Assembly (NCBI GenBank): GCA_019114515.1
Contig: DXFH01000001.1
Coordinates: 124,001-188,000 of the forward strand
Reading direction: 5' to 3'
Length of the DNA stretch: 64,000 nt
Source of the DNA: Candidatus Limosilactobacillus merdigallinarum
GTDB taxonomy: Bacteria > Bacillota > Bacilli > Lactobacillales > Lactobacillaceae
This document shows, piece by piece, positions 1 through 64,000 of this stretch; positions within the stretch are counted from its first letter, which is position 1, and every line of letters begins with the position of its first letter. The translations under genes were made by a program, and so were the position numbers. Below the pieces are notes generated by a model that was not told the DNA's origin, did not search any database, and was given only the letters and a program-made list of their open reading frames with translations.

Positions 1-1697
1 TCGTCATCATCCGTTTCGTCAGCAAAAGATGGTTCAAAGACGGCCGCTGTATCAGCAGATTTTGTTAATGATATCGTTGACTGACTGGCGACAGCATTAG
101 CAGCCGCTTCCTCATACTCATCCTGAGTGGCTTCTGCATCCTCTGCTTGTCTTTCTTCTTCGGTTAATAGGCTCTCTTGAGTTTCACTAGCATCGTCACG
201 AATTTTTTGTAAGTTTGCATGACTGAGATCCAGCTTAGGTCGGTGGGCAATTAGTTGCTCTTCTCGGTATTGCTGAATTGCTTTTTTAACGGCTGCCAAC
301 TCATAATCGGGCACATCCTGGGGCTTTAATGGTCGTCCTTCATGTGTCGCTAGCCGAATGAGTCGGTCAATTTCATGCAGTAAGTGATTAATATTTTGTT
401 TGCGTCCCTTCACCGGCGTAAACGTCTGACGGCGCCATTTGCCCCATTCGCAAACATACTCGCGGGCATCGTCAATCTTGTATTGCGTAGTACGTACTGG
501 TTGCCGATCATAGAACACCGCGTTACCAAACAGGTGCACCTGGACTTCTCCTCGCCAGCCCAATAAGTTTTGCATGATGTTTACCTGAGATTCTTTTAGC
601 AAGTTCGCCCAAGTCAGCTGCACAATGCGATAAACCACTGCTGGATTATTCTTCATCAACGGGCACTTGTCTAAATGGTAGCTTGCTAATGAAATTAATG
701 CTTGATAAACTTCGTCACCCTTTGTATCGTCAACATTTTTAAGCACTTCATAAGCATGATCAATTTTGATTTCATCACCAAATTCGGCCTGCTTTTCCTG
801 GTCACCCATTTGGTAATAGACAACGTAGTCTTTTCGCCACTGTGCCAAATACTTTAACATCTGTTCGTCTGCATAATTAGCATATTGCCGCGGAAAAGAT
901 GCTAGTTTTTGGTAGCCATCCTGTACGGAAGATACCCCAATCTGGTTTAACAATTCATATATATAAACGTAGGCAAACGATGTCGGCGCCTTTTCAATTT
1001 TTCCTTTACGTAATTTTGTCCGCCAAGTGAAGTAACCGCGCAATTGACCGACTGTCATATCGTGGTAGGTTGGGAAGAAGTGCCGAAAATCACCCAAATA
1101 TTCATAATCATCCTCATAATCGGCCATCAGCTTTCCCTGCTGGTAGAAATTCTGATTACGACCTTTCAAAGGAGGCAAAGTGTAGTCATATTTTGCCCGC
1201 ATTTTCCGAAGCGGTTCTGGCATTTTGAGTTGTTGCTTTGGTTGAAAATGGGCTGGCTTTGGCAATGGTTGATCACTAAAACCATCCTGCTCATCACCGA
1301 ATGGCAGGACCGTAATTAAGTGCTCTTTCTCCTGCACGACCTGTGTCTTACGGGCACGGTCAAACGCGTGATCCAGTGCTTCTTTAACTGCTGCAACCGG
1401 TGTCTGGTCATCCAAACGAATACTGACCCAGGAACCGTCAGCCATCCTGGTTGGTGCATTAAACACTCCCTGTTGGCGTAACTTAGTGGCACCCTCACCA
1501 TAATGGATTTCCAGAAAATTTTGTCGCCTGTCTTCTGTCAGATGCGTCACATCCGGGTTGCGGCTAATCAATAAAGCAAACCACTTGCCGGTAACCGGAC
1601 ACACGAGCACGCAGTCATCAGGAAAGCGCCGCCACTTGTACTGACCGTCCACGCCATATTGAGCTTTCACATAACGCAGAACCTGCATCCGGTTCAT
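1..1697 (-). CDS. MmcQ/YjbR - TerB_N domain fusion protein (3' end outside window)
   Basis: This reading frame is open from an ATG at 1697 to the left edge (at least 565 codons), so the C-terminus is missing. GGAGGTG lies seven bases before the ATG. Residues 1 to about 115 look like an MmcQ/YjbR fold (start MNRMQVLRYVKAQYGVDGQY, then KWFALL and a DDQTP segment). Residues about 150-290 match a TerB N-terminal domain, with FPTYHDMTVGQLRGYF followed by TWR and a YVYIYELLNQIG segment. The end of the visible part is Glu/Ala/Asp rich and probably leads to a TerB_C domain. TerB-type proteins are linked to tellurite resistance and membrane-stress complexes; YjbR proteins resemble DNA-binding folds. 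The molecular role of the fusion is unknown. Domain assignment is from motif recall. Confidence 0.72.
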   Translation of the reverse strand, partial: MNRMQVLRYVKAQYGVDGQYKWRRFPDDCVLVCPVTGKWFALLISRNPDVTHLTEDRRQNFLEIHYGEGATKLRQQGVFNAPTRMADGSWVSIRLDDQTPVAAVKEALDHAFDRARKTQVVQEKEHLITVLPFGDEQDGFSDQPLPKPAHFQPKQQLKMPEPLRKMRAKYDYTLPPLKGRNQNFYQQGKLMADYEDDYEYLGDFRHFFPTYHDMTVGQLRGYFTWRTKLRKGKIEKAPTSFAYVYIYELLNQIGVSSVQDGYQKLASFPRQYANYADEQMLKYLAQWRKDYVVYYQMGDQEKQAEFGDEIKIDHAYEVLKNVDDTKGDEVYQALISLASYHLDKCPLMKNNPAVVYRIVQLTWANLLKESQVNIMQNLLGWRGEVQVHLFGNAVFYDRQPVRTTQYKIDDAREYVCEWGKWRRQTFTPVKGRKQNINHLLHEIDRLIRLATHEGRPLKPQDVPDYELAAVKKAIQQYREEQLIAHRPKLDLSHANLQKIRDDASETQESLLTEEERQAEDAEATQDEYEEAAANAVASQSTISLTKSADTAAVFEPSFADETDDD

Positions 1698-1850
1698 GTT
1701 CACACCTCCTAACAGAATGTTTGTTCGTTTTACGCTTTTTAATTATAAACTGCCGGCAGTCAATTTTAAAATGATACACGCAAACAAAAACGAGGTATTC
1801 GCTTGTAGATTGACCATGACAGTCATTAAATGATGCGCCACAAAGCCTAA

Positions 1851-1997
1851 AAATCAGCTTGCACACTGGGGCTCAGTGGTGAGATTGTCGTAAGCGCAGA
1901 CTGCGCTTACGACAAGACCAAGCTTTGAGACAATAGAATCATTGGCTCAAAGTTGTGTCCGCCACGATCCAGCCCCAGAAACGGTGCAAGCTGGTTT
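1851..1997. repeat. Intergenic inverted-repeat element A (MITE-like)
   Basis: This fills most of the 319-base gap between the TerB-type gene and the efflux pump. The ends are imperfect inverted repeats: 1851-1873 (AAATCAGCTTGCAC then TGGGGCT) against the complement of 1971-1997 (AAACCAGCTTGCAC then TGGGGCT). Inside are a perfect 31-base palindrome at 1885-1915 (arm TTGTCGTAAGCGCAG around one central A) and a second hairpin at 1923-1952 (CTTTGAG and CAAT pairing with ATTG and CTCAAAG). No T-run follows, so it is not a simple terminator. No ORF is inside. Its ends recur near 11.2, 18.7, 29.1 and 40.1 kb. Confidence 0.7.
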
Positions 1998-2016
1998 AGT
2001 AAATAATCAAATATCT

Positions 2017-3420
2017 TTAATTATGCTGCCGTGCCTGGCGGCCATAGTTGATTACGCTAATGGCAAAGGTGATTACGGCCAAGATAATCATAATAATAAA
2101 ATCGACCCGGCCACCATTATATGTTCTTTGTGCCATGCTGCCAGTGCCACGGTTCTGGAAAATAGCCATCAACGAAGCCAGAAAGACGACCCCCGTTGCT
2201 CCGGCAAACTGCTGCGTCATGTTGAAAATTGACGAAACATCCGCAGTATTCTGCGTTGGTACTTGGACAGAGGCGTTCGAAATGGTGTTAGAGAAAGTAA
2301 AGTTGAAACCGGTCCGCAGTACAAGGAAAAATAGCATCAACAAGAATGGGGTTAACTGATCTTGGCAAGCCCAGAATAACAAGGCCCCTAATACTAAAAG
2401 CACGTTGCCGATCATCACTGGCATGCGGAACCCATGCTGGTCAGCAATGTGGCCGGCTAGTGGCGAAACAATCGCCCCGACAATCGTTCCGGGCAACAGG
2501 ATCAGCCCGGCAATGAAGGCATTTGCTTTGAGAACATACTGGGCATATACCGGGATGACCAAGCTAATACCGATATTCATGAATTGGAGGTTGAAGTAAG
2601 TCAGCCCATCCATACTTACTGCCGGAAAATGAAAGATACTTAAGTCCACTAATTGCGATTTATCATGAATGTTGAGGTAAATAAAGAACGCAAATAAAGC
2701 GATAGCTATAAGTAGCATGATCCAGAAGCGGCCGGTAAACCCGTACTTGCCAATCATCGATAGTGCGTCAATCCAGACAAACATCGCTAAGGCTAGACTG
2801 ATGAAGCTGGCGTAGCTAAACGGTTCGGCGCCCTTTTGAGTTGGTTCGCTATCAATAAATGCTTGCCCCATAATTAATGAAACAAATGCAAATGGCAAAA
2901 TTAACCAGAAAATCACTTGCCAAGACATATTGGTGGAAATCAGGCCACCATAAGTCGGGCCCAACGCCGGTGCTAACGAAATAACCATCGCTGCTAACCC
3001 CGTCATCTCACCTAGCTTTTCACGAGGAACTTTTGTAAAGATCAAGTGAAACATTGTAGGCGTCGCTAAGCCAGTAGCCATTGCTTGAACTAATCGTCCA
3101 ATCATAAGCATTGGAAAGCTGTTTGCTAAGGCACAGACAACATCGCCAATAATGAAGGCACACACGGCCAAGGCTTGTAACTTTTTGGCTGCCACTTGCT
3201 TTAGCAGATACGCGGTGGTCCCCATTACGATCGTCACCATCAATAAATAACCGGCCGTAATCCATTGTGTAGTATCTAGAGAAATGTGAAACTGCGTCGA
3301 TAATTCCGGATAAGTAACACTGGTCGCCGTTTCCGTCATGATCCCCATAAAACTCAATAAAGCGACGGCAAAAATGGCAGCATATACTCTACCGCCAATA
3401 GTATGTTTATCCTCACTCAC
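2017..3420 (-). CDS. DHA2-family MFS drug exporter, 467 aa
   Basis: Membrane proton-driven multidrug exporter of the DHA2 (14-helix, EmrB/LmrB-like) type. The length and the string of hydrophobic segments fit. The first segment starts near residue 12, and the antiporter motif region ALGPTYGG (motif C, GPxxGG) lies near residue 155. A central loop near 200 (DSEPTQKGAEP) separates the two halves. The start is a GTG: the upstream ATG at the ribosome binding site runs out of frame into a stop, so the AGGAG to GTG spacing is rather long (12 bases). It follows the Zn alcohol dehydrogenase but is separated from it by a terminator. The substrate cannot be told from sequence. Confidence 0.85.
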   Translation of the reverse strand: MSEDKHTIGGRVYAAIFAVALLSFMGIMTETATSVTYPELSTQFHISLDTTQWITAGYLLMVTIVMGTTAYLLKQVAAKKLQALAVCAFIIGDVVCALANSFPMLMIGRLVQAMATGLATPTMFHLIFTKVPREKLGEMTGLAAMVISLAPALGPTYGGLISTNMSWQVIFWLILPFAFVSLIMGQAFIDSEPTQKGAEPFSYASFISLALAMFVWIDALSMIGKYGFTGRFWIMLLIAIALFAFFIYLNIHDKSQLVDLSIFHFPAVSMDGLTYFNLQFMNIGISLVIPVYAQYVLKANAFIAGLILLPGTIVGAIVSPLAGHIADQHGFRMPVMIGNVLLVLGALLFWACQDQLTPFLLMLFFLVLRTGFNFTFSNTISNASVQVPTQNTADVSSIFNMTQQFAGATGVVFLASLMAIFQNRGTGSMAQRTYNGGRVDFIIMIILAVITFAISVINYGRQARQHN

Positions 3421-3496
3421 TAATCATTCACGCTCCTTTTTGTAACGAAACTATTTTAACAACCATTCACCAATCCTCGCCAGGCTTAATAAAAAT

Positions 3497-3537
3497 AAAC
3501 AGGCAGATGTAACGATTAGCACCGCATCTGCCTGTTT
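3497..3537 (-). terminator. Rho-independent terminator after Zn alcohol dehydrogenase
   Basis: A perfect 13-bp stem (AAACAGGCAGATG with CATCTGCCTGTTT) is followed on the minus strand by a T-rich run. It also has T residues on the plus strand. Confidence 0.85.
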
Positions 3538-3561
3538 TTCACTTATTTAGCTGTTATTAAA

Positions 3562-4605
3562 TTAATTGCTGACCTTAACGTAGGACTTGATAGCTTGACG
3601 CTGGTCCATTGCCTTGTAAGCATCATCGATTTGATCAAGGGTAAAGGTCTTAGTAAAGATCTTACCTGGGTTGATCTGGCCATCCAATACGGCCTTCAGC
3701 AGTAATTCCTTATCGTAAGTAGTTACTGAAGCTGGACCACCAGCAACAATCTTGTTGGTGTAGAAAGTAGCAGCTGTGTTCATTGCCTTACCATGTGGCA
3801 GGCCTACCCGACCAACGATGGAGCCTGGACGACCAACGGCCATTGCGGTTTCCGTTGACTGTTCAGTACCAACACATTCCAGAACGGCGTCGGCACCTTG
3901 GCCATTAGTTAAGTCCATGATTTCCTTAACCGCTTCGTCACCACGAGCAGCGACATTATCAGTAGCACCGAATTCCTTAGCCAACTTCTGCCGGTCTTCA
4001 TGACAACTAGTGGAGATAATCTTCTTAGCACCCAGTAGCTTAGCAGAGATGATTGCAGACAGGCCAACCGCCCCGTCACCCATTACAACAACGGTGTCGC
4101 CTTCCTTGACGTTAGCAACCCGTGCTGCGTGGTAACCAGTAGCCATAACATCAGCTAATGACAGAAGTGACTTCAACATGCCTTCACTGTAATCGCTTGG
4201 CTTACCTGGGATCTTGACCAAGGACCACTGAGCGTGTTGGAAACGAATGAATTCCGCCTGCACACCTTCGCTAAAGTTGTCTTGGTGTGCCTGACAAGAG
4301 CCATCAAAGCCCGCTAAACAAGCAGTACACTGACCACAGCCATGGGTGAATGGTGCAATGACAAAGTCGCCCGGCTTAACAGTAGTGATGTCATCCCCAA
4401 CTTCTTCTACAATCGCAATTGCTTCATGACCGGAGTTGATCTGATTTTCCTTAACTGGGTTAATGCCCCGGTAATTCCACAAGTCGGAACCGCAAACACA
4501 AGTGCGGACTACTCGTAAAATAGCATCGTCCGGTTGTTGAATAGTTGGCTTGTCCATGTCAACCAATTTCATTTGACCAGCCTTGGCAAATACTGCAGCT
4601 TTCAT
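3562..4605 (-). CDS. Zn-dependent medium-chain alcohol dehydrogenase, 347 aa
   Basis: Cytoplasmic NAD(P)-dependent alcohol/aldehyde oxidoreductase. The catalytic zinc ligands are visible: CVCGSD near residue 38 and GHEA near 60. The structural-zinc lobe has four Cys in GCGQCTACLAGFDGSC (about 90-106). The Rossmann fold has GDGAVGLSA near 175. Start ATG with AAGGAG eight bases upstream. It is monocistronic: a terminator lies downstream and a 160-base gap with a separate small gene lies upstream. Enzymes of this class in heterofermentative lactobacilli help reoxidise NAD(P)H, but the physiological substrate cannot be assigned. Confidence 0.9.
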   Translation of the reverse strand: MKAAVFAKAGQMKLVDMDKPTIQQPDDAILRVVRTCVCGSDLWNYRGINPVKENQINSGHEAIAIVEEVGDDITTVKPGDFVIAPFTHGCGQCTACLAGFDGSCQAHQDNFSEGVQAEFIRFQHAQWSLVKIPGKPSDYSEGMLKSLLSLADVMATGYHAARVANVKEGDTVVVMGDGAVGLSAIISAKLLGAKKIISTSCHEDRQKLAKEFGATDNVAARGDEAVKEIMDLTNGQGADAVLECVGTEQSTETAMAVGRPGSIVGRVGLPHGKAMNTAATFYTNKIVAGGPASVTTYDKELLLKAVLDGQINPGKIFTKTFTLDQIDDAYKAMDQRQAIKSYVKVSN

Positions 4606-4721
4606 TTATAAGTCTCCTTCCTAATGGAAAACAATCATTACTAATACAATTGTAGCGGCAAATGCACTTAATTGAAAATATTTATTATGTATGGATCTTC
4701 ATTAATTTTTGGCATAAGAAA

Positions 4722-4746
4722 AAGGCGCCTCATAATGAGGCACCTT
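4722..4746 (-). terminator. Terminator of the 37-codon gene
   Basis: An 11-bp stem with one mismatch (AAGGCGCCTCA with TGAGGCACCTT) and a three-base loop, followed by T residues on the minus strand. Confidence 0.8.
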
Positions 4747-4767
4747 CAATAATTGCTATTTAGAAGA

Positions 4768-4881
4768 CTAGTTTTCTTCCTTAGCGTTTTCCAAAGCCTT
4801 CATGATTGAAGGATTCTTGGAATGGCAGTCCTTCAACATTTGATAATCGTCTTCATTTAATTCAATTACGTATTTCTTCAC
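4768..4881 (-). CDS. Small acidic protein, 37 aa, unknown function
   Basis: GTG start with GGGAAGAGGG as ribosome binding site, 37 codons and a TAG stop, then its own terminator 22 bases on. The product is charged and soluble (MKKYVIELNEDDYQMLKDCH at the start, EENA-type end) with no membrane segment or signal peptide. The start resembles the first strand-helix of small ribbon-helix-helix or Lactobacillus-specific peptides, but I do not recognise a family. Good ribosome binding site, gene-like composition and dedicated terminator argue that it is real. Confidence 0.6.
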   Translation of the reverse strand: MKKYVIELNEDDYQMLKDCHSKNPSIMKALENAKEEN

Positions 4882-5063
4882 GGTCAATACCCTCTTCCCT
4901 AACTTAATTAAGTTAACTATACCATCATGCAGTCAAAATGGGTATGGTCTCGTCATTTTTTAAATGCTGTTTACCTATGCAATGTGGTCGAGTGTTATTA
5001 ATTGTTTATTAGCCCAATGATTGCTTACAATAAATTAGTAAACAATAATGGAGGTATTTTACG

Positions 5064-5708
5064 ATGAAAAAAGTCTTTGTTGTCGGTGGTTCTGGTCGTG
5101 TGGCAACTGCATTGATTAAAGACCTGGTAAAGCAGGGTAACCAAGTGACTGCTGGTGCGCGGCACCCTGAAAAGGTTGTCAAATTAGATAACGTGACCGC
5201 TGTTAAGCTTGACCTGCATGACAGTCAAGCAGCGATTAACCAACTCATCAATGGCTATGATGCGGTTTACTTCACCGCTGGTTCCCGTGGCCATGACGTT
5301 TTGCAAACTGACGCAATGGGTGCAGTTAAGAGCATGATCGCTGCCGAAACAAATCACATTCAGCGTTACATTATGTTGAGCTCCATGTACGCCCTGCAGC
5401 CAGAAAAGTGGGCGCAGATCCCTGCATTGGCAAGCATTATGGATTACAATATTGCCAAGTTCTTCGCTGATAATTACCTTATCTCTAACACAAAGCTGGA
5501 CTACACCATTGTCCAACCCGCAACCCTAACTGAAGAAACGGGTACTAATATGATTAGTGTCGGGGAAAATAAAGACACTGACATTCCGATTTCTGATGTT
5601 GCCAATTTCCTTGCTAATTGCTTAACTGCAGATAACACGATCGGCAAAGTGCTGATGATTCGCAAAGGTGAAACACCAATTAACGAAGCGATTAATGCCG
5701 TTAAGTAA
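5064..5708 (+). CDS. NAD(P)-binding SDR-type protein (NmrA/YwnB-like), 214 aa
   Basis: Atypical short-chain dehydrogenase. The N-terminal Rossmann motif is VVGGSGRVA (GGxGxxA/G type) at residues 6-14, with the NADP-preferring R in AGARHPEKV near 35. A YMLSSMYAL segment holds the Ser position, and there is no clear YxxxK. Such proteins act as NAD(P)H-dependent reductases or cofactor sensors. Start ATG with GGAGG nine bases before. It is monocistronic and ends at a bidirectional terminator facing the purine permease gene. Substrate unknown. Confidence 0.85.
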   Translation: MKKVFVVGGSGRVATALIKDLVKQGNQVTAGARHPEKVVKLDNVTAVKLDLHDSQAAINQLINGYDAVYFTAGSRGHDVLQTDAMGAVKSMIAAETNHIQRYIMLSSMYALQPEKWAQIPALASIMDYNIAKFFADNYLISNTKLDYTIVQPATLTEETGTNMISVGENKDTDIPISDVANFLANCLTADNTIGKVLMIRKGETPINEAINAVK

Positions 5709-5722
5709 CAACACCATATATG

Positions 5723-5755
5723 AAAAGGGTCCTTGCAAATTGCAAGGGCCCTTTT
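5723..5755. terminator. Bidirectional terminator between convergent genes
   Basis: Stem AAAGGGTCCTTGCA with TGCAAGGGCCCTTT, with A and T runs on both sides. It serves the SDR gene on the plus strand and the purine permease on the minus strand. Confidence 0.85.
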
Positions 5756-5772
5756 ATCTTATTCAAAATTAG

Positions 5773-7083
5773 CTACTTAACTTCCAAGATCCACAAGAAT
5801 CCAATGAAGATGAAGAAGAGCAGGTACATAACCCAGTTAACTTCCTTACCCTTCTTAGCAGCGATCATCGTGATTGGGTACACGATGAAGCCTAAAGCCA
5901 TCCCATCAGAAATACTGTAGGTCAATGGCATTCCCAGAACAACCAGGAATGACGGAATAGCAATTGACATATCTTCCCAGTGAATGTGCTTCAGGTTTTG
6001 GGCCATCATAACACCAACAATGATCAGTGCGGGAGCAGTAACTTGGTCAGTAATCACCGTCAGCAGTGGTGAGAAGAAGATACCGATAATAAACAGGATC
6101 CCAGTAACCACAGCAGTTAAACCAGAACGACCACCAACAGCGATCCCAGCAGAAGATTCAACAAAGGCACCAATTGGTGAAGTACCCATTACAGAACCAA
6201 CCAGCATGGCAGTAGAGTCAGACATCAATGCCCGGCCAACCCGTGGCATCCGGTTGTTCTTCATGAAACCAGCTTGTTGAGCCAAGCCAACCAGCGTACC
6301 GGCAGTATCAAAGAAGGTGACAAGCAGGAAAGTAAAGACAACCACCCATAATTGCAAAGTATTAATGTCACCAATGTGCTTGATAGCAACACCGAACGTT
6401 GGTGCCAAGCTAGGAGCAGCAGAAATAATGTGATGTGGCATTGGGATCAGGCCAAAGATCAAACCAACGATCGTGGTGATCACCATACCAATGAAAATCG
6501 CACCAGGAACGTTTAAAATCAGCAGAATTGAAGTAGCAATCAAACCAACAATCGTTAACCAGTTCATTGGGGAAGTAAAACTACCCAAGCCAACCACCGT
6601 CGACTTGTTGGCGATAATCAGACCACCTTGGTGCAGGCCCAAGAATGCGATAAAGAAACCAATCCCACTAGAGATCGCATATTTCAAATCACTAGGGATC
6701 GCATTAATAATCATTTCACGCAGCTTGAAAACCGTGATCAGAATGAAAATGATGGAAGCAACAAACACACCAGCAATGGCAGTTTGCCACTTTACACCCA
6801 TGCCGATAACTACGGAATAAGCGAAGAAGGCGTTAATTCCTAAATCAGGGGCAACAGCAATTGGGTACTTAGCGTAAATACCCATCATCAAACAACCAAA
6901 TGCGGCCGCTAAAGCACTGGCAGTAAAGACCGCACCCTTATCCATTCCGGCAGCACCCAAAACGTTCGGGTTTACAAATAAAATGTAGGACATGGAAATG
7001 AAGGTGGTAAATCCCGCCAACACTTCTGTCCGAACGTTGGTATTCAGCTCATCAAGCTGAAAATACTTACTAATGGCATTCAT
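5773..7083 (-). CDS. NCS2/AzgA-family purine (guanine/hypoxanthine) permease, 436 aa
   Basis: Integral membrane purine-proton symporter of the PbuG/AzgA group. Family marks are SYILFVNPNVLGAAGMDKGA near residues 32-51, ATALAAAFGCLMMG-like helix 2, and FFDTAGTLVGLAQQAG near 260. The length is normal. Start ATG with GGAG upstream. The promoter carries PurBox-like sites, which fits purine control by PurR. No purine riboswitch was found in the leader. Guanine/hypoxanthine is the most likely substrate class, and adenine is possible. Confidence 0.88.
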   Translation of the reverse strand: MNAISKYFQLDELNTNVRTEVLAGFTTFISMSYILFVNPNVLGAAGMDKGAVFTASALAAAFGCLMMGIYAKYPIAVAPDLGINAFFAYSVVIGMGVKWQTAIAGVFVASIIFILITVFKLREMIINAIPSDLKYAISSGIGFFIAFLGLHQGGLIIANKSTVVGLGSFTSPMNWLTIVGLIATSILLILNVPGAIFIGMVITTIVGLIFGLIPMPHHIISAAPSLAPTFGVAIKHIGDINTLQLWVVVFTFLLVTFFDTAGTLVGLAQQAGFMKNNRMPRVGRALMSDSTAMLVGSVMGTSPIGAFVESSAGIAVGGRSGLTAVVTGILFIIGIFFSPLLTVITDQVTAPALIIVGVMMAQNLKHIHWEDMSIAIPSFLVVLGMPLTYSISDGMALGFIVYPITMIAAKKGKEVNWVMYLLFFIFIGFLWILEVK

Positions 7084-7130
7084 TTTCTTTTATCACTCCA
7101 TCCATCAAATACGAACAAACAACAGGAATT

Positions 7131-7159
7131 ATATTATGATATTCACATTTATTTGTAAA
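7131..7159 (-). promoter_or_regulatory. Promoter of the purine permease gene
   Basis: On the minus strand, TTTACA, a 17-base spacer and TAATAT. The -10 box lies about 48 bases upstream of the ATG. Confidence 0.65.
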
Positions 7160-7172
7160 GGGTTAATCGCAA

Positions 7173-7187
7173 ATTAGTTCGGATTTT
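7173..7187 (-). promoter_or_regulatory. PurBox-like PurR site upstream of purine permease
   Basis: The minus strand reads AAAATCCGAACTAAT, close to the Gram-positive PurBox AWWWCCGAACWWT. It lies 13 bases upstream of the -35 box. A weaker plus-strand match (AAATACGAACAAA, 7107-7119) lies on the start-codon side, and a third (TAATCCGAACTTAT) is at 7343-7356. The rest of the 7084-7446 gap holds only the SDR terminator. Confidence 0.55.
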
Positions 7188-7393
7188 ATTTCTGAAACAG
7201 TTTCAATCACTGTCATTATGCGGATTAGAGTGGAAATTTTTTATTTAAAATATTTATGCCTAGTTATTGTTCGTGTTTTTCAGCAATGCTGATTTTGCGT
7301 AAAAGCAAACGCTCATAATGAATGTCACTAATTAAGCAACGATAATCCGAACTTATTAACAATCGCAGCCAATATTTCAGATTCCTGGGCAAC

Positions 7394-7426
7394 AAAAAAG
7401 CGCTGGCATTATTGCCAACGCTTTTG
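7394..7426 (-). terminator. Terminator after R-ADH-like SDR gene
   Basis: Stem AAAGCGCTGGCA with TGCCAACGCTTT, followed by TTTTTT on the minus strand. Confidence 0.85.
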
Positions 7427-7446
7427 CTACCATTTTCAATTTTAGA

Positions 7447-8205
7447 TTATTGAGCAGTGTAGCCACCGTCACATACGAATTCAGAACCAGTGCTGAAGCT
7501 GGATTCATCAGAAGCCAAGAAGAGTGCCATGTTGGCTACTTCAACTGGCTTGCCTAAACGGCCAACTGGGTGCAGAGAAATCAAGTGGTCCTTAACGCTT
7601 GGGTCAGTGTCCATCAGATTCTGAACTAATGGCGTCATGATGTATCCTGGGTGAATGGAGTTAACCCGGATGTTGTAGTGCTTACGAGCACAGTCTAAGG
7701 CAGCGGACTTAGTCATCAGACGAACGCCACCCTTAGATGCGTTGTATGCAAACAGGTCAGGGTCACCAATCAAGCCTTCAATTGAAGACAGGTTGATAAT
7801 GGAGTTACTTTCGCCGTTATCCTTCATGTAGTTAATGCCATAGTGAATACCCCACATCGTACCAGTCAGGTTAATGGCAATTGTCCGGTTCCAGTTGTCA
7901 GCATCAATCTTTTCTGCATCTGCATATTCACCGATACCAGCGTTGTTAACGATGATGTTAACCTTGCCGAACTTTTCGATGGTAGCGTCCATTACCTTTT
8001 TCCATTCAGCTTCTTGTGAAACATCCTGGGTAACAAACAATGCCTTGTCTTCACCCAACTTCTTAGCCAAGTTCTCGCCTTCTTCAGCATGACGAGCAGT
8101 GATAACTACCTTAGCGCCTTCTTCAACAAAGCGTTCAGCAACGGCAGCACCAATACCTTTAGAACCACCAGTAATAATGGCTACTTTATTATCCAAACGT
8201 CCCAT
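7447..8205 (-). CDS. R-specific alcohol dehydrogenase-like SDR, 252 aa
   Basis: Classical short-chain dehydrogenase with strong resemblance to the R-specific alcohol dehydrogenase of lactobacilli (252 residues, same C-terminus TGSEFVCDGGYTAQ). The cofactor motif GGSKGIGAA is near residue 13, NNAG near 90, the catalytic Ser in SSIEG near 145 and YNASK near 158. These enzymes reduce ketones or aldehydes to R-alcohols with NADPH. I chose the ATG at 8205 because GGGAG lies nine bases before it and family members begin there; the frame is open 14 codons further upstream. Monocistronic with its own terminator. Confidence 0.88.
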   Translation of the reverse strand: MGRLDNKVAIITGGSKGIGAAVAERFVEEGAKVVITARHAEEGENLAKKLGEDKALFVTQDVSQEAEWKKVMDATIEKFGKVNIIVNNAGIGEYADAEKIDADNWNRTIAINLTGTMWGIHYGINYMKDNGESNSIINLSSIEGLIGDPDLFAYNASKGGVRLMTKSAALDCARKHYNIRVNSIHPGYIMTPLVQNLMDTDPSVKDHLISLHPVGRLGKPVEVANMALFLASDESSFSTGSEFVCDGGYTAQ

Positions 8206-8404
8206 TTGTTGACATCTCCCTTTGAAAACTTGTGTGAACCTTTTCACATTGTTTATAGTAGCACCTTTCTGCTTAATTGCAAATCCATTTGCTTAAACGC
8301 CTCTGTAAGGCTTTATAGCAGGATTGTAATCGCTATTAAGATTCCACTTATCTTTTTAACTATTTTGTCAAGAATATTGATCATAGATGAACATTAATTT
8401 AATC

Positions 8405-8438
8405 AAAAAAAGGCATCGGCAAAAACCGGTGCTTTCTT
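8405..8438 (-). terminator. Terminator after the decarboxylase pseudogene
   Basis: Stem AAAGGCATCGG with CCGGTGCTTT with one mismatch, then a T-run on the minus strand. Confidence 0.7.
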
Positions 8439-8454
8439 TAATTAGAAATTATTT

Positions 8455-9182
8455 TTACTGGTTATTAACGGCCTTGTCAGCTTCGTTTACGATTCGTACA
8501 GCATGCAGGGAACGAGGGTAGCCAATGAACGGAACATTTTGCTGGATAACTTTCAGCAAAAATGCTTTACCATTGCCTAACTTAATGTTTGCCTGCGCAT
8601 GAGCTAACAGCTGTGGTTCACAACCGCCCTGAGCAGTGATGTAGCAGAAGGTGATCATTTCACGGTCATTATCACTTAAACCTTTACGGGTGTAGTAATC
8701 ACCAAAACAATTGTCGACCAACACTTATTAATCGTACTCTTCTTGCCAAAATCCTTCATTTGGGGACCAAACAGACGAATCTGTGTTTCTTCACCCTTTG
8801 CCAAACGGTCATCAGGAGTGGTAGTGCTTTGGCCTTCTAATGGCAACTTAATGCCACGGGAAGTAAGAATTTCGTTACTTGCATAAATAAATGGCAGTAC
8901 TCGGCCGAGACCCAAGTAGTCAATTGCTTGGTATATAACTTCTTTAGCTTCGACTGGAGAAACACCATTATCCAGCGCAACCGGCAGCATCAACTTAAAT
9001 TCATCGAGGCATTGCACGCCTAACAAGTAAGTAATTGTAGACAACATTTTAGTCCGATCAGGCAGATCAACATCCGCTTGCACTTCATCAAAGGCAAAAT
9101 TATTCACAATTGCGCTTAACTCGGGATCGGTCTGTGCTAATTGGTTCTGGTGAATTCATTGTGCACTTTCTTTAATTGACAT
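8455..9182 (-). pseudogene. Carboxymuconolactone decarboxylase-family gene, two lesions
   Basis: The intact family product would have two AhpD/CMD-like lobes of about 240 residues. The ATG at 9182 has AGGAGG nine bases upstream and opens MSIKESAQ, then codon 9 (9156-9158) is TGA, in frame with IHQNQLAQTDPELSAIVNNF that follows; TGG was the likely original. A second lesion near 8722-8724 shifts the frame. The first part ends in KKSTINK and the second frame continues LVDNCFGDYYTRKGLSDNDR, so restoring one G (TGGTTGG) would join them. Residual reinitiation at a GTG (9107) or a frameshift product is possible but would be a fragment. The gene keeps its ribosome binding site and terminator, so decay looks recent. 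Confidence 0.85.
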
Positions 9183-9292
9183 CTGAACGACCTCCTAATT
9201 ATTTCTCGTAACTTAATTGTATTCAGCTAAACGATTAATGTAAAAGTACTATTTTAAATTAAAACTCATGCAATTAAGGAATAACTAAATAA

Positions 9293-9310
9293 TACCCCTA
9301 GATAGGGGCA
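9293..9310 (-). terminator. Weak terminator or palindrome after DyP peroxidase
   Basis: CCCCTA and TAGGGG around two bases, followed by TATTATTTA on the minus strand. The stem is short, so this is a tentative call. Confidence 0.4.
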
Positions 9311-9355
9311 TTATCGTGTGAGTGAACATCAATACACAATGTTCAAAACTCTCAA

Positions 9356-10300
9356 TTACTTAAATTCACCGTCACCAATCTTTTCTAACAAGGGACGTGA
9401 TGGAATGAAGAAGAGTTGTCCACCCAGGATGTCGGAGAAGGTCAGGAGGTAGTCGTTCTTTGCCATCATGTTCTGCAACATTAATTTGGTGACTTTCCAA
9501 TAACGAGAATAGCCAATGAAGTAGGTACCGGTATTCCCTGTAGCTGGATCGGAGAACGGTACGTTCATACGAATAATCTTTTGTTCTACTCCGTTGATTT
9601 TTGCTTGAGAAGCAACATTGTGAGCGTTATTAAACTTTTCGCCATCTTCCAGTTCCAAGTCAGAGAATTTCTTTCGGCCTACCGCCTTTTCTTGAGTTTC
9701 CGTTGACAGCTTGTCCCAAATGTCCATATGGTGGCGCCACTTTTGTGCGAAAGCGTAGGACCCATTTTCAAATTCGGGGTCTTCATCACCCACAATGGCA
9801 TAGTCAGCTGCTTCTTCAACCATTGGGTTCTCAGTACCATCGATGAAACCAATGATTGCTCGACCTTCAAAGTAACGGAAGCCCTTCGTTTCATCAACTA
9901 AGTCAGCATAGTCAACTAGGAATGGCCGCAACTGGTTCATCATCTCGTACACAACAGTTTCCCGGTCGGCCCGTAAGTGAATAAAAATGTCGCCTGCAGC
10001 AGCTGGCATCTCATACTTCGGTCCCTTCAGCGTTTCATAGTCTTCCAGTTCTTTAGGCTTGTTAGCATTAGGAAATAGGTAATCCCAAGCCTTACTGGAA
10101 AAGCCTAGTGTAGTTCTTACATGGTCTTCATTTGCCCGGATGCGCATTGAACGAACAATGGCCTGGAAACGACTGACAAACTCTTGAATGCCTGCTTGTT
10201 CCTTAGCTTGGTCCTGTCGCTTTAGCTTAAAGACCTCAAACAAAACATTTTCGCCGGCATCTTTCCACACATCTTGTGCTTCGCTTGGTTTAACTGACAT
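9356..10300 (-). CDS. DyP-type heme peroxidase, 314 aa
   Basis: Cytoplasmic dye-decolourising peroxidase family. The diagnostic GxxDG motif appears as GFIDGTENP near residues 151-159 (distal Asp). A candidate proximal heme His is in NAHNVASQ near 226 and the distal Arg in GYSRYWKV near 268. There is no Tat or Sec signal, so it is not exported like EfeB. Start ATG with AAGGAG. These enzymes use hydrogen peroxide with a heme cofactor. Lactobacilli usually take up heme rather than make it, so activity would depend on supplied heme. Confidence 0.9.
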   Translation of the reverse strand: MSVKPSEAQDVWKDAGENVLFEVFKLKRQDQAKEQAGIQEFVSRFQAIVRSMRIRANEDHVRTTLGFSSKAWDYLFPNANKPKELEDYETLKGPKYEMPAAAGDIFIHLRADRETVVYEMMNQLRPFLVDYADLVDETKGFRYFEGRAIIGFIDGTENPMVEEAADYAIVGDEDPEFENGSYAFAQKWRHHMDIWDKLSTETQEKAVGRKKFSDLELEDGEKFNNAHNVASQAKINGVEQKIIRMNVPFSDPATGNTGTYFIGYSRYWKVTKLMLQNMMAKNDYLLTFSDILGGQLFFIPSRPLLEKIGDGEFK

Positions 10301-10402
10301 AATAATTCTCCTTTCTTATTTGGCTATTACTATGTAAATTGTATCATCAATGGTAGCGCTTATAAAACTATAGAAAAATGAAGTTTGCGAGGCAGAAATA
10401 AA

Positions 10403-10433
10403 AAAACAGCCGCATTCTGACTGCAGCTGTTTA
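10403..10433 (-). terminator. Terminator after glutamine amidotransferase gene
   Basis: Stem AAACAGCCGCA with TGCAGCTGTTT (one bulge), followed by a T-run on the minus strand. Confidence 0.8.
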
Positions 10434-10441
10434 AGTAAAGT

Positions 10442-11113
10442 TTATTTTGCTGAAATAAAATCGAGAATTTTGTACATTACTTCTTGGTTTTCTGCCGGTA
10501 CACCATGATCAATAATGTCTTGACTGGTTTGGTGTAGATCATTATGGTCTAACGGGTATTGACTATCATTAATTGCAATTTCACGGACGTTATCTGCTTC
10601 TGGCTCAAAATGGAATTGCAGACCCACAACGTGATGACCCAGTACAAAGCCTTGGTTCTTCACCAAATCACTGTTGAAGAGTAATTCTGCTTCCTCGGGG
10701 ATTTCAAACATTTCTTCATGCCAGTGTAAGGCTGTAAGCTTTTCTGGCAGCCCCGGAATAACATGCGATTGCAAATACACTGGGGCCCAGCCTACCTCTT
10801 TATGTGGTGCCTTGCCAATTTGATAGCCTAGTGTTTTCACAATCAATTGTGCACCATAGCATGCGCCAAAAATGGGCTTGTTATCCGCCAAAAGTTGACT
10901 AACCAACTTGCGCTCTTCCTTGATCCACGGCAGGTCATCATTTGGGCTCATTGGGCCACCTAGAATAACTAACATATCAGTTTCATCCGCACTCGGTAAA
11001 TGACCAAAGCGGTAAGGATGATAAATATACATTTCATGATGGTGCAACTGGGACCAGCGGTGAATATAACCCGGTCCTTCATTGGGCGTGTGTTGCAAAA
11101 CGTTTATTCTCAT
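10442..11113 (-). CDS. Class I glutamine amidotransferase-like protein, 223 aa
   Basis: Stand-alone GATase1 domain. The nucleophile elbow GACYGAQLI places Cys near residue 92. GLQFHFEPE near 163-171 supplies the His-x-Glu pair. MLVILGGPMSPND near 48 is the oxyanion-strand region. Proteins of this type (GuaA-like amidotransferase family) hydrolyse glutamine or related gamma-glutamyl bonds, and the acceptor is unknown. Start ATG with GGAGAGGA. It has its own promoter next to repeat element B and a terminator downstream, so it is monocistronic. Confidence 0.85.
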   Translation of the reverse strand: MRINVLQHTPNEGPGYIHRWSQLHHHEMYIYHPYRFGHLPSADETDMLVILGGPMSPNDDLPWIKEERKLVSQLLADNKPIFGACYGAQLIVKTLGYQIGKAPHKEVGWAPVYLQSHVIPGLPEKLTALHWHEEMFEIPEEAELLFNSDLVKNQGFVLGHHVVGLQFHFEPEADNVREIAINDSQYPLDHNDLHQTSQDIIDHGVPAENQEVMYKILDFISAK

Positions 11114-11178
11114 GATAAATCCTCTCCATCAACGGCAATGTTAATGCGGTATCGCCTGCAAGTACCAATGATAGGCAA

Positions 11179-11208
11179 ATTATACCATCTGCTTTGCCTT
11201 ATCTTCAA
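11179..11208 (-). promoter_or_regulatory. Promoter of the amidotransferase gene
   Basis: The minus strand has TTGAAG, 18 bases and TATAAT with a TG one base before the -10 box (extended -10). The -10 lies about 65 bases upstream of the ATG. Confidence 0.65.
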
Positions 11209-11222
11209 AATGAACCTTGGTC

Positions 11223-11376
11223 ATTAACACTTGTGACGCCCTTTTCGGTCTGGATCGCGGTGGCCATCACTTGAAGACCGTCGTTGCCGGTCTTCAAACT
11301 GAGGCTACGACTAAGTATTACCATGCTAAGTCGAATTTTACCACTGAGACCGCCGAGCTTTCACAAGTTATTAAAT
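11223..11376. repeat. Intergenic inverted-repeat element B
   Basis: The 332-base gap between the amidotransferase and the disulfide oxidoreductase holds the promoter at 11179-11208 and this element. Ends: 11223-11263 (ACTTGTGA, then CGGTCTGGATCGCGGTGG) against the complement of 11341-11376 (ACTTGTGA, then CGGTCTCAGTGG). Inside is a hairpin TGAAGACCG with CGGTCTTCA (11271-11297). It shares CGGTCTGGATCGC with element E and CTCAGTGG with element A. No ORF. Confidence 0.65.
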
Positions 11377-11445
11377 TAAAATAACAAGACTTTCCCAGCT
11401 TATCCTTTTATATCTAAGATATTCGTCATTTCTAATCTGTAGATC

Positions 11446-12768
11446 TTAAAGCACGCTGCCAATCGTGTCACCGATTGCCGGGTACGCATTAATCACTGCC
11501 TGATTGAATTGATCACCGGTAATATGCAGGCCGATAATTGGCGCTAACACATTAATCTCATTAGCGGCCTCATCGCCAACAGCACTTGCACCGACTAGTT
11601 GGCTATCCTTAAATACCAGGGTTGCATTAGCTGATTGGTCATTTTGCCCCGCATACAAGCTGCCGCCTGCTAATGGTACTTTCTTAACCTGGTAATCACC
11701 ATTATCAGCCACATCATCCGGATTAACTCCTGCTAATGCTATCTCGGGGAAGGTAAAGACCGTTGTCGCAATTGTCGGATAATGAATTGACAAATTACTT
11801 CCCTGCGTTAACTGCTTAAGCAGGTAACTAGCCTCAAATTCAGCCACTGGCGTCAATTTAGGTTCCTTGCGGCTCACCACGTCACCGACAGCGTAAACAC
11901 CCTTTTGATTGGTCTGCAAATGATCATTAACTTTAATACCCTGCCGATCGTAGTCAATGCCAGCTTTGTCCAGGTGCAGACGCTCTACATTAGGCACCCG
12001 TCCTGAAGCGTCAACAACATAGTCGCTAGCAACTTCTCCTTGATCAGTCGTGACGATATAAGCACCGGCATTCTGCTGAATCGCCTGCACGTGAGTATTG
12101 AAGCTGAAATAAATGCCCCGTTTCTGCATTGCGGCAACGACTGTATCCACATCGGCCTGAGCAAAGCCACGCAGGGCACGATCCGAGCGGACCAGCATTG
12201 TTACTTGTGCACCGGCAGCTGATAATAAGGTCGCCATTTCCATCGCCACGTAACCCGCACCAATGATGGCCACTCGCTTTGGTAACTGCGTCAGTGATAA
12301 TACGTCCGTACTGGTATGAGTAAATTCACTGCCTGGCACAGCTAAATGATGCGGATGTTGACCAGTTGCAATAACGATATGCTCAGCCTGATATTGATGG
12401 TCGTTCACTGTAATCGTCCGTGAGTCCAGAAATTGTGCAAAGCCAGCCTCTAGATCATGGTGCTTGGCGATGATTTCTTTGGTTTCTGCTGGCCAGGGAT
12501 TGAACCGCTTCAGCTTCGTTTGCATTAACTGGCCCCAGTCGAGCTTGGCTGGTTTACTAATACCACGCCCTGCCAGCTGTTGCGATTGTAAAGCATTCCT
12601 CACGGCACCTTCTAGGAAAATTTTTGGCTCACAACCGTAATTGGGGCAGGCACCACCAAATTCTTTGCCCTCAACCACTAATACTTGCTGGTTGGTTTTT
12701 GCTAACAAGTTGGACAGACGATAGGCTGCCGGGCCAGAGCCAATCAAAATGTAATCATATTTTTTCAT
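11446..12768 (-). CDS. Glutathione-reductase-like FAD disulfide oxidoreductase, 440 aa
   Basis: Flavoprotein of the pyridine nucleotide-disulfide oxidoreductase fold. The FAD motif is GSGPAAYRLS (residues 9-18), and the redox pair is in GGACPNYGCEPK (about 38-49, Cys-x4-Cys as in glutathione and mercuric reductases). The NAD(P) motif is GAGYVAME near 170 and the second FAD motif is GVYAVGDV near 292. The C-terminus is unusual: the standard HxHPTxSE catalytic segment is replaced by INAYPAIGDTIG, so the usual His-Glu base is missing. The electron acceptor is therefore uncertain. Start ATG with AAGGAG. It is followed at 40 bases by the GNAT gene reading into it from upstream. Confidence 0.85.
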   Translation of the reverse strand: MKKYDYILIGSGPAAYRLSNLLAKTNQQVLVVEGKEFGGACPNYGCEPKIFLEGAVRNALQSQQLAGRGISKPAKLDWGQLMQTKLKRFNPWPAETKEIIAKHHDLEAGFAQFLDSRTITVNDHQYQAEHIVIATGQHPHHLAVPGSEFTHTSTDVLSLTQLPKRVAIIGAGYVAMEMATLLSAAGAQVTMLVRSDRALRGFAQADVDTVVAAMQKRGIYFSFNTHVQAIQQNAGAYIVTTDQGEVASDYVVDASGRVPNVERLHLDKAGIDYDRQGIKVNDHLQTNQKGVYAVGDVVSRKEPKLTPVAEFEASYLLKQLTQGSNLSIHYPTIATTVFTFPEIALAGVNPDDVADNGDYQVKKVPLAGGSLYAGQNDQSANATLVFKDSQLVGASAVGDEAANEINVLAPIIGLHITGDQFNQAVINAYPAIGDTIGSVL

Positions 12769-12807
12769 GAAGATTCTCCTTATTGCCTGCTGTAAATGTT
12801 CATCAAA

Positions 12808-13296
12808 TTAAAGCTTTTTCACTAACGAGTACCAGGTTTCATCGGCATGACTGGAATCCGAGACCCGCGTCTTGTGGTAACCATTATGTTCATAGAAAGG
12901 CACATTTTTAGCCAGTGAATCCAAGGAGACGCTTTGCCGACCAGCTGCTTTCGCTTCCTTTGCCAACGCCGTCAAAAGTTTGCTACCGATACCATGACCA
13001 CGGTATGCGGGGGCGGTCGCAATTGACAAAACCAACTGATTACCACCAATCGGCAGGTTATCTGGTGTATGGACGTACATATCATCGGTGACATATTGTG
13101 CCTCCACTGCCGGCCCAACAATGAAGCCTACTACTTTGCCGCCGACTTTAGCGACTAGAAACGTATCTGTTAGCTTTTTGATCCGTTCTCGGTAGGCTGC
13201 CGGCGTCCCCGCCTCTTCTGGCGTAAAGCCGTGCTGTTCAATTCGCACAACGGCCTCTAAATCGGCAGGTGTCACATGTTCAATCTTTATATCCAT
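12808..13296 (-). CDS. GNAT-family N-acetyltransferase, 162 aa
   Basis: Acetyl-CoA-dependent acetyltransferase fold. The acetyl-CoA loop is visible as ATAPAYRGHGIGSKLL (R/Q-x-x-G-x-G/A) near residues 92-107, followed by YEHNGYHKT in the last strand region near 142-150. Start at the ATG of 13296 (MDIKIEHVTP) is preferred; six upstream codons are also open. It lies just upstream of the disulfide oxidoreductase on the same strand and may be cotranscribed. Substrate unknown. Confidence 0.82.
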   Translation of the reverse strand: MDIKIEHVTPADLEAVVRIEQHGFTPEEAGTPAAYRERIKKLTDTFLVAKVGGKVVGFIVGPAVEAQYVTDDMYVHTPDNLPIGGNQLVLSIATAPAYRGHGIGSKLLTALAKEAKAAGRQSVSLDSLAKNVPFYEHNGYHKTRVSDSSHADETWYSLVKKL

Positions 13297-13429
13297 TCGA
13301 TCAACCCCATTCATTGACTATTTGTCTCGAAGCTTACTGCATGACCTGATCCACTGCAAGTTAAACGAATTATATACAACAAAGATTCCCGTGTCGTTAT
13401 ACAAAAAGCGAACACTGGAATCCATTATT

Positions 13430-14213
13430 CTATTTACCCCACAAGAAATTATTAATCCGGTTAGAAACCTTTTGATTCTCATGTAAATTACTGTGAGTAT
13501 ATTGTTTACCCTTATACATCTCAAATTGGTAGCTTTTCGGCCGGTCACCCAGCATTTCTTTTACTGATTTTGATGCTGCATTGGGGATTCGACCATCGAA
13601 CCCTTATCACCAGCGATATTAAGCACTTTAGCATGCGGATAGGTGTCTTTTAGCTAACCCAAATTGCCAGTAATACTTGAAGGCAGAGTGCCGCCTTGTC
13701 TAGACCAGCCCGTCAGGCCACCAGCTAATACGGCCTGCTTTTTCAAAACAGGTGCACCCGCCTGCGTACCGTACCTAGCGACATACGAGAAAGCATCCAT
13801 GTTACCCATTGAGTGAGCTACTAGGTTATAACTCTTAATACCATCCCGCTTTTGCAGCGCCTGGATAACATTATTAATGTACCGGGCTCCTTCATTCATG
13901 TCAGTCTGCCGGTTGTTCTCTAGATTAACTTCCACAATTGGATTGCGTTTACCCTTAATTGATGGGCCGCTTATCCTTACATTCCCATCATTATCAACAC
14001 GGGCTAGTACCACTGTGGAGGTGATATTGTTGAAACGTGCACGCATCACCATCGTCTCTTCAGCATGGTAGCTGCTGCCATAGCCGTGGATAAAGATCGT
14101 CGTCGTGGAGTTAACCCAGTGCGAACTCTTTTGACTCATAAAGCCATAACTGCTGATCAACAACCTGATCAATGCTGCTAAAAGAGCCGGAAAAGCGCCA
14201 TTTTTTTCATCAT
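13430..14213 (-). pseudogene. Secreted alpha/beta hydrolase (DUF915-like), multiply mutated
   Basis: Relict of a DUF915-type serine hydrolase. Visible are TIFIHGYGSS (oxyanion strand) and the nucleophile in VAHSMGNMDAF. Lesion 1: the ATG at 14213, well placed 6 bases after GAGGTG, reads MMKKMALFRLF then stop, while the hydrophobic signal-like segment LLAALIRLLISSYGFM lies in the next frame. One extra A in the A7 tract would fuse them. Lesion 2: TAG at 13654-13656 where CAG is likely. Lesion 3: a one-base loss near 13595; beyond it another frame reads SKSVKEMLGDRPKSYQF to LHENQKVSNRINNFLWGK, which aligns with the second hydrolase. Twelve bases after the flavodoxin gene, so once an operon. Confidence 0.8.
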
Positions 14214-14225
14214 CAATCACCTCGT

Positions 14226-14708
14226 CTAAAAGTTGAGGCCTGCAAGCCACTTGTCAGCTTGGGCAGGTGAATTTAATACTGTCCCTTCAAGCAAATGAAC
14301 GTCGTAGTGATTTTGCTCTACGGCACGTTGAAGGTAACTTTGGCACCGACTGTAGTCTGATCCGTCAGAGATCGCAAAACCTGTCAGATTATTGCCATTT
14401 AAGTCTAACTTATCAATCACATCACTAATCATCCGCGGCGGAATCCCCCACCAAATCGGGTGCGCAATAATAACATTGTCGTAATTGATCAAGTCAGGGA
14501 AATCATCCTTAACTTCGACGCGTGAATCATGCTGATGCTGCTCAATAGAGGTTCGCGAATTCTTATCATGCCAGTTTAAATCTGCCTGCGAGTAAGGCTG
14601 AACTGGATGAATTGCTTGAATGTCTGCTCCCAATTTTTCAGCAACTTCCTTAGCCATCTTTTCCGTCGTACCAGTTGCCGAATAATAAAGGATTAACGTC
14701 TTTGCCAT
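14226..14708 (-). CDS. Flavodoxin-like protein, 160 aa
   Basis: FMN-binding flavodoxin fold of the flavodoxin_4 type. The phosphate loop is YYSATGTTEKMA (residues 8-19, S/TxTGxT), with HPIWWGIPPRM near 86-96 contacting the flavin. Such proteins are often quinone or flavin reductases. Start ATG with GGGAGG. It sits between two decayed hydrolase genes, reading in the same direction. No lesion is seen in it, so it may be the only working gene left in this small operon. Confidence 0.85.
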   Translation of the reverse strand: MAKTLILYYSATGTTEKMAKEVAEKLGADIQAIHPVQPYSQADLNWHDKNSRTSIEQHQHDSRVEVKDDFPDLINYDNVIIAHPIWWGIPPRMISDVIDKLDLNGNNLTGFAISDGSDYSRCQSYLQRAVEQNHYDVHLLEGTVLNSPAQADKWLAGLNF

Positions 14709-14857
14709 TAGTAATTCCTCCCTTTAGTGCGATAACACAAACTCGTTTTGATTATTTTAATTTCATCGTACAAAAAAGGGAATTCAAAAGGCTTATTTTT
14801 TACAAAAAGTAAGTCAACCTACTCGCCGGAGATTAATTGTGTATAAATGATTTTTGG

Positions 14858-15500
14858 TTATTTCTCCCACAGGAACTTAATTAATTCACGGTTAACCTGG
14901 TCATTGTGGTGGAGCTTGCTATGCTGCCCTTTTCTACCACGAATTTCGACTTCACGATAGGATTTGGCCCTTCCGGCCACCAAGTAATTAAGCGACTTAG
15001 CGGAGTTAACTGGCACATCACCATCGGAGTGGCTGCCGTCTTGCAGGTCACCATAAATATTAAACACAGCTGTATTTCGCGGTAATGTCTTGCGTAATCT
15101 TAGTAAATCCCAATACGAGGAATCCATTTTGTTAGGTTTACCTGTCCTGGAATTAATTTTGACGTTCATCATCTTCTTTTCCCATACGCCACCGTCATAA
15201 TGACCGGCAATGGCTACTAGGTGCGCCACTTGCGGCAGCTTTTGATTATTAACCTTGTCATTTATGCAATTAATGATCTCCAAGTTACCCATGGAATGCC
15301 CGACAAGATTAATTTGTGCGTAATGATGCTGGTGTTCTAAGGCAACAACCACATCCTTAAGGTAGTTTGCCCCATGATGGTAGCTTTCTTTATAACCACC
15401 TAAAGTGTTATCTTCCAGATTAACTTCAATGATGGGGTTAGTGGCATGAGCTGGAATTGAGCGGTTAAAGGTCACTTTCCCCTTTTTACTAACATCCGCA
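14858..15500 (-). pseudogene. 5'-truncated alpha/beta hydrolase (DUF915-like), second copy
   Basis: Paralogue of the hydrolase at 13430. The surviving part has the nucleophile elbow VGHSMGN, the acidic loop IYGDLQDGSHSDGDVP and the His segment GQHSKLHHN. The signal peptide and the first strand with the HG oxyanion motif are absent. The open frame begins at a poor GTG (15475); just upstream, the codons for ADVSKKGK sit in another frame, and one added G (AAGGTGACC) would join them. Beyond 15500 similarity ends next to the guaA terminator, so about 70 N-terminal residues were deleted. The truncated protein could not be exported or fully folded. Confidence 0.75.
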
Positions 15501-15510
15501 TAAAAAATAA

Positions 15511-15545
15511 AAGGAACTACGTTAATTAAAATTACGTAGTTCCTT
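15511..15545 (-). terminator. guaA terminator
   Basis: A perfect 12-bp stem AAGGAACTACGT with ACGTAGTTCCTT, followed by a TTATTTTTTAT run on the minus strand. Confidence 0.9.
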
Positions 15546-15591
15546 TGTTTTGCTATATAATTGTTGCTATATCCGTATTCGTTTTATAACA

Positions 15592-17145
15592 TCATTCATA
15601 TTCGATCGTCGACGGCGGCTTACTCGTGACATCATAAAGGATACGGTTAACGTGATCGACTTCGTTTACGATCCGCACTGAGATCTTCTGCAGAACGTCC
15701 CAAGGAATCTTAGCGAAGTCCGCCGTCATTCCATCAATGGACGTAACGGCCCGAATGCAGACAGCATAATCATAGGTACGGTTGTCACCCATGACACCAA
15801 CGGAACGAATGCCTGGCAAAACAGTGAAGTATTGCCAAATCTTCTGGTCTAAGCCCGCCTTAGCAATTTCTTCTCGCAGGATAGCATCGGAGTCACGCAC
15901 AATCTGCAGCTTTTCCGGAGTGATCTCACCAATGACCCGAATACCCAGACCTGGACCTGGGAACGGTTGCCGCCATACTAATTCATGCGGAATGCCTAAC
16001 TTCTCACCCAGTTCACGGGTTTCATCCTTGAAGAGACTCCGCAGTGGTTCGATCAGCTTGAAACCAAGCTTATTTGGCAGACCACCAACATTATGGTGGG
16101 ACTTGATAGTCTTAGCGGTGTCCGTTCCGGATTCAATGACGTCAGTATACAGGGTACCTTGTGCCAAGAATTCCGCATCCTTGATCTTCTGGGCTTCTTC
16201 ATGGAAGACGTTGACGAATTCGGCACCAATAATCTTCCGTTTCTTTTCTGGGTCGGTAACTCCCTTCAGTTTGCTCAAGAAGCGTTGGGAAGCGTCAACT
16301 TTGATGATATTAACACCAAGATCACGGTTCAGTGCGTTCATGACTTGATCAGCTTCGTTCTTCCGCAACAGCCCGTGGTCAACAAAGATACAAGTTAACT
16401 GGTCACCAATCGCTTTGTGCAGCAGAACGGCAGTCACGCTGGAATCAACCCCGCCGGAAAGGCCTAGGATAACCTTTTTATCGCCAACTTCTTCGCGAAT
16501 GTGTTCCACCTGCATGTCAATGAAGTCATCCATTGACCAGTTTGCCTTAGCGCCACAGACGTCAAAAGCAAAACGCTTCAAAATATCCAAACCGTATTCA
16601 GTGTTGCGCACTTCGGTATGGAACTGCAGGCCATAGATCTTGCGCTTGTAATCTGCAATGGCGGCAATTGGACAGTTCTTGCTGGTAGCGACTACCTTGA
16701 CACCTTCTGGTGCCTTCGTTACCCGGTCACCATGGCTCATCCAAACGTACTGTTTACGTGGCAGCCCTTTAAATAAGGTGGCATTCTCATCCGTCACTTC
16801 AATGTCGGCACGGCCATACTCGGAATCATCCGCGCCTTCGACCTTGCCGCCAAGGTTATATGACATTAATTGCATCCCGTAACAAATGCCCAAGATCGGG
16901 ATACCCAATTTATAAATATCCTGATCAACCGTAAAGGCACCTTTGTCGTACACGGAATTTGGTCCACCAGAGAAGATGATACCTTTCGGGTGCATCTTTT
17001 TAATCTCAGCAGCACTGATCTTATGCGACTTCAATTCGGAATAAATGCCAAAGTCCCGAATTCGCCGTGTAATCAATTGGTTATATTGACTACCAAAGTC
17101 CAGGACGATGATCTTATCGAATTGGTCCAGGTTCGCTTTTGCCAC
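15592..17145 (-). CDS. guaA: GMP synthase (glutamine-hydrolysing), 517 aa
   Basis: Converts XMP, glutamine and ATP to GMP. The N-terminal GATase1 domain has Cys in GICYGMQLM near residue 90 and His-Glu in LQFHTEV near 178. The ATP pyrophosphatase P-loop LSGGVDSSV lies near 226, and the C-terminal dimerisation domain ends in [17 protein letters not shown]. Length 517 is standard. I chose the GTG at 17145 ([20 protein letters not shown]) because AGGAG lies eight bases before it and family members begin MAK; a GTG three codons earlier is in frame. Divergent from the alarmone synthetase gene. Confidence 0.97.
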
Positions 17146-17328
17146 TCTTCCCACTCCTTTATTATGAACTAAAATCAGTCAAACTAAGACTATTGTACGG
17201 TTGTTCATCAGGCAGGTCAATTCCTCATTTGAGCTATTATAATTCTTGACTTTTGTTAAAATAATATGGAAACAGTTACCGATTAACCGAACCTGTTATA
17301 AAGTTAATCAACTAAAGGAGCTTGTTTT

Positions 17329-17940
17329 ATGGATATTTATGGAAAATACGCTGATTCATTAACTTCCATTACGCATGAGGTGGAAGACCACATTAGAGAC
17401 CTTAACCAACAAACAGTGGCAGCTGGCGAGCCTAAATTGTACGAACATTTAATTGGTCGGGTTAAAGGCAACGATAGCATGATTGAAAAATGCCACCGTA
17501 AAGGTTACCCAGTTACTACTGAATCAGCATTGCGGAAGTGTCATGACGCAATCGGTATCCGCATTGTCTGCAATTTCATCGACGATATCGACCGTAACCT
17601 GCAGCTACTGCGTGATGCTGACTGGTGCACAGTAGTGAAAGAAAAAGACTATATCAAGAACGCTAAGCCCAATGGCTACCGAAGCTACCACCTGATTTTA
17701 GATGTTACTACACCCTACGAAGACATCGAAGGACATAATCCTGGCCACTACTTCGTTGAAATTCAGCTCCGGACCATCGCCATGGATTCTTGGGCCAGTC
17801 TGGAACACGAAATGAAGTACAAGCATAACTTAAAGAATCCGGAACGTATCGGTCGTGAATTAAAACGGTGTGCGGAAGAGTTGGCATCATGCGACGTTGA
17901 AATGCAAACTATTCGCCAACTGATCCACGAAAGCAACTAG
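17329..17940 (+). CDS. Small alarmone synthetase (RelP/RelQ-type (p)ppGpp synthetase), 203 aa
   Basis: Single-domain RelA/SpoT synthetase that makes (p)ppGpp from GTP/GDP and ATP. The ATP-binding strand is GRVKGNDSMIEKC near residue 43, DAIGIRIVC near 74, the G-loop KDYIKNAKPNGYRSYH near 106-121, and catalytic Glu in EIQLRT near 140, followed by MDSWASLEHEMKYKHN. There is no hydrolase domain or TGS/ACT regulatory part. AAGGAG before the ATG. The response regulator gene starts 11 bases after the stop, so the three genes form an operon like relPRS of Streptococcus mutans. The KDYIKN and MDSWASLEH wording leans to RelP. Confidence 0.92.
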   Translation: MDIYGKYADSLTSITHEVEDHIRDLNQQTVAAGEPKLYEHLIGRVKGNDSMIEKCHRKGYPVTTESALRKCHDAIGIRIVCNFIDDIDRNLQLLRDADWCTVVKEKDYIKNAKPNGYRSYHLILDVTTPYEDIEGHNPGHYFVEIQLRTIAMDSWASLEHEMKYKHNLKNPERIGRELKRCAEELASCDVEMQTIRQLIHESN

Positions 17941-17951
17941 GAGGAATTATC

Positions 17952-18620
17952 ATGCACATATTATTAGCAGAAGACGAGCAACAACTGAATCATGTTTTGA
18001 CAGTGGCCCTAAAGAGCAGCGGCTACACTGTTGATTCAGTTGAAAATGGTCAAGAAGCCGTTGATTATGCGAAGAAAAATCCTTATGACGTAATGGTTTT
18101 GGATATCATGATGCCCGTTAAAAACGGTATTGACGCTTTAAAGGAGATCCGTGCCAGCGGTGACCGGACTTATGTGATGATGCTAACAGCACTGTCAGAA
18201 GTTGATGACAAAGTCACTGGGTTAGATGCTGGTGCTGATGACTACTTAACCAAGCCATTTTCCCTTAAGGAATTACTCGCACGGCTGCGTTCTCTCGATC
18301 GGCGTCACAGCAATATGGACAATGACGTGTTAAAATTTGGCGATATTACTTTAGATGACAATAAACAGGTCTTGGAAAGTCATAACTCTATTAGTTTATC
18401 GAACAAGGAAACCCGCCTGCTCCAGTACATGATCTTAAACGCCGACAAAGAGTTAACCGTTGACCAGCTATTAAACCAAACTTGGGATGATAGCGATGAA
18501 CATGCCGACACTGAAGACTTATGGATTAACATCTCTTACTTGCGGCAAAAACTCGCGTCCGTTAATTCCAACGTCACTATTGATGGCCCTAAGAGTGGTC
18601 CGTTTAAGCTGACTAAATAA
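17952..18620 (+). CDS. OmpR/PhoB-family response regulator, 222 aa
   Basis: The receiver domain has acidic pocket residues in LLAEDEQ (residues 4-10), the phosphoacceptor Asp in VLDIMMP near 51, Thr in MLTAL near 80 and Lys in YLTKPFS near 101. The C-terminal winged helix has SNKETRLLQYMILN near 145 and TEDLWINISYLRQKL near 190. Start ATG with AGGAGG. It probably controls the operon with the small alarmone synthetase. A 121-base gap carrying a copy of the intergenic repeat separates it from the kinase gene. Confidence 0.93.
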   Translation: MHILLAEDEQQLNHVLTVALKSSGYTVDSVENGQEAVDYAKKNPYDVMVLDIMMPVKNGIDALKEIRASGDRTYVMMLTALSEVDDKVTGLDAGADDYLTKPFSLKELLARLRSLDRRHSNMDNDVLKFGDITLDDNKQVLESHNSISLSNKETRLLQYMILNADKELTVDQLLNQTWDDSDEHADTEDLWINISYLRQKLASVNSNVTIDGPKSGPFKLTK

Positions 18621-18716
18621 AACGTGGTTGGCGTTTACTACATCACTTTGGGATTCGTACGCTAACGGAAATTCATAGCTGAGTCCCACTGCACAAGTTA
18701 ATTTATTAATAATTTC
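18621..18716. repeat. Intergenic repeat copy C inside the two-component operon
   Basis: The complement of 18686-18712 reads AAATTAACTTGTGC then AGTGGGACTCAGCT, matching the left end of element A at most positions, with mostly transition differences. A near-palindrome TGGGATTC with GAGTCCCA (18649-18690) could form a hairpin in the transcript. No T-run follows. The second end is not clear, so the copy may be partial. Confidence 0.5.
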
Positions 18717-18741
18717 GTTTGCAAAGAAGGAGTGATGCCTA

Positions 18742-19989
18742 ATGATCAAACGGCTGCAACGCAAATTCATCTTTGTGTCTGCCTTCTCGCTATTAGTAGT
18801 GCTCATGACCATCGTGGTCAGTATTTGGGGAGTTTCGGCCTACCGTTCCCACCAAGAGGTTAACGATGTGCTGCAAATGCTATCCCAAAATGATGGGCAA
18901 CTGTCGCCAACGCTAAGCGATCAGCATCGTAACCGGCCTTTTTTGACTCCTCAGCCATCACGGGAAGGAATTTATCAATACCGCTTCTTCTCGGCACGCG
19001 TATCCAATAAGGGTAAGGTACAGGAGATCAATAACCAACACATTTTCACCGTCATTCCCCAAGATATCGTCAACATCACTAATCGCGCTTATCGGCGACA
19101 CAAAGATCGCGGCGTTATCTATTTCAACAACACCGTTTATGCCTATCAGGTTAGACACCACGCCAAGTCAATGGTGATCGTCTTCCTGGATCAATCATTA
19201 GTAATGCAAAAAAGCAAGGACCTTGCACGAATCGGTATTGCCCTGGGCATCGTCAGCATGATACTGTACACGATTGTCTTAATTATTTTCTCCAAGAAAG
19301 CCATCAAGCCAGTAGCTGAAGCAGAAATGCGGCAACGGGAATTCATCAGCAATGCCGGTCATGAACTCAAGACGCCGCTAACTGTTATCTCTGCTAATAC
19401 CGAAATGCAAGAATTGCTAGATGGCGAAACAGAATGGACCAAGAGCAATAAACAGCAGGTCGCACGGCTCACTCACTTAATTAACAACCTAATTTCTTTA
19501 GCAAAAATAGGTGAACAACCGGACTTAAACATTGTCGAACTAGACGCAAGCACAATTGCTAACCAGGTCGTTAATAGCTTCCGGCCAGTCATTGAGCAAA
19601 ACGGCCTCACTTTCAAAACCGATATTCAACAAAAATTAAAAGTAAAGGCCGATGAGAACCGCTTTACCGAACTCATCAATATTTTGCTCGACAATGCCAA
19701 TAAATATTGTGACAAAGGCGGTCGGATCTTCTTAAACCTCCACCGCAACAAGCGGTCACGGGCCATCACGCTTAGTGTTACCAACTCTTACGCTAAGGGC
19801 GCCTCCGTTGACTACAGTAAATTCTTTGATCGCTTTTACCGTGGCGACACCGCCCACCAAGTTAAGGGACAAAGCGGCTTTGGCATTGGCTTGTCGATGG
19901 CTCAACGGATTGTTTCCGAATTTCACGGTAAGATCAAGGCTAAGTATGCCAACGGTATGATCAGCTTTATCGTTACTTTGCGGGCCTAG
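18742..19989 (+). CDS. Sensor histidine kinase, 415 aa
   Basis: Membrane kinase paired with the upstream regulator. A first transmembrane helix spans about residues 12-32, an extracytoplasmic domain of about 130 residues follows, and a second helix lies near 163-186. The H-box SNAGHELKTPLT places the phospho-His near 206, with N-box LLDNANKYC near 320 and G-boxes in GFGIGLSMAQRI near 378. There is no clear HAMP domain between helix 2 and the H-box. Start ATG with AAGGAGTG. The extracellular domain is not one I recognise, so the signal is unknown. Confidence 0.92.
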   Translation: MIKRLQRKFIFVSAFSLLVVLMTIVVSIWGVSAYRSHQEVNDVLQMLSQNDGQLSPTLSDQHRNRPFLTPQPSREGIYQYRFFSARVSNKGKVQEINNQHIFTVIPQDIVNITNRAYRRHKDRGVIYFNNTVYAYQVRHHAKSMVIVFLDQSLVMQKSKDLARIGIALGIVSMILYTIVLIIFSKKAIKPVAEAEMRQREFISNAGHELKTPLTVISANTEMQELLDGETEWTKSNKQQVARLTHLINNLISLAKIGEQPDLNIVELDASTIANQVVNSFRPVIEQNGLTFKTDIQQKLKVKADENRFTELINILLDNANKYCDKGGRIFLNLHRNKRSRAITLSVTNSYAKGASVDYSKFFDRFYRGDTAHQVKGQSGFGIGLSMAQRIVSEFHGKIKAKYANGMISFIVTLRA

Positions 19990-20035
19990 CTCCTTGTGGT
20001 CGTAACAACGAAGCTAATGGCCACTTTCAAAAGCG

Positions 20036-20072
20036 AATCCCACCAATTAGGTTGGTCCTAACTGGTGGGATT
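20036..20072. terminator. Bidirectional terminator between kinase and YolD genes
   Basis: A 16-base stem AATCCCACCAATTAGG with CCTAACTGGTGGGATT (one mismatch), and T-runs on the plus strand. Confidence 0.85.
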
Positions 20073-20086
20073 TTTCATTGATGAAC

Positions 20087-20500
20087 TTATGTTACTACTC
20101 GTACCGCGCGAATATTAGCAATGACCAGCGAATCACCACTAGTTAACCCGAGGCGTCCACGATTAGGCACGATCTTTTTAATTGTGCCGGTAATTTCCGA
20201 ATAGTAACCAGATTTACCATCAAAATAATCAAAAGTAAGCGTCCGTCCGACCTGCAGTTGTTGGCGGAGCTGTGCTTGCTGCGCTGCCGACAGGTACTGT
20301 TTGTGCTGATAATTCAGTGCCCGCTTTTGGATCAGACCATTAAACCCGGTTAGCGCCGCAAATGGCAAAAATGGCATGGCCCGATCTTCCTGTGTCATCG
20401 GCAAATGAGCCCGTGAATGCTGATAAGGACGGTTCATAATATCCTGGTAGCGACTGGTGTCACTGAATAATTTACGTTCAATAAATTCCTTCTCATCCAT
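20087..20500 (-). CDS. YolD-like protein, 137 aa
   Basis: YolD-family protein, commonly encoded with UvrX/DinB-type polymerases in Firmicutes. Visible: RPYQHSRAHLPMTQEDRAMP near residues 23-42 and a C-terminal YFDGKSGYYSEITGTI segment (about 94-109) typical of the family. Its ATG is two bases after the polymerase stop, which suggests translational coupling. The biochemical role is not settled; presumably it works with the translesion polymerase. Confidence 0.85.
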   Translation of the reverse strand: MDEKEFIERKLFSDTSRYQDIMNRPYQHSRAHLPMTQEDRAMPFLPFAALTGFNGLIQKRALNYQHKQYLSAAQQAQLRQQLQVGRTLTFDYFDGKSGYYSEITGTIKKIVPNRGRLGLTSGDSLVIANIRAVRVVT

Positions 20501-20502
20501 AA

Positions 20503-22023
20503 CTATGCGCGGTGACCCCCAATCTGATTATTGCGTTGTCTGGTATTGGACCCGGGTTCAATATCAAATAAGCGCAAAACAATATTTTTGTCGCCTAATT
20601 TCTTTTGTAATTTAAGGATCGTCTCTTGTAATTGACGGTCCTTCTTTCTTTTTTGGGCCGCAATCTGGTCTTGCTTTACTTCCTCGTGTGGGTCCTCAAA
20701 CAAACTCGTCTGCGAATACTGTGTTGTGTGAGCTGCCTTATCTTCGTCTACTAAATGGGTTGCGATCAACGTCACTCGCCGAATCAACAACTGCCGATTA
20801 ACTGTTTGATCAAACAAGGCTTGGTAAATCGGCCGCAATTCAGCAGATGACGACGTCGGCACCCGCAACCTCAAATGATTATGACCTGGTTTGGGCACTT
20901 TACGACCATAGAAATCAGTACTAAAGGGTCCCTGATAGCTGGGGGCACTTCGTAAACTCTGCACATCATAATCCAAGACCAGCGCCACATTATCAGTAAC
21001 TGAGTGTCGCTTGACTAAATCTAAGGCTAACGCGTCGATCATGCCATTGACGGCTAGCCGTGCCTGCTTAGGTGAGGTCGGCTTCATTAAGACCTGACTG
21101 GAATAAATGCCATGATCATCCGAACGGTAATTTTTGATATCGGTAATTGTCGCCGTTTCATGACCCCAAGCATGGTCAATCAAGAGCTCGGCGTTCTTGC
21201 CAAACTCATGGTATAAGATTTCTTCATTTTGCGGATCAGATAAGCTGCCAAGCGAGCACCGTGCAATGTCCCCCATTGTGTGCAAACCTAATTTTTCCAG
21301 GCGCTTAGAAATTCCCCGGCCGATACGCCAAAAATCCGTCAGCGGCTGGTGTGCCCAAAGATAGCGCCGATACTGATGTTCATTCATTTGAGCAATGCGT
21401 ACACCATCCGCGTCTGCCGGAATTCGCTTAGCGACAATGTCCATCGCTACTTTTGCTAAGTAAAGGTTCGTGCCGATGCCGGCCGTAGCGGTAATGCCCG
21501 TTTCCGCTTGGATATGCGTAATGATTTGTTTTGCCAGATCATGAGCAGAAACGTGATGGTCATTCAAATATTCGGTCACGTCCATCAACACTTCATCAAT
21601 GGAATAGACATGGATATGCTCCGGCTTGATAAAGCGCAAATAGATCTCATAGATCTCCGCACTTTTTTCCATATAGAAGCTCATCCGCGGAGCGACGACT
21701 TTATAGCCCACCCGTAAGTTGGGTGACTTCAATAATTTTCCGCGATAGATGGATTTGTGGCTTGAAAGGTGGTGGAAACTGGCATGCTTAGCCCGTTCGC
21801 GGTTAAGCGCGGCTACCTTTTGTTCAACTTCAAATAACCGTGGCCGCCCAGAGACCCCAAATTTTTTCAGAGCTGGTGAGACTGCCAGACAAATGGTTTT
21901 ATCAGTCCGACTATCATCGGCGACCACTAAATTAGCGTTTAAGGGATCAAGATGGTGAGCAACGCACTCCACCGATGCGTAAAACGATTTTAGATCAATG
22001 GCCATATAAATACGGTTTGCCAA
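20503..22023 (-). CDS. Y-family DNA polymerase (UvrX/DinB-like), 506 aa
   Basis: Translesion polymerase of the ImpB/MucB/SamB type. The first catalytic carboxylate is in MAIDLKSFYASVE (residues 7-19), and the second pair is in HVYSIDEVLMDVTEYL near 137-152. Helix-hairpin-helix residues GIGTNLYLAKVAMD lie near 180, and LTDFWRIGRGISKRLEKLG near 222. There is a C-terminal little-finger domain and an extra tail. Start TTG (22023) with GGGAGGGAG eight bases before. No perfect LexA box was found; GAACAAATGGTT at 22085-22096 is a degenerate match. Operon with YolD. Confidence 0.9.
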   Translation of the reverse strand: MANRIYMAIDLKSFYASVECVAHHLDPLNANLVVADDSRTDKTICLAVSPALKKFGVSGRPRLFEVEQKVAALNRERAKHASFHHLSSHKSIYRGKLLKSPNLRVGYKVVAPRMSFYMEKSAEIYEIYLRFIKPEHIHVYSIDEVLMDVTEYLNDHHVSAHDLAKQIITHIQAETGITATAGIGTNLYLAKVAMDIVAKRIPADADGVRIAQMNEHQYRRYLWAHQPLTDFWRIGRGISKRLEKLGLHTMGDIARCSLGSLSDPQNEEILYHEFGKNAELLIDHAWGHETATITDIKNYRSDDHGIYSSQVLMKPTSPKQARLAVNGMIDALALDLVKRHSVTDNVALVLDYDVQSLRSAPSYQGPFSTDFYGRKVPKPGHNHLRLRVPTSSSAELRPIYQALFDQTVNRQLLIRRVTLIATHLVDEDKAAHTTQYSQTSLFEDPHEEVKQDQIAAQKRKKDRQLQETILKLQKKLGDKNIVLRLFDIEPGSNTRQRNNQIGGHRA

Positions 22024-22112
22024 CTTTCTCCCTCCCTAATGTTTCTCCGTTTTTAGTGACTGCTACTAATTTACCATATTAGGGGAACAAATGGTTGGCT
22101 TACGCACAAAAA

Positions 22113-22139
22113 AGAAGAGGCGCATTTTACGCCTCTTCT
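22113..22139 (-). terminator. Terminator of the mini-ORF RNA
   Basis: A perfect 10-bp stem AGAAGAGGCG with CGCCTCTTCT, seven-base loop, followed by TTTTTT on the minus strand. Confidence 0.9.
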
Positions 22140-22169
22140 ACAATGCTGTGTGTCCGTATAAACAATGTG

Positions 22170-22181
22170 TTAAATGCCCAT
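22170..22181 (-). CDS. Mini-ORF 3 (3 codons, MGI)
   Basis: ATG GGC ATT TAA after GAAGTGATACCA. Too short to be a protein in the usual sense. Listed because the Shine-Dalgarno and start are repeated three times. Confidence 0.35.
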   Translation of the reverse strand: MGI

Positions 22182-22218
22182 TGGTATCACTTCAAAATGA
22201 GATTCTGCAGTTACACGA

Positions 22219-22236
22219 CTAAGATAATGTGCCCAT
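22219..22236 (-). CDS. Mini-ORF 2 (5 codons, MGTLS)
   Basis: Follows GGAGTGATTCCA with the same spacing as the other two copies. Ends at TAG. Confidence 0.35.
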   Translation of the reverse strand: MGTLS

Positions 22237-22274
22237 TGGAATCACTCCATTTCAATAAACCAAGCGACCAACAG

Positions 22275-22304
22275 TTATATTACTGCTCGTATCATCCTAA
22301 TCAT
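22275..22304 (-). CDS. Mini-ORF 1 (9 codons, MIRMIRAVI)
   Basis: Follows GAGGTGATACCA, the best Shine-Dalgarno of the three. Ends at TAA. The peptide repeats MIR. Could be a leader peptide or simply a ribosome-binding decoy. Confidence 0.4.
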   Translation of the reverse strand: MIRMIRAVI

Positions 22305-22344
22305 TGGTATCACCTCATTTAATGATTACCTTTGCTACATCTAT

Positions 22345-22373
22345 AATATAGCATGCTTTGTGAGCGCTTACAA
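22345..22373 (-). promoter_or_regulatory. Promoter with overlapping cre site for the mini-ORF RNA
   Basis: On the minus strand, TTGTAA, 17 bases and TATATT with TGC directly before the -10 box. The -35 hexamer lies inside TGTAAGCGCTCACA (22359-22372), which fits the cre consensus TGWNANCGNTNWCA at every fixed position. CcpA bound there would block the promoter. Confidence 0.65.
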
Positions 22374-22406
22374 GTGATTTAGGAATAATTTTTAGGGCAC
22401 ACCCGG

Positions 22407-23330
22407 TTAATCTTCACGTAAGTAAACATGATCAATCAAATGATGGTTGGTCTTATGCAGGATAACGTCTGCCCGCGTCCGCGTTGGCAAAATGTACTGT
22501 TTAAGGTTAACAAGGTTGATTTTCTTCCAGACTTCTTTAGCCATATCAAAGGCTTTTTCCCGATCACCTTGCGCCCATGGGTAATAGTAATTGTTCGGAT
22601 CTTGAAAAGCCGTATCTAATAATATACCGAATCGTTCGAGATACCAGTGTTGAATTAGCTCGGGATTAGCATCCACATAAATCGACCAATCAAAGAAGTC
22701 GCTGACGTAGATTGGCTGTGACGTTGGCAGTTGCAAAACATTGATTCCTTCAACAATCAGAATATCCGGTTTGATAATCCGCTGTGGCTTTTCCGGCATA
22801 ACATCATAAACACTGTGTGAATAAGTAGGCGCATCGACTTCATATTTGCCCGCCTTAACATCATTCAAAAAAGTCACCAGTTTATCCATATCATAGGATT
22901 CAGGAAAGCCTTTGCGATCCATCAAGCCACGGCGCTTCAATTCAGCATTCGGGTACAAAAAACCATCCGTCGTCATTAATTCTACCCGCATGTCTGGCAT
23001 CAAACGCGTTAAAAGGATCTGCAGCAGCCGTGCTGTTGTACTCTTACCCACCGCAACGGGACCAGCAATTCCAATAATATAAGGGATTCTGCGTGATGGC
23101 TGCTTCAAAAAGGTCTGTTTTTGCAACTGCATCTGCAAGTAATTCTGATATTGCAGCTGCAGTAGTTTCATTAACGGCATGTAAATTTCCTGCACGTCAG
23201 CGATCGAGATCCGATCGTTCAATGACTTGATGTCGTCCAGATTTTCTTGCGTTAGCATGACCTTGTCGCTCGGGAAGAAGCTGTGCCATGTCTGTCGATC
23301 AAAACGATCATAGTTTAACCATTCATTCAT
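22407..23330 (-). CDS. coaA: Type I pantothenate kinase, 307 aa
   Basis: First step of coenzyme A synthesis: ATP-dependent phosphorylation of pantothenate. The Walker A is [18 protein letters not shown] near residues 87-104; [11 protein letters not shown] near 120 and [10 protein letters not shown] near 195 are CoaA signatures; YYPWAQGD near 260 and [13 protein letters not shown] near the end fit the family. Length 307 is normal. The ribosome binding site is weak (CTAGGGG). Monocistronic by appearance, with no strong terminator directly after the stop. Confidence 0.95.
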
Positions 23331-23434
23331 GCCCCTAGGCCCTTTCTAAATACAATTTCAAAGTGTATCTTACCATGATCCGCCAGCAAATGGGAGCGCC
23401 TTCTTATAACCGGCCCAGCGGATCGGCAATAATA

Positions 23435-23470
23435 TAAAAGAAGCTCCTGAAAACTCAAGAGCTTCTTTTA
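23435..23470 (-). terminator. Terminator after LTA synthase gene
   Basis: A perfect 12-bp stem TAAAAGAAGCTC with GAGCTTCTTTTA, T-rich on both strands. Confidence 0.85.
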
Positions 23471-23477
23471 TGATTAA

Positions 23478-25574
23478 TTATTTAGCTTTAGGGAAGTTCA
23501 ATGTTGGATCACTTTGCAATTCCGGTGCATCGGTATTGTATTGATTCAATGCACTGTGACCATCATTTTGTGACTTCAGGCTGGTCTTGTGTTCCTTCTG
23601 TGCCTTCTGCAGTTTCTTCAAGCCCTTATTCAGGTTGTAAGAATAGGACTTCTTATCCGTCTTCTTAAAGCCTGGTAAGTGGTAGAACCGCAATAGGTCA
23701 CCGTTAACTACCTTATCAGACAAGCCGAGATCAGTAGTAACGTACTTCTGGATACGATCAACCTCTTTTTTCTGGCTGGCTGACAAATGCTTAATCTGTT
23801 TGCCAGTATCAGTGTGGTAGTAATCACCGTTGTACTTCGTGTACTTTGGCGTTACCCAGTCACCATTTCTGAACGGTACAATCTGGTTACGCTTTGATGA
23901 CAGCAAGTCTTGACCAAACTGAATGTACTTGTTGGAACTAATCCCCAGCAAATCTTCCAGAGTTGGCAAAACGTCAATTTCACCACCATAAGTATGGTTG
24001 ATGCCACCCTTCAAGCCTTCCATGTTGATCATGAATGGCACCTTTTGGAACATTGCCAAGTCGTAGTTGTTAACTGACTTCTTGTTGAAGATATCAGCAA
24101 TGGCTGGCCGGTGGTTGTTCGAAATACCATAGTGGTCACCATACAGGACCAAGACACTGTTCTTCCGCAAACCGGTCTTATCCAGGTAATCCAACAATTC
24201 ACCAATGGACTGGTCCAGATAGTGAGCAGTTTGAACATACGGATCAACAGTGTCATCACCGGTCTTCAGTGCATCAATACTCTTATTCCTCTTATCCAAA
24301 ATATATGGATAGTGGTTGGTAACTGTGATCAGCTTAGCATAGAACGGTTGTGGTAGCTGTTGTAAGTAGTAAGCTGAATCTTTCAGGAAAATCTTATCCT
24401 TGATCCCGTAGCCGGCGTCGTAATCCTTGGTCTTTGGGAAGTAACCCTTTGAGAAGAAGTAATCATAGCCAAATGACTTATAAGCGTTGTCCCGGTTCCA
24501 GAAACTAGGAACGTCCCCGTGGAAGGAAGCAGTAGTGTAACCACGCTGATGCAGCATGGATGGTGCTGACTGGAAGGTGTTGGTTGTCCCGTCAGTAACC
24601 ATCGCTGAACCTTCTGGCAGACCAAACAATGAGTTTTCCAGCATTAATTCGGCATCCGCCGTCTTACCTTGACCAACTTGGTGGAAGAAATTATCAAATG
24701 CCAGGGTATCTTGAGCATGATACAGCTTGTTTAAGTTCGGCGTAACTTCTTGACCGTTGACTTTATAATCAATTAAGAACTGCTGGAAGCTTTCCAGGTG
24801 AATAATAATGATATTCTTACCCTTGGCCTTACCGTAGTACTCGATATTTGGTGATGCGTAGTTCTTCTTGATGAACCGTTGAACGGGCGTAATGTCTTTG
24901 GCGCTAGCCTGTGATTTAACAGCACTGTTATGTGTCGTCTTAATGCCATCGTAAATGGTATAAGCTTGCAAACCTAAGTACTTCACAATGTAGTTGTTGT
25001 CGAACGTCCGGGTTAACAGCTGGCTTCGGTTACTTTCAGCCATTCCCAGGTTAGCACCGAACAAGGCAAAACCAATTGCGGTGATGGTAAGTGCATAACG
25101 AACTTTGAAGTAGCGCATATCAATCCTGATCCAATGGAATATTAGAACCAGGATGATCAAAATCACATCAGCATATACCAGGAAGTCGCTTGGCCGGATA
25201 ATGCCCATCAGACTCTTACCCAGATTGTTTGAGGCGGCACCCGATCCCTTGATCACATTAAAAGTAATGAAATCAGAGAATTCACGGTAGTATAAAATAT
25301 TTGCAAACAGCCAGGTTGACAACAGGGCGTTAATAATGCTCATCAACCAGTAAGATAGGCGACCACGGAAATACAGCGCAATCCCTAAGAAAATGATTGC
25401 CCCTGGTAAAGTGTTAAAGATTAACAGAAATTCTTGTACGCTTCCCTTAACACCCAGGTTAAATTTTGTTTTGTAAGCCCAGTAGCTCTTAATTGCAAAC
25501 AGCAAAACTGAAAGAATAAAGAAACCGAGCTTCGTATTCAGGCCGCGTTTAACTTTTCGCAACGCTGTATTCAT
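23478..25574 (-). CDS. Lipoteichoic acid synthase family protein, 698 aa
   Basis: Polyglycerol-phosphate polymerase of the LtaS type. Five membrane helices fall within the first 200 residues, then a large extracellular sulfatase-fold domain. Catalytic Thr is in GQGKTADAE near residue 303, metal ligand Glu in IIIIHLESFQ near 258, and YGDHYGISN near 470 with its Asp-His pair. The ATG at 25574 has GGAGG eight bases before it and is preferred; 12 upstream codons are open. The tail after the enzyme domain (about residue 620 on) is Lys/Gln rich and disordered. Lactobacilli often have more than one LtaS paralogue, so the symbol is left open. Confidence 0.92.
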   Translation of the reverse strand: MNTALRKVKRGLNTKLGFFILSVLLFAIKSYWAYKTKFNLGVKGSVQEFLLIFNTLPGAIIFLGIALYFRGRLSYWLMSIINALLSTWLFANILYYREFSDFITFNVIKGSGAASNNLGKSLMGIIRPSDFLVYADVILIILVLIFHWIRIDMRYFKVRYALTITAIGFALFGANLGMAESNRSQLLTRTFDNNYIVKYLGLQAYTIYDGIKTTHNSAVKSQASAKDITPVQRFIKKNYASPNIEYYGKAKGKNIIIIHLESFQQFLIDYKVNGQEVTPNLNKLYHAQDTLAFDNFFHQVGQGKTADAELMLENSLFGLPEGSAMVTDGTTNTFQSAPSMLHQRGYTTASFHGDVPSFWNRDNAYKSFGYDYFFSKGYFPKTKDYDAGYGIKDKIFLKDSAYYLQQLPQPFYAKLITVTNHYPYILDKRNKSIDALKTGDDTVDPYVQTAHYLDQSIGELLDYLDKTGLRKNSVLVLYGDHYGISNNHRPAIADIFNKKSVNNYDLAMFQKVPFMINMEGLKGGINHTYGGEIDVLPTLEDLLGISSNKYIQFGQDLLSSKRNQIVPFRNGDWVTPKYTKYNGDYYHTDTGKQIKHLSASQKKEVDRIQKYVTTDLGLSDKVVNGDLLRFYHLPGFKKTDKKSYSYNLNKGLKKLQKAQKEHKTSLKSQNDGHSALNQYNTDAPELQSDPTLNFPKAK

Positions 25575-25750
25575 GCTTTTTCCTCCATCAACTTTTTTCA
25601 ACACCAACAATCATACAATAATGCGTTAGCTGTGGAACAGCCAAAAATGCATTTTTGCTAAATGTTTACCTTTATAAGCCACAAAAAACGCGATTTTTAA
25701 TGGATTATGCTAGAATTTACTCAAAATCTAGTTACTTGTGGGAGGTAATT

Positions 25751-26650
25751 ATGAAAATAACTAAGGGCCGTGCCAATTTAATGCTATTAGCGGTGGCAAT
25801 TCTTTGGGGCAGTTCATATGTGTTTGCCAAAGAAGTCGTAAATTCCGGCATGCACTCGGGATTAATCAACGGCATGCGTGGCCTATTGGGAGCGAGTGCA
25901 GCTGCCATCGTCTTCAATCACTCGATTCGTCAAACAACTAAAAATGATCTTAAGATTGGGATCACATTAGGTTTAATTAACTTCTGCGGCTACTACTTGC
26001 AGACAATGGCTTTGCAGTATACTACCCCAGCGAAAAACGCCTTTTTAACCACCATGTACGTGGTTATTTCGCCGGTAATTATGTGGCTGGTCTGGCATGA
26101 ACGTCTGCAACGCAAAGACGGGATTGCTATCGCTTGCGCCGTGATCGGCATGGCGATCCTCTCAGGTATCTCGCCGTCTCATCTTTCCCTGCAGTATGGC
26201 GACTTTTTGACGATTATCTCCGCCATCTTCTGGGCGTTGCAAATCATTTTCTTCGCCCGTCTCGGCTATAAGGCATCCAGCCCGTGGGCCATCATCTTCA
26301 CCATTAGCGGCACACAAGGAGTTTGTGGCTGGATTGCTGCCTTAATCAATGAGCGTACAACTTTTGCTCACATTGATTGGTGGACGGCCTTGCCTCCACT
26401 GGTTGCGATTGCCATTGTCGTCACTTTCATGGCGCAAGGCTTGCAGTTAACGGCACAGCATTATACTTCACCAACCGCTGCTGGATTAATTCTGATGCTA
26501 GAATCCTTCTTTGGCAGTGCTCTCTCCGTTGTACTCGGGTTTGACCCATTAACTCACCGCCTAATTATTGGTGGTGCCATCATGATCTTAGCTAATGTGA
26601 TCATGCAAATCGATCTGCGCCATATACCTTTTTTAAGAAGTCATAGTTAA
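25751..26650 (+). CDS. EamA/DMT-family membrane transporter, 299 aa
   Basis: Ten-helix drug/metabolite transporter with two EamA repeats. The first helix LMLLAVAILWGSSYVFAKE is near residues 9-27, the PAKNAFLTTMYVVISPVIMW region near 98, and a second repeat starts near 150. Start ATG at 25751 with GGGAGG directly upstream; longer frames upstream are unlikely. Single gene, divergent from the LTA synthase gene. Substrate unknown (amino acid or metabolite exporter in many relatives). Confidence 0.87.
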   Translation: MKITKGRANLMLLAVAILWGSSYVFAKEVVNSGMHSGLINGMRGLLGASAAAIVFNHSIRQTTKNDLKIGITLGLINFCGYYLQTMALQYTTPAKNAFLTTMYVVISPVIMWLVWHERLQRKDGIAIACAVIGMAILSGISPSHLSLQYGDFLTIISAIFWALQIIFFARLGYKASSPWAIIFTISGTQGVCGWIAALINERTTFAHIDWWTALPPLVAIAIVVTFMAQGLQLTAQHYTSPTAAGLILMLESFFGSALSVVLGFDPLTHRLIIGGAIMILANVIMQIDLRHIPFLRSHS

Positions 26651-26673
26651 CACCAAATAATCCTTGGAACCTA

Positions 26674-26702
26674 CCGGCTAGTTTTACTAGTTTGGTCGTT
26701 TT
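26674..26702 (+). terminator. Terminator after DMT transporter gene
   Basis: CCGGCTAGT with ACTAGTTTGG (G-U pairs) followed by TCGTTTTTT on the plus strand. The convergent helicase gene's stop codon lies within the stem. Confidence 0.55.
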
Positions 26703-28987
26703 TTATATAGGGACGGATCAACCTGATCTAGCAGCTCTGTCGGTTTGCCAACGGCAACGATACTCAATGCATGCATTGCCCGTGAACAAATTGTGTATAA
26801 CAATTGCCGTTCCGAATCGCCCTTATACTTCTCACGGTTAGCATTCCACACAATGACCGCATCAAATTCGAGCCCCTTTGCCAAGTATGAAGGAACCACA
26901 ATCAAACCAGGCACTAAGCGTTGATTTTCCGTTTGAATCAACGTATTTTCAAATCCCTGTTTCTTCAGCAAATCGGCAATTTGGCGGCTATCTTCTAGCG
27001 TTTTACCAATAATGGCAACCTTATCATGGGCTGTCTGGTATTGTCGTAGAATTTGGCCGACTTCTTTTACCGCTTCGTCAACGTCCGCACTAATGACTAG
27101 CTGTGGCAGGTCGCCGGGCCGGTCAAACGTCTCAATGTTCTCCCCGTCTTGCAGGATTTGCTTGGTAAAGTCAGTGATCTGCTTGGTCGACCGGTAGGAC
27201 TTAGTTAGCTGTACCACTTTAGTCTTATCAGGATCAAACATCTGACTCAGTTCCTTAAGCAAGCTGCGACTATTTTCATGCGTAAAAATGGCTTGGTTCA
27301 GGTCACCCAGCAAAGTAAAGCGTGCTCGTGGAAAACAGAATTTCAGATATGCTAGCTGGAAGGCATCGTAGTCTTGTACTTCATCGACAAAAACGTAGCG
27401 CATTTCCCGTTCGCCCCGCTTACCAGTTAACAGGTCATAGAGGTAAAGGTAGATAGAAACGCCATTTGCGCTGATATTGCCGTTCTTTAAAGCGTCGACT
27501 TGCTGGTCAGTATATGCCTGCCAGTCATCGTCAGTCAGGCCAAACGCTGCTAAGTCAATAATCTTCGGCGTCACCCGAAGCAAGTGGACGTATTGAGCAT
27601 TGATATTAATCCAACGGTGGTGGTCAATCGCCTGTTTAACCGGCCGCAATGCGTTGATTACGATTGCCCGTGCTAGAAAACGGTACTCTTCCTTATCGTT
27701 AACGAAGGCTTGTGGATGCCGGGCATAGAGCATGTTTAACTGCTCCTGACTCAGGTCCTGGATTTGTTCCTCAACCCATTTCGACCGCATTTCGGCGCCA
27801 ATCCGGTGGTTTAAGCGTTTCGTCAGTGCTTCATCTGTACCATCCATCCGGTTGCCCAACTTGTAATTGCGGTTGAAAGAGTAGTAAATCTCTTTGATTG
27901 CATCCTTATCAGCGAACTCTTTGCCCTGAAAATGGAGGCTGCGAAAACGTAAGTGGCCGTCTGTTCCTAAACGTTTAGCATACTTAGTCACCGCTTTAAA
28001 GTAATCCAGGCTGCTCAGCAAGCGCACAATCTTGCCATTCACACCCTGGTCACTCGCTGCAAAACGTTGGGCAACATTAGCAATCTGCAGACGTGGCACC
28101 CGCCGGTCAACATACTGGAAGTAGGTCATCTGCACCATGTTATGCTCGCCTAGTTCCGGCAGCACCTGATCGATATAGTCGTTAAACAGTTGGTTAGGAC
28201 TAAACAGGATCACCTGTGACGACTTCAAATTTCCCCGGTAGCGGTAAAGGAGCCAAGCCACTCGCTGCAGTACGGCCGCTGTTTTCCCCGAACCTGCTGC
28301 CCCTTGGACAAACAACAGGTCGTCGCCAGTATCTCGAATAATCTCGTTTTGTGTCTTCTGGATGGTCGACACAATACTCTTCATCTTCATCGATGAGTGG
28401 TTGCTCAATGCCGACAGCAACATCTGGTCAGTCACCGTCTGATCAGTGTCATAGATCGTAACAATCACACCGTCTTCAATCTGAAACTGACGCTTGAGCT
28501 TTACGTCGACCGTCTCTTGACCGTCCGGTGTTTGATAAGAAACTGGCCCTAATTTACCTTCGTAGTAAATCGATGAAATTGGGGCCCGCCAATCATAAAT
28601 AAGAAAATGGTCCGGTTTATCCGAGAAAGACGCCAGACCAATGTAAATGGTTTCTGGTTTTTGCCCCGCTTTTTCCTGAAAGTCAATGCGCGCGAAGTAC
28701 GGCTTGGACTCCAAACGTTTCAACGTTGAGAGACGATCAGCGGCATGCTGCCAGCTGTTTTCACGTTCGTTTAGCATCTGCTGCTGCGCATGAACAGATA
28801 CGGCCGTATCCATCATGCCGGAGTAGGTCGTGGTGTTCATGTGAATCGTATCAAATTGCTTGCTCAAGCCGTGAATGTCGCTTTTAGCAGTCGAAATGTT
28901 TTTCTGCGCCTTCTTCTGCGCCAAACGAATTTGATGAATGACATCATCCAAGTGTGCTTGTTCATGTGCCTGTATCTGATCAGCCAA
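26687..28987 (-). CDS. helD: HelD-type superfamily 1 helicase-like ATPase, 766 aa
   Basis: UvrD/Rep-related motor that in Gram-positives releases stalled RNA polymerase. An N-terminal coiled coil (residues 1-110, Ala/Gln/Lys rich) is the secondary-channel arm. DFLIYDWRAPISSIYY near 125 and Walker A VQGAAGSGKTAAVLQR near 225 are typical of HelD. Walker B YVFVDEVQDYDAFQ lies near 535 and LTKSYRSTKQITDFT near 590. Start TTG at 28987 with AAGGAG nine bases upstream. An extended -10 (TGC TATAAT, 29023-29028) lies 36 bases before the start. Confidence 0.92.
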   Translation of the reverse strand: MADQIQAHEQAHLDDVIHQIRLAQKKAQKNISTAKSDIHGLSKQFDTIHMNTTTYSGMMDTAVSVHAQQQMLNERENSWQHAADRLSTLKRLESKPYFARIDFQEKAGQKPETIYIGLASFSDKPDHFLIYDWRAPISSIYYEGKLGPVSYQTPDGQETVDVKLKRQFQIEDGVIVTIYDTDQTVTDQMLLSALSNHSSMKMKSIVSTIQKTQNEIIRDTGDDLLFVQGAAGSGKTAAVLQRVAWLLYRYRGNLKSSQVILFSPNQLFNDYIDQVLPELGEHNMVQMTYFQYVDRRVPRLQIANVAQRFAASDQGVNGKIVRLLSSLDYFKAVTKYAKRLGTDGHLRFRSLHFQGKEFADKDAIKEIYYSFNRNYKLGNRMDGTDEALTKRLNHRIGAEMRSKWVEEQIQDLSQEQLNMLYARHPQAFVNDKEEYRFLARAIVINALRPVKQAIDHHRWININAQYVHLLRVTPKIIDLAAFGLTDDDWQAYTDQQVDALKNGNISANGVSIYLYLYDLLTGKRGEREMRYVFVDEVQDYDAFQLAYLKFCFPRARFTLLGDLNQAIFTHENSRSLLKELSQMFDPDKTKVVQLTKSYRSTKQITDFTKQILQDGENIETFDRPGDLPQLVISADVDEAVKEVGQILRQYQTAHDKVAIIGKTLEDSRQIADLLKKQGFENTLIQTENQRLVPGLIVVPSYLAKGLEFDAVIVWNANREKYKGDSERQLLYTICSRAMHALSIVAVGKPTELLDQVDPSLYKKRPN

Positions 28988-29096
28988 ATTGCAACGCTCC
29001 TTCTCGTAAATGTAGATATATTATTATAGCATTTTACCGTTCCATCCGGTTATATAAGGATCTGACAGAAATATTATCGCGTTAACTTGTACTGTG

Positions 29097-29155
29097 ACTT
29101 GTTCCGCTCGTTGCGGTCTGGATCGCTATATTAGACCGCAACGGGCAAAACAAGT
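29097..29155. repeat. Intergenic inverted repeat E (same family as A and B)
   Basis: Arms 29097-29119 and 29133-29155 pair over 23 bases with three mismatches (ACTTGTTCCGCTCGTTGCGG and complement), 13-base loop. It contains CGGTCTGGATCGC, exactly shared with element B. It lies between divergent gene starts, so it is not a terminator for either gene. Confidence 0.7.
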
Positions 29156-29251
29156 ACTATATTTTTATTTTCAGTAAAAAAGACTTAAATCAGCCCGTTT
29201 TGCTAGTGTCACCAAACTGAAGCGATTTAAAATGTTTATAAGGAGGTCGCC

Positions 29252-29908
29252 ATGAGTCAGATTATTTATGGATTAACTCATATTTCAGAAATCATCGTTC
29301 CCCTCTTCAACTCACTGGGCAACTGGGGATACCTTATCCTGTTTCTGATCACGTTCATGGAGACTGGATTAGTCGTCTTCCCATGGCTCCCTGGAGAATC
29401 ACTGATTTTCGTAGCTGCTGCATTAGCCGCTATCAGCACCAACTCCATCAGCATCCGCATATTGGTACCTGGATTCTTCCTCGCAGCCTTCATCGGCGAC
29501 ATTGTGAATTACACCATTGGTACCCGGTTGATTAAGTGGCCCTGGCTTCGTCATAAGGTAGAGGGCCCTAAAATGAATCAAGCACGCGAATTTTTCGACA
29601 AACACGGTATCTGGGCGGTCATTTTCGGACGCTTCGTCCCATTGATTCGTACTTTTGTACCTCTGATTTCGGGGACGGCCGGATTTAAGTTCACCCACTT
29701 TTTGTTGGGAAACGTTATTGGAACCTCCCTCTGGGTATGTCTAGCAGCTTTCATCGGCTATTACTTTGGTACGATACCGTTCGTTAAGAACCACTACTCC
29801 CTGATCCTATTGTTAATCATCTTAGTATCACTCATACCGGCAATCAGCCTGGCAGTAGTGAACTACATCAAGCAGCGCATTATGCGTCGTAACCACATGT
29901 TGAAGTAG
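29252..29908 (+). CDS. DedA/SNARE-associated family membrane protein, 218 aa
   Basis: Integral membrane protein of the DedA family (lipid flippase or homeostasis proteins). Visible: GLVVFPWLPGESLIFVAAAL near residues 40-59, the conserved FGRFVPLIRTFVPLISG near 127-143, and G-x3-W in NVIGTSLWVCLAAF near 155. Start ATG with AAGGAGG. Followed at 69 bases by the histidine phosphatase gene on the same strand. Confidence 0.9.
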   Translation: MSQIIYGLTHISEIIVPLFNSLGNWGYLILFLITFMETGLVVFPWLPGESLIFVAAALAAISTNSISIRILVPGFFLAAFIGDIVNYTIGTRLIKWPWLRHKVEGPKMNQAREFFDKHGIWAVIFGRFVPLIRTFVPLISGTAGFKFTHFLLGNVIGTSLWVCLAAFIGYYFGTIPFVKNHYSLILLLIILVSLIPAISLAVVNYIKQRIMRRNHMLK

Positions 29909-29977
29909 CTTAATTGCCTGTTTCAAGCCCTCATATGTTAAAATAGTTATGATATTTGCGCTTGGAGGAGGATCGTT

Positions 29978-30634
29978 ATGGCAATTACTGTTTATTTTGT
30001 ACGGCACGGTCAGACTTATTTAAACTTGTTTCACCGGATGCAAGGCTGGGCTGATGCACCATTAACCGATAAGGGACGTAAAGATGCAGCCCGGGCCGGC
30101 GAAGCATTAAAGGATGTCGACTTTGACTACCTGTTTTCTAGTGATTTGAAGCGGACTGTGGATACGGCCAAAATTATACTGGCCCATCAACCTTCAACCA
30201 AGGTTAAGGCGCCAATGCCCGATCCTGCTTTTCGAGAAGTATTCTTTGGCTACTTTGAAGGAGTCGATACTCAACAGACTGCATTAATGGTGAGTGCACC
30301 TAACTTCCGCTCGGACCTCGCTGATGAAATTCGCAAAGCTGGTACCGATCATATCCTGCAGCGCCTGCATGACGTTGATCCTTACCACCAAGCAGAAAGT
30401 CCTGCCGCATTCTGGAAACGTTTTGGTGCCGGTCTTGATGGTTTGCGGCGATTACCTGATGGCAAGACGGTTGTTGTCGTCTGCCACGGGATGGTGATTA
30501 ACTGCATGGCCAATCGTTATGGCAACCAGGACAGCTCATTAGTTGGTCCTGATAATGGTTCCATCAGTAAGTTCACGTTAACTAAAGATTCAACAAAACT
30601 AGACTTCTATAACAAACTATCCTTACCAGAATAA
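29978..30634 (+). CDS. Histidine phosphatase family protein, 218 aa
   Basis: Phosphoglycerate-mutase-like phosphatase. Catalytic His is in FVRHGQTYLN (residues 6-15), with SSDLKRTVDTA near 53 and the second His in VVVCHGMVI near 166. Start ATG with GGAGGAGG. Likely a phosphatase for small phosphorylated metabolites; the true substrate is unknown. It lies 33 bases ahead of hflX and may be cotranscribed. Confidence 0.88.
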   Translation: MAITVYFVRHGQTYLNLFHRMQGWADAPLTDKGRKDAARAGEALKDVDFDYLFSSDLKRTVDTAKIILAHQPSTKVKAPMPDPAFREVFFGYFEGVDTQQTALMVSAPNFRSDLADEIRKAGTDHILQRLHDVDPYHQAESPAAFWKRFGAGLDGLRRLPDGKTVVVVCHGMVINCMANRYGNQDSSLVGPDNGSISKFTLTKDSTKLDFYNKLSLPE

Positions 30635-30667
30635 TTGTTAATAATTAAAGGGGGAATTTCATAATAT

Positions 30668-31945
30668 ATGGATACTTCCGTTCCTCATAATGAAAAAGTA
30701 TTATTAATTGGCTTAAATACAGGTCAATCAGATTACGACTATTCAATGGTTGAACTACGCAAACTGGCTAAAGCCAACTCAATGGAAGTGATCGGCCGCA
30801 TTGACCAATCATTAGACGAACCCAATGCTGCTACCTATTTTGGCAGTGGCAAAGTAAAGCAGTTGCATGACCTGGCACAGTCCAGCGGTGTTACTACCGT
30901 TATAGCAAATGATGAATTGTCACCGAGTCAGCTCAAAAATTTAACCGATGAGATCGGTGTACGGATCATCGACCGCACTGCCCTGATCTTGGAAATTTTT
31001 GCTAAGCGAGCAAAGACCAAGGAAGCTAAACTGCAGGTTCAGATTGCGCAGTTGCAATATCGCCTGCCACGTCTCCATACAGCTGCTAATCAGACCCTTG
31101 ACCAACAAACGGGTGCTGGTGCCGGTTTTGCTAACCGTGGTTCCGGTGAAACTCAAATTGAATTGGACCGGCGGGTAATTCAACGACAAATTGCTCATTT
31201 ACGACAAGAATTAAAGGACGTTCAACGTTCTGAGGCCGTTAAACGCAGCCAGAGGGATAAAAGCCCGATTCCAACTGCCGCTTTAGTCGGTTATACTAAC
31301 GCTGGCAAATCCACTATCATGAACGAATTGCTCAGCAGCTTCGGACTAGTCAAAGACAAGCAGGTCTTCACCAAAGATATGCTCTTCGCCACGCTGGATA
31401 CCAGTGTTCGTCAGTTAACCTTGCCCGATCAAAAACGCTTCTTACTGAGTGATACCGTCGGCTTTGTTTCCAAACTACCAACGCACTTGATTGAAGCCTT
31501 TAAATCCACCTTACAAGAAGCCGCCAAAGCTGATTTATTGGTTCAGGTAATCGATTATTCCGATCCGCACCGTGACGAAATGATTAAGACTACCGAACAG
31601 ACGCTACATGAAATCGGCATCGAAAATATTCCGATGATCTATGTCTTCAACAAAGCTGATAAGGTTGATGACACTGATTATCCGACAATGGAAGGAGATT
31701 CGCGGGTAATCGTTTCCGCCAAACAGCCCGAATCGATCAAATTCTTAGCCAAAACAATTAAGAACAAATTGTTCAGTAATTATGTACAGGCTGAACTATT
31801 GATTCCTTTTGCGGAAGGCCAAGTTGTTTCTTATTTGAATGAGCATACAAACATCTTGGATACCAACTACGAAAGTGAAGGCACCCGGCTGAAAGTGGAA
31901 TTGAGTCCCGAAGATTTGCAACGATTGAGTAAATATAAAGTTTGA
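30668..31945 (+). CDS. hflX: GTPase HflX, 425 aa
   Basis: Ribosome-associated stress GTPase that splits or rescues 70S ribosomes. An N-terminal HflX domain carries TYFGSGKVKQL near residues 57-67 and the glycine-rich GAGFANRGSGETQIELDRR near 150, followed by a helical linker. The G domain has GYTNAGKST (G1) near 212, DTVGFVSKLP (G3) near 261 and FNKAD (G4) near 327. The GGGGG ribosome binding site is about 13 bases from the ATG, slightly long. A strong terminator follows. Confidence 0.95.
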   Translation: MDTSVPHNEKVLLIGLNTGQSDYDYSMVELRKLAKANSMEVIGRIDQSLDEPNAATYFGSGKVKQLHDLAQSSGVTTVIANDELSPSQLKNLTDEIGVRIIDRTALILEIFAKRAKTKEAKLQVQIAQLQYRLPRLHTAANQTLDQQTGAGAGFANRGSGETQIELDRRVIQRQIAHLRQELKDVQRSEAVKRSQRDKSPIPTAALVGYTNAGKSTIMNELLSSFGLVKDKQVFTKDMLFATLDTSVRQLTLPDQKRFLLSDTVGFVSKLPTHLIEAFKSTLQEAAKADLLVQVIDYSDPHRDEMIKTTEQTLHEIGIENIPMIYVFNKADKVDDTDYPTMEGDSRVIVSAKQPESIKFLAKTIKNKLFSNYVQAELLIPFAEGQVVSYLNEHTNILDTNYESEGTRLKVELSPEDLQRLSKYKV

Positions 31946-31996
31946 TAGTTGCTCCAGCCGAGGCTAGACATTCTGCAAAGCCAAAACGATTAATAA

Positions 31997-32037
31997 AACA
32001 AGCCCCTGTATTCGAATTCAGAATACAGGGGCTTGTT
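31997..32037. terminator. Bidirectional terminator between hflX and ldhD
   Basis: A perfect 17-bp stem AACAAGCCCCTGTATTC with its complement, seven-base loop. Confidence 0.92.
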
Positions 32038-32081
32038 ATGTTATCGATAATTATAAAGATATACTACATTCAATATTTTCT

Positions 32082-33077
32082 TTAGTAAATCAAAGCGTTC
32101 CGTGAACGACCACCGTTAACAATCGTTGCTGTGTCATTCAAGGCAATCTGTACCATATTGCGGACAGAAGTAGAAGTAAAGAAGGCAACGTGTGGGGTGA
32201 TGACAACATTTGGCATTGCGGCCAGTTCCTTGTAATCTTCTGGAACATCCGCTGCGTCAACCTTCTTGCCAAAGTAGGTGGTTTCATCAGCAAGAGTATC
32301 CAAGCCGGCACCAGCAATTTCATGATTCTTCAAAGCAGCAATCAATGCTTTGGTGTCAACCAAGCCACCACGGGCAACGTTGATTAAGTAAGCCGTCTTC
32401 TTCATCTTCTTCAAAGCTGAAGCATCAATGATGTTTGCCGTACTCTTTAATAATGGTGTGTGCAGAGAAACAATGTCAGACTTCTCCAGCACTGTGTCTA
32501 AGTCAGCGTAGGTTAAGAATGGTTCCATTTCTGGGTCGTAAGCCACATCATAACCTAACACTTTAGCGCCTAATGCCTTATAGATTTGAGCAGTAGCGCC
32601 ACCAATGTGACCAACACCAACCAGACCAACAGTCAGGTTGTAAATTTCGTTGGAAGCCATGTCTGGAGACCAACTAAAGTCGTTTTCTTCCTTCATGCGC
32701 CGGTTGAATTCACCAATCCGCCGGTTCAAGTACATTGCCTGAGTAACACCCATTTCGGCAATGGCACGAGGTGAGTAGATTGATACTCGGGTAACCGTTA
32801 AGCCATTTTCCTTAGCTGCATCCAGGTCGATCATATCAAAGCCAGCAGTCCGTGTACCAATCTGCTTGATCCCATATGATGCCAATGTTTCATAAACCTT
32901 TGGACTACCTAATGAAGTGGTTTGCTGGGTAATTACACCATCAAAACCCTTTACCTGTTCAACAGTGTCATCATTCAGTTCCGCACTAGTCATGTGAACT
33001 TCATTACCAGTCTTCTGGGCCCAATCCTGAGCGTATTGCTTTTCTTGAGCCTTGGTCCCAAACATAATAATTTTCAT
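32082..33077 (-). CDS. ldhD: D-lactate dehydrogenase (D-2-hydroxyacid dehydrogenase), 331 aa
   Basis: NADH-dependent reduction of pyruvate to D-lactate. Nucleotide-binding GLVGVGHIGGATAQ lies near residues 149-162. Catalytic Arg is in NVARGGLVD near 235, Glu in GLDTLADE near 264 and His in ITPHVAFFT near 296. Length and start (MKIIMFGTKAQEKQYAQDWA) match lactobacillar D-LDH. Start ATG with AAGGGAG. An extended -10 region and a palindrome lie upstream. Confidence 0.93.
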   Translation of the reverse strand: MKIIMFGTKAQEKQYAQDWAQKTGNEVHMTSAELNDDTVEQVKGFDGVITQQTTSLGSPKVYETLASYGIKQIGTRTAGFDMIDLDAAKENGLTVTRVSIYSPRAIAEMGVTQAMYLNRRIGEFNRRMKEENDFSWSPDMASNEIYNLTVGLVGVGHIGGATAQIYKALGAKVLGYDVAYDPEMEPFLTYADLDTVLEKSDIVSLHTPLLKSTANIIDASALKKMKKTAYLINVARGGLVDTKALIAALKNHEIAGAGLDTLADETTYFGKKVDAADVPEDYKELAAMPNVVITPHVAFFTSTSVRNMVQIALNDTATIVNGGRSRNALIY

Positions 33078-33100
33078 AAAATAAAACTCCCTTCAACTTG

Positions 33101-33113
33101 TGTGAGTCTCACA
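33101..33113. promoter_or_regulatory. Palindrome in the ldhD leader
   Basis: TGTGAGTCTCACA is a perfect 13-base palindrome between the -10 box (GTATAAT, near 33118-33125) and the ATG. It resembles a Rex box but is one base short. Candidate operator or leader stem. Confidence 0.4.
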
Positions 33114-33266
33114 TGACTATTATACACGAAGTCGATTGGGAGTTGTTTTATTTACCAAAACTTGGCAAATGATAAATATCGTTAGGAATCTTATTTTAAA
33201 ACACTTTCAGCAAAATATCTTAATTTATCGTGACGCTTTTCAATTCAACAATGGTGGCAAACTCGT

Positions 33267-34424
33267 TTATTTAGCATCAAAGAAGGCTTTTGCAAATGCC
33301 TGATAGAATGCAATTGCCTGATAGTAAGACTCCAAATTGCAGTACTCATTTGGCTGGTGCGCAGAGACAGATCCTGGTCCCATTTCGATGCTAACAAAGT
33401 CTTTCTTGGACTGGGTGAATTCCTGCCCATCATTGGCACCCGTACTGGTGACCGGCTTAGCATCAATTCCAAATTGATCATGAGCAACCTTCTGAGCCAA
33501 TTTCAGCATTGCTGAGTGGGGATCACCACCCATTGGCTCTTCAGGAAAAGTATATTTGATCGTTAAATGATGGTTCGGCAGCTTATTTAGTTGGTCAATA
33601 ATACCATTCAAAGTTGCGTAAACCTTCTCATTAGGATATTCCGGAATATTCCGAATATTACCAGCCAACTGAGCTTTTTCTGCCAGGGAATTAATTTGTT
33701 CACCGGCTTCAATCTTCGTAATCACATGAGTTAGCTTACCTAACGTTGGGTCTTCATGATCAAACTTCGCTAATGCCACCTTCGCTTGGTTCGCAAATTC
33801 CAGCAATGGATCGATGGCGTTAATCCCCTTTTCCGGAGTGGAACTGTGGGCTGCCTTACCTAAAGAAGTAACGTGGTAGTCAATTACCCCTTTGCAGGCA
33901 TAACAAATCTCTTTCAAGTCGTCAGTTGGCTCGGTCACCATTAGGCCGTCCAGATCATCCGCATAACCCTGTTTGGTTAACTGGGCAGCACCGAAGTTAC
34001 CGATTTCTTCACCAACTGTAATGAGCAGCTTGATCTTACCAGGCAACTGTTCACCCTTTTCTAACATTTCCAGCATGGCAACAACCATGGCAGCTAACCC
34101 GCTCTTCATATCACAGGCACCACGACCATAGAGTTTGCCATTTTTTACAACGGGAGTAAAAGGATCGGTGTCCCACAGGGAAAGGTCGCCTGGGTCCACC
34201 ACATCCTGATGGCCAGAGAAGCCCAATACACGGTCGCCGTGCCCAATGGTAATTACTAGATTATCACGGCCTTGCGAATGCGGTACGTGTTCAATTTTGA
34301 CATTATCGCCTTCGTATGGCTTGAAGAGGCTGTCAATGTAATCGGCAACCTCAGCTTCATTGCCATCGACCGTATTGATACTAACAATTTTCTTAAATAC
34401 CGCTAACTGTTCTTCCTTAGTCAT
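33267..34424 (-). CDS. ArgE/DapE-family metallopeptidase (deacylase), 385 aa
   Basis: M20 zinc peptidase/deacylase. Zinc site: GFSGHQDVVD near residues 69-78, GRGACDMKSG near 96-105, and TVGEEIGNFG near 130 with the catalytic Glu. The dimerisation domain begins near 180 and the last ligand is His in SAHQPNEYC near 355. It resembles succinyl-diaminopimelate desuccinylase and N-acyl deacylases; the substrate cannot be fixed. Start ATG with AGGAGG. The lipoprotein gene stops 11 bases upstream, so the two form an operon and the pair may import and process an acylated amino acid or peptide. Confidence 0.88.
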   Translation of the reverse strand: MTKEEQLAVFKKIVSINTVDGNEAEVADYIDSLFKPYEGDNVKIEHVPHSQGRDNLVITIGHGDRVLGFSGHQDVVDPGDLSLWDTDPFTPVVKNGKLYGRGACDMKSGLAAMVVAMLEMLEKGEQLPGKIKLLITVGEEIGNFGAAQLTKQGYADDLDGLMVTEPTDDLKEICYACKGVIDYHVTSLGKAAHSSTPEKGINAIDPLLEFANQAKVALAKFDHEDPTLGKLTHVITKIEAGEQINSLAEKAQLAGNIRNIPEYPNEKVYATLNGIIDQLNKLPNHHLTIKYTFPEEPMGGDPHSAMLKLAQKVAHDQFGIDAKPVTSTGANDGQEFTQSKKDFVSIEMGPGSVSAHQPNEYCNLESYYQAIAFYQAFAKAFFDAK

Positions 34425-34435
34425 GGTCGATCCTC

Positions 34436-35278
34436 CTACTTCTTGTTTTCAATCTGCAGCTTCAGTGCTTGCTGGTAGAGTTGGTTCAGTTTGCCACTCT
34501 TCCGATCCTTGCTAATTGCGGAGTTAACCTTATCTAGCAGTGCCTTGTCATCTTTTCTTACCGCAACCCGGGTAGCAGCTTCTTTACCACCCTGTTTGAA
34601 CTTAACGTTGCTTGCGATGGCGTAGGAGTTAGGATCTTCGCTGGTGTATGCCTTGGCGTTGTCATAGCTGCAGACAATCCCATCAATCGTGCCGTTCTTC
34701 AATTCCTGTGCCAGAGTATTCAGTGAGCTTTCCGTTACCACCTTAGCCTTGCTTTGGTTCTTAGCAGACTTCTCTTGAGCAGTGGATTGCTGTGCCCCCA
34801 GGGTTTGGCCCTTCAAGTCAGAAATGCTCTTGTATTTATCCTTATTCTTTGGTGAAACAATGATGTAGTTGTAGTTGCCAGTGTGGGGTTCATACGGCTT
34901 GGAGAAGGAGACCACCTTTGCCCGTTGCTTGGTATAAGCCATCCCGGCCATTACCACATCGACTTTCTTGTTTTGTAACTCGTTAATTAGTGATGGAAAG
35001 GCCATGTTAACGACCTTAACCTTCTTCACGCCCATCTCTTTAGCAATATCATGAGCCAGCAGCATATCATAACCAACAATCTGCTGCTTACCATTCTTAA
35101 CGATGGTGAAGTCATATGGGGCAAAGTCGGCAGATGTCCCAACGACTAATTCTTTTTTATTCTGAATGTTCTTCACACTATTATCGCTTTGTTTGCCACA
35201 TCCAGCCAGGACGGTTGTTAACCCTAACGTTAATACCGCGGCGACGGTCATAAACTTTTTTAAATGTTTAAAATTCAT
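34436..35278 (-). CDS. Amino-acid ABC-type substrate-binding lipoprotein, 280 aa
   Basis: Secreted and lipid-anchored binding protein. The signal peptide ends in lipobox VLAGC near residue 26. The SBP_bac_3 fold shows VVGTSADFAPYDFT near 46, GYDMLLAHDIAKEMGV near 69 and KVDVVMAGMAYTKQRA near 105. No permease or ATPase gene is adjacent, so it must serve a transporter elsewhere. Operon with the downstream M20 peptidase. Start ATG with AAGGAG and a strong promoter at 35385-35413. Confidence 0.9.
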   Translation of the reverse strand: MNFKHLKKFMTVAAVLTLGLTTVLAGCGKQSDNSVKNIQNKKELVVGTSADFAPYDFTIVKNGKQQIVGYDMLLAHDIAKEMGVKKVKVVNMAFPSLINELQNKKVDVVMAGMAYTKQRAKVVSFSKPYEPHTGNYNYIIVSPKNKDKYKSISDLKGQTLGAQQSTAQEKSAKNQSKAKVVTESSLNTLAQELKNGTIDGIVCSYDNAKAYTSEDPNSYAIASNVKFKQGGKEAATRVAVRKDDKALLDKVNSAISKDRKSGKLNQLYQQALKLQIENKK

Positions 35279-35384
35279 AAGCTTTCTCCTTTTAATTTCC
35301 TAATGAGTTAATCCTGCTTGAATCCTTCGTTTCGTCGTCGCATATAATCGTCCCTCTTTGGATGTTTATTCAGATTATGTGTAT

Positions 35385-35413
35385 ACTATACATGTGAATT
35401 TATGATTATGCAA
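35385..35413 (-). promoter_or_regulatory. Promoter of lipoprotein-peptidase operon
   Basis: Minus strand TTGCAT, 17 bases, TATAGT. About 100 bases of leader follow with no riboswitch recognised. Confidence 0.65.
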
Positions 35414-35476
35414 GTATTATTTAAATTTATTCGCATTTTTTCGATAATTTTTGTATATCAGCTCAATATATACAAA

Positions 35477-35511
35477 AAAATGGTGGAGACCATTACGATC
35501 TCCACCATTTT
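35477..35511 (-). terminator. Terminator after YhgE/Pip gene
   Basis: A perfect 13-bp stem AAAATGGTGGAGA with TCTCCACCATTTT and a T-run on the minus strand. Confidence 0.88.
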
Positions 35512-35528
35512 AATTTCATAAATTTACT

Positions 35529-38108
35529 TTAGACTGTTTGGTCACGGTCTTGTAAATGCATTCCATCATCATCTTTTTCTTCACCAAGCAGTTCCTGGTT
35601 GTTGTCCAACTCTGACTTGCCAGCGAAGTGGTGATGCTGCAGCCAAATCATTGCTACCAGCGTCAGCAAGAAGAACACAATGGCAATTCCAGCAAGGACG
35701 CTGTTGCAGAAGGCAACGTAGTGTTCACCCAGACCACCAGAAATACCATCACGCAGACCTAAAATGGAGTAGGTCATTGGTAACCAGTAGTGGATGACGT
35801 TGTAGAACTTCATGGTAACTTCCATTGGGAAAGTACCGCCAGAACCACCTAATTGCAGCATCAGCAGAACCATGGCTACGAAACGACCAGGGTTATCAAA
35901 GGTCATTGACAGGAACATGACAACGGCCATCGACGCTAGTCCGAACAGAACCAGAGTACCGAAGAATGATGGTACATGGATAACCGTCAAGCCTAATGCC
36001 ATCATGATGCCACCTTCGGCTAATGCCATCAACGTGATGATCAAGCTGCCTAGGACAACCTTACTTGCCCACCAAGCAACTGGTGAACGACCTTGAATGG
36101 CCACCCGCCGAATTGGGTAGACGAAGTTGAAGATCAAAGCACCAACATACAGAGCAACAGACAGAACGTATGGTGCTAAGGCGTGACCATAATTTGGTAC
36201 GTAACTGTAACTGTGACTCTTGGTCTTGCTTGGTTCAGCAAACATCTTGGCTGTCCGGTTGCTGGTCTTGATACCGTTAATGGTCTTAGCACCCTTGCCT
36301 AAGGCAGTAGCCAATTGACCGGCACCAGCGTTCAAACGGGTAATGCCTTGAACTAATGCGGGTGAGTTATCAACCAGCTGCTGAGTACCATTAGCTAATT
36401 GGTTAACACCAGCAGTCAATGTTGGCACTTGTGCGTTCAACTGACCCAAAGCACCAGCCAGCTGACCAGCACCAGCATTCAAAGCACCGGAGTTAGCAGT
36501 CAATTGACCGGCACCAGCACCAGCTTGTGCAACACCAGCCGTGTATTGACCAACACCACCAGCCAGTGTGTTAGCACCAGCAGCTGCTGAATCAACACCA
36601 TTCGTGTACTGATGAACACCATTGTTCAAGCTACTTGCACCAGCTGCGATTTGTCCAGTTGCATTCTTCAATGCATTAACTTCATTTGGCATTGATGATA
36701 ATGACTGCTGATAGCCATTTAAAGTTTGTAATAATGCTTGAGCTTGTGGAATGACAGCTTGAGCAGTAGTTAAAGTGTTCTTCATTTCATTAATCTTACC
36801 AGAGTCAAGGCTGTTCTTAATTCCATTTAACTGGTTGCTTAAATCACTTAATTGTCCTAACGTTCCTGACAATCCCTGAATAGTCTGTACGTTGCTTCTG
36901 GCTGCATCAATAATTTGATTAGCTGCTGCTCTAGCATTAGGATCACTAGATCTCGATAGCGATTGAGCAGCACTTAAAATGGTTTGATTATTAGTCATCA
37001 GTCCACGTACCGCACCAGAAACACCACTTGTATCCGGTACACGGATGCTACTTAGATCCGGTAATTTACTTAAAGTATTCTGAGCATCAGTAACACCAGA
37101 ACTTAATTGTTTTAAAGGTCCACTTAGTCGTTGAGCATTTTCCAAGTCAGTCATCATGCTATTAATTGGCAGATTACCAAGCTGGCTATTAACCGTACTG
37201 TTTAACTGACCAGCACCGGCAGCTAATTGACTAGAACCAGTTCGCAGCTGGCCAGAATTACCGCTTAAAGTATTCAGGCCAGCGCTCAATTGACCGGCAC
37301 CACCGCTCAGTTGACCTGAGTTAGCCATCAGCGTATTCAAGCCGGCAGCTAACTGGCCAACACCGCCAGTGTACTGAACAAGTCCGTTAGCTAATGTGGA
37401 ACTGCCAGCAGCTAACTGCTGTGCACCGGCAGCTAATGGAGCTACACCCATGCGAAGGGTTTGAACACCATTATTAACTTGTGAAACCCCAGCGACGAAC
37501 TGGTTAATCCCGCTTTGCAAGGTAACCAAACCATTGTTAAGTTGACGAGCTCCATTTGATGCCTGATTCATACCTTTGCCCATCACCTTCATGACTTTAA
37601 ACATTGCCTTGGCATAGGCATTGGTTACGTTAGCACGAACCTCTTCATTCAACCTGCTCATCGCAACTTGTGTCATCACATTACCAATGTAGTTAAGTGA
37701 TTCGTTAGATGAGTAATGCAACTCCATTGTCTTTGGATGTTTGTTCAAGACGGTCGTTGCATCCTTAGAGAAGTCCTTGGGAACCGTAATTACCGTGTAG
37801 TATTTGCGGTGTGACATACCATACTTAGCCTTGCTAGCAGAAACAATGTGCCAATCCAGCTGATCATTATGCTTTAATTCCTTGACCATCTGATCACCAA
37901 CGGCCATTGTTCGCCCTTGGTATTTCACCGGCACATCCTTGTTGACCACTGCCACAGGCAGGTCTTGTGTACTGCCATAAGGGTCCCAAACTGACTTCAG
38001 GAAGAAGATACTATATAAGAAAGGAATGAAGCAGATAACAATTGCAGAAAGTAATAATAGCCGGTTGTGCCGGATATGACGAAATTCTGCTTTAATCATT
38101 TCCCACAT
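35529..38108 (-). CDS. YhgE/Pip-family membrane protein with heptad repeats, 859 aa
   Basis: A first helix (about residues 18-36) anchors a large extracytoplasmic region, and six C-terminal helices from about 640 carry ABC-2-like permease features. The middle contains two long blocks of a GxxxLxx-type heptad (about 195-310 and 480-615; units such as GAGQLSA, GLNTLSG, NSGQLRT), likely a long coiled or beta-helical stalk. The family includes phage infection protein and type VII-secretion-associated EsaA-like proteins. Start ATG with AAGGGGG. The gene overlaps the TetR gene by 17 bases, which suggests autoregulated co-expression. Function unknown; the TetR context hints at export of a toxic compound. 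Confidence 0.85.
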   Translation of the reverse strand: MWEMIKAEFRHIRHNRLLLLSAIVICFIPFLYSIFFLKSVWDPYGSTQDLPVAVVNKDVPVKYQGRTMAVGDQMVKELKHNDQLDWHIVSASKAKYGMSHRKYYTVITVPKDFSKDATTVLNKHPKTMELHYSSNESLNYIGNVMTQVAMSRLNEEVRANVTNAYAKAMFKVMKVMGKGMNQASNGARQLNNGLVTLQSGINQFVAGVSQVNNGVQTLRMGVAPLAAGAQQLAAGSSTLANGLVQYTGGVGQLAAGLNTLMANSGQLSGGAGQLSAGLNTLSGNSGQLRTGSSQLAAGAGQLNSTVNSQLGNLPINSMMTDLENAQRLSGPLKQLSSGVTDAQNTLSKLPDLSSIRVPDTSGVSGAVRGLMTNNQTILSAAQSLSRSSDPNARAAANQIIDAARSNVQTIQGLSGTLGQLSDLSNQLNGIKNSLDSGKINEMKNTLTTAQAVIPQAQALLQTLNGYQQSLSSMPNEVNALKNATGQIAAGASSLNNGVHQYTNGVDSAAAGANTLAGGVGQYTAGVAQAGAGAGQLTANSGALNAGAGQLAGALGQLNAQVPTLTAGVNQLANGTQQLVDNSPALVQGITRLNAGAGQLATALGKGAKTINGIKTSNRTAKMFAEPSKTKSHSYSYVPNYGHALAPYVLSVALYVGALIFNFVYPIRRVAIQGRSPVAWWASKVVLGSLIITLMALAEGGIMMALGLTVIHVPSFFGTLVLFGLASMAVVMFLSMTFDNPGRFVAMVLLMLQLGGSGGTFPMEVTMKFYNVIHYWLPMTYSILGLRDGISGGLGEHYVAFCNSVLAGIAIVFFLLTLVAMIWLQHHHFAGKSELDNNQELLGEEKDDDGMHLQDRDQTV

Positions 38109-38676
38109 GCTGAATGCCCCCTTTGTTTAGACTATTGTCGCCACTCGATAGCGCCATCACCGCTTGTCTAGCAAAGGTGACAACTTCTTGCTTGGGAACA
38201 TTGTAGTTTTTAGTCTGCCACCAGAAACAAGCCCCCATAAAAGAACCGCTAATCGAATATGCTAGTAACTCTGGATTATTAGAATGCTGAATCATTTTGC
38301 CAATCGTATCAGTCGGCTGAGCCTTGGAACGATTAATAATTACTTCGCTAATGATTCGCATTAGTTCTGAAAACAGTGTTCGATTAGGCCCGCTATCTGT
38401 AACGTTGCGGAAAATCTTTTTATGGGTGTCAATGTAATTAACCCCTGATTCAATCAGGTCTGATTCTGACAATGCCCCATCAATGATATCCCGGACACGG
38501 GTGTCAATCAGGTGTTCCAATAAATCATATTTATCATGGAAGTAGCGGTAAAAACTACTACGGTGCAATAATGCCTCGTTGCAAATCTGATCAACAGTCA
38601 GATGAGCAAACTGATGCTTCTCCAGTAAGTTCTCCAGTGCGTTTTCAAAGTCGCGTACTGTGCGATTGCCTTTCAT
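38092..38676 (-). CDS. TetR/AcrR-family regulator, 194 aa
   Basis: N-terminal helix-turn-helix: HLTVDQICNEALLHRSSFYR near residues 27-46, then YFHDKYDLLEHL. The C-terminal ligand domain is not recognisable. I prefer ATG 38676 (MKGNRTVRDFENALENLLEK) because GGGAGG is correctly spaced before it; seven upstream codons are open. Likely local repressor of itself and the YhgE/Pip gene that follows with overlap. Confidence 0.88.
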   Translation of the reverse strand: MKGNRTVRDFENALENLLEKHQFAHLTVDQICNEALLHRSSFYRYFHDKYDLLEHLIDTRVRDIIDGALSESDLIESGVNYIDTHKKIFRNVTDSGPNRTLFSELMRIISEVIINRSKAQPTDTIGKMIQHSNNPELLAYSISGSFMGACFWWQTKNYNVPKQEVVTFARQAVMALSSGDNSLNKGGIQHVGND

Positions 38677-38881
38677 TTTTTGGCCTCCCTTCCCCATGAT
38701 TCGCCTAAAATTATAGTTCGTTCCTTTTCAAGACCAAAGAATCATTCCAGCACGGTCGGTTAATAATAAGACATATGTTTCATTTTGTCTTAAAAGGATT
38801 ATTGAGAAAACTACTTGGGCAATCACTGAGGAATGCTAAAATATAGAAAATAACATTTTCCGTTGAGAGGAGTTATATACA

Positions 38882-39919
38882 ATGGAAATTTCACAAGCTA
38901 ATTTTGGTCGCTATCAAGAGCGCAACGTTATTAAGTATACACTAACTAATGACAATGGCGTCAGCATTAGTGTGCTGAATTATGGCGGTATTTGGCAGGC
39001 TTACAACGTACCTACTGATACGGGACAGCTTAATTTACTGCTAAGTGCAAATAACATTGATGATTACCTACATGCCGGGTACGGGATTGCCCAAACCATC
39101 GGCCCGGTTGCAGGTCGCATTGCAGCCGCACAATTCGTCATTGACGGTCATGATTACCACCTAACGCCTAATGAAGGGCAAAACCTAATTCATGGTGGTA
39201 ATCACAGTTGGCGCAAGCAATTCTGGGCAGTTGCCACTGATATTAAAGATGGTGTTGGCCGGATCATTCTTCACCGTCGCTTTACTCCCGTTGATGATGG
39301 TTTCCCTGGTAACCAGGTAGTCCACGTCGTCTTTAGTCTGCATAACGACGACAGTGTCAATATCGACTACTATGCCGAGACAGACCAGCCAACTTTGTTC
39401 AACCCAACTAACCACACTTACTGGAACTTAGGTGACGGTAATGTGCCAACCGTTGAAGATCAAACACTGCAATTAAATTCTGACTACCACCTGGCCGTCG
39501 ACCAAGGTAAGCTACCAACTGGTCAATTCCTGGAAAACGTGCGGACACCTTATGACTTCAATCGTGGCGTTCGTCTTGGGAATGCCTTAAATGAAATGTT
39601 GAAGACACCTGAAAAGGGCTTTGATGACTACTTTGTCGTACGGCCAAGCACCACCTTTGATCAGGAACCAATTGCTACACTATCTGATCCAAAGTCAGGT
39701 CGGCAAATGAAGATGTACTCTGATCGCAACAGTTTGGTTATCTTCTCTGCTAACGGCTTGTCTGACGCTAAGTTGAACCGTCCTGCCCGCGATTGGGCTG
39801 CATTGGCTCTTGAAGCACAAGCATTACCTGATGCGATTCACCACCCTAGCTTTGGTGATATTGTCCTGCGTCCTGCAGAACCAAAGCACTACCATGTTCG
39901 TTACGAAATCAAATACTAA
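38882..39919 (+). CDS. galM: Aldose 1-epimerase (mutarotase), 345 aa
   Basis: Interconverts alpha and beta anomers of hexoses. Landmarks: NYGGIWQAYNVP near residue 33, GPVAGRIAAAQF near 80, LIHGGNHSWRKQFW near 101 (His), NPTNHTYWNLGDG near 180 (His, base region) and catalytic Glu in ALEAQALPDA near 316. Start ATG with GAGGAG. Monocistronic with its own terminator; no cre or sugar operon in view. Confidence 0.93.
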   Translation: MEISQANFGRYQERNVIKYTLTNDNGVSISVLNYGGIWQAYNVPTDTGQLNLLLSANNIDDYLHAGYGIAQTIGPVAGRIAAAQFVIDGHDYHLTPNEGQNLIHGGNHSWRKQFWAVATDIKDGVGRIILHRRFTPVDDGFPGNQVVHVVFSLHNDDSVNIDYYAETDQPTLFNPTNHTYWNLGDGNVPTVEDQTLQLNSDYHLAVDQGKLPTGQFLENVRTPYDFNRGVRLGNALNEMLKTPEKGFDDYFVVRPSTTFDQEPIATLSDPKSGRQMKMYSDRNSLVIFSANGLSDAKLNRPARDWAALALEAQALPDAIHHPSFGDIVLRPAEPKHYHVRYEIKY

Positions 39920-39939
39920 TTCATCGTTTAACCACGACA

Positions 39940-39973
39940 AAAGCGCCCTAAGCTATGATGCTTAGGGCGCTTT
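39940..39973 (+). terminator. galM terminator
   Basis: A perfect 13-bp stem AAAGCGCCCTAAG with CTTAGGGCGCTTT, then TATTT. Confidence 0.88.
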
Positions 39974-40076
39974 ATTTCGCATGTTAATTAGTTTCATTAT
40001 GATTTGCGCTTTTCCTGTTGGTTATCGTATCGCAGTCACCATAATGAAGTTCATCCAATAGTGGCTACGCGTCGTA

Positions 40077-40115
40077 CAATCCAGCCCCAGAACAAGTACA
40101 AGCTGATTTAAATCA
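40077..40115. repeat. Intergenic repeat copy D (one end only)
   Basis: ATCCAGCCCCAGAAC then GTACAAGCTGATTTAAAT matches the right end of element A almost base for base. The other end is not visible, so this is a remnant. It lies just past the stop of the DUF6681-like gene. Confidence 0.55.
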
Positions 40116-40120
40116 ATAAC

Positions 40121-40951
40121 TTATTGACGGTTGCGATAAGCCACGTGGGCAATCAAGCCGAAATCACCATCCGTTAGAATCGTGCTGCCACGACGACCAG
40201 CAATCTTATGCGGACCACCGGTAACGTAGACGTTGGCCAAGTACAAATGATACTGCCGATCTGCAGTACGGACATCGGTCAAACCAACTTTGCTGATATG
40301 ACCTACCCGTACACGATGCATCTGGTTAATTCCGGCATAAATTTCCAGCCGGTGTGACACAGTATTGCGGCGCAATTCGAAGTACGGTGGCGTTTGGTTT
40401 TTATTCAGCGCATCTACCGGCTTCTGCGTTGCGTTGTATTCGTCGACAATTTGTTCAGCAGTTTTACCGTCATAATCGGCAACAAAGATGCCCTGTTCAA
40501 CCAGCTGATCAACCAGGTGCCGCAAGTTGCGTTGCTCTTCACTGTCAATTTCCACGTCGGCCTGAATGACATCCTTGTCCGTAAAGAAACCATTAGCTTG
40601 GTTGTGGACTAACTTATCAGCAGCAGCTTCGTGACGGCCATGTTTGCCGGTCTCTGCATCAGGAGCCGAACCGGTAATCTTCACCAGCCATGGTGATAGG
40701 ACATCAGCACGTGAGGTTTTGCCCAAGAAATAGTAAACGAAATTCAGATATAAGTAATAGGTAATAAACAGTACCGCTAAGCAATACAAAAAGGCCCGCA
40801 TCCACACGTGGTTAGCGAATAAGCGGTAGGTGACATAAATAAGGTAGCAGTCACCCAAAAAGGCCACGATGGTGTAAAGCTTATTTTTTAATGTGGGCTT
40901 GATGTTGAAATAACCAAGCGAATGGTTAATCATGTCCAAAAAACTAAACAC
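40121..40951 (-). CDS. Membrane protein, DUF6681-like, 276 aa
   Basis: Two transmembrane helices (about residues 25-45 and 50-75) follow an amphipathic start MFSFLDMINHSLGYFNIKPT. The remaining 190 residues are soluble and charged, without enzyme motifs I recognise; the C-terminal part (about 190-270) is strand-rich. The start matches the Lactobacillaceae-specific DUF6681 group from memory. GTG start with GGAGG eight bases before. Fourteen bases after the Asn/Ser-rich gene, so cotranscribed. Function unknown. Confidence 0.7.
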   Translation of the reverse strand: MFSFLDMINHSLGYFNIKPTLKNKLYTIVAFLGDCYLIYVTYRLFANHVWMRAFLYCLAVLFITYYLYLNFVYYFLGKTSRADVLSPWLVKITGSAPDAETGKHGRHEAAADKLVHNQANGFFTDKDVIQADVEIDSEEQRNLRHLVDQLVEQGIFVADYDGKTAEQIVDEYNATQKPVDALNKNQTPPYFELRRNTVSHRLEIYAGINQMHRVRVGHISKVGLTDVRTADRQYHLYLANVYVTGGPHKIAGRRGSTILTDGDFGLIAHVAYRNRQ

Positions 40952-40965
40952 TTAGGCTGCCTCCT

Positions 40966-41397
40966 TTATTGTCCTTGACTAGTAGCGCCGCCAGTGGAAC
41001 CACCAGTATTTCCATTGCTATTAGTACCGGTATTACCGCCATTGTTATTACTGTTGCCAGTGCCGGTATTGCCGTTGTTTTTACTGCTCTCTGTTGTAGA
41101 TTCGTTATCGTTATTATTTGTATTATCGTTATCCGTATTGCCTTGACTATTATTACGGTTGGTCGTGGAAGATGAGCTACTGGAATTATGGTCCTGATCA
41201 TCGTCATCACGGTTAGATGAGCTACTGTGACTTTGGTTGTTTGAATTATTAACATTTCGATCACTGGAATCAGTGCTCGTCACACGTGCCCCTTCACTGG
41301 TATGGGTGGCCGTGTTGACAACCACGTTGGTTGCACCAAGTGCCAATACCAACGAAACCAAGGCAAAGGGGGTCACAAATGGTGGAATTTTTGCCAT
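40966..41397 (-). CDS. Secreted low-complexity Asn/Ser/Gly-rich protein, 143 aa
   Basis: Residues 1-28 form a signal or anchor (FALVSLVLALGATNVVV). From about 48 to the end almost every residue is Asn, Ser, Gly, Thr or Asp, with short runs such as SSSSSSTTN, NNNGG and a GNTG repeat. No LPxTG motif or enzyme domain. Start ATG with AAGGAG. Possibly a disordered wall-spanning linker. The low-complexity DNA is prone to slippage, so length may vary between strains. Confidence 0.75.
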   Translation of the reverse strand: MAKIPPFVTPFALVSLVLALGATNVVVNTATHTSEGARVTSTDSSDRNVNNSNNQSHSSSSNRDDDDQDHNSSSSSSTTNRNNSQGNTDNDNTNNNDNESTTESSKNNGNTGTGNSNNNGGNTGTNSNGNTGGSTGGATSQGQ

Positions 41398-41464
41398 ATT
41401 AAAAGACTCCTTTTGAATACCACTATCATACTATTGCCATACGTTCATAAACGTTAAGGATCTC

Positions 41465-41911
41465 CTAAGATTTTGCCTGTATTTTTTGCATGCAATCAGC
41501 ACAAATGCCATACAGTTCAAAGCTATGACCGGTGATCTGCGCACCCGGTAGCTGTTCTTGATAATAATCCATCTGACCTTCTGGCATTTTAATTTCTTGT
41601 ACCCGACCACAACGTTGGCAAATAAAGTGGTGATGGTGTTGGTAAGCTGGATCACAACTTAATTTCACCACCATGCCACCACTATGCCGGGCGATTTCGA
41701 CAATCCCCAATTCCTGAAATTCCTTCAAATTACGATAAATTGTGTCGTGGCTAACACCGTGATGTAATCGCCGCATCTGTTCATCTACTTCGCTGATGGC
41801 TACGTAGCGTTTGTTGCTGGACTGCAAAATTTTAATTAGCTGTTCGCGCTGTTGGGTCCATCGCATATCATGCGCTTTGGCCATCGTCTTTGCTTTTTCT
41901 AATGCATCCAT
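41465..41911 (-). CDS. Fur/Zur-family metalloregulator, 148 aa
   Basis: Winged-helix domain (residues about 12-80, with AISEVDEQMRRLHHGVSHDTIYRNLK) followed by a metal-binding domain with HHHHFICQRCGRVQEI near 92 and a second pair CADC near 140. Two CxxC pairs hold the structural zinc, and the His-rich stretch fits a Zur/PerR/Fur regulatory site. ATG 41911 is preferred (AGGGA at eight bases). It overlaps none of the next gene but its frame extends into the kinase-like gene end. No operator identified. Confidence 0.9.
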   Translation of the reverse strand: MDALEKAKTMAKAHDMRWTQQREQLIKILQSSNKRYVAISEVDEQMRRLHHGVSHDTIYRNLKEFQELGIVEIARHSGGMVVKLSCDPAYQHHHHFICQRCGRVQEIKMPEGQMDYYQEQLPGAQITGHSFELYGICADCMQKIQAKS

Positions 41912-41915
41912 AATT

Positions 41916-42482
41916 TCATCCCTGTTGATCACTAATCAACTGGTCCAGTTTGCCCTGTGTTGCTTCCCAGTTATCATTCACAATTACATGTGCCTTGCCA
42001 ACTAGTGCAACTGGTAAGGTCAGGTCGCGCTGGTATTCTGCACTGTGCAAACGTGAATGAATCGCCGCTTGTCGGTCACCGCGTGCATACAGTCGTTTAC
42101 TAAGTACGCGCACATTGGAAACAGTCAGAAAAATTACAACTACTTGGTCACCTAGCTGTTGTTCATAAGTAATTGCACCGGCCGTATCCAACACGATCAC
42201 ATCATCACGATCGTCATTCCAACCACGCTGCAAGCCTTCCATTGATGAGCCATACAAATGATGGTCATACTCTACTCGTTCCAACAAGTGCAGTTTGTCC
42301 ATTGATGCCGGCGTTTCAAAGAAATAGTCGACCCCATTTTGCTCACCAGGCCGAGGCTGACGAGTCGTATGGGTAATAACCTTCATCATATGGTAGCGGT
42401 GACGCAGGTAATTGGCGACTGAGGTTTTACCCGTACCGGCTGCCCCCGTGATCACATAAACCTTATGCTGCACTTTTGCCAT
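41916..42482 (-). CDS. Guanylate kinase-like P-loop protein, 188 aa
   Basis: P-loop ITGAAGTGKTSVANYL near residues 11-26; the guanylate kinase signature appears as THTTRQPRPGEQNGVDYFF near 38-56, then YGSSMEGLQ near 77. The later part diverges from housekeeping Gmk. It could phosphorylate GMP or another nucleotide, or be a sensor. Its ATG overlaps the Nudix stop (TGATG), so translation is probably coupled. Sits between Nudix and Fur-type genes. Confidence 0.85.
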   Translation of the reverse strand: MAKVQHKVYVITGAAGTGKTSVANYLRHRYHMMKVITHTTRQPRPGEQNGVDYFFETPASMDKLHLLERVEYDHHLYGSSMEGLQRGWNDDRDDVIVLDTAGAITYEQQLGDQVVVIFLTVSNVRVLSKRLYARGDRQAAIHSRLHSAEYQRDLTLPVALVGKAHVIVNDNWEATQGKLDQLISDQQG

Positions 42483-42901
42483 CAGTTCTTTCCCGTTAGA
42501 TGAGCATTAACTTGGTCCAGCAACTGCTTGAGATTATCATAAGTCAGCTGCTGACGGGCATCTTCATAGTTAAACCAGCCAGCATTCTTGATTTCTTCGG
42601 CTTGCAGTTGCAAATCCTCCTGGTCATCTAAACAAGCGGTGTATAAAGTCATCTGCTTGCGATTGCCATTAGGTAAATCATATTCTGTGTAGACATGGAA
42701 GGAAGTATCAATTGGCGGCTCTAGCTGCGTTTCTTCCCGAATTTCACGTTTAGAAGTTTCAAGAAGCGTTTCATTCCCTTCGACATGTCCTTTAGGAAAC
42801 CCCCAAAAATTACCTTTATTAGTACTTTGCAATAACAGGTATTGAATTTCGCCGTGTTGACGGCGGTAAACAACTGCTCCGCTCGTTACTTCAATTGCCA
42901 C
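42482..42901 (-). CDS. Nudix hydrolase (Ap4A-type), 139 aa
   Basis: Nudix box GHVEGNETLLETSKREIREETQLE (shown in part) near residues 40-62 has the REx2EE metal site. FPKGHVEG before it is typical of bis(5'-nucleosyl)-tetraphosphatases. Start: GTG 42901 with AGGAG nine bases upstream is preferred over TTG 42907. First gene of an apparent five-gene run (Nudix, kinase-like, Fur, secreted protein, membrane protein). Confidence 0.88.
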   Translation of the reverse strand: MAIEVTSGAVVYRRQHGEIQYLLLQSTNKGNFWGFPKGHVEGNETLLETSKREIREETQLEPPIDTSFHVYTEYDLPNGNRKQMTLYTACLDDQEDLQLQAEEIKNAGWFNYEDARQQLTYDNLKQLLDQVNAHLTGKN

Positions 42902-42999
42902 TTGCAAACACTCCTAACCATTTTCTAATTGATTTTTAATAATTTTGCATATATGATTATTTACATCAACCAACATTATACCAAAGGTGATTTGTTATT

Positions 43000-44394
43000 A
43001 TGAAATTAAACATATTAAGGAAAGAAAGTCTATCGCGCTACATGAGTGCGGACCAGAAGTTCGTCAAATCTATGTCGGCGATTGACCTTATAACTTTGGG
43101 GATCGGTGCCGTCATTGGGACTGGGATTTTTATCCTTCCCGGCACCGTGGCCGCTAATGATGCTGGTCCCGGCGTAATTCTCTCATTTTTAATGGCCGCA
43201 ATCGTCTGTGCCTTGGCAGCGATGTGTTACGCAGAATTTTCATCCGCCTTACCAGTTGCCGGCAGTGCTTACTCTTACGGTAACATCATTTTCGGTGAAA
43301 TTATCGGCTGGATCCTGGGATGGGCCCTCGTATTGGAATATATGCTGGCCGTCTCCTCCGTTTCCACTGGCTGGGCTGCCTACTTCAATTCATTAATTAA
43401 CAGTTTTGGCCTGCATATCCCGAAAGCCTTGTCTGGTCCTTTTGATCCGGCACATGGTACTTACGTGAACATCGTGGCAATCATTATTGTACTTTTGATT
43501 ACCTTGATGCTTTCACAGGGGATGCAGTCATCATTAAGGGTCAACAACATTGCCGTAGCCATCAAACTACTAATCATCCTCCTCTTTATTGGCATTGGAC
43601 TGTTTTTCATTAAACCGGCTAACTACCACCCATTTATGCCTTTCAAACTGAGTGGTGTCTTTCGTGGAGCCACAACTGTCTTCTTCGCCTTCTTAGGATT
43701 CGACGCGGTGTCCAGTTCCGCAGCCGAAGTAAAAAATCCAAAGAGAAATATGCCCTTGGGAATCATTGGCACGCTCTTGGTCGCAACTATTCTTTACATG
43801 GGGGTTTCTGCCGTTTTGGTCGGCATGGTTAAGTACACAAAGCTAGACGTTGCGAACCCGGTTGCTTTTGCTCTGAAATACGTCAACCAAGGCTGGCTGG
43901 CAGATCTCCTCTCTATCGGTGCCTTGATTGGAATGTTCACCATGATGGTTACCATGATCTACTCCAGTTCCCGCCTGGTTTACTCGCTTGGTCGTGATGG
44001 TTTGCTACCAAAGTTTTTGAGTCAACTCAACGAAAAGAAGGGTAGCACGCCGGAAGCCGCCTTGTGGACGGTCGGTATCATCATTGCCATCATGGGTGGC
44101 CTGGTATCTCTGGATAACCTCACCAGCTTGGTTAACATTGGAACTTTATTAGCCTTTACCTTTGTTTCCTTTGGGATTATCCCCCTACGTCATCGGCAAG
44201 ATATTGGCAACCAGGGTGGCTTTCAAGTGCCCCTCTACCCAGTCCTGCCGCTGCTATCCGGATTTGCTTGCCTGTGGATGATGTCCCAGTTAAGCAAAAT
44301 GACTTTTATGGGTGCCGGTATCTGGTTCCTGATTGGGCTCATCATTTACTTTGCTTACGGTTACCGCCACAGCAAGATGAATGCTCAGCAATAA
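43000..44394 (+). CDS. APC-family amino acid permease, 464 aa
   Basis: Twelve-helix amino acid-polyamine-organocation permease. The first helix has the ligand-binding GIGAVIGTGIFILPG near residues 32-46; GPGVILSFLMAAIVCALAAM near 53-72; helix 6 FFAFLGFDAVSSSAAEVKNP near 228. It is closest to the cationic amino acid transporter subgroup (YfnA-like). Start ATG with AAAGGTG. Followed by a terminator. Substrate not certain. Confidence 0.9.
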   Translation: MKLNILRKESLSRYMSADQKFVKSMSAIDLITLGIGAVIGTGIFILPGTVAANDAGPGVILSFLMAAIVCALAAMCYAEFSSALPVAGSAYSYGNIIFGEIIGWILGWALVLEYMLAVSSVSTGWAAYFNSLINSFGLHIPKALSGPFDPAHGTYVNIVAIIIVLLITLMLSQGMQSSLRVNNIAVAIKLLIILLFIGIGLFFIKPANYHPFMPFKLSGVFRGATTVFFAFLGFDAVSSSAAEVKNPKRNMPLGIIGTLLVATILYMGVSAVLVGMVKYTKLDVANPVAFALKYVNQGWLADLLSIGALIGMFTMMVTMIYSSSRLVYSLGRDGLLPKFLSQLNEKKGSTPEAALWTVGIIIAIMGGLVSLDNLTSLVNIGTLLAFTFVSFGIIPLRHRQDIGNQGGFQVPLYPVLPLLSGFACLWMMSQLSKMTFMGAGIWFLIGLIIYFAYGYRHSKMNAQQ

Positions 44395-44431
44395 TTTTGC
44401 CATCACAAATCACTACCTAAATGCGTCATCT

Positions 44432-44469
44432 GCCTCTTATTGTTTCTTTTTCACCAAACAATAAGGGGC
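44432..44469 (+). terminator. Terminator after APC permease
   Basis: Stem GCCTCTTATTGTTT with AAACAATAAGGGGC (one mismatch), then TTTTC. Confidence 0.8.
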
Positions 44470-44531
44470 TTTTCTGCTTTTAATAGTCGTTAGTGAGATA
44501 ATAGGAAGTATCAACGAAATGAGGTGTCATT

Positions 44532-46934
44532 ATGAAGAATAATCAGTTTGCCATTGTCCCAACCGACTTGGCTACTCGTAAACAAGAATTAAGTCAATTG
44601 CACCTGCTTAAAGATAACGATCAAAAACTCACGCCCACTGAATTATGGTTAACCTTACTCACACGGATTAATCCAGCTATCCACACACAGGCAGCCGCAC
44701 AAAGCTATTTAAATAGTCTGCTGGCCACACCGGATCTATCAATTGCAGAATGGGTCAATACGCACCAGCCATTATCCAACGAGGTGTTCTACTTAGCAGC
44801 CTTACAAGTATTGCACTTTGAACCGGCACTTGATTTCCAAATTGACCAACTAATGGCAGCAATGACAAAGATTAACCTGCCTTATGAACAGCATGATCAA
44901 TGGGATCAAGATGCTGTGATCTCTGCTTTCTACCTCCTGTTAAACACCAGCACCAAAAACGGCCAAAGCCTGATTGACCGGTTAATAGTTGCCGGTTTGT
45001 TCACGTGGACATTTGACCTGCCCGCTAGTGAAAAACCACTCTTCTTCAACGGTAAGCCGCTTGCTTGCTTTGACAGTGAAAAGTTCATCCGCGAAGCCGT
45101 TTACGTTGAGACCGACATGGATACGGATAATGACGGCCATGCCGACTTAGTCAAGGTGGAGATCACCCGCCCAGTTGAAAGTAACCAGGGATTAAAAGTC
45201 CCAGCTGTATTTACGGCTAGCCCTTATTATCAAGGGACCAACGATGAATGGGGCGAAAAGATCACCCACCACGTTAATGAAACGATTGATCGCAAAGAGA
45301 AAAATGATGTTGCCCCAAGCGAACCACACTTTAATTTAGACTTCGATCGGCAAACCGTTACTGGGCAGACTGACACAACCACAGAAACCTTCAGCTACCA
45401 GCCGAGTTATTCCCTGAATGATTACTTAGCCGCCCGTGGATATGCCGTTGTCATCTCGTCCGGTATCGGCACTAAGGATTCTGATGGCTTACAGACTTGT
45501 GGTTCACCCGAACAAGTAGATTCGATGAAGGCCGTGGTTGAATGGCTGCATGGTGACCGTCGTGCTTTCACCGACCGTACTTCTGGTATTGAAATTAAGG
45601 CTACGTGGTGTAACGGCAGTGTCGGCATGACGGGTCGTTCCTATTTGGGCACCTTATCAACTGCGGTTGCAACAACGGGGGTCGCCGGCTTAAAGGCGAT
45701 CGTTAGCGAAGCAGCCATTTCCAACTGGTATGACTACTACCGAGAAAATGGCTTAGTTATGGCTCCAGGCAGCTTCCAGGGTGAAGATGCCGACGTACTA
45801 GCTGCAGAAACCTTTAGTAGGACGAAGCGGCCAGCGGACTATCGGCGCATCGAAAAGACCAATAATGAATATATGAAGGGTCTGTTATTGGCTCAAGACC
45901 GGCAGACTGGCAATTACAATGCATTCTGGGCCCGGCGCAACTACCTGCCAAATGTTGATCACATTAAGTGTGACGTCATGATGGTTCACGGTTTAAATGA
46001 CTGGAACGTTAAGCCCAGCAACGTCAAACACCTCTTTGATGCTCTCCAGTCAGTCAACGTCCACAAGAAGTTGATTCTCCACCAAGGCCAACACATTTAC
46101 ATCAACGCCTTTCAATCAATGGACTTCTCTTCCATGATCAACCTGTGGTTTGCCAACAAGCTGTGGGACGTTGATAACCAAGCCGATAAATTACTACCCG
46201 ACGTATTAGTCCAAGCCAATGACCGTGAGCAAACTTGGACTGCTTATCATAACTGGTCCGGTGATCATGAAACCACATTGAACTTAACCAGTAACAGCCT
46301 GACCACGGCTGACGTACATGATCAAACAACTGTCAGCTATCAAGACCACCAAGATGATGCCATTTACAAAGAATGGTGCAAACACCCCGCTAAGTGGTCT
46401 CAGGCGCTGCTTAATGACGAAGACGGTCACTTTAGTGCACACTTCTTAACCGCGCCACTAAAAGAAGATTGGTTAATGCGCGGTATGCCATTATTGAGGG
46501 TGCGGATTGCTGCTAGTCTTGATCATGGTATCTTATCTGCCCGTTTGGTTGACCGTGGCTTAGATAAACGCTTAACGGTTAGTCCCGTAATTTTAGGGAA
46601 GGGTACGCTTCAAGAAGCCTATCACTATGGCAACGATGACTTGCGGGAATTCCAATTTCAGCACGAAGCAACGCCAGCCAAAGTGATTTCCTATGGTCAC
46701 ATCAACCTGCAAAACCGGCACGACGCTTCCTCTGTAGATGACCTGAAACCGGGCGAATTTGTCGATATTGAACTTCCGCTGCAGCCAATCTTTCACACAT
46801 TAAAGAAAGATCACCAATTGGAACTGATTCTTTTCGGTACAGATTACGGCATGACGTTACGGGGCAATGAAGTTATCCGTTACCAGGTGGCCCCTGCCAG
46901 CAGCAGTCTGATCATCCCTGACGACCAGCGATAA
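44532..46934 (+). CDS. pepX: X-prolyl dipeptidyl aminopeptidase PepX, 800 aa
   Basis: Cytoplasmic serine peptidase that removes X-Pro dipeptides during casein or peptide use. An N-terminal helical domain (1-150) is typical of lactic PepX. Catalytic Ser in VGMTGRSYLGT near residue 369, Asp in VHGLNDWNVKPSN near 488 and His in LHQGQHIYIN near 519. The C-terminal jelly-roll runs to QVAPASSSLIIP. Length 800 is normal. Start ATG with TGAGGTG. Followed at 86 bases by pepI, another proline-specific peptidase. Confidence 0.96.
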   Translation: MKNNQFAIVPTDLATRKQELSQLHLLKDNDQKLTPTELWLTLLTRINPAIHTQAAAQSYLNSLLATPDLSIAEWVNTHQPLSNEVFYLAALQVLHFEPALDFQIDQLMAAMTKINLPYEQHDQWDQDAVISAFYLLLNTSTKNGQSLIDRLIVAGLFTWTFDLPASEKPLFFNGKPLACFDSEKFIREAVYVETDMDTDNDGHADLVKVEITRPVESNQGLKVPAVFTASPYYQGTNDEWGEKITHHVNETIDRKEKNDVAPSEPHFNLDFDRQTVTGQTDTTTETFSYQPSYSLNDYLAARGYAVVISSGIGTKDSDGLQTCGSPEQVDSMKAVVEWLHGDRRAFTDRTSGIEIKATWCNGSVGMTGRSYLGTLSTAVATTGVAGLKAIVSEAAISNWYDYYRENGLVMAPGSFQGEDADVLAAETFSRTKRPADYRRIEKTNNEYMKGLLLAQDRQTGNYNAFWARRNYLPNVDHIKCDVMMVHGLNDWNVKPSNVKHLFDALQSVNVHKKLILHQGQHIYINAFQSMDFSSMINLWFANKLWDVDNQADKLLPDVLVQANDREQTWTAYHNWSGDHETTLNLTSNSLTTADVHDQTTVSYQDHQDDAIYKEWCKHPAKWSQALLNDEDGHFSAHFLTAPLKEDWLMRGMPLLRVRIAASLDHGILSARLVDRGLDKRLTVSPVILGKGTLQEAYHYGNDDLREFQFQHEATPAKVISYGHINLQNRHDASSVDDLKPGEFVDIELPLQPIFHTLKKDHQLELILFGTDYGMTLRGNEVIRYQVAPASSSLIIPDDQR

Positions 46935-47020
46935 AAGCGTGATTTTGTCTTTTATCATCCGCGACAAATGCGGTAAAATAGCCTTATATAATCGTTTCTT
47001 AAGAGAAAGGAAGCTTAAAA

Positions 47021-47932
47021 ATGAAACAAGGAACTACCATCATCACTTTGGATAATGGCTACCACCTTTGGACAAACACCCAAGGTACTGGCGACATTCA
47101 CCTGCTTTGCCTGCACGGTGGCCCTGGTGGCAACCACGAATACTGGGAAGATACTGCTGACCAGTTAAAGAAGCAGGGTCTGAACGTTCAGGTACACATG
47201 TACGACCAATTAGGCTCACTGTACTCTGACCAACCAGACTTCAGTAACCCTGACATTGCCAATAAGTACCTCACCTATGAATACTTCCTGGACGAAGTTG
47301 AAGAAGTTCGGCAAAAGCTAGGCATTGATCACTTCTACCTGATCGGTCAAAGCTGGGGTGGCCTGCTGGTCCAAGAATACGCGGTTAAGTATGGTCAACA
47401 CCTAAAGGGTGCCATCATTTCTTCCATGGTTGACGAAATTGACGAATACGTTAAGCACGTTAACGAATGCCGGGAAAAGGTATTGCCAAAAGAAGAAATC
47501 GACTTCATGCACAAGTGCGAAGCTGAAAACGACTACGACAACCAGCGCTACCAAGACGATGTACAAGTATTGAACGAAAACTTCGTTGATAGAAAGCAGC
47601 CTTGCAAGCTTTACCACGTTAAGGACCTTGGTGGTACTGAAATCTACCACACTTTCCAAGGCGACAACGAATTCGTGATCACTGGTAAGCTGAAGGACTG
47701 GCACTTCCGTAAGCACCTGAAAGACATCAAGGTACCTACCCTGCTGACCTTTGGTGAACACGAAACGATGCCATTAGACACCGCACGGACGATGAACAAG
47801 CTGATTCCTAACTCACAGTTGGTAACCACTCCTGAAGGTGGCCACCACCACATGTTAGATAACCCAGATGTTTACTACAAGCACTTGGCAGACTTCATCC
47901 GTTCCGTTGAAAACGGCACTTTCAACAAGTAA
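47021..47932 (+). CDS. pepI: Proline iminopeptidase, 303 aa
   Basis: Alpha/beta hydrolase that frees N-terminal proline from peptides. HGGPGGNHEYW near residues 32-42 is the oxyanion motif, GQSWGGLL near 107 holds the nucleophile Ser, TFGEHE near 244 the Asp region and GGHHHM near 271 the His. Start ATG with AAAGGAAG. Complements PepX upstream. A strong terminator follows. The gene uses conspicuously C-ending codons (AAC, GAC, TAC), which suggests high expression. Confidence 0.94.
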   Translation: MKQGTTIITLDNGYHLWTNTQGTGDIHLLCLHGGPGGNHEYWEDTADQLKKQGLNVQVHMYDQLGSLYSDQPDFSNPDIANKYLTYEYFLDEVEEVRQKLGIDHFYLIGQSWGGLLVQEYAVKYGQHLKGAIISSMVDEIDEYVKHVNECREKVLPKEEIDFMHKCEAENDYDNQRYQDDVQVLNENFVDRKQPCKLYHVKDLGGTEIYHTFQGDNEFVITGKLKDWHFRKHLKDIKVPTLLTFGEHETMPLDTARTMNKLIPNSQLVTTPEGGHHHMLDNPDVYYKHLADFIRSVENGTFNK

Positions 47933-47951
47933 TTTAACTTCTATTAGCCTG

Positions 47952-47997
47952 AAAATGACCTCTTATCGCGAGTGATTCGCTGATAGGAGGTCATTTT
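47952..47997 (+). terminator. pepI terminator
   Basis: A 16-bp stem AAAATGACCTCTTATC with its complement (one mismatch), followed by GTT. Confidence 0.85.
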
Positions 47998-48074
47998 GTT
48001 GACGATTATCGATAACGGTAATCCAAACATGATAATATATATTTGTTAATAACGAACATAAGGGAGAATTGACT

Positions 48075-48722
48075 ATGGGTAAGATGAAAACGTTTATTTT
48101 CGACATTGATGGCACGCTGATTGATAGCTATGAGATGTACATGCCAGCCTTATTTACGGTTTTGGCAAAACATGGCTACCATTACAGTCATGAACAAGAA
48201 GTCGAATATGGTCACCAAACCTTTGGCATCAGCGGTAAAGATACCTTACGCATTCTGAACATTCCGGAACAAGAACAGGCAACGATCCAACACGAGTGGT
48301 CGCAACTGGCTTTCCAGCATGAGGAACGCCAACATGTTTTCCCCGGAATTCCGCAAGCAATCGACGACTTGTCTCACCGGCAAAATACGCAAATCGCCAT
48401 TGGTACTTCCAAGCCGTTGCATGACTTCAAGCAACACTTTGCTAAGCACTACTTCTTCACGGACCTGTTTGATGAAGTCGTTACAATTGATAATGTCAAA
48501 CATGGCAAACCAGAGCCAGATATGGTCATTAAGGCCATGGAAGACCTGCATGCTGACCCCAAGACCACGGTTTACGTTGGCGATACCATCAATGATCTTA
48601 AAGCGGCCCACGCGGCAAATGTCAACTTTGCGGCTGCCCTTTACGGTGCCAAAAACCCAGAAAAGATTCATGATGGTGCCGAGTTTCTGCTCCATCACCC
48701 TACGGACTTATTAACAATCTAA
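48075..48722 (+). CDS. HAD-family phosphatase (phosphoglycolate phosphatase-like), 215 aa
   Basis: Motif I FDIDGTLIDSYEMY near residues 7-20 with the nucleophilic Asp, motif II in IGTSKPLHDF near 113, and motif IV GDTINDLKAAHAAN near 175. A cap of the Gph/PgmB type is inserted after motif I. Start ATG 48075 with GGGAG; two upstream codons from a TTG are in frame. Small phosphorylated metabolites are the likely substrates. Unlinked by terminator to the lysozyme pseudogene 30 bases downstream. Confidence 0.9.
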   Translation: MGKMKTFIFDIDGTLIDSYEMYMPALFTVLAKHGYHYSHEQEVEYGHQTFGISGKDTLRILNIPEQEQATIQHEWSQLAFQHEERQHVFPGIPQAIDDLSHRQNTQIAIGTSKPLHDFKQHFAKHYFFTDLFDEVVTIDNVKHGKPEPDMVIKAMEDLHADPKTTVYVGDTINDLKAAHAANVNFAAALYGAKNPEKIHDGAEFLLHHPTDLLTI

Positions 48723-48752
48723 ATTTATTGCTTTTATTGGGAGGAGCTTTTT

Positions 48753-51202
48753 ATGAATAATCGCGTTCATAAGCATAAATTTGTTTTGTAGCAGTGCATT
48801 ACTAACATTAATTGCTGCTGGAATTATCAGCACTAATGATCAAAACGATGCTCATGCGGCGGTCAACGCCACACAAACAGCGCAAATTAACAGCGATAAT
48901 GCCAATACTGCAGTAAGCAATAATAACAGTCAGTCCACCAGCACACAGGCGCAAGCAAGCTCTAATGTGCCGGTCACCGCGACAGTCAACGCTGCTTCCC
49001 AAGCGTATGCGGCTACTACTGCCCAAACGACAACGGCACCTAACCAGCCAATTAATCAAACCGGTTGGGATATTAATAAAACGATTGCGGACGCCGTTGA
49101 TATTTCATGGTTGCAGCCAAATATGAATGAAGGCAGCTTTGTTCAGTTGCGCAACCAAGGCGTTATTACGTCATTATTCAACTGACAAAGGGAACCTACA
49201 TGCATGACCCATACGCCGCTGAACAAGTACGGGATGCTTACGCCGCTGGCTTAGGGGTTTCTGCCTACCATTTCACTAAGTTTACCGACCATAATTCAGC
49301 CGTTGCCGAGGCTAACTACTTTGCTGACCATGCTGATCAACTTGGCCTGCCTGCCAGTACATTAATGTTTGCAGACGTGGAAGACCCGCTTAACGAGTAC
49401 AGTGGCGTCACCAACGACTTGCGGGCCTTCTTCGACCAGCTGAGCGCCCGTGGCTACTGGAATCACGGTGTTTACACCGGTTTATGGTTCGACAGTGCAT
49501 ACAATGTTAGCTCAGTAGTAGGACGTAACCGTACCTGGATTGCCCGCTACCCATACGATTACCAGATTAGCCCGCAATCCAAGCAGGAGATGGCCAACAT
49601 GGGCTATGGGGCATGGCAGTACTGTGAGTTTCATGTTACACATTACAAGACTATGGTGAACTCGATGCCGACACCGATTTAGGCCTCTTTGGTTCTGCAA
49701 TTGGCTTAGGCTTCCGTGATGCTGGTAATTTGGATAATTTCCAAATCGACCCGCAAAACAATAAATTAAACGTTACCGGCTGGTTTGCTTCTTACGATAG
49801 TCGTGGGCGTGACCAGTACCACTACATCATTTTGTTAGATCAAAACAACCATGAAATTGCCCGGCAACGGGTCAACACCACTGCTCGACCAGACGTTGCC
49901 AATGTCTATCGTTATCTGTATGGTGCCGGTAATTCTGGCTTTAGTGCCAGTTTTGATTTGAGCAATCCTGCATTGCGTTCAGCATTAAGCAGTGGCAGCA
50001 AACTAACCGTTATCTTCCGTAATAGTGCCGCTGCTGATGGTAATAGCAACTACAGTGACCACTGGTTTAATCAGCAGGGAGTATTGCAAAACTAAGCTTA
50101 CTTAGACAATTACTACGTTTATGATGGCAATTTGCATGTTTCTGGGTGGCACGCAACTGACCAATCCCTCTTCCTGCCTTACCAATGGATTGTGCTATAC
50201 GACCAGACCACTCATCGTGAATTAGGTCGGGCAAAGATTAGCTCACAGGCACGTGCTGACGTGGCCAAGGCCTATCCGCACATCGCTAATGCGGGTCAAA
50301 GCGGCTTCAGTCATGATTTCAAGATTGCTGATAATCAAGAATTAGCTGCCGCCCTGTTGCATGGCGATAATATCCAAGTGGTCGCTCGTTTTAGTGACGA
50401 TAGTGAGAATGGTGAAGGTAATAAAGCCGACTACTGGCTCAATGGGAAATCATTTGGTAATGCTAGTGCCGCCTGCCTGGACAGCTTTAAGATTAACGAT
50501 CATAAATTAGTTGCTAATGGCTGGTTCGCTAATGATAGCTCACGGGGCGCCAGTCACCGTTACGTCATTCTTTTTGATCAATCCAAAGGGCGTGAATTAA
50601 GCCGGCAGGAAGTAACGGCAACTAGTCGTGCAGATGTGGCTAAGGTTTATCCAAACCTATATAACGCCGCACAATCCGGCTTTACTGCCAGCTTCAACAT
50701 CGACCAGAGCCGTCAATTGGCACAGACGCTGCAAGATGGCGACCAATTACAAATTATCGCCCGTGATTCAGATGCTGCTAATGGTGAAGGCGATTACGTG
50801 CAAAACTGGTTCAATGCGCAGTCCTTTAATTTCAATCATGCACACCTGGATAGTTTTCAACTCAACCGCGGTCAAGGCACCATCGATGCTACTGGTTGGC
50901 ACGCAACTAACCAAGCAGCTGGCCGTCCTTACCATTTCGACATTTTACTTGACACTGATAATCACAATGATGAATTAGCACGGGTTAAGCAGGACAGCGT
51001 TGTACGTAACGATGTAGCTAAGGCCTTTCCAGACGTTTATCACGCTGGCAAGTCTGGCTTCAGCGTCCACTTTAAAATCACTGACCAGATCAAGGCTGCC
51101 TTAAAGGCTGGTCATCACCTGCAAATTATTGATCGTTACACCACTGACCCTTACGGTAACCGCAACAGCATTGATTTCTGGTTTAATCCGCAAAACCTGT
51201 AA
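48753..51202 (+). pseudogene. GH25 lysozyme with four C-terminal repeats, four lesions
   Basis: The intact product would be a secreted muramidase of about 815 residues. ATG 48753 (GGGAGGAG before it) reads MNNRVHKHK then stops; the signal core SSALLTLIAAG sits in the next frame, so one base is missing or extra near 48780. The GH25 domain starts at VDISWLQPNM; a loss near 49170 (ACGTC for ACGGTC) breaks it, and a loss near 49648 (AAGAC for AAGGAC) breaks it again after GAWQYCEF. The catalytic FADVEDP is intact. A TAA at 50093-50095 stands where CAA is likely. Four tandem repeats of about 120 residues follow (LDxF start, GWxA, R-DVA, SGF, WFN end). Confidence 0.85.
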
Positions 51203-51284
51203 TTCAATCCAGCATTCGCTGATAAAACAAAATGGGGACGTAACATAAGTCCCTCTACATAGATTAAAAAAGAACAACGCGGTA

Positions 51285-51336
51285 CACACATGAGGCCCAA
51301 AGCCCGGCAAACGCCGAACTCTGGGCCTCATGTGTG
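51285..51336. repeat. Long intergenic hairpin
   Basis: Arms 51285-51299 and 51322-51336 pair perfectly over 15 bases (CACACATGAGGCCCA), with an inner CGGC/GCCG stem in the 22-base loop. It lies between the convergent lysozyme relict and GH31 gene. A T-run follows 15 bases further on the minus strand, so a terminator role for GH31 is possible but imperfect. Confidence 0.6.
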
Positions 51337-51401
51337 CTCGTGGGGGTATGAAAACAAAGCTGTCACACTCCCATTTTTAGGTAGTTTAGAAAGTGTAAAG
51401 G

Positions 51402-53723
51402 TTAGTCAGCTAACTTGTAATCGCCCGTCTTTTCATCGTAATCGAATTCGTAACGATCCTGGTCAGTCGTGACGTAAATCTTTTCGTAGGTTGGCTTGTA
51501 GCCATGGTTGGTCAATTCAACCTGTACATCACCATTCTCTTGTACGGCAATGTAGTATTCGTTGTATTCACCATGCTGGTAGTTGAAGTCCGTACCATCA
51601 TCCTGGTAGTGAACGTAAGAACCAGCTTCACCAAAGAGACGGAAAGTCATGACCTTTTCAGGTTCATCACTGACGTGCATTACCTTGTTGCCCCATGGCA
51701 GAATCGTGTCTTTCTTGATGAACAGTGGCAGCTTGTCAATTGGTGCTTCAGCAACGATTGACTGCTTGCCAGAGTATTCAGCATTGTTCCAGAAGTCGAT
51801 CCATTCACCAGCCGGCAGGTAAACCAGCCGTTGGGTCTTGCCTTGATCAACAATTGGGGCAACTAATACTTTGCTGCCAACCATGTATTCATCATTCAGG
51901 TTCCGTACAGCTGGGTCCTGATCATAGTTCAGAACTAATGGCCGCATTACTGGCAAACCAGATTGGGTTTCATGACGGAACTGGTCGTATAAGAATGGGA
52001 TGAAGCGGTAACGCAGGTTCAAGTACTTGCGGTAAATGTCCAGCGTCTGCTTGTCAAATGCCCATGGTTCCTGGAAACGTGAACCCATAATAGCGTGGTT
52101 CCGGAACAGCGGTACAAACAGTGAAGCTTCAATCCAACGAGTTAACAGTTCTGGCGTGGTGTCTTCCTGAAACCCACCAATATCCGTACCAGCAAAGGCA
52201 AAGCCGGACATGCCTAAACCGTTCAGCTGTGGAATAGCCATTGCCAGGTGTGACCAAACAGCGGTGTTATCACCAGTCCAAACAGTTGAGTACCTCTGCG
52301 TGCCGGAGTAAGCAGCACGGGTGATGATGTATGGACGCTTATCCGTAGCATCCTTCATTCCTTCATAACATGCCTTAGCTTGCAGGTGACCATAGACGTT
52401 GTGCATCCGCGCATGCGTACTCTTTTCGTGTTCGTTGGAGAAGACCGTGTCATTTGGCAATTGCTTTTGTGCAAAGTTAGCTGGTTCGTCCATATCGTTC
52501 CAAATACCACAGAAGCCATTGTCGGCGAAGAACTTGCAGTGCTTTGCCCACCATGCACGAACATCCGGGTTACCAAAGTCAGGGAAGACAGAGTCACCTG
52601 GCCATACCTTGCCGACGTAGACTGAGCCATCTGGGTTCTTAACAAAGTATCCCTTTTCGATACCTTCCTTGTAGATGCTGTACTTGTCATCTTTCTTGAC
52701 ACCGGCATCTAGAATCGGCATCAAACGAATACCACGGTCGTGCATCCGCTTGACAAAGCCTTGTGTATCATTACTGTACTTCTTTTCGTCCCAGGTAAAG
52801 TCACGGTAGCCATCCATGTAGTCGATGTCCAAGTGAATAACATCAATTGGGAGCTTGTATTTAGCAAAGCCGTCCGCAATCGATTCTACCCGCTTGTCAC
52901 TAGTGGAGTAGCCCCAACGAGATTGTTGATAACCTAGCATGAACTTTTGTGGCAACGGAACTACACCAGTCAAGTAGGTGTAGTTTGCAACAACGTCCTT
53001 CAGGGTGTGGCCACCCATGATGTAGTAGTTGATGTTGCCACCAACAGCGGAGTAGAAGTAGTAATGCTCGCTTTCCTTACCGAGATCAAAGTGACTCTTG
53101 TAAGTGTTGTCAAAGAAGAGTCCAAATGGATGGCCATTCTTTAAACCATAAACCACTGGAATGGACTTGTATAAGTGAGTCTGGGTTTCATTGTGCAGCA
53201 CTGGATTATCAGCGTTCCAGTTGTCGTATTCATAACCACGCTTGTTTAAGAAACCTGTCTTGCCACCTAAGCCATAGAATTGTTCATCTGGAGCCAGTGA
53301 CTTGATCACTTCAAAGTTAACGTTGCCGGCCTTTGCCTTAGCGTGCACAGCGTGTCCTTCTGACATAACGGTGGAACGGTGTTCATCATCCATATCAGTA
53401 GGCAATGGTGTCCTTTCGCCACGGTAATCAATTACCAGGGGGTTGCCTTCACTGTCATAAACATCCAGCTTGCGATTATCGTAAGCCTTGACGATCAGGT
53501 CACTGGTAGTTACTTCCACATGGTCACCCTTGTCTTCTACTTCATACTTTGTTTTCCGTGTCTTATTACCTTCAACGGCGTAGGAATTATCCGATACGCC
53601 ATGATCTTCAAAGACCCGGATAATCTCACCAGTGATGACTTTTAAGAACAATGGTTCTCCATCTGCATAATTGAGTTTAATAGTTTGGTCGTTGTTTTCA
53701 TAACCAGTTAATTGATTGGACAT
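51402..53723 (-). CDS. GH31 alpha-glucosidase, 773 aa
   Basis: Cytoplasmic exo-alpha-glucosidase (no signal peptide). Nucleophile Asp is in GIWNDMDEPANF near residue 410 and acid/base Asp in WTGDNTAVWSHLA near 482; the GYQQSRWGYS segment near 265 is typical. The C-terminal beta domain begins near 600. Likely hydrolyses maltose, isomaltose or related oligosaccharides. Start ATG with AAAGGAAG. It is divergent from a LacI-type gene with shared operators, and the SLC45 transporter gene carries the same operator. Confidence 0.93.
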   Translation of the reverse strand: MSNQLTGYENNDQTIKLNYADGEPLFLKVITGEIIRVFEDHGVSDNSYAVEGNKTRKTKYEVEDKGDHVEVTTSDLIVKAYDNRKLDVYDSEGNPLVIDYRGERTPLPTDMDDEHRSTVMSEGHAVHAKAKAGNVNFEVIKSLAPDEQFYGLGGKTGFLNKRGYEYDNWNADNPVLHNETQTHLYKSIPVVYGLKNGHPFGLFFDNTYKSHFDLGKESEHYYFYSAVGGNINYYIMGGHTLKDVVANYTYLTGVVPLPQKFMLGYQQSRWGYSTSDKRVESIADGFAKYKLPIDVIHLDIDYMDGYRDFTWDEKKYSNDTQGFVKRMHDRGIRLMPILDAGVKKDDKYSIYKEGIEKGYFVKNPDGSVYVGKVWPGDSVFPDFGNPDVRAWWAKHCKFFADNGFCGIWNDMDEPANFAQKQLPNDTVFSNEHEKSTHARMHNVYGHLQAKACYEGMKDATDKRPYIITRAAYSGTQRYSTVWTGDNTAVWSHLAMAIPQLNGLGMSGFAFAGTDIGGFQEDTTPELLTRWIEASLFVPLFRNHAIMGSRFQEPWAFDKQTLDIYRKYLNLRYRFIPFLYDQFRHETQSGLPVMRPLVLNYDQDPAVRNLNDEYMVGSKVLVAPIVDQGKTQRLVYLPAGEWIDFWNNAEYSGKQSIVAEAPIDKLPLFIKKDTILPWGNKVMHVSDEPEKVMTFRLFGEAGSYVHYQDDGTDFNYQHGEYNEYYIAVQENGDVQVELTNHGYKPTYEKIYVTTDQDRYEFDYDEKTGDYKLAD

Positions 53724-53792
53724 AGTGAACTTCCTTTCAGGTTTTACGATCTTTCCAATGCAATTCGTTTACAACAACATCATAACACTCTA

Positions 53793-53806
53793 TGTAAACG
53801 TTTACA
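53793..53806. promoter_or_regulatory. LacI/cre operator between GH31 and LacI genes
   Basis: TGTAAACGTTTACA, a perfect palindrome, with half-sites about 30 bases on either side (CGTTTACA ending near 53773 and TGTAAACGTT at 53825-53834). It fits both a LacI-family operator and the cre consensus. Confidence 0.75.
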
Positions 53807-53890
53807 ATGTATTTATTATGGTATTGTAAACGTTCGCTTGAGTTTGTTTCTTCCAGTATAATAATGATAAACAATGAGGGAAGTGATAGT

Positions 53891-54874
53891 GTGAAAGCAA
53901 CAATTAAAGACATCGCAAAAGCCACACATCTGTCCACTGCAACCGTTTCACGGGTGTTGTCACGCAAGGAAGGCACGTATCGCGAGGAAACGGCCAGGAA
54001 AGTACTAGCGGCGGCAGAAAAATTGGGATACCGGCGCAATATTGCTGCCGCAGACCTGGCTTCTAATAACTTGAAAACCATCGCGGTTATCTTGAACAAC
54101 ACCCAAACCAACTTTTGGCAAGGAATTTTAGATGGCATTCAAGAAGCCGCCATTCGCAATCAGCGGCAGTTCATCATTTTCTATGCCGGTAATAATAATC
54201 CGGCAATGCTTACACAAGCTCTAAATAATGCTTTGGAACGGCAAATCGCCGGCATCCTGCTTGTTGCCACCAAAATGAATCCGGAACAAATGGCCATGCT
54301 TCATCGCGCTAACATCCCTTATCGTTTCGTTTCCATCTATGATTCCGACCAACCCGACCGCACCTTCGTCAGCTCTAATAACATCAGCATTGGCCGTCTT
54401 GCCTGCCAGTACTTAATTGAACAAGGACATAAGAAAATTGCCTTTGCTGGCCTTGACCGCAGTGCAACTGGACGCGAACGCCTGCTGGGCTACCAGCAAG
54501 CGATGACAAAGGCCGGTCTGCCGATTGACCCATCTTGGATCATTTATGGCGACTATAGTTTTGCTAACGGCCAGGCGTTATTCCCCAAGCTCCAGCAGGC
54601 TGGTGTAACCGCCGTCGTCGCTGCTAGTGACATGATTGGCGCGGGTATCATTCAAGCGGCTCACCACGCGCACGTTGCCATCCCAGATAACCTCTCGATT
54701 GTAAGTATTGACGGTACTGAAGTTTGTCTGATGGTTACTCCGACCTTAACTTGTATCCAGCAGGACTTCTTCAAGATGGGTGCCGCCAGCTTAGATAGTT
54801 TATTAACCGAAGGTGAATCGCAGTTCATTCCCGTCAAAGTGGTGGAAAATAACAGCGTTAAAAGTATTAACTAA
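53891..54874 (+). CDS. LacI-family sugar regulator, 327 aa
   Basis: Helix-turn-helix with ATHLSTATVSRVLSRK near residues 9-24 and hinge helix NIAAADLAS near 52-60. A periplasmic-binding-like effector domain follows. It lacks CcpA hallmarks and likely responds to a maltose-type sugar. Start GTG 53891 (GAGGGA nine bases before, VKATIKDIAKA); longer frames upstream are improbable. Divergent from the GH31 gene it probably controls. A terminator follows at 54885-54923. Confidence 0.88.
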   Translation: MKATIKDIAKATHLSTATVSRVLSRKEGTYREETARKVLAAAEKLGYRRNIAAADLASNNLKTIAVILNNTQTNFWQGILDGIQEAAIRNQRQFIIFYAGNNNPAMLTQALNNALERQIAGILLVATKMNPEQMAMLHRANIPYRFVSIYDSDQPDRTFVSSNNISIGRLACQYLIEQGHKKIAFAGLDRSATGRERLLGYQQAMTKAGLPIDPSWIIYGDYSFANGQALFPKLQQAGVTAVVAASDMIGAGIIQAAHHAHVAIPDNLSIVSIDGTEVCLMVTPTLTCIQQDFFKMGAASLDSLLTEGESQFIPVKVVENNSVKSIN

Positions 54875-54884
54875 CTTCAAAAAG

Positions 54885-54923
54885 AAACGCCAGTATCCTG
54901 TCTAATCAGAGTACTGGCGTTTT
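54885..54923 (+). terminator. Terminator after LacI gene
   Basis: Stem AAACGCCAGTAT with GTACTGGCGTTT (one G-U pair), followed by T residues. Confidence 0.8.
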
Positions 54924-55119
54924 GTGATTGACAATAGAATTATGTACCTAGGAGTAGTACCCAGTTGATTGGGCACTACAGATGGGTTAATAAGCATTAT
55001 ATCCATTCATGAGCTGCAAAGGTCTTTCCCTATAATTTAATTAAAATTCGGCATAATGATTGGCAACGGCAACGAGTTTGCTAAACTAATAACATTATTA
55101 CAAATAAAGAGGGCTCATC

Positions 55120-55686
55120 ATGCGGCGAAAAATTAAGCGGATTTGGATTGCCATTGTATTAATCATTGTTGTTCTGTTTGCCGGTTGGCATGCGTACATC
55201 GGCCATCTGGAACATGCCGGCAGCATTGCCGCGCCCAGTAGCGGTCAGTGGCAGCATTCATCAGAAAACAAGGACTATCCAGACGTTAATCAATATCCTC
55301 ATCTGTGGATTTTAGTCTCGAAAAAAAATCAGCGCGTATATTTAATTAACCGCGGCAAAGTCTTGTACACGATGTATGCTTCTACGGGTACTGGCAAGAG
55401 TGACAACACTCCCAGCGGCTGGTACAACATCCAGGCTGAACGGGGTAATTCCTTTTATAACAGTAAGAGTGGCGAAGGTGCCAACTACTGGGTTTCGTGG
55501 AAGAACCATGGCGAATACCTTTTTCACTCGGTACCAGTCGATCGGCATGGCAACTATGTAATCAGTGAAGCAAATAAATTAGGCAAGACCGCTGCTTCTC
55601 ACGGCTGCGTTCGCCTCTCCATCCCTGATGCCCGCTGGCTTTTTCAAAACATTAAACAAGGGACACGGGTCATCATTACTAGATAA
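55120..55686 (+). CDS. L,D-transpeptidase (YkuD family), 188 aa
   Basis: Peptidoglycan cross-linking enzyme. A membrane anchor spans residues 8-28 (IWIAIVLIIVVLFAGWHAYI). The YkuD domain runs from about 65 to the end, with STGTGKSDNTPSG near 85 and catalytic Cys in SHGCVRLSIPDA near 161. Start ATG with AGAGGG. Single gene with a terminator after it. Length is at the short end but complete. Confidence 0.92.
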   Translation: MRRKIKRIWIAIVLIIVVLFAGWHAYIGHLEHAGSIAAPSSGQWQHSSENKDYPDVNQYPHLWILVSKKNQRVYLINRGKVLYTMYASTGTGKSDNTPSGWYNIQAERGNSFYNSKSGEGANYWVSWKNHGEYLFHSVPVDRHGNYVISEANKLGKTAASHGCVRLSIPDARWLFQNIKQGTRVIITR

Positions 55687-55730
55687 TATTCATTTACAAA
55701 GTTGCAACGCTACAATGTGGCACGTAAATA

Positions 55731-55765
55731 ACCCCAAGCATTCAGAAAAAACTGAACGTTTGGGG
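55731..55765 (+). terminator. Terminator after L,D-transpeptidase
   Basis: ACCCCAAGC.TTCAG with CTGAA.GTTTGGGGT, a six-A loop, then TCTATTTG. Confidence 0.75.
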
Positions 55766-55812
55766 TCTATTTGTATTCACGAGAGCTCATCGATGGCTTA
55801 TATCTTGTACCA

Positions 55813-56895
55813 TTATTTGTCTTTTTTACCAAACAGTGCGGCCATCTTCTTGGCAACCTCTGGGTCGAGAGTATCGGCGAGTGTGTCGCCAGTGCTTCTT
55901 TGTGTTTCTGCTTGTCGTTTAACATTTTGCTGTAATTCATCAATGATAGCTTTTTCGCCTACCTGAATGAGGTTAGTCGTCAAGCGACCACCAGCCGCAT
56001 CAGCATGGCCACCGCCGCCGAGATACTTTTCAGCAAACTGAGCCACATCGATTTTACCGTTGCTCCGTAATGAAGCACTGGTAGGACTTAGAACCATTGC
56101 TGCCTCGACGTCTGGATTTTGCAGCAGTAGTTCATGAGCAATCTCTGATTTATAGTCGTCGGCATAAACGAAGCCCCATTGATGACCATCGATTTTTGCT
56201 TTAAGCGTGTCCTTTAAGTGACTCTTTAAATAGTGTGCCCGTCGTTCACTCAATGTCTGAATTAAAATGGCATTTTGCTTGCGATAAGCTGGCCATCCTG
56301 CTTGAAAGACCTCATCTACAAAAGCTTGGGAATGATCAAGTGGATAGAACCAGAAAAGCTGGTCGAGCTCATCAGCCCCCTGTTTGATTTCAGCCGGCAT
56401 TTCGGGATCATTTTGCCAATCCCAGGTGTCATATGCCCGAATCAATTCAACAATCTGAGCCAATTGGTCCTGGCGTTCACTGCAAAGGCGATCAAATCCT
56501 TCCTGTGCAGTTAACCATTCCCAAACTAAACTGGTTGCACTCGGGTTGACTGTTTTATGGGTTTCAATGCTGTTAGCACTATATTTTTTGCGAGCGTTGG
56601 CCTCAGTCTCATGGTGGTCAAATAAAAGCCAATGGTTAGCAAAATGGGCGTTCAATTCTTTGAAAGTATGGTCACTATCAGGCGTCATATCCATGATGTA
56701 GACGTCAGTATAAGAATCTGGCTCGCCATAGTTAAAGAAGTGATCCAATTCTTCATCGATGCGGCCAGCACCAATGTTTTTAACATCAAAAGTCACCTGG
56801 CTAAACATCGTCGGTTGAACTGTCATCAAAAGTGCAGGCCCGCCAAAGCCATCCAGGTCATTGTGTGAAAAAATTTTTATATTACGTGTCGCCAT
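55813..56895 (-). CDS. DHH/DHHA1-family phosphoesterase (NrnB-like), 360 aa
   Basis: Manganese-dependent phosphoesterase acting on oligoribonucleotides or cyclic dinucleotides. FSHNDLDGFGGPAL near residues 9-22, and the DHH motif as LLFDHHETEA near 90. The DHHA1 glycine-rich GGGHADAAGG lies near 305. Similar in plan to NrnB nanoRNase of Bacillus; NrnA is the other option. Start ATG with GGAGGAG. Single gene. Confidence 0.85.
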   Translation of the reverse strand: MATRNIKIFSHNDLDGFGGPALLMTVQPTMFSQVTFDVKNIGAGRIDEELDHFFNYGEPDSYTDVYIMDMTPDSDHTFKELNAHFANHWLLFDHHETEANARKKYSANSIETHKTVNPSATSLVWEWLTAQEGFDRLCSERQDQLAQIVELIRAYDTWDWQNDPEMPAEIKQGADELDQLFWFYPLDHSQAFVDEVFQAGWPAYRKQNAILIQTLSERRAHYLKSHLKDTLKAKIDGHQWGFVYADDYKSEIAHELLLQNPDVEAAMVLSPTSASLRSNGKIDVAQFAEKYLGGGGHADAAGGRLTTNLIQVGEKAIIDELQQNVKRQAETQRSTGDTLADTLDPEVAKKMAALFGKKDK

Positions 56896-57005
56896 CCAAT
56901 CTCCTCCAATATTATTTCAATTATAACGCGGAAACTTAACAACACAGCAAGGTCACCCAATTCGGATACTAGAGGAGTTTCCGATTATCTTGCAACTGGA
57001 TAGAC

Positions 57006-57041
57006 AAAAGGAGCATCGCTAAAACTAGCCATGCTCCTTTT
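57006..57041 (-). terminator. Terminator after SLC45-type transporter
   Basis: A perfect 11-bp stem AAAAGGAGCAT with ATGCTCCTTTT. Confidence 0.8.
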
Positions 57042-57073
57042 AAGTGTATTAATTATCTAAGAAAAGTAGTTAA

Positions 57074-58441
57074 TTAAGCAGCTTTTTCAACGCTAACTCC
57101 TTCTTGAATGCTACGAACACAAAGGGCAGCAATCAATAAGGAAACACCGGCAATCAGCATCATTGCTGGCTGACTCTTACCTGTCATTGGGAAGAGGACA
57201 AAGCTCAAAAGCGAAGCAACTATTTGTGGCAGGCAAATCCCAATGTTGAATAAGCCAATGTAGGCACCTTCGTTTTCACCGTTCAAAGAAGAAGTGAACA
57301 GCGTAAATGGCAGGGTGTGGATGGTAAAGTAACTAATCCCAAAGAGGATAAATGCCAAAACCGTCAGCCATTTGCTGGTAGCAAAGGAAACACAAATCAA
57401 ACTGATACCACCAAGGCACAGCCCTAATGCGTACCATTGCTTACGGGCATTACTCTTAGCATGACCATACAAGAAGCCCCAACAAATACCAGCAATGGAA
57501 AGAATAGCCGTTAATACACCGTACCAGTTGCCAGCAGCTTGGAAGCCGGCGCTCGTTGGGTTAGTAGTGTGCCATACGTTACGAGCTAACGTACCAGTAG
57601 TGTAGGTCCAAACGTACATAACCCCAATCCAGGAGAAGAACTGTACCAGGCAAATCTGCCAGAAAGCCTTGGGAGCGGTCTTTAACAATTGCCATAAGGA
57701 AACCTTGACGTCTTTCTGCTCTTCTTTAATGCCATGGTACTTAGCATAAGTTTCGGGGTCGTATTCATGAACATTGAAGACGGTCCACATACTAGTAACG
57801 AACAAAACAATGGCGGCAATAATGTATGCCCAGATAACGGTGTTTGGTACAACACCCTTCTTAGCAGTGTTCTTCATCCCAAAGGCAGTAAAGAGAAATG
57901 GCAAAAGTGATGCCAGAATACCACCGGCATTGAAGAAGATTTGTTGCAGTGACCAAGCATAGTTCTTCTGCTTGTCGTTCACCATGTCACCCATGATCAT
58001 TCGGAATGGCTGCATACAAATGTTACTGAACAGGTCCATGGAGCAGACCGCAAATGCCGCGAAGATCATCGCAGCCATGGAGCCATAACCAAAGCCCAGT
58101 GAACCAGAGAATGGCAGCATCAACAGCACAATGGCTGCGATTGGTGCACCAAAAAGCAGGTAAGGCATCCGCCGGCCAAAACGGTTCCAGGTCCGGTCAG
58201 AATACTTACCAACTAATGGCTGCACAATCATCCCCATCAGTGGTGGGAAGATAAAGAAGAAACCTAAACTATTCGGGTTCGCACCAATAGATTGGAAAAT
58301 CCGGCTCATTTGTGAGCTTTGTAGCGAGAACCCCATGTTAATCCCCAAGAAACCAAAGGTAATCGCAAAAATTACCCGCTTGGATAAGTCAGGCAAGCCA
58401 GCGTCTAGGTTGACCCGCTCTTTCTTTTCCTTTTGATCCAT
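57074..58441 (-). CDS. SLC45/GPH-type sugar:proton symporter, 455 aa
   Basis: Twelve-helix MFS transporter of the SLC45 (sucrose/maltose) group: FLGINMGFSLQSSQMSRIF near residues 31-49, GKYSDRTWNRFGRRMPYL near 82-99 (motif A, R and D spacing) and a cytosolic central loop near 220. Substrate probably a disaccharide such as maltose, since its promoter has the same operator as the GH31 alpha-glucosidase. Start ATG 58441 with GGAGGAG; three extra codons from a GTG are in frame. Confidence 0.88.
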   Translation of the reverse strand: MDQKEKKERVNLDAGLPDLSKRVIFAITFGFLGINMGFSLQSSQMSRIFQSIGANPNSLGFFFIFPPLMGMIVQPLVGKYSDRTWNRFGRRMPYLLFGAPIAAIVLLMLPFSGSLGFGYGSMAAMIFAAFAVCSMDLFSNICMQPFRMIMGDMVNDKQKNYAWSLQQIFFNAGGILASLLPFLFTAFGMKNTAKKGVVPNTVIWAYIIAAIVLFVTSMWTVFNVHEYDPETYAKYHGIKEEQKDVKVSLWQLLKTAPKAFWQICLVQFFSWIGVMYVWTYTTGTLARNVWHTTNPTSAGFQAAGNWYGVLTAILSIAGICWGFLYGHAKSNARKQWYALGLCLGGISLICVSFATSKWLTVLAFILFGISYFTIHTLPFTLFTSSLNGENEGAYIGLFNIGICLPQIVASLLSFVLFPMTGKSQPAMMLIAGVSLLIAALCVRSIQEGVSVEKAA

Positions 58442-58511
58442 GAAAATCACTCCTCCATTGGATCATTGCATCCGTAAATCATCAAAAATCCATAAATAAT
58501 TGCAAATCAGT

Positions 58512-58525
58512 TGTAAACGTTTACA
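58512..58525. promoter_or_regulatory. LacI/cre operator upstream of SLC45-type gene
   Basis: TGTAAACGTTTACA, identical to the operator at 53793. A weaker copy (AGTTAACGTTTACA) is at 58624-58637, so two sites 112 bases apart could loop. Confidence 0.75.
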
Positions 58526-58656
58526 TTGGATTACGACCTAATATTAACACGCTAATCTTAGAAGTCAATAGTAATCGTTTTAATCAGCGATATAATCATC
58601 TTTTTACACTTTTAGTTTCCCTCAGTTAACGTTTACATTTACCCTGCTGCAACAAC

Positions 58657-58686
58657 AAAAAAAGCTCCTGGCGTTAACCAGAAGCG
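58657..58686 (-). terminator. Terminator after ABC-F gene
   Basis: GCTCCTGG with CCAGAAGC (one mismatch), six-base loop, followed by TTTTTTT on the minus strand. Confidence 0.75.
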
Positions 58687-58705
58687 GGTAAAAATTTACT
58701 AATTT

Positions 58706-60250
58706 TTATTTGCGTAAACTGAGTTTTTCAACATTCAGTACTTTATCAAACCATCCCTGAGTAAAACTAGCTTCGTGACTAACCAGGATGAGATTGCCCG
58801 GGAATTCTTGCAATGCCTTCTTCAAGCCATCCTTTGTTTCGTCATCCAAGTGGTTGGTCGGTTCGTCCATAATGAGAAAGTTGCAAGGCGTCAGTTCCAA
58901 AACTGCCATCTTGACTTTTGTCTGTTCACCACCAGATAGCAGCTTGAGTGGCTTCATCGTATTGGCCGCATTGATTCCTGCTCGTGCTAGCTTTTGACGA
59001 ATCGTTTTCGGCATCATCGTCGGAAACATATTTTGGATGGTTTGCAACGGTGTCTGTTCCGGATCGTCCCATACTAGATCTTGGTCAAAGTAGTTAATCT
59101 TCGCGGACGGTGAAAAAGTTGATTGACCACCCAATGCTGGAATTTTACCAAGAATCGACTTAATCAACGTCGACTTCCCGACACCATTGAAACCAGTGAA
59201 TAAGAGCTTTTCACCCATTGTCACTGAAAAAGTAACTGGCTTTAGCAACGGATGACCGTAGCCGACAGAAAGCTGACTTACCCGCAAGGCATTGGCTGAG
59301 CCAGTGCTTTCATAAGGAAAATGAAAGCTTGCCTTCAAATTATCGGCCGGTGGATCAATCCGCTTCATCCGCGCCAGCATCTTTTCCCGTGACTTAGCCA
59401 TATTGGAATTGTTGCCGGCCTTATTCTTCCGGATAAACCGTTCTGCCTTTTCGATCGTTTCCTGCTGCTTTTCGTATTCGCGCTCCTGCGTTTCTTTGCG
59501 CTCTTTTTTTTGCTTCATTGCTTGTTCAAAGGAACCGCGATACTTGGTAATTTTGCCAAAAGCCACGTCCACAATAGAATTAGTAACTTGCTGGAGGAAG
59601 TCATAATCGTGAGAAATGATCATCGCTGCCCCGTCAAAGTTATTCAGATAATCAATCAACCAGTTAATGTGGGCAGTATCCAAGTAGTTGGTCGGTTCGT
59701 CTAGGAGGATGACGTCCGGTTTTTCTAGCAGCATTTTAGCCAAAATAATTTTCGACCGCTGCCCGCCACTCATCTCGGAAACCACATGGTCCTTGCCAAT
59801 TTCATCTAAGCCTAACCCTGTCATCACCCGTTGCACTTCAGTCTCAATATCATAGAAATTATGAGCATCTAGTTGTTCTTGCAAGCGACCCGCTTTATTT
59901 AAAAGATCATCATCCATATTGTTGGCATAGTCTTCGTACAACTGATTCATGCGGTCATTAATTTCATATAAGTCTGCAAAGGCCGTGTGCAGAAATTTGA
60001 TCAAAGTCATCCCTTGAGGAATATCGACATATTGGTCTAGGTAACCAATTTTCGTATTTTTCTGCCATTTGATTTGGCCAGACAGTGGCAATTCTTGACC
60101 GATTAAGAGCTTAATGAGGGTCGATTTGCCGGCTCCATTTTGACCAACGACGCCCATATGCTCACCCTTTTCCAAACGGAAATTGGCGTCAGTATATAGT
60201 TTTTTATCAGCAAAACTCATCGTTAAACCAGAAACTTCTAGAACTGCCAT
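58706..60250 (-). CDS. ABC-F subfamily ATPase, 514 aa
   Basis: Soluble twin-ATPase with no membrane domain; family members bind the ribosome. Walker A motifs GQNGAGKSTLI near residue 37 and GFNGVGKSTLI near 343; signature motifs SGGQRSKI near 160 and SGGEQTKV near 438; Walker B ILLDEPTNYLD near 184 and LIMDEPTNHLD near 467. The linker with MKQKKERKETQEREYEKQQE near 245 forms the coiled P-site arm, here of moderate length (YkpA/YbiT-like). Translation factor rather than a drug-resistance protein is likely, but resistance cannot be excluded. Confidence 0.9.
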   Translation of the reverse strand: MAVLEVSGLTMSFADKKLYTDANFRLEKGEHMGVVGQNGAGKSTLIKLLIGQELPLSGQIKWQKNTKIGYLDQYVDIPQGMTLIKFLHTAFADLYEINDRMNQLYEDYANNMDDDLLNKAGRLQEQLDAHNFYDIETEVQRVMTGLGLDEIGKDHVVSEMSGGQRSKIILAKMLLEKPDVILLDEPTNYLDTAHINWLIDYLNNFDGAAMIISHDYDFLQQVTNSIVDVAFGKITKYRGSFEQAMKQKKERKETQEREYEKQQETIEKAERFIRKNKAGNNSNMAKSREKMLARMKRIDPPADNLKASFHFPYESTGSANALRVSQLSVGYGHPLLKPVTFSVTMGEKLLFTGFNGVGKSTLIKSILGKIPALGGQSTFSPSAKINYFDQDLVWDDPEQTPLQTIQNMFPTMMPKTIRQKLARAGINAANTMKPLKLLSGGEQTKVKMAVLELTPCNFLIMDEPTNHLDDETKDGLKKALQEFPGNLILVSHEASFTQGWFDKVLNVEKLSLRK

Positions 60251-60411
60251 GAATATCCCCTCTCGTAATAAATCAAATAGCTACTAAGTTACCACTATTA
60301 GACAGCAGATTCAAATTAAAAAGGCTTATTACAGGTCTTTTTTTCACGATAGTGCTACCATTAAGGGTGAATTGGTATATGTATCGTATTTAATGAAGGG
60401 GAGGATTTATT

Positions 60412-60918
60412 GTGAACTTGCTTGTTATCAAGGGTAGTCCTCAGAAAGATGGGGCTGCCGCCGCGATTACTAATAAGCTGATTGATGGAGCACAAGATGG
60501 TGGGCAAAAGATTACCCAGTATGATGCCGGCACGGATCCGGTTCCTCCCCTCACCGTTGACAGTAACGGTAATTTTGTTCCGGATGACGACCGCCTAAAA
60601 GAGCTATTAGCAGAGCTATTAGCAGCCGATATTGTTGTTTTTTCCACCCCGATGTATTTCTTTGGCATGTCGGCACAGATGAAATCAGTAGTTGACCATA
60701 TTATGCGATGGAACGAGCAGTTAAAGACCCATAAAATCGCAATTCTCGTTGCAGTGGCGCCCGTTGATAATTTCGACCACATCAAATCTGAATTTAAAGC
60801 TATTTTTGCTAGTTTAGGCTGGACGTTCGGCGGCCAAGTGCTTGCCGGTAAAATCGTTGACGCCGACCACCTGCGTTTCTATCCCGAGCTGGCATATAAA
60901 TTAGGTAAAAGCCTCTAG
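60412..60918 (+). CDS. NADPH-dependent FMN reductase-like flavoprotein, 168 aa
   Basis: Flavodoxin-fold reductase. FMN loop VIKGSPQKDGAAAAIT near residues 5-20 (GSPxxxG type) and TPMYFFGMSAQMKSVVDHIM near 78-97. GTG start with GGGGAGG. Possible azo-, quinone- or chromate-reducing activity with FMN, as for relatives. Bidirectional terminator follows. Confidence 0.87.
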   Translation: MNLLVIKGSPQKDGAAAAITNKLIDGAQDGGQKITQYDAGTDPVPPLTVDSNGNFVPDDDRLKELLAELLAADIVVFSTPMYFFGMSAQMKSVVDHIMRWNEQLKTHKIAILVAVAPVDNFDHIKSEFKAIFASLGWTFGGQVLAGKIVDADHLRFYPELAYKLGKSL

Positions 60919-60924
60919 AATTCA

Positions 60925-60959
60925 AAAAAGGACTTGCAGTACTGGTGCAAGTCCTTTTT
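60925..60959. terminator. Bidirectional terminator between reductase and sufU
   Basis: A perfect 14-bp stem AAAAAGGACTTGCA with its complement, T-runs on both strands. Confidence 0.9.
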
Positions 60960-60970
60960 CATTTACGCGC

Positions 60971-61426
60971 CTATTTGACATTCTTTTCATAATTTTGGAT
61001 TAACTGGCCCATTGCATGCCAAGCAAGCGTTGCACACTTAATACGGGTCGGAAATTCGGCAACGGTTGCCATCACCGCCGCATCTTGCAATCCCTTTTCC
61101 TGTTCTGGAGAAACCTTGCCACCCATGGCTAATGTTGAAAAAGCAGCAATCAAGTCTTGGGCCTGGGCGAGTGTCTTGTTATTTAATGTGTCCGTCATCA
61201 TACTAGCAGAAGCCTGTGAAATCGTGCATCCTGATCCATTAAAACAGACATCTGTAATGCGCCCTTCCTTGATCTTTGCTGCTAGATTAATCGTGTCCCC
61301 ACAAGTAGGGTTGTGTAGCGTTACTGTCTGGCCATCTTCTGGCAGCTGACTGGCAAAATGGTGAGGCGCCTTTGCGTGTTCCAACACAAGCGTCTTATAT
61401 AAAAATGCTAGTTTATTCAAGCTCAT
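60971..61426 (-). CDS. sufU: Fe-S/zinc sulfur-transfer protein SufU, 151 aa
   Basis: Zinc-dependent sulfurtransferase that takes persulfide sulfur from SufS. Three Cys are in place: NPTCGD near residue 41, GSGCTISQAS near 65, and IKCATLAWH near 128. The SufU-specific insertion after the second Cys is present. GTG/ATG choice: ATG with GGGAG nine bases upstream. Overlaps the sufS end by 14 bases (translational coupling). No sufB, sufC or sufD gene is seen. Confidence 0.92.
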   Translation of the reverse strand: MSLNKLAFLYKTLVLEHAKAPHHFASQLPEDGQTVTLHNPTCGDTINLAAKIKEGRITDVCFNGSGCTISQASASMMTDTLNNKTLAQAQDLIAAFSTLAMGGKVSPEQEKGLQDAAVMATVAEFPTRIKCATLAWHAMGQLIQNYEKNVK

Positions 61427-62639
61427 TGAAAAAACTCCCCACTACCTTTAAGGCATTAATGAAACGATCACACTCTTCTTTTGTGTTATAAAAGGCTAAA
61501 CTTGCTCGTGCAGTCGCTGTCGTGTGCAAAGCAGCCATCAGTGGCTGTGCACAATGGTGACCAGCACGAACGGCAACTCCTTCCATATCTAGACCGGTTG
61601 CCAAGTCATGCGGGTGCAGTTGACCTAAATTAAAGGCAAAGACACCAGTGTGGTGATCCTGCGGTCCATAAAGATGCAGCTGTGGCACGGCTTTGATCTG
61701 TGGCAACAAGTAGTCTGCCAGCTCCGCTTCTCGTTTAGCAACCTGGTCCATCCCTAAATTAGTCAAATAATCAATGGCCGCACATAATGCAATCGCACCG
61801 CCAATATTGGGCGTACCAGCTTCGAAACCAAGTGGTGCCTTTTTGAACGTTGTATATTCTCGTTGAACATCTGCAATCATTTCGCCACCAAACTGCACTG
61901 GTCGCGCAATCTGCCACAGGTCCTGCCGGCCGTAAACAGCGCCAATGCCAGTCGGTGCCAACATCTTGTGGCCAGAAAAGGCAAAGAAATCTGCCCCCAT
62001 TTCCTGTACATCGACTGGATAATGGCCAATCAGCTGTGCGCCATCCACTACTACGTAAGCACCATATTGATGAGCTAATTTGGCGATGTCTTTGACGGGG
62101 TTTAATACCCCCAACACATTTGATGCAGCAGTGATCGCCACAATTTTGGTATGAGGACCGATTGATTTTTGCACACTCTGCATATCCAGCTCTTGGTGGT
62201 CATTTAATTCAATATAGCGCAGATGAGCACCTGTCCGCTTTGCTAATTCTTGCCACGGTACCAGATTGCTGTGATGTTCCATGATAGACAACACAATTTC
62301 GTCACCGGCACGCACCACTTGGTCGCCAAAGGCCCGTGCCACCATGTTTAAACCTTCCGTAGTGGAACGGTCAAAAACAATTTCATCAGCACTATCAGCA
62401 TTAATAAAATGCGCCACTTTAGCACGTGCTGCTTCATATTGACTGGTTGCACGTTCTGCTAGGGTGTGTACCCCACGATGCACATTGGCCCGGTCATGCA
62501 GGTAAAAATCACGCACAGTATTTAAAACCGGTAAGGGCGTTTGCGAGGTGGCCGCATTATCAAAGTAAGTCAACGGTTCGTCATTTACTTTTTGATCCAG
62601 AATCGGAAAATCATGCCGAATCTTTGTGACATCAATCAT
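61413..62639 (-). CDS. sufS: Cysteine desulfurase SufS, 408 aa
   Basis: PLP enzyme that removes sulfur from cysteine. The lysine that holds PLP is in FAFSGHKMLAPTG near 226 (class V fold), with active-site Cys in VRAGHHCAQPLM near 363. Length matches SufS. ATG at 62639 (MIDVTKIRHDFPIL) preferred; seven upstream codons are open. The sufSU pair without sufBCD suggests sulfur for tRNA thiolation or a cluster system encoded elsewhere. Confidence 0.94.
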   Translation of the reverse strand: MIDVTKIRHDFPILDQKVNDEPLTYFDNAATSQTPLPVLNTVRDFYLHDRANVHRGVHTLAERATSQYEAARAKVAHFINADSADEIVFDRSTTEGLNMVARAFGDQVVRAGDEIVLSIMEHHSNLVPWQELAKRTGAHLRYIELNDHQELDMQSVQKSIGPHTKIVAITAASNVLGVLNPVKDIAKLAHQYGAYVVVDGAQLIGHYPVDVQEMGADFFAFSGHKMLAPTGIGAVYGRQDLWQIARPVQFGGEMIADVQREYTTFKKAPLGFEAGTPNIGGAIALCAAIDYLTNLGMDQVAKREAELADYLLPQIKAVPQLHLYGPQDHHTGVFAFNLGQLHPHDLATGLDMEGVAVRAGHHCAQPLMAALHTTATARASLAFYNTKEECDRFINALKVVGSFFNELE

Positions 62640-62704
62640 TCTGAATTTTGCTCCCTTCAATTACTAAGTCCTATCTTAACCTAAATGTTACTTACATAAA
62701 AAAG

Positions 62705-62743
62705 AAACTCCTGGTTCAGGTAAATGTCCTGAATCAGGAGTTT
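62705..62743 (-). terminator. Bidirectional terminator between rbsK block and sufS
   Basis: A 16-bp stem AAACTCCTGGTTCAGG with CCTGAATCAGGAGTTT (one G-T pair), then TTTCTTTTTT on the minus strand. Confidence 0.85.
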
Positions 62744-62819
62744 TAATGTTGAGATTACAATATGCAGAGCAATTTTGTATGTGCTCCTAACGTACCAACT
62801 CTAGTTTTGAAAATTTAAA

Positions 62820-62912
62820 TTATTTTTTATGAGTTTGGTTGCTATGCATGCGGTAGCTGACGATTGTCGCAAGGATAAAGGCAATGATCGCTACGATGAT
62901 GATCACTAACAC
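62820..62912 (-). CDS. Tiny single-helix membrane peptide, 30 aa
   Basis: GTG start with GAGGG about nine bases upstream, 30 codons, TAA stop, followed 77 bases later by a terminator. One hydrophobic helix (MLVIIIVAIIAFILATIV) then a basic tail ending in HKK. It could be a small transporter accessory, a Fst-like toxin or a remnant of a longer permease. No match recognised. It lies 35 bases after ribokinase, so probably cotranscribed. The rest of the gap to sufS shows nothing but the terminator. Confidence 0.5.
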   Translation of the reverse strand: MLVIIIVAIIAFILATIVSYRMHSNQTHKK

Positions 62913-62947
62913 GGCCGATTTCCCTCATTTCATAGTATTAGGCAACA

Positions 62948-63871
62948 TTACTTTTCACCTAAAGCTGCCTTAACTTCATCATAACTGGGAATGGATGGCG
63001 CTGCACCCATCTTTTGCACTGCCAAGCTAGAAGCCCGCTGACCATAAATCAAAGCTTCTTCAACATTAGAAAGGTCAGTCTTCAATTGAGAAGCAAAGGC
63101 GCCAATGAAGGTGTCACCAGCGGCAGTGGTGTCAACGGCCTTAACCTTAAATGCAGGTACTAAGCCCTGGCCACTAGCAGTGGAGTAGAAGACACCCCGT
63201 GAGCCCAAGGTAATCAGCAGGTTGTCAACCCCTTGTTCCTTAAAGTATGCGGCCGTCTTCTTCATACCGTCTTCATCATTGATTTCAATGCCGGTAATCA
63301 AAGCACTTTCGCTTTCGTTAGGGGCAATTAAGTCGGTGTTTTCTAATAATTCCGGAATGATCTTGTGTGCGGGTGCAGGGTTCAAAATCGTTATTACATT
63401 ATGTTTCTTTGCTTCTTTAAAGGCTGCCAGCGTAACCTCTTGAGGAGTTTCAAACTGGGCAATCAAGATGTCAATGTCATCAAAAACCGGGCCACAGTTA
63501 TCCAGCACCTTGGTGGTCATCGCTTGGTTAGCACCGCCGTAAACCATGATGTCATTTTGACCATTAGCATCTAAGGTAACGAGGGCTGTCCCCGTACCGT
63601 GCAGTGCATCAATGCCAATGTGACTGGTATCGATGTGGTCTTCTTGCATTGCTTCACGCATGAAACGACCTTCGCTATCGGCACCAACCATCCCGATAAA
63701 GTAAGTTTTGGCGCCAGAACGTGCACAAGCGACAGATTGGTTACAACCCTTGCCACCAGGAGCTGATGATTTATCCCGAGCAGACAGCGTTTCACCAGGT
63801 TGTGGGAAACGTTCTACATGGTAAGTAGTGTCGACATTAATACTTCCAAGAACAGCAATTGTATTTGACAT
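62948..63871 (-). CDS. rbsK: Ribokinase, 307 aa
   Basis: PfkB-family sugar kinase that phosphorylates D-ribose to ribose 5-phosphate. N-terminal VLGSINVDTTYHV near residues 6-18, APGGKGCNQSVACAR near 37-51 (signature 1), and DTTAAGDTFIGAFAS near 248-262 (signature 2 with catalytic Asp). Length normal. Start ATG with AAGGAGG. An operator palindrome lies upstream at 63927-63940, and a probable small membrane peptide follows. No ribose transporter gene inside the window. Confidence 0.94.
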   Translation of the reverse strand: MSNTIAVLGSINVDTTYHVERFPQPGETLSARDKSSAPGGKGCNQSVACARSGAKTYFIGMVGADSEGRFMREAMQEDHIDTSHIGIDALHGTGTALVTLDANGQNDIMVYGGANQAMTTKVLDNCGPVFDDIDILIAQFETPQEVTLAAFKEAKKHNVITILNPAPAHKIIPELLENTDLIAPNESESALITGIEINDEDGMKKTAAYFKEQGVDNLLITLGSRGVFYSTASGQGLVPAFKVKAVDTTAAGDTFIGAFASQLKTDLSNVEEALIYGQRASSLAVQKMGAAPSIPSYDEVKAALGEK

Positions 63872-63926
63872 GTATGGTTCCTCCTTAGTGATGCGTCGAT
63901 GTTAATTTAACAAATTCACGCGTTTC

Positions 63927-63940
63927 GTAAAACGTTTTAC
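63927..63940. promoter_or_regulatory. LacI-family (RbsR-like) operator upstream of ribokinase
   Basis: GTAAAACGTTTTAC is a perfect palindrome, 55 bases upstream of the ATG, and its arms extend to TCGTAAAACGTTTTACAA. A near-cre site (TGCAAGCGTTTTCC on the minus strand) follows at 63971-63984. Confidence 0.7.
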
Positions 63941-64000
63941 AATAAATTCTACTAACAAGCTACCATATAAGGAAAACGCTTGCAAGCCCTATTGCCATAA

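What the first reader, a model, noticed from the sequence alone, without database searches (positions are those of the whole stretch)
22107..22373. Self-contained catabolite-controlled RNA made of three Shine-Dalgarno/ATG cassettes
Seen: a minus-strand promoter (TTGTAA, 17 bases, TATATT, with extended -10), three repeats of GRRGTGATWCCAATG opening ORFs of 9, 5 and 3 codons, and a perfect 10-bp terminator. The -35 box lies inside TGTAAGCGCTCACA, a full match to the cre consensus. Each cassette has a long match to the 16S 3' tail, and short inverted pairs could place each Shine-Dalgarno in a hairpin loop. Inference: a CcpA-repressed small RNA that is either a decoy for ribosomes or for C-rich sRNA loops, a multi-leader that senses translation, or a tiny peptide producer. 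I know no named family like this.
Basis: partly seen in the sequence, partly recalled or inferred. Interest (0 to 1): 0.85.

Follow-up and report, generated by a model that had tools for sequence, protein, structure and literature searches.

The report
Sugar-controlled RNA of tandem micro-genes
A short stand-alone RNA in some lactobacilli carries a row of tiny, mostly strongly ribosome-binding reading frames behind a probable sugar-controlled switch; it belongs to a conserved RNA family, but what it does is not yet known.

Summary
On the minus strand, about 22338 to 22107, lies a self-contained unit: cre operator over the -35 box, extended -10, three Shine-Dalgarno/ATG micro-ORFs (MIRMIRAVI, MGTLS, MGI), terminator. 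It is one member of an RNA family with no Rfam match. Homologues occur in 12 of 50 genomes of the genus (Limosilactobacillus), in at least three genomic settings, with two cassette kinds: A (MxK/RMIRAVx, 24 copies) and B (MG..., 26 copies), 2 to 8 per RNA. Cre lies at the same offset in 12 of 12. Cassettes are much better conserved than spacers, 42 of 50 have Shine-Dalgarnos as strong as the best quarter of 55 window genes, and their ORFs close earlier than in shuffles. No conserved fold and no RsaE were found; the complementary sites that were opened lie inside genes. Most likely it is a catabolite-repressed, trans-acting RNA whose micro-ORFs are translated. Whether the effect comes from the A peptide, from engaging ribosomes, or from titrating C-rich sRNAs as RosA does, is open. 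A probable relative in another genus lacks two start codons but keeps very strong Shine-Dalgarnos, which speaks against a peptide role for B.

The parts
22359..22372 (-). cre operator TGTAAGCGCTCACA overlapping the -35 box
   Evidence: exact consensus match; cre 22 nt before the -10 in 12 of 12 homologues, 9 exact and 3 with one mismatch
22345..22373 (-). sigma-A type promoter, -35 TTGTAA, 17 nt, extended -10 TGC-TATATT
   Evidence: TGnTATAnTATA in 12 of 12 homologues
22108..22338 (-). predicted RNA, 231 nt; the 5' end is inferred from the -10 position, not measured
22275..22316 (-). cassette A: Shine-Dalgarno GAGGTGATACCA plus micro-ORF ATG..TAA, MIRMIRAVI
   Evidence: A core in 24 copies in 12 genomes
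22219..22248 (-). cassette B1: GGAGTGATTCCA plus micro-ORF MGTLS
22182..22193 (-). cassette B2, leading part GAAGTGATACCA (weak Shine-Dalgarno)
22170..22181 (-). cassette B2 micro-ORF MGI
22107..22139 (-). intrinsic terminator, 12-pair stem and T tract

Best explanation
It is a stand-alone, trans-acting small RNA, repressed by CcpA when good sugar is present, whose working parts are the tandem micro-ORF cassettes. Released from repression, the RNA would present several translation starts, most of them with extended pairing to the 16S tail, and ribosomes would translate very short frames and stop. Shown by sequence: unit architecture, conservation, strong Shine-Dalgarnos in 42 of 50 cassettes, early stops, and the conserved A peptide MxK/RMIRAVx. 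Inferred: transcription, CcpA control, translation, and that translation itself (ribosome engagement and the A peptide or its codons) is the function rather than a downstream gene.
For: Cassettes are islands of conservation: 75 of 75 columns identical against 137 of 179 in the rest between window and nearest relative; 96% against 74% mean pairwise identity in six genomes of the second clade. 42 of 50 cassettes reach the strongest quarter of 55 window genes in 16S-tail pairing, although genes were given the best of several start codons. ORFs close earlier than in spacer shuffles: A mean 9.4 codons against 20.2, 0 of 2000 shuffles; B 6.2 against 12.1, p 0.006 (six genomes; with three genomes A 0 of 2000, B p 0.0145). 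In A codons 4 to 8 the three kinds of change seen (ATT/ATA, CGA/CGG, CGA/CGC) are all synonymous and codon 3 varies only K/R. The distance from Shine-Dalgarno to ATG and the bases between vary, while the A frame has no indel. Cre at the same place in 12 of 12, in differing gene settings.
Against: GCA and GTA third bases and the first base of codon 9 never vary in 24 of 24 A copies, which peptide selection alone does not require. B peptides differ widely. Eight of 50 cassettes have weak Shine-Dalgarnos, among them the window's third (-7.6) and the second A copy in six genomes (-5.7 to -7.6). In the probable relative in G293 two of three B-like cassettes have GTA or ATA where the start should be, yet the strongest 16S pairing (-18.9, -16.1). 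The closure test treats copies that descend from one another as separate. The family is missing from 38 of 50 genus genomes. No expression data.
Confidence: 0.45

Rival explanations
1. A sponge RNA of the RosA/RsaI kind: CcpA-repressed, stand-alone, with G-rich Shine-Dalgarno-like patches that titrate small RNAs carrying C-rich seeds.
For: RosA of B. subtilis is repressed by CcpA, stands alone and binds RoxS and FsrA through G-rich regions; RsaI of S. aureus is alike (passages of PMC8216469). The repeated G-rich patches fit, and G293 keeps them without ATG.
Against: RsaE/RoxS, the known partner, is in 0 of 12 carriers (found in B. subtilis, one of 14 controls). Of 57 sites outside the RNA that match the complement of the A core (19, up to 3 mismatches) or the B core (38, up to 2), 15 were opened and all lie inside stop-free stretches of 256 codons or more. 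Early stops and synonymous changes are not explained.
Confidence: 0.25
2. A 30S decoy: extended anti-Shine-Dalgarno pairing holds small subunits, and the start codon and ORF are secondary.
For: 42 of 50 cassettes pair strongly with the 16S tail; G293 has the strongest pairing with start codons lost.
Against: A very abundant RNA would be needed (inference); six of 24 A copies pair weakly; the A core, well downstream of the Shine-Dalgarno, is as conserved.
Confidence: 0.13
3. A base-pairing small RNA whose seed is the A core GAUGAUWCGNGCAGUAA; the open frames are by-products.
For: A core nearly invariant in 24 copies, including positions that are free in coding terms.
Against: The two positions that do vary are codon third positions; ORFs close early; no complementary site with up to 3 mismatches recurs across the clades in the listing. 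Shorter seeds were not tested.
Confidence: 0.1
4. A leader or attenuator for the next gene.
For: Tandem short ORFs recall leader peptides.
Against: Own terminator; neighbours differ between clades.
Confidence: 0.04

Closest known systems
RosA (Bacillus subtilis sponge RNA)
   Same: stand-alone, CcpA-repressed, several G-rich patches (passages of PMC8216469)
   Different: that paper's passages describe sRNA partners, not tandem micro-ORFs; the known partner RoxS/RsaE is absent here in 12 of 12 carriers
RsaI / RsaOG (Staphylococcus aureus)
   Same: CcpA-regulated, stand-alone, G-rich regions (as described in PMC8216469)
   Different: also has a C-rich mRNA-binding region; no tandem cassettes known to me (recalled)
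CrcZ (Pseudomonas)
   Same: RNA in catabolite repression that acts on the RNA chaperone Hfq; start of abstract seen only. That it is a decoy with repeated motifs is recalled
   Different: different regulator and motif; no micro-ORFs known to me (recalled)
Minigenes such as lambda bar and axe-txe mg2
   Same: very short ORFs with biological effect; mg2 abstract read, bar recalled
   Different: mg2 has two codons and acts in cis on the next gene; here 3 to 10 codons, in tandem, stand-alone

Membership tests
CcpA-repressed sponge RNA (RosA/RsaI type) | cre site at the promoter | tested here: met
   12 of 12, overlapping the -35; in RosA the site is at -1 to +12
CcpA-repressed sponge RNA (RosA/RsaI type) | stand-alone transcript | tested here: inconclusive
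   own promoter and terminator in sequence; no transcript data
CcpA-repressed sponge RNA (RosA/RsaI type) | G-rich patches pairing with a C-rich sRNA | tested here: inconclusive
   patches present; RsaE absent in 12 of 12 carriers; other C-rich sRNAs not searched
CcpA-repressed sponge RNA (RosA/RsaI type) | change of sRNA level or targets on deletion | not testable with these tools
   needs experiment
Any Rfam 15 family | match at gathering score | tested here: not met
   0 matches in the window; 5 sub-threshold matches in L009, L013 and L014, none near its cut-off
Peptide leader / attenuator | regulated gene directly downstream, conserved with the leader | tested here: not met
   different neighbours in different clades
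Inhibitory minigene | strong Shine-Dalgarno plus very short ORF | tested here: met
   42 of 50 cassettes strong; ORFs of 3 to 10 codons
Inhibitory minigene | peptidyl-tRNA drop-off or tRNA starvation | not testable with these tools
   needs experiment

The most novel reading that the evidence does not exclude
A catabolite-controlled ribosome trap: a stand-alone RNA that grows by cassette duplication (up to eight A/B cassettes, plus two further micro-ORFs such as MFKPP in the L. mucosae group) and parks or cycles ribosomes on micro-ORFs, with MxK/RMIRAVx acting as a nascent-chain or codon-level pause. It would be a new kind of RNA that tunes translation when good sugar is gone.
Probability: 0.2. 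Interest if true: 0.9.

Novelty: new variant of a known kind. Interest (0 to 1): 0.7.

Why it matters
If the micro-ORFs are translated, this is an RNA gene whose product would be initiation events or nine-residue peptides, multiplied by tandem duplication and linked to carbon supply. That would be a way of regulation that standard annotation does not see, and it is testable in type strains such as L. mucosae and L. frumenti, which carry it.

Tried and rejected
Antisense coding: the plus-strand ORF of 75 aa at 22095-22322 is not kept in frame across clades (8 of 12 members shown). Conserved fold: MFEs of the 12 differ, the 12-row alignment gives 2 pairs; the six-row alignment gives 82 pairs, only 2 with a change on both sides. 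A 5' hairpin hiding the first Shine-Dalgarno can be drawn by eye in several members but was not tested. Gene starts or partner RNAs resembling A or B elsewhere: nothing convincing. Spread: 397 Lactobacillaceae genomes with model R1 gave 78 matches at E up to 0.05; 5 genomes, all of the genus, below 1e-10. Of the 25 opened best outside or weak matches only L156 (G293) showed a cassette array. Of 26 genomes of that genus 3 matched L156, the two others by only 22 and 28-29 nt. A tandem pattern over 395 genomes of the order hit 27; read in the list only, and apart from G000 most look like codon repeats; those loci were not opened. Plasmids, phages and viral contigs: no match. The 4 further genus genomes with matches have only promoter-like or coding similarity; 2 weak model hits among the 38 non-carriers lie in one Clp-like coding gene. 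Literature: 9 searches listed no paper on this RNA; two papers were opened, PMC8216469 as passages and PMC8708949 as abstract and outline.

Full report
What is there. The minus-strand unit was checked piece by piece: promoter and terminator, three exact cassette repeats, cre, ORFs MIRMIRAVI, MGTLS and MGI. It lies between a gene of the phosphoribulokinase/uridine kinase family (coaA by my reading) and an IMS-family polymerase gene. Rfam has no match.

The family. DNA searches found the unit in 12 of 50 genus genomes (one search lists 16 genomes, of which four have only promoter-like or coding similarity). A model of the transcribed part without the promoter found no further member in the other 38, six of which are less complete (its two weak hits are coding). 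G058 corresponds to L. kribbianus and G001 to Ca. L. gallistercoris. Of the other 25 records two were looked at and were unrelated. So no member without the cre promoter turned up there.

Settings. Two genomes (G000, G023) have it after the coaA-like gene, three (G014, G032, G063) after the ribosomal protein L1 gene, six after an asparagine synthase gene; G025 shares only the downstream flank of that last group. Pfam was run on one example of each of the last two settings; the rest rests on DNA read. None of the 28 further coaA loci read (L025-L052) shows a cre-like match in the stretch after coaA (two of them reach only 110 and 155 bases).

Anatomy. In 12 of 12 the cre lies 22 nt before an extended -10 (9 exact, 3 with one mismatch), and each ends at a terminator-like hairpin (read by eye except in the window). 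Two cassette kinds occur: A, 24 copies, and B, 26 copies. A mismatch-tolerant search gave the same 24 A copies, so the count does not hang on my own expression. Copy number runs from 2 (G058, apparently a fusion of the first A with the second B through the repeats) to 8 (G032), in units of 121 nt in the L. mucosae group. That group has two more micro-ORFs, MSI or MTI (weak Shine-Dalgarno) and MFKPP or MYKPP.

What selection keeps. Cassettes: 75 of 75 columns identical between the window and G023, against 137 of 179 in the rest; 103 of 114 cassette columns invariant in six genomes of the asparagine-synthase group, against 71 of 155 spacer columns (G058, a shorter RNA, left out). Shine-Dalgarno strength: 42 of 50 at or beyond -12.6 kcal/mol, the best quarter of 55 window genes; the eight weak ones are the second B of G000 and G023 and the second A of G022, G025, G067, G002, G024 and G001. 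ORF closure beats shuffles for A (0 of 2000) and B (p 0.006); related copies are not independent, so the p values flatter. In A, codons 4 to 8 changed in three ways, all synonymous (roughly 2% by chance, my estimate); but GCA, GTA and the first base of codon 9 never change, so there is constraint on the RNA as well.

A probable outsider. L156 in genome G293 of another genus (E 4e-4 in one of 397 genomes, so weak by itself) has an intergenic array of three B-like motifs next to a MarR-family gene, without a visible cre. Two of the three have GTA or ATA in place of ATG and the strongest 16S pairing of all. If it is a true relative, start codons of B are dispensable there.

Mechanism. I commit to a trans-acting, CcpA-repressed RNA that is translated on its micro-ORFs (0.45). 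The main rival is a sponge like RosA or RsaI (0.25): regulation and G-rich patches agree, but no partner was found: RsaE 0 of 12, and 15 of 57 complementary sites opened, all inside long open frames. A pure 30S decoy (0.13) and a seed RNA (0.10) remain possible.

Limits. No expression data; 5' end, CcpA control and translation are inferred. The 16S tail used is recalled.

Noticed in passing
L156, about 1225-1595, minus strand (genome G293): Array of three TGATwCCrrTrGG motifs with very strong 16S-tail pairing but only one ATG, and two flanking ACCACCAGAA(A)ATG motifs; a possible start-less relative.
   Followed up: partly
L013 about 1935-1977, L012 about 2060-2102, L062 minus strand: Two further micro-ORFs after the A/B array: MSI or MTI, and MFKPP or MYKPP, the latter with a proline pair just before the stop.
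   Followed up: partly
L015, about 1501-1780 (genome G030): Another intergenic stretch with a cre-like promoter and a terminator but different content; may be a separate catabolite-controlled RNA.
   Followed up: no
L072 and L075, minus strand: Promoter and first transcribed bases (TGCTATAATATAG.TGTA) shared with genes in genomes G029 and G066 that look like a universal stress protein and a small heat shock protein (read by eye).
   Followed up: no
window 53793-53806 and 58512-58525: Two perfect palindromic cre-like sites TGTAAACGTTTACA.
   Followed up: no
window 22095-22322, plus strand: Antisense open frame of 75 aa across the RNA, not kept in frame in relatives.
   Followed up: yes
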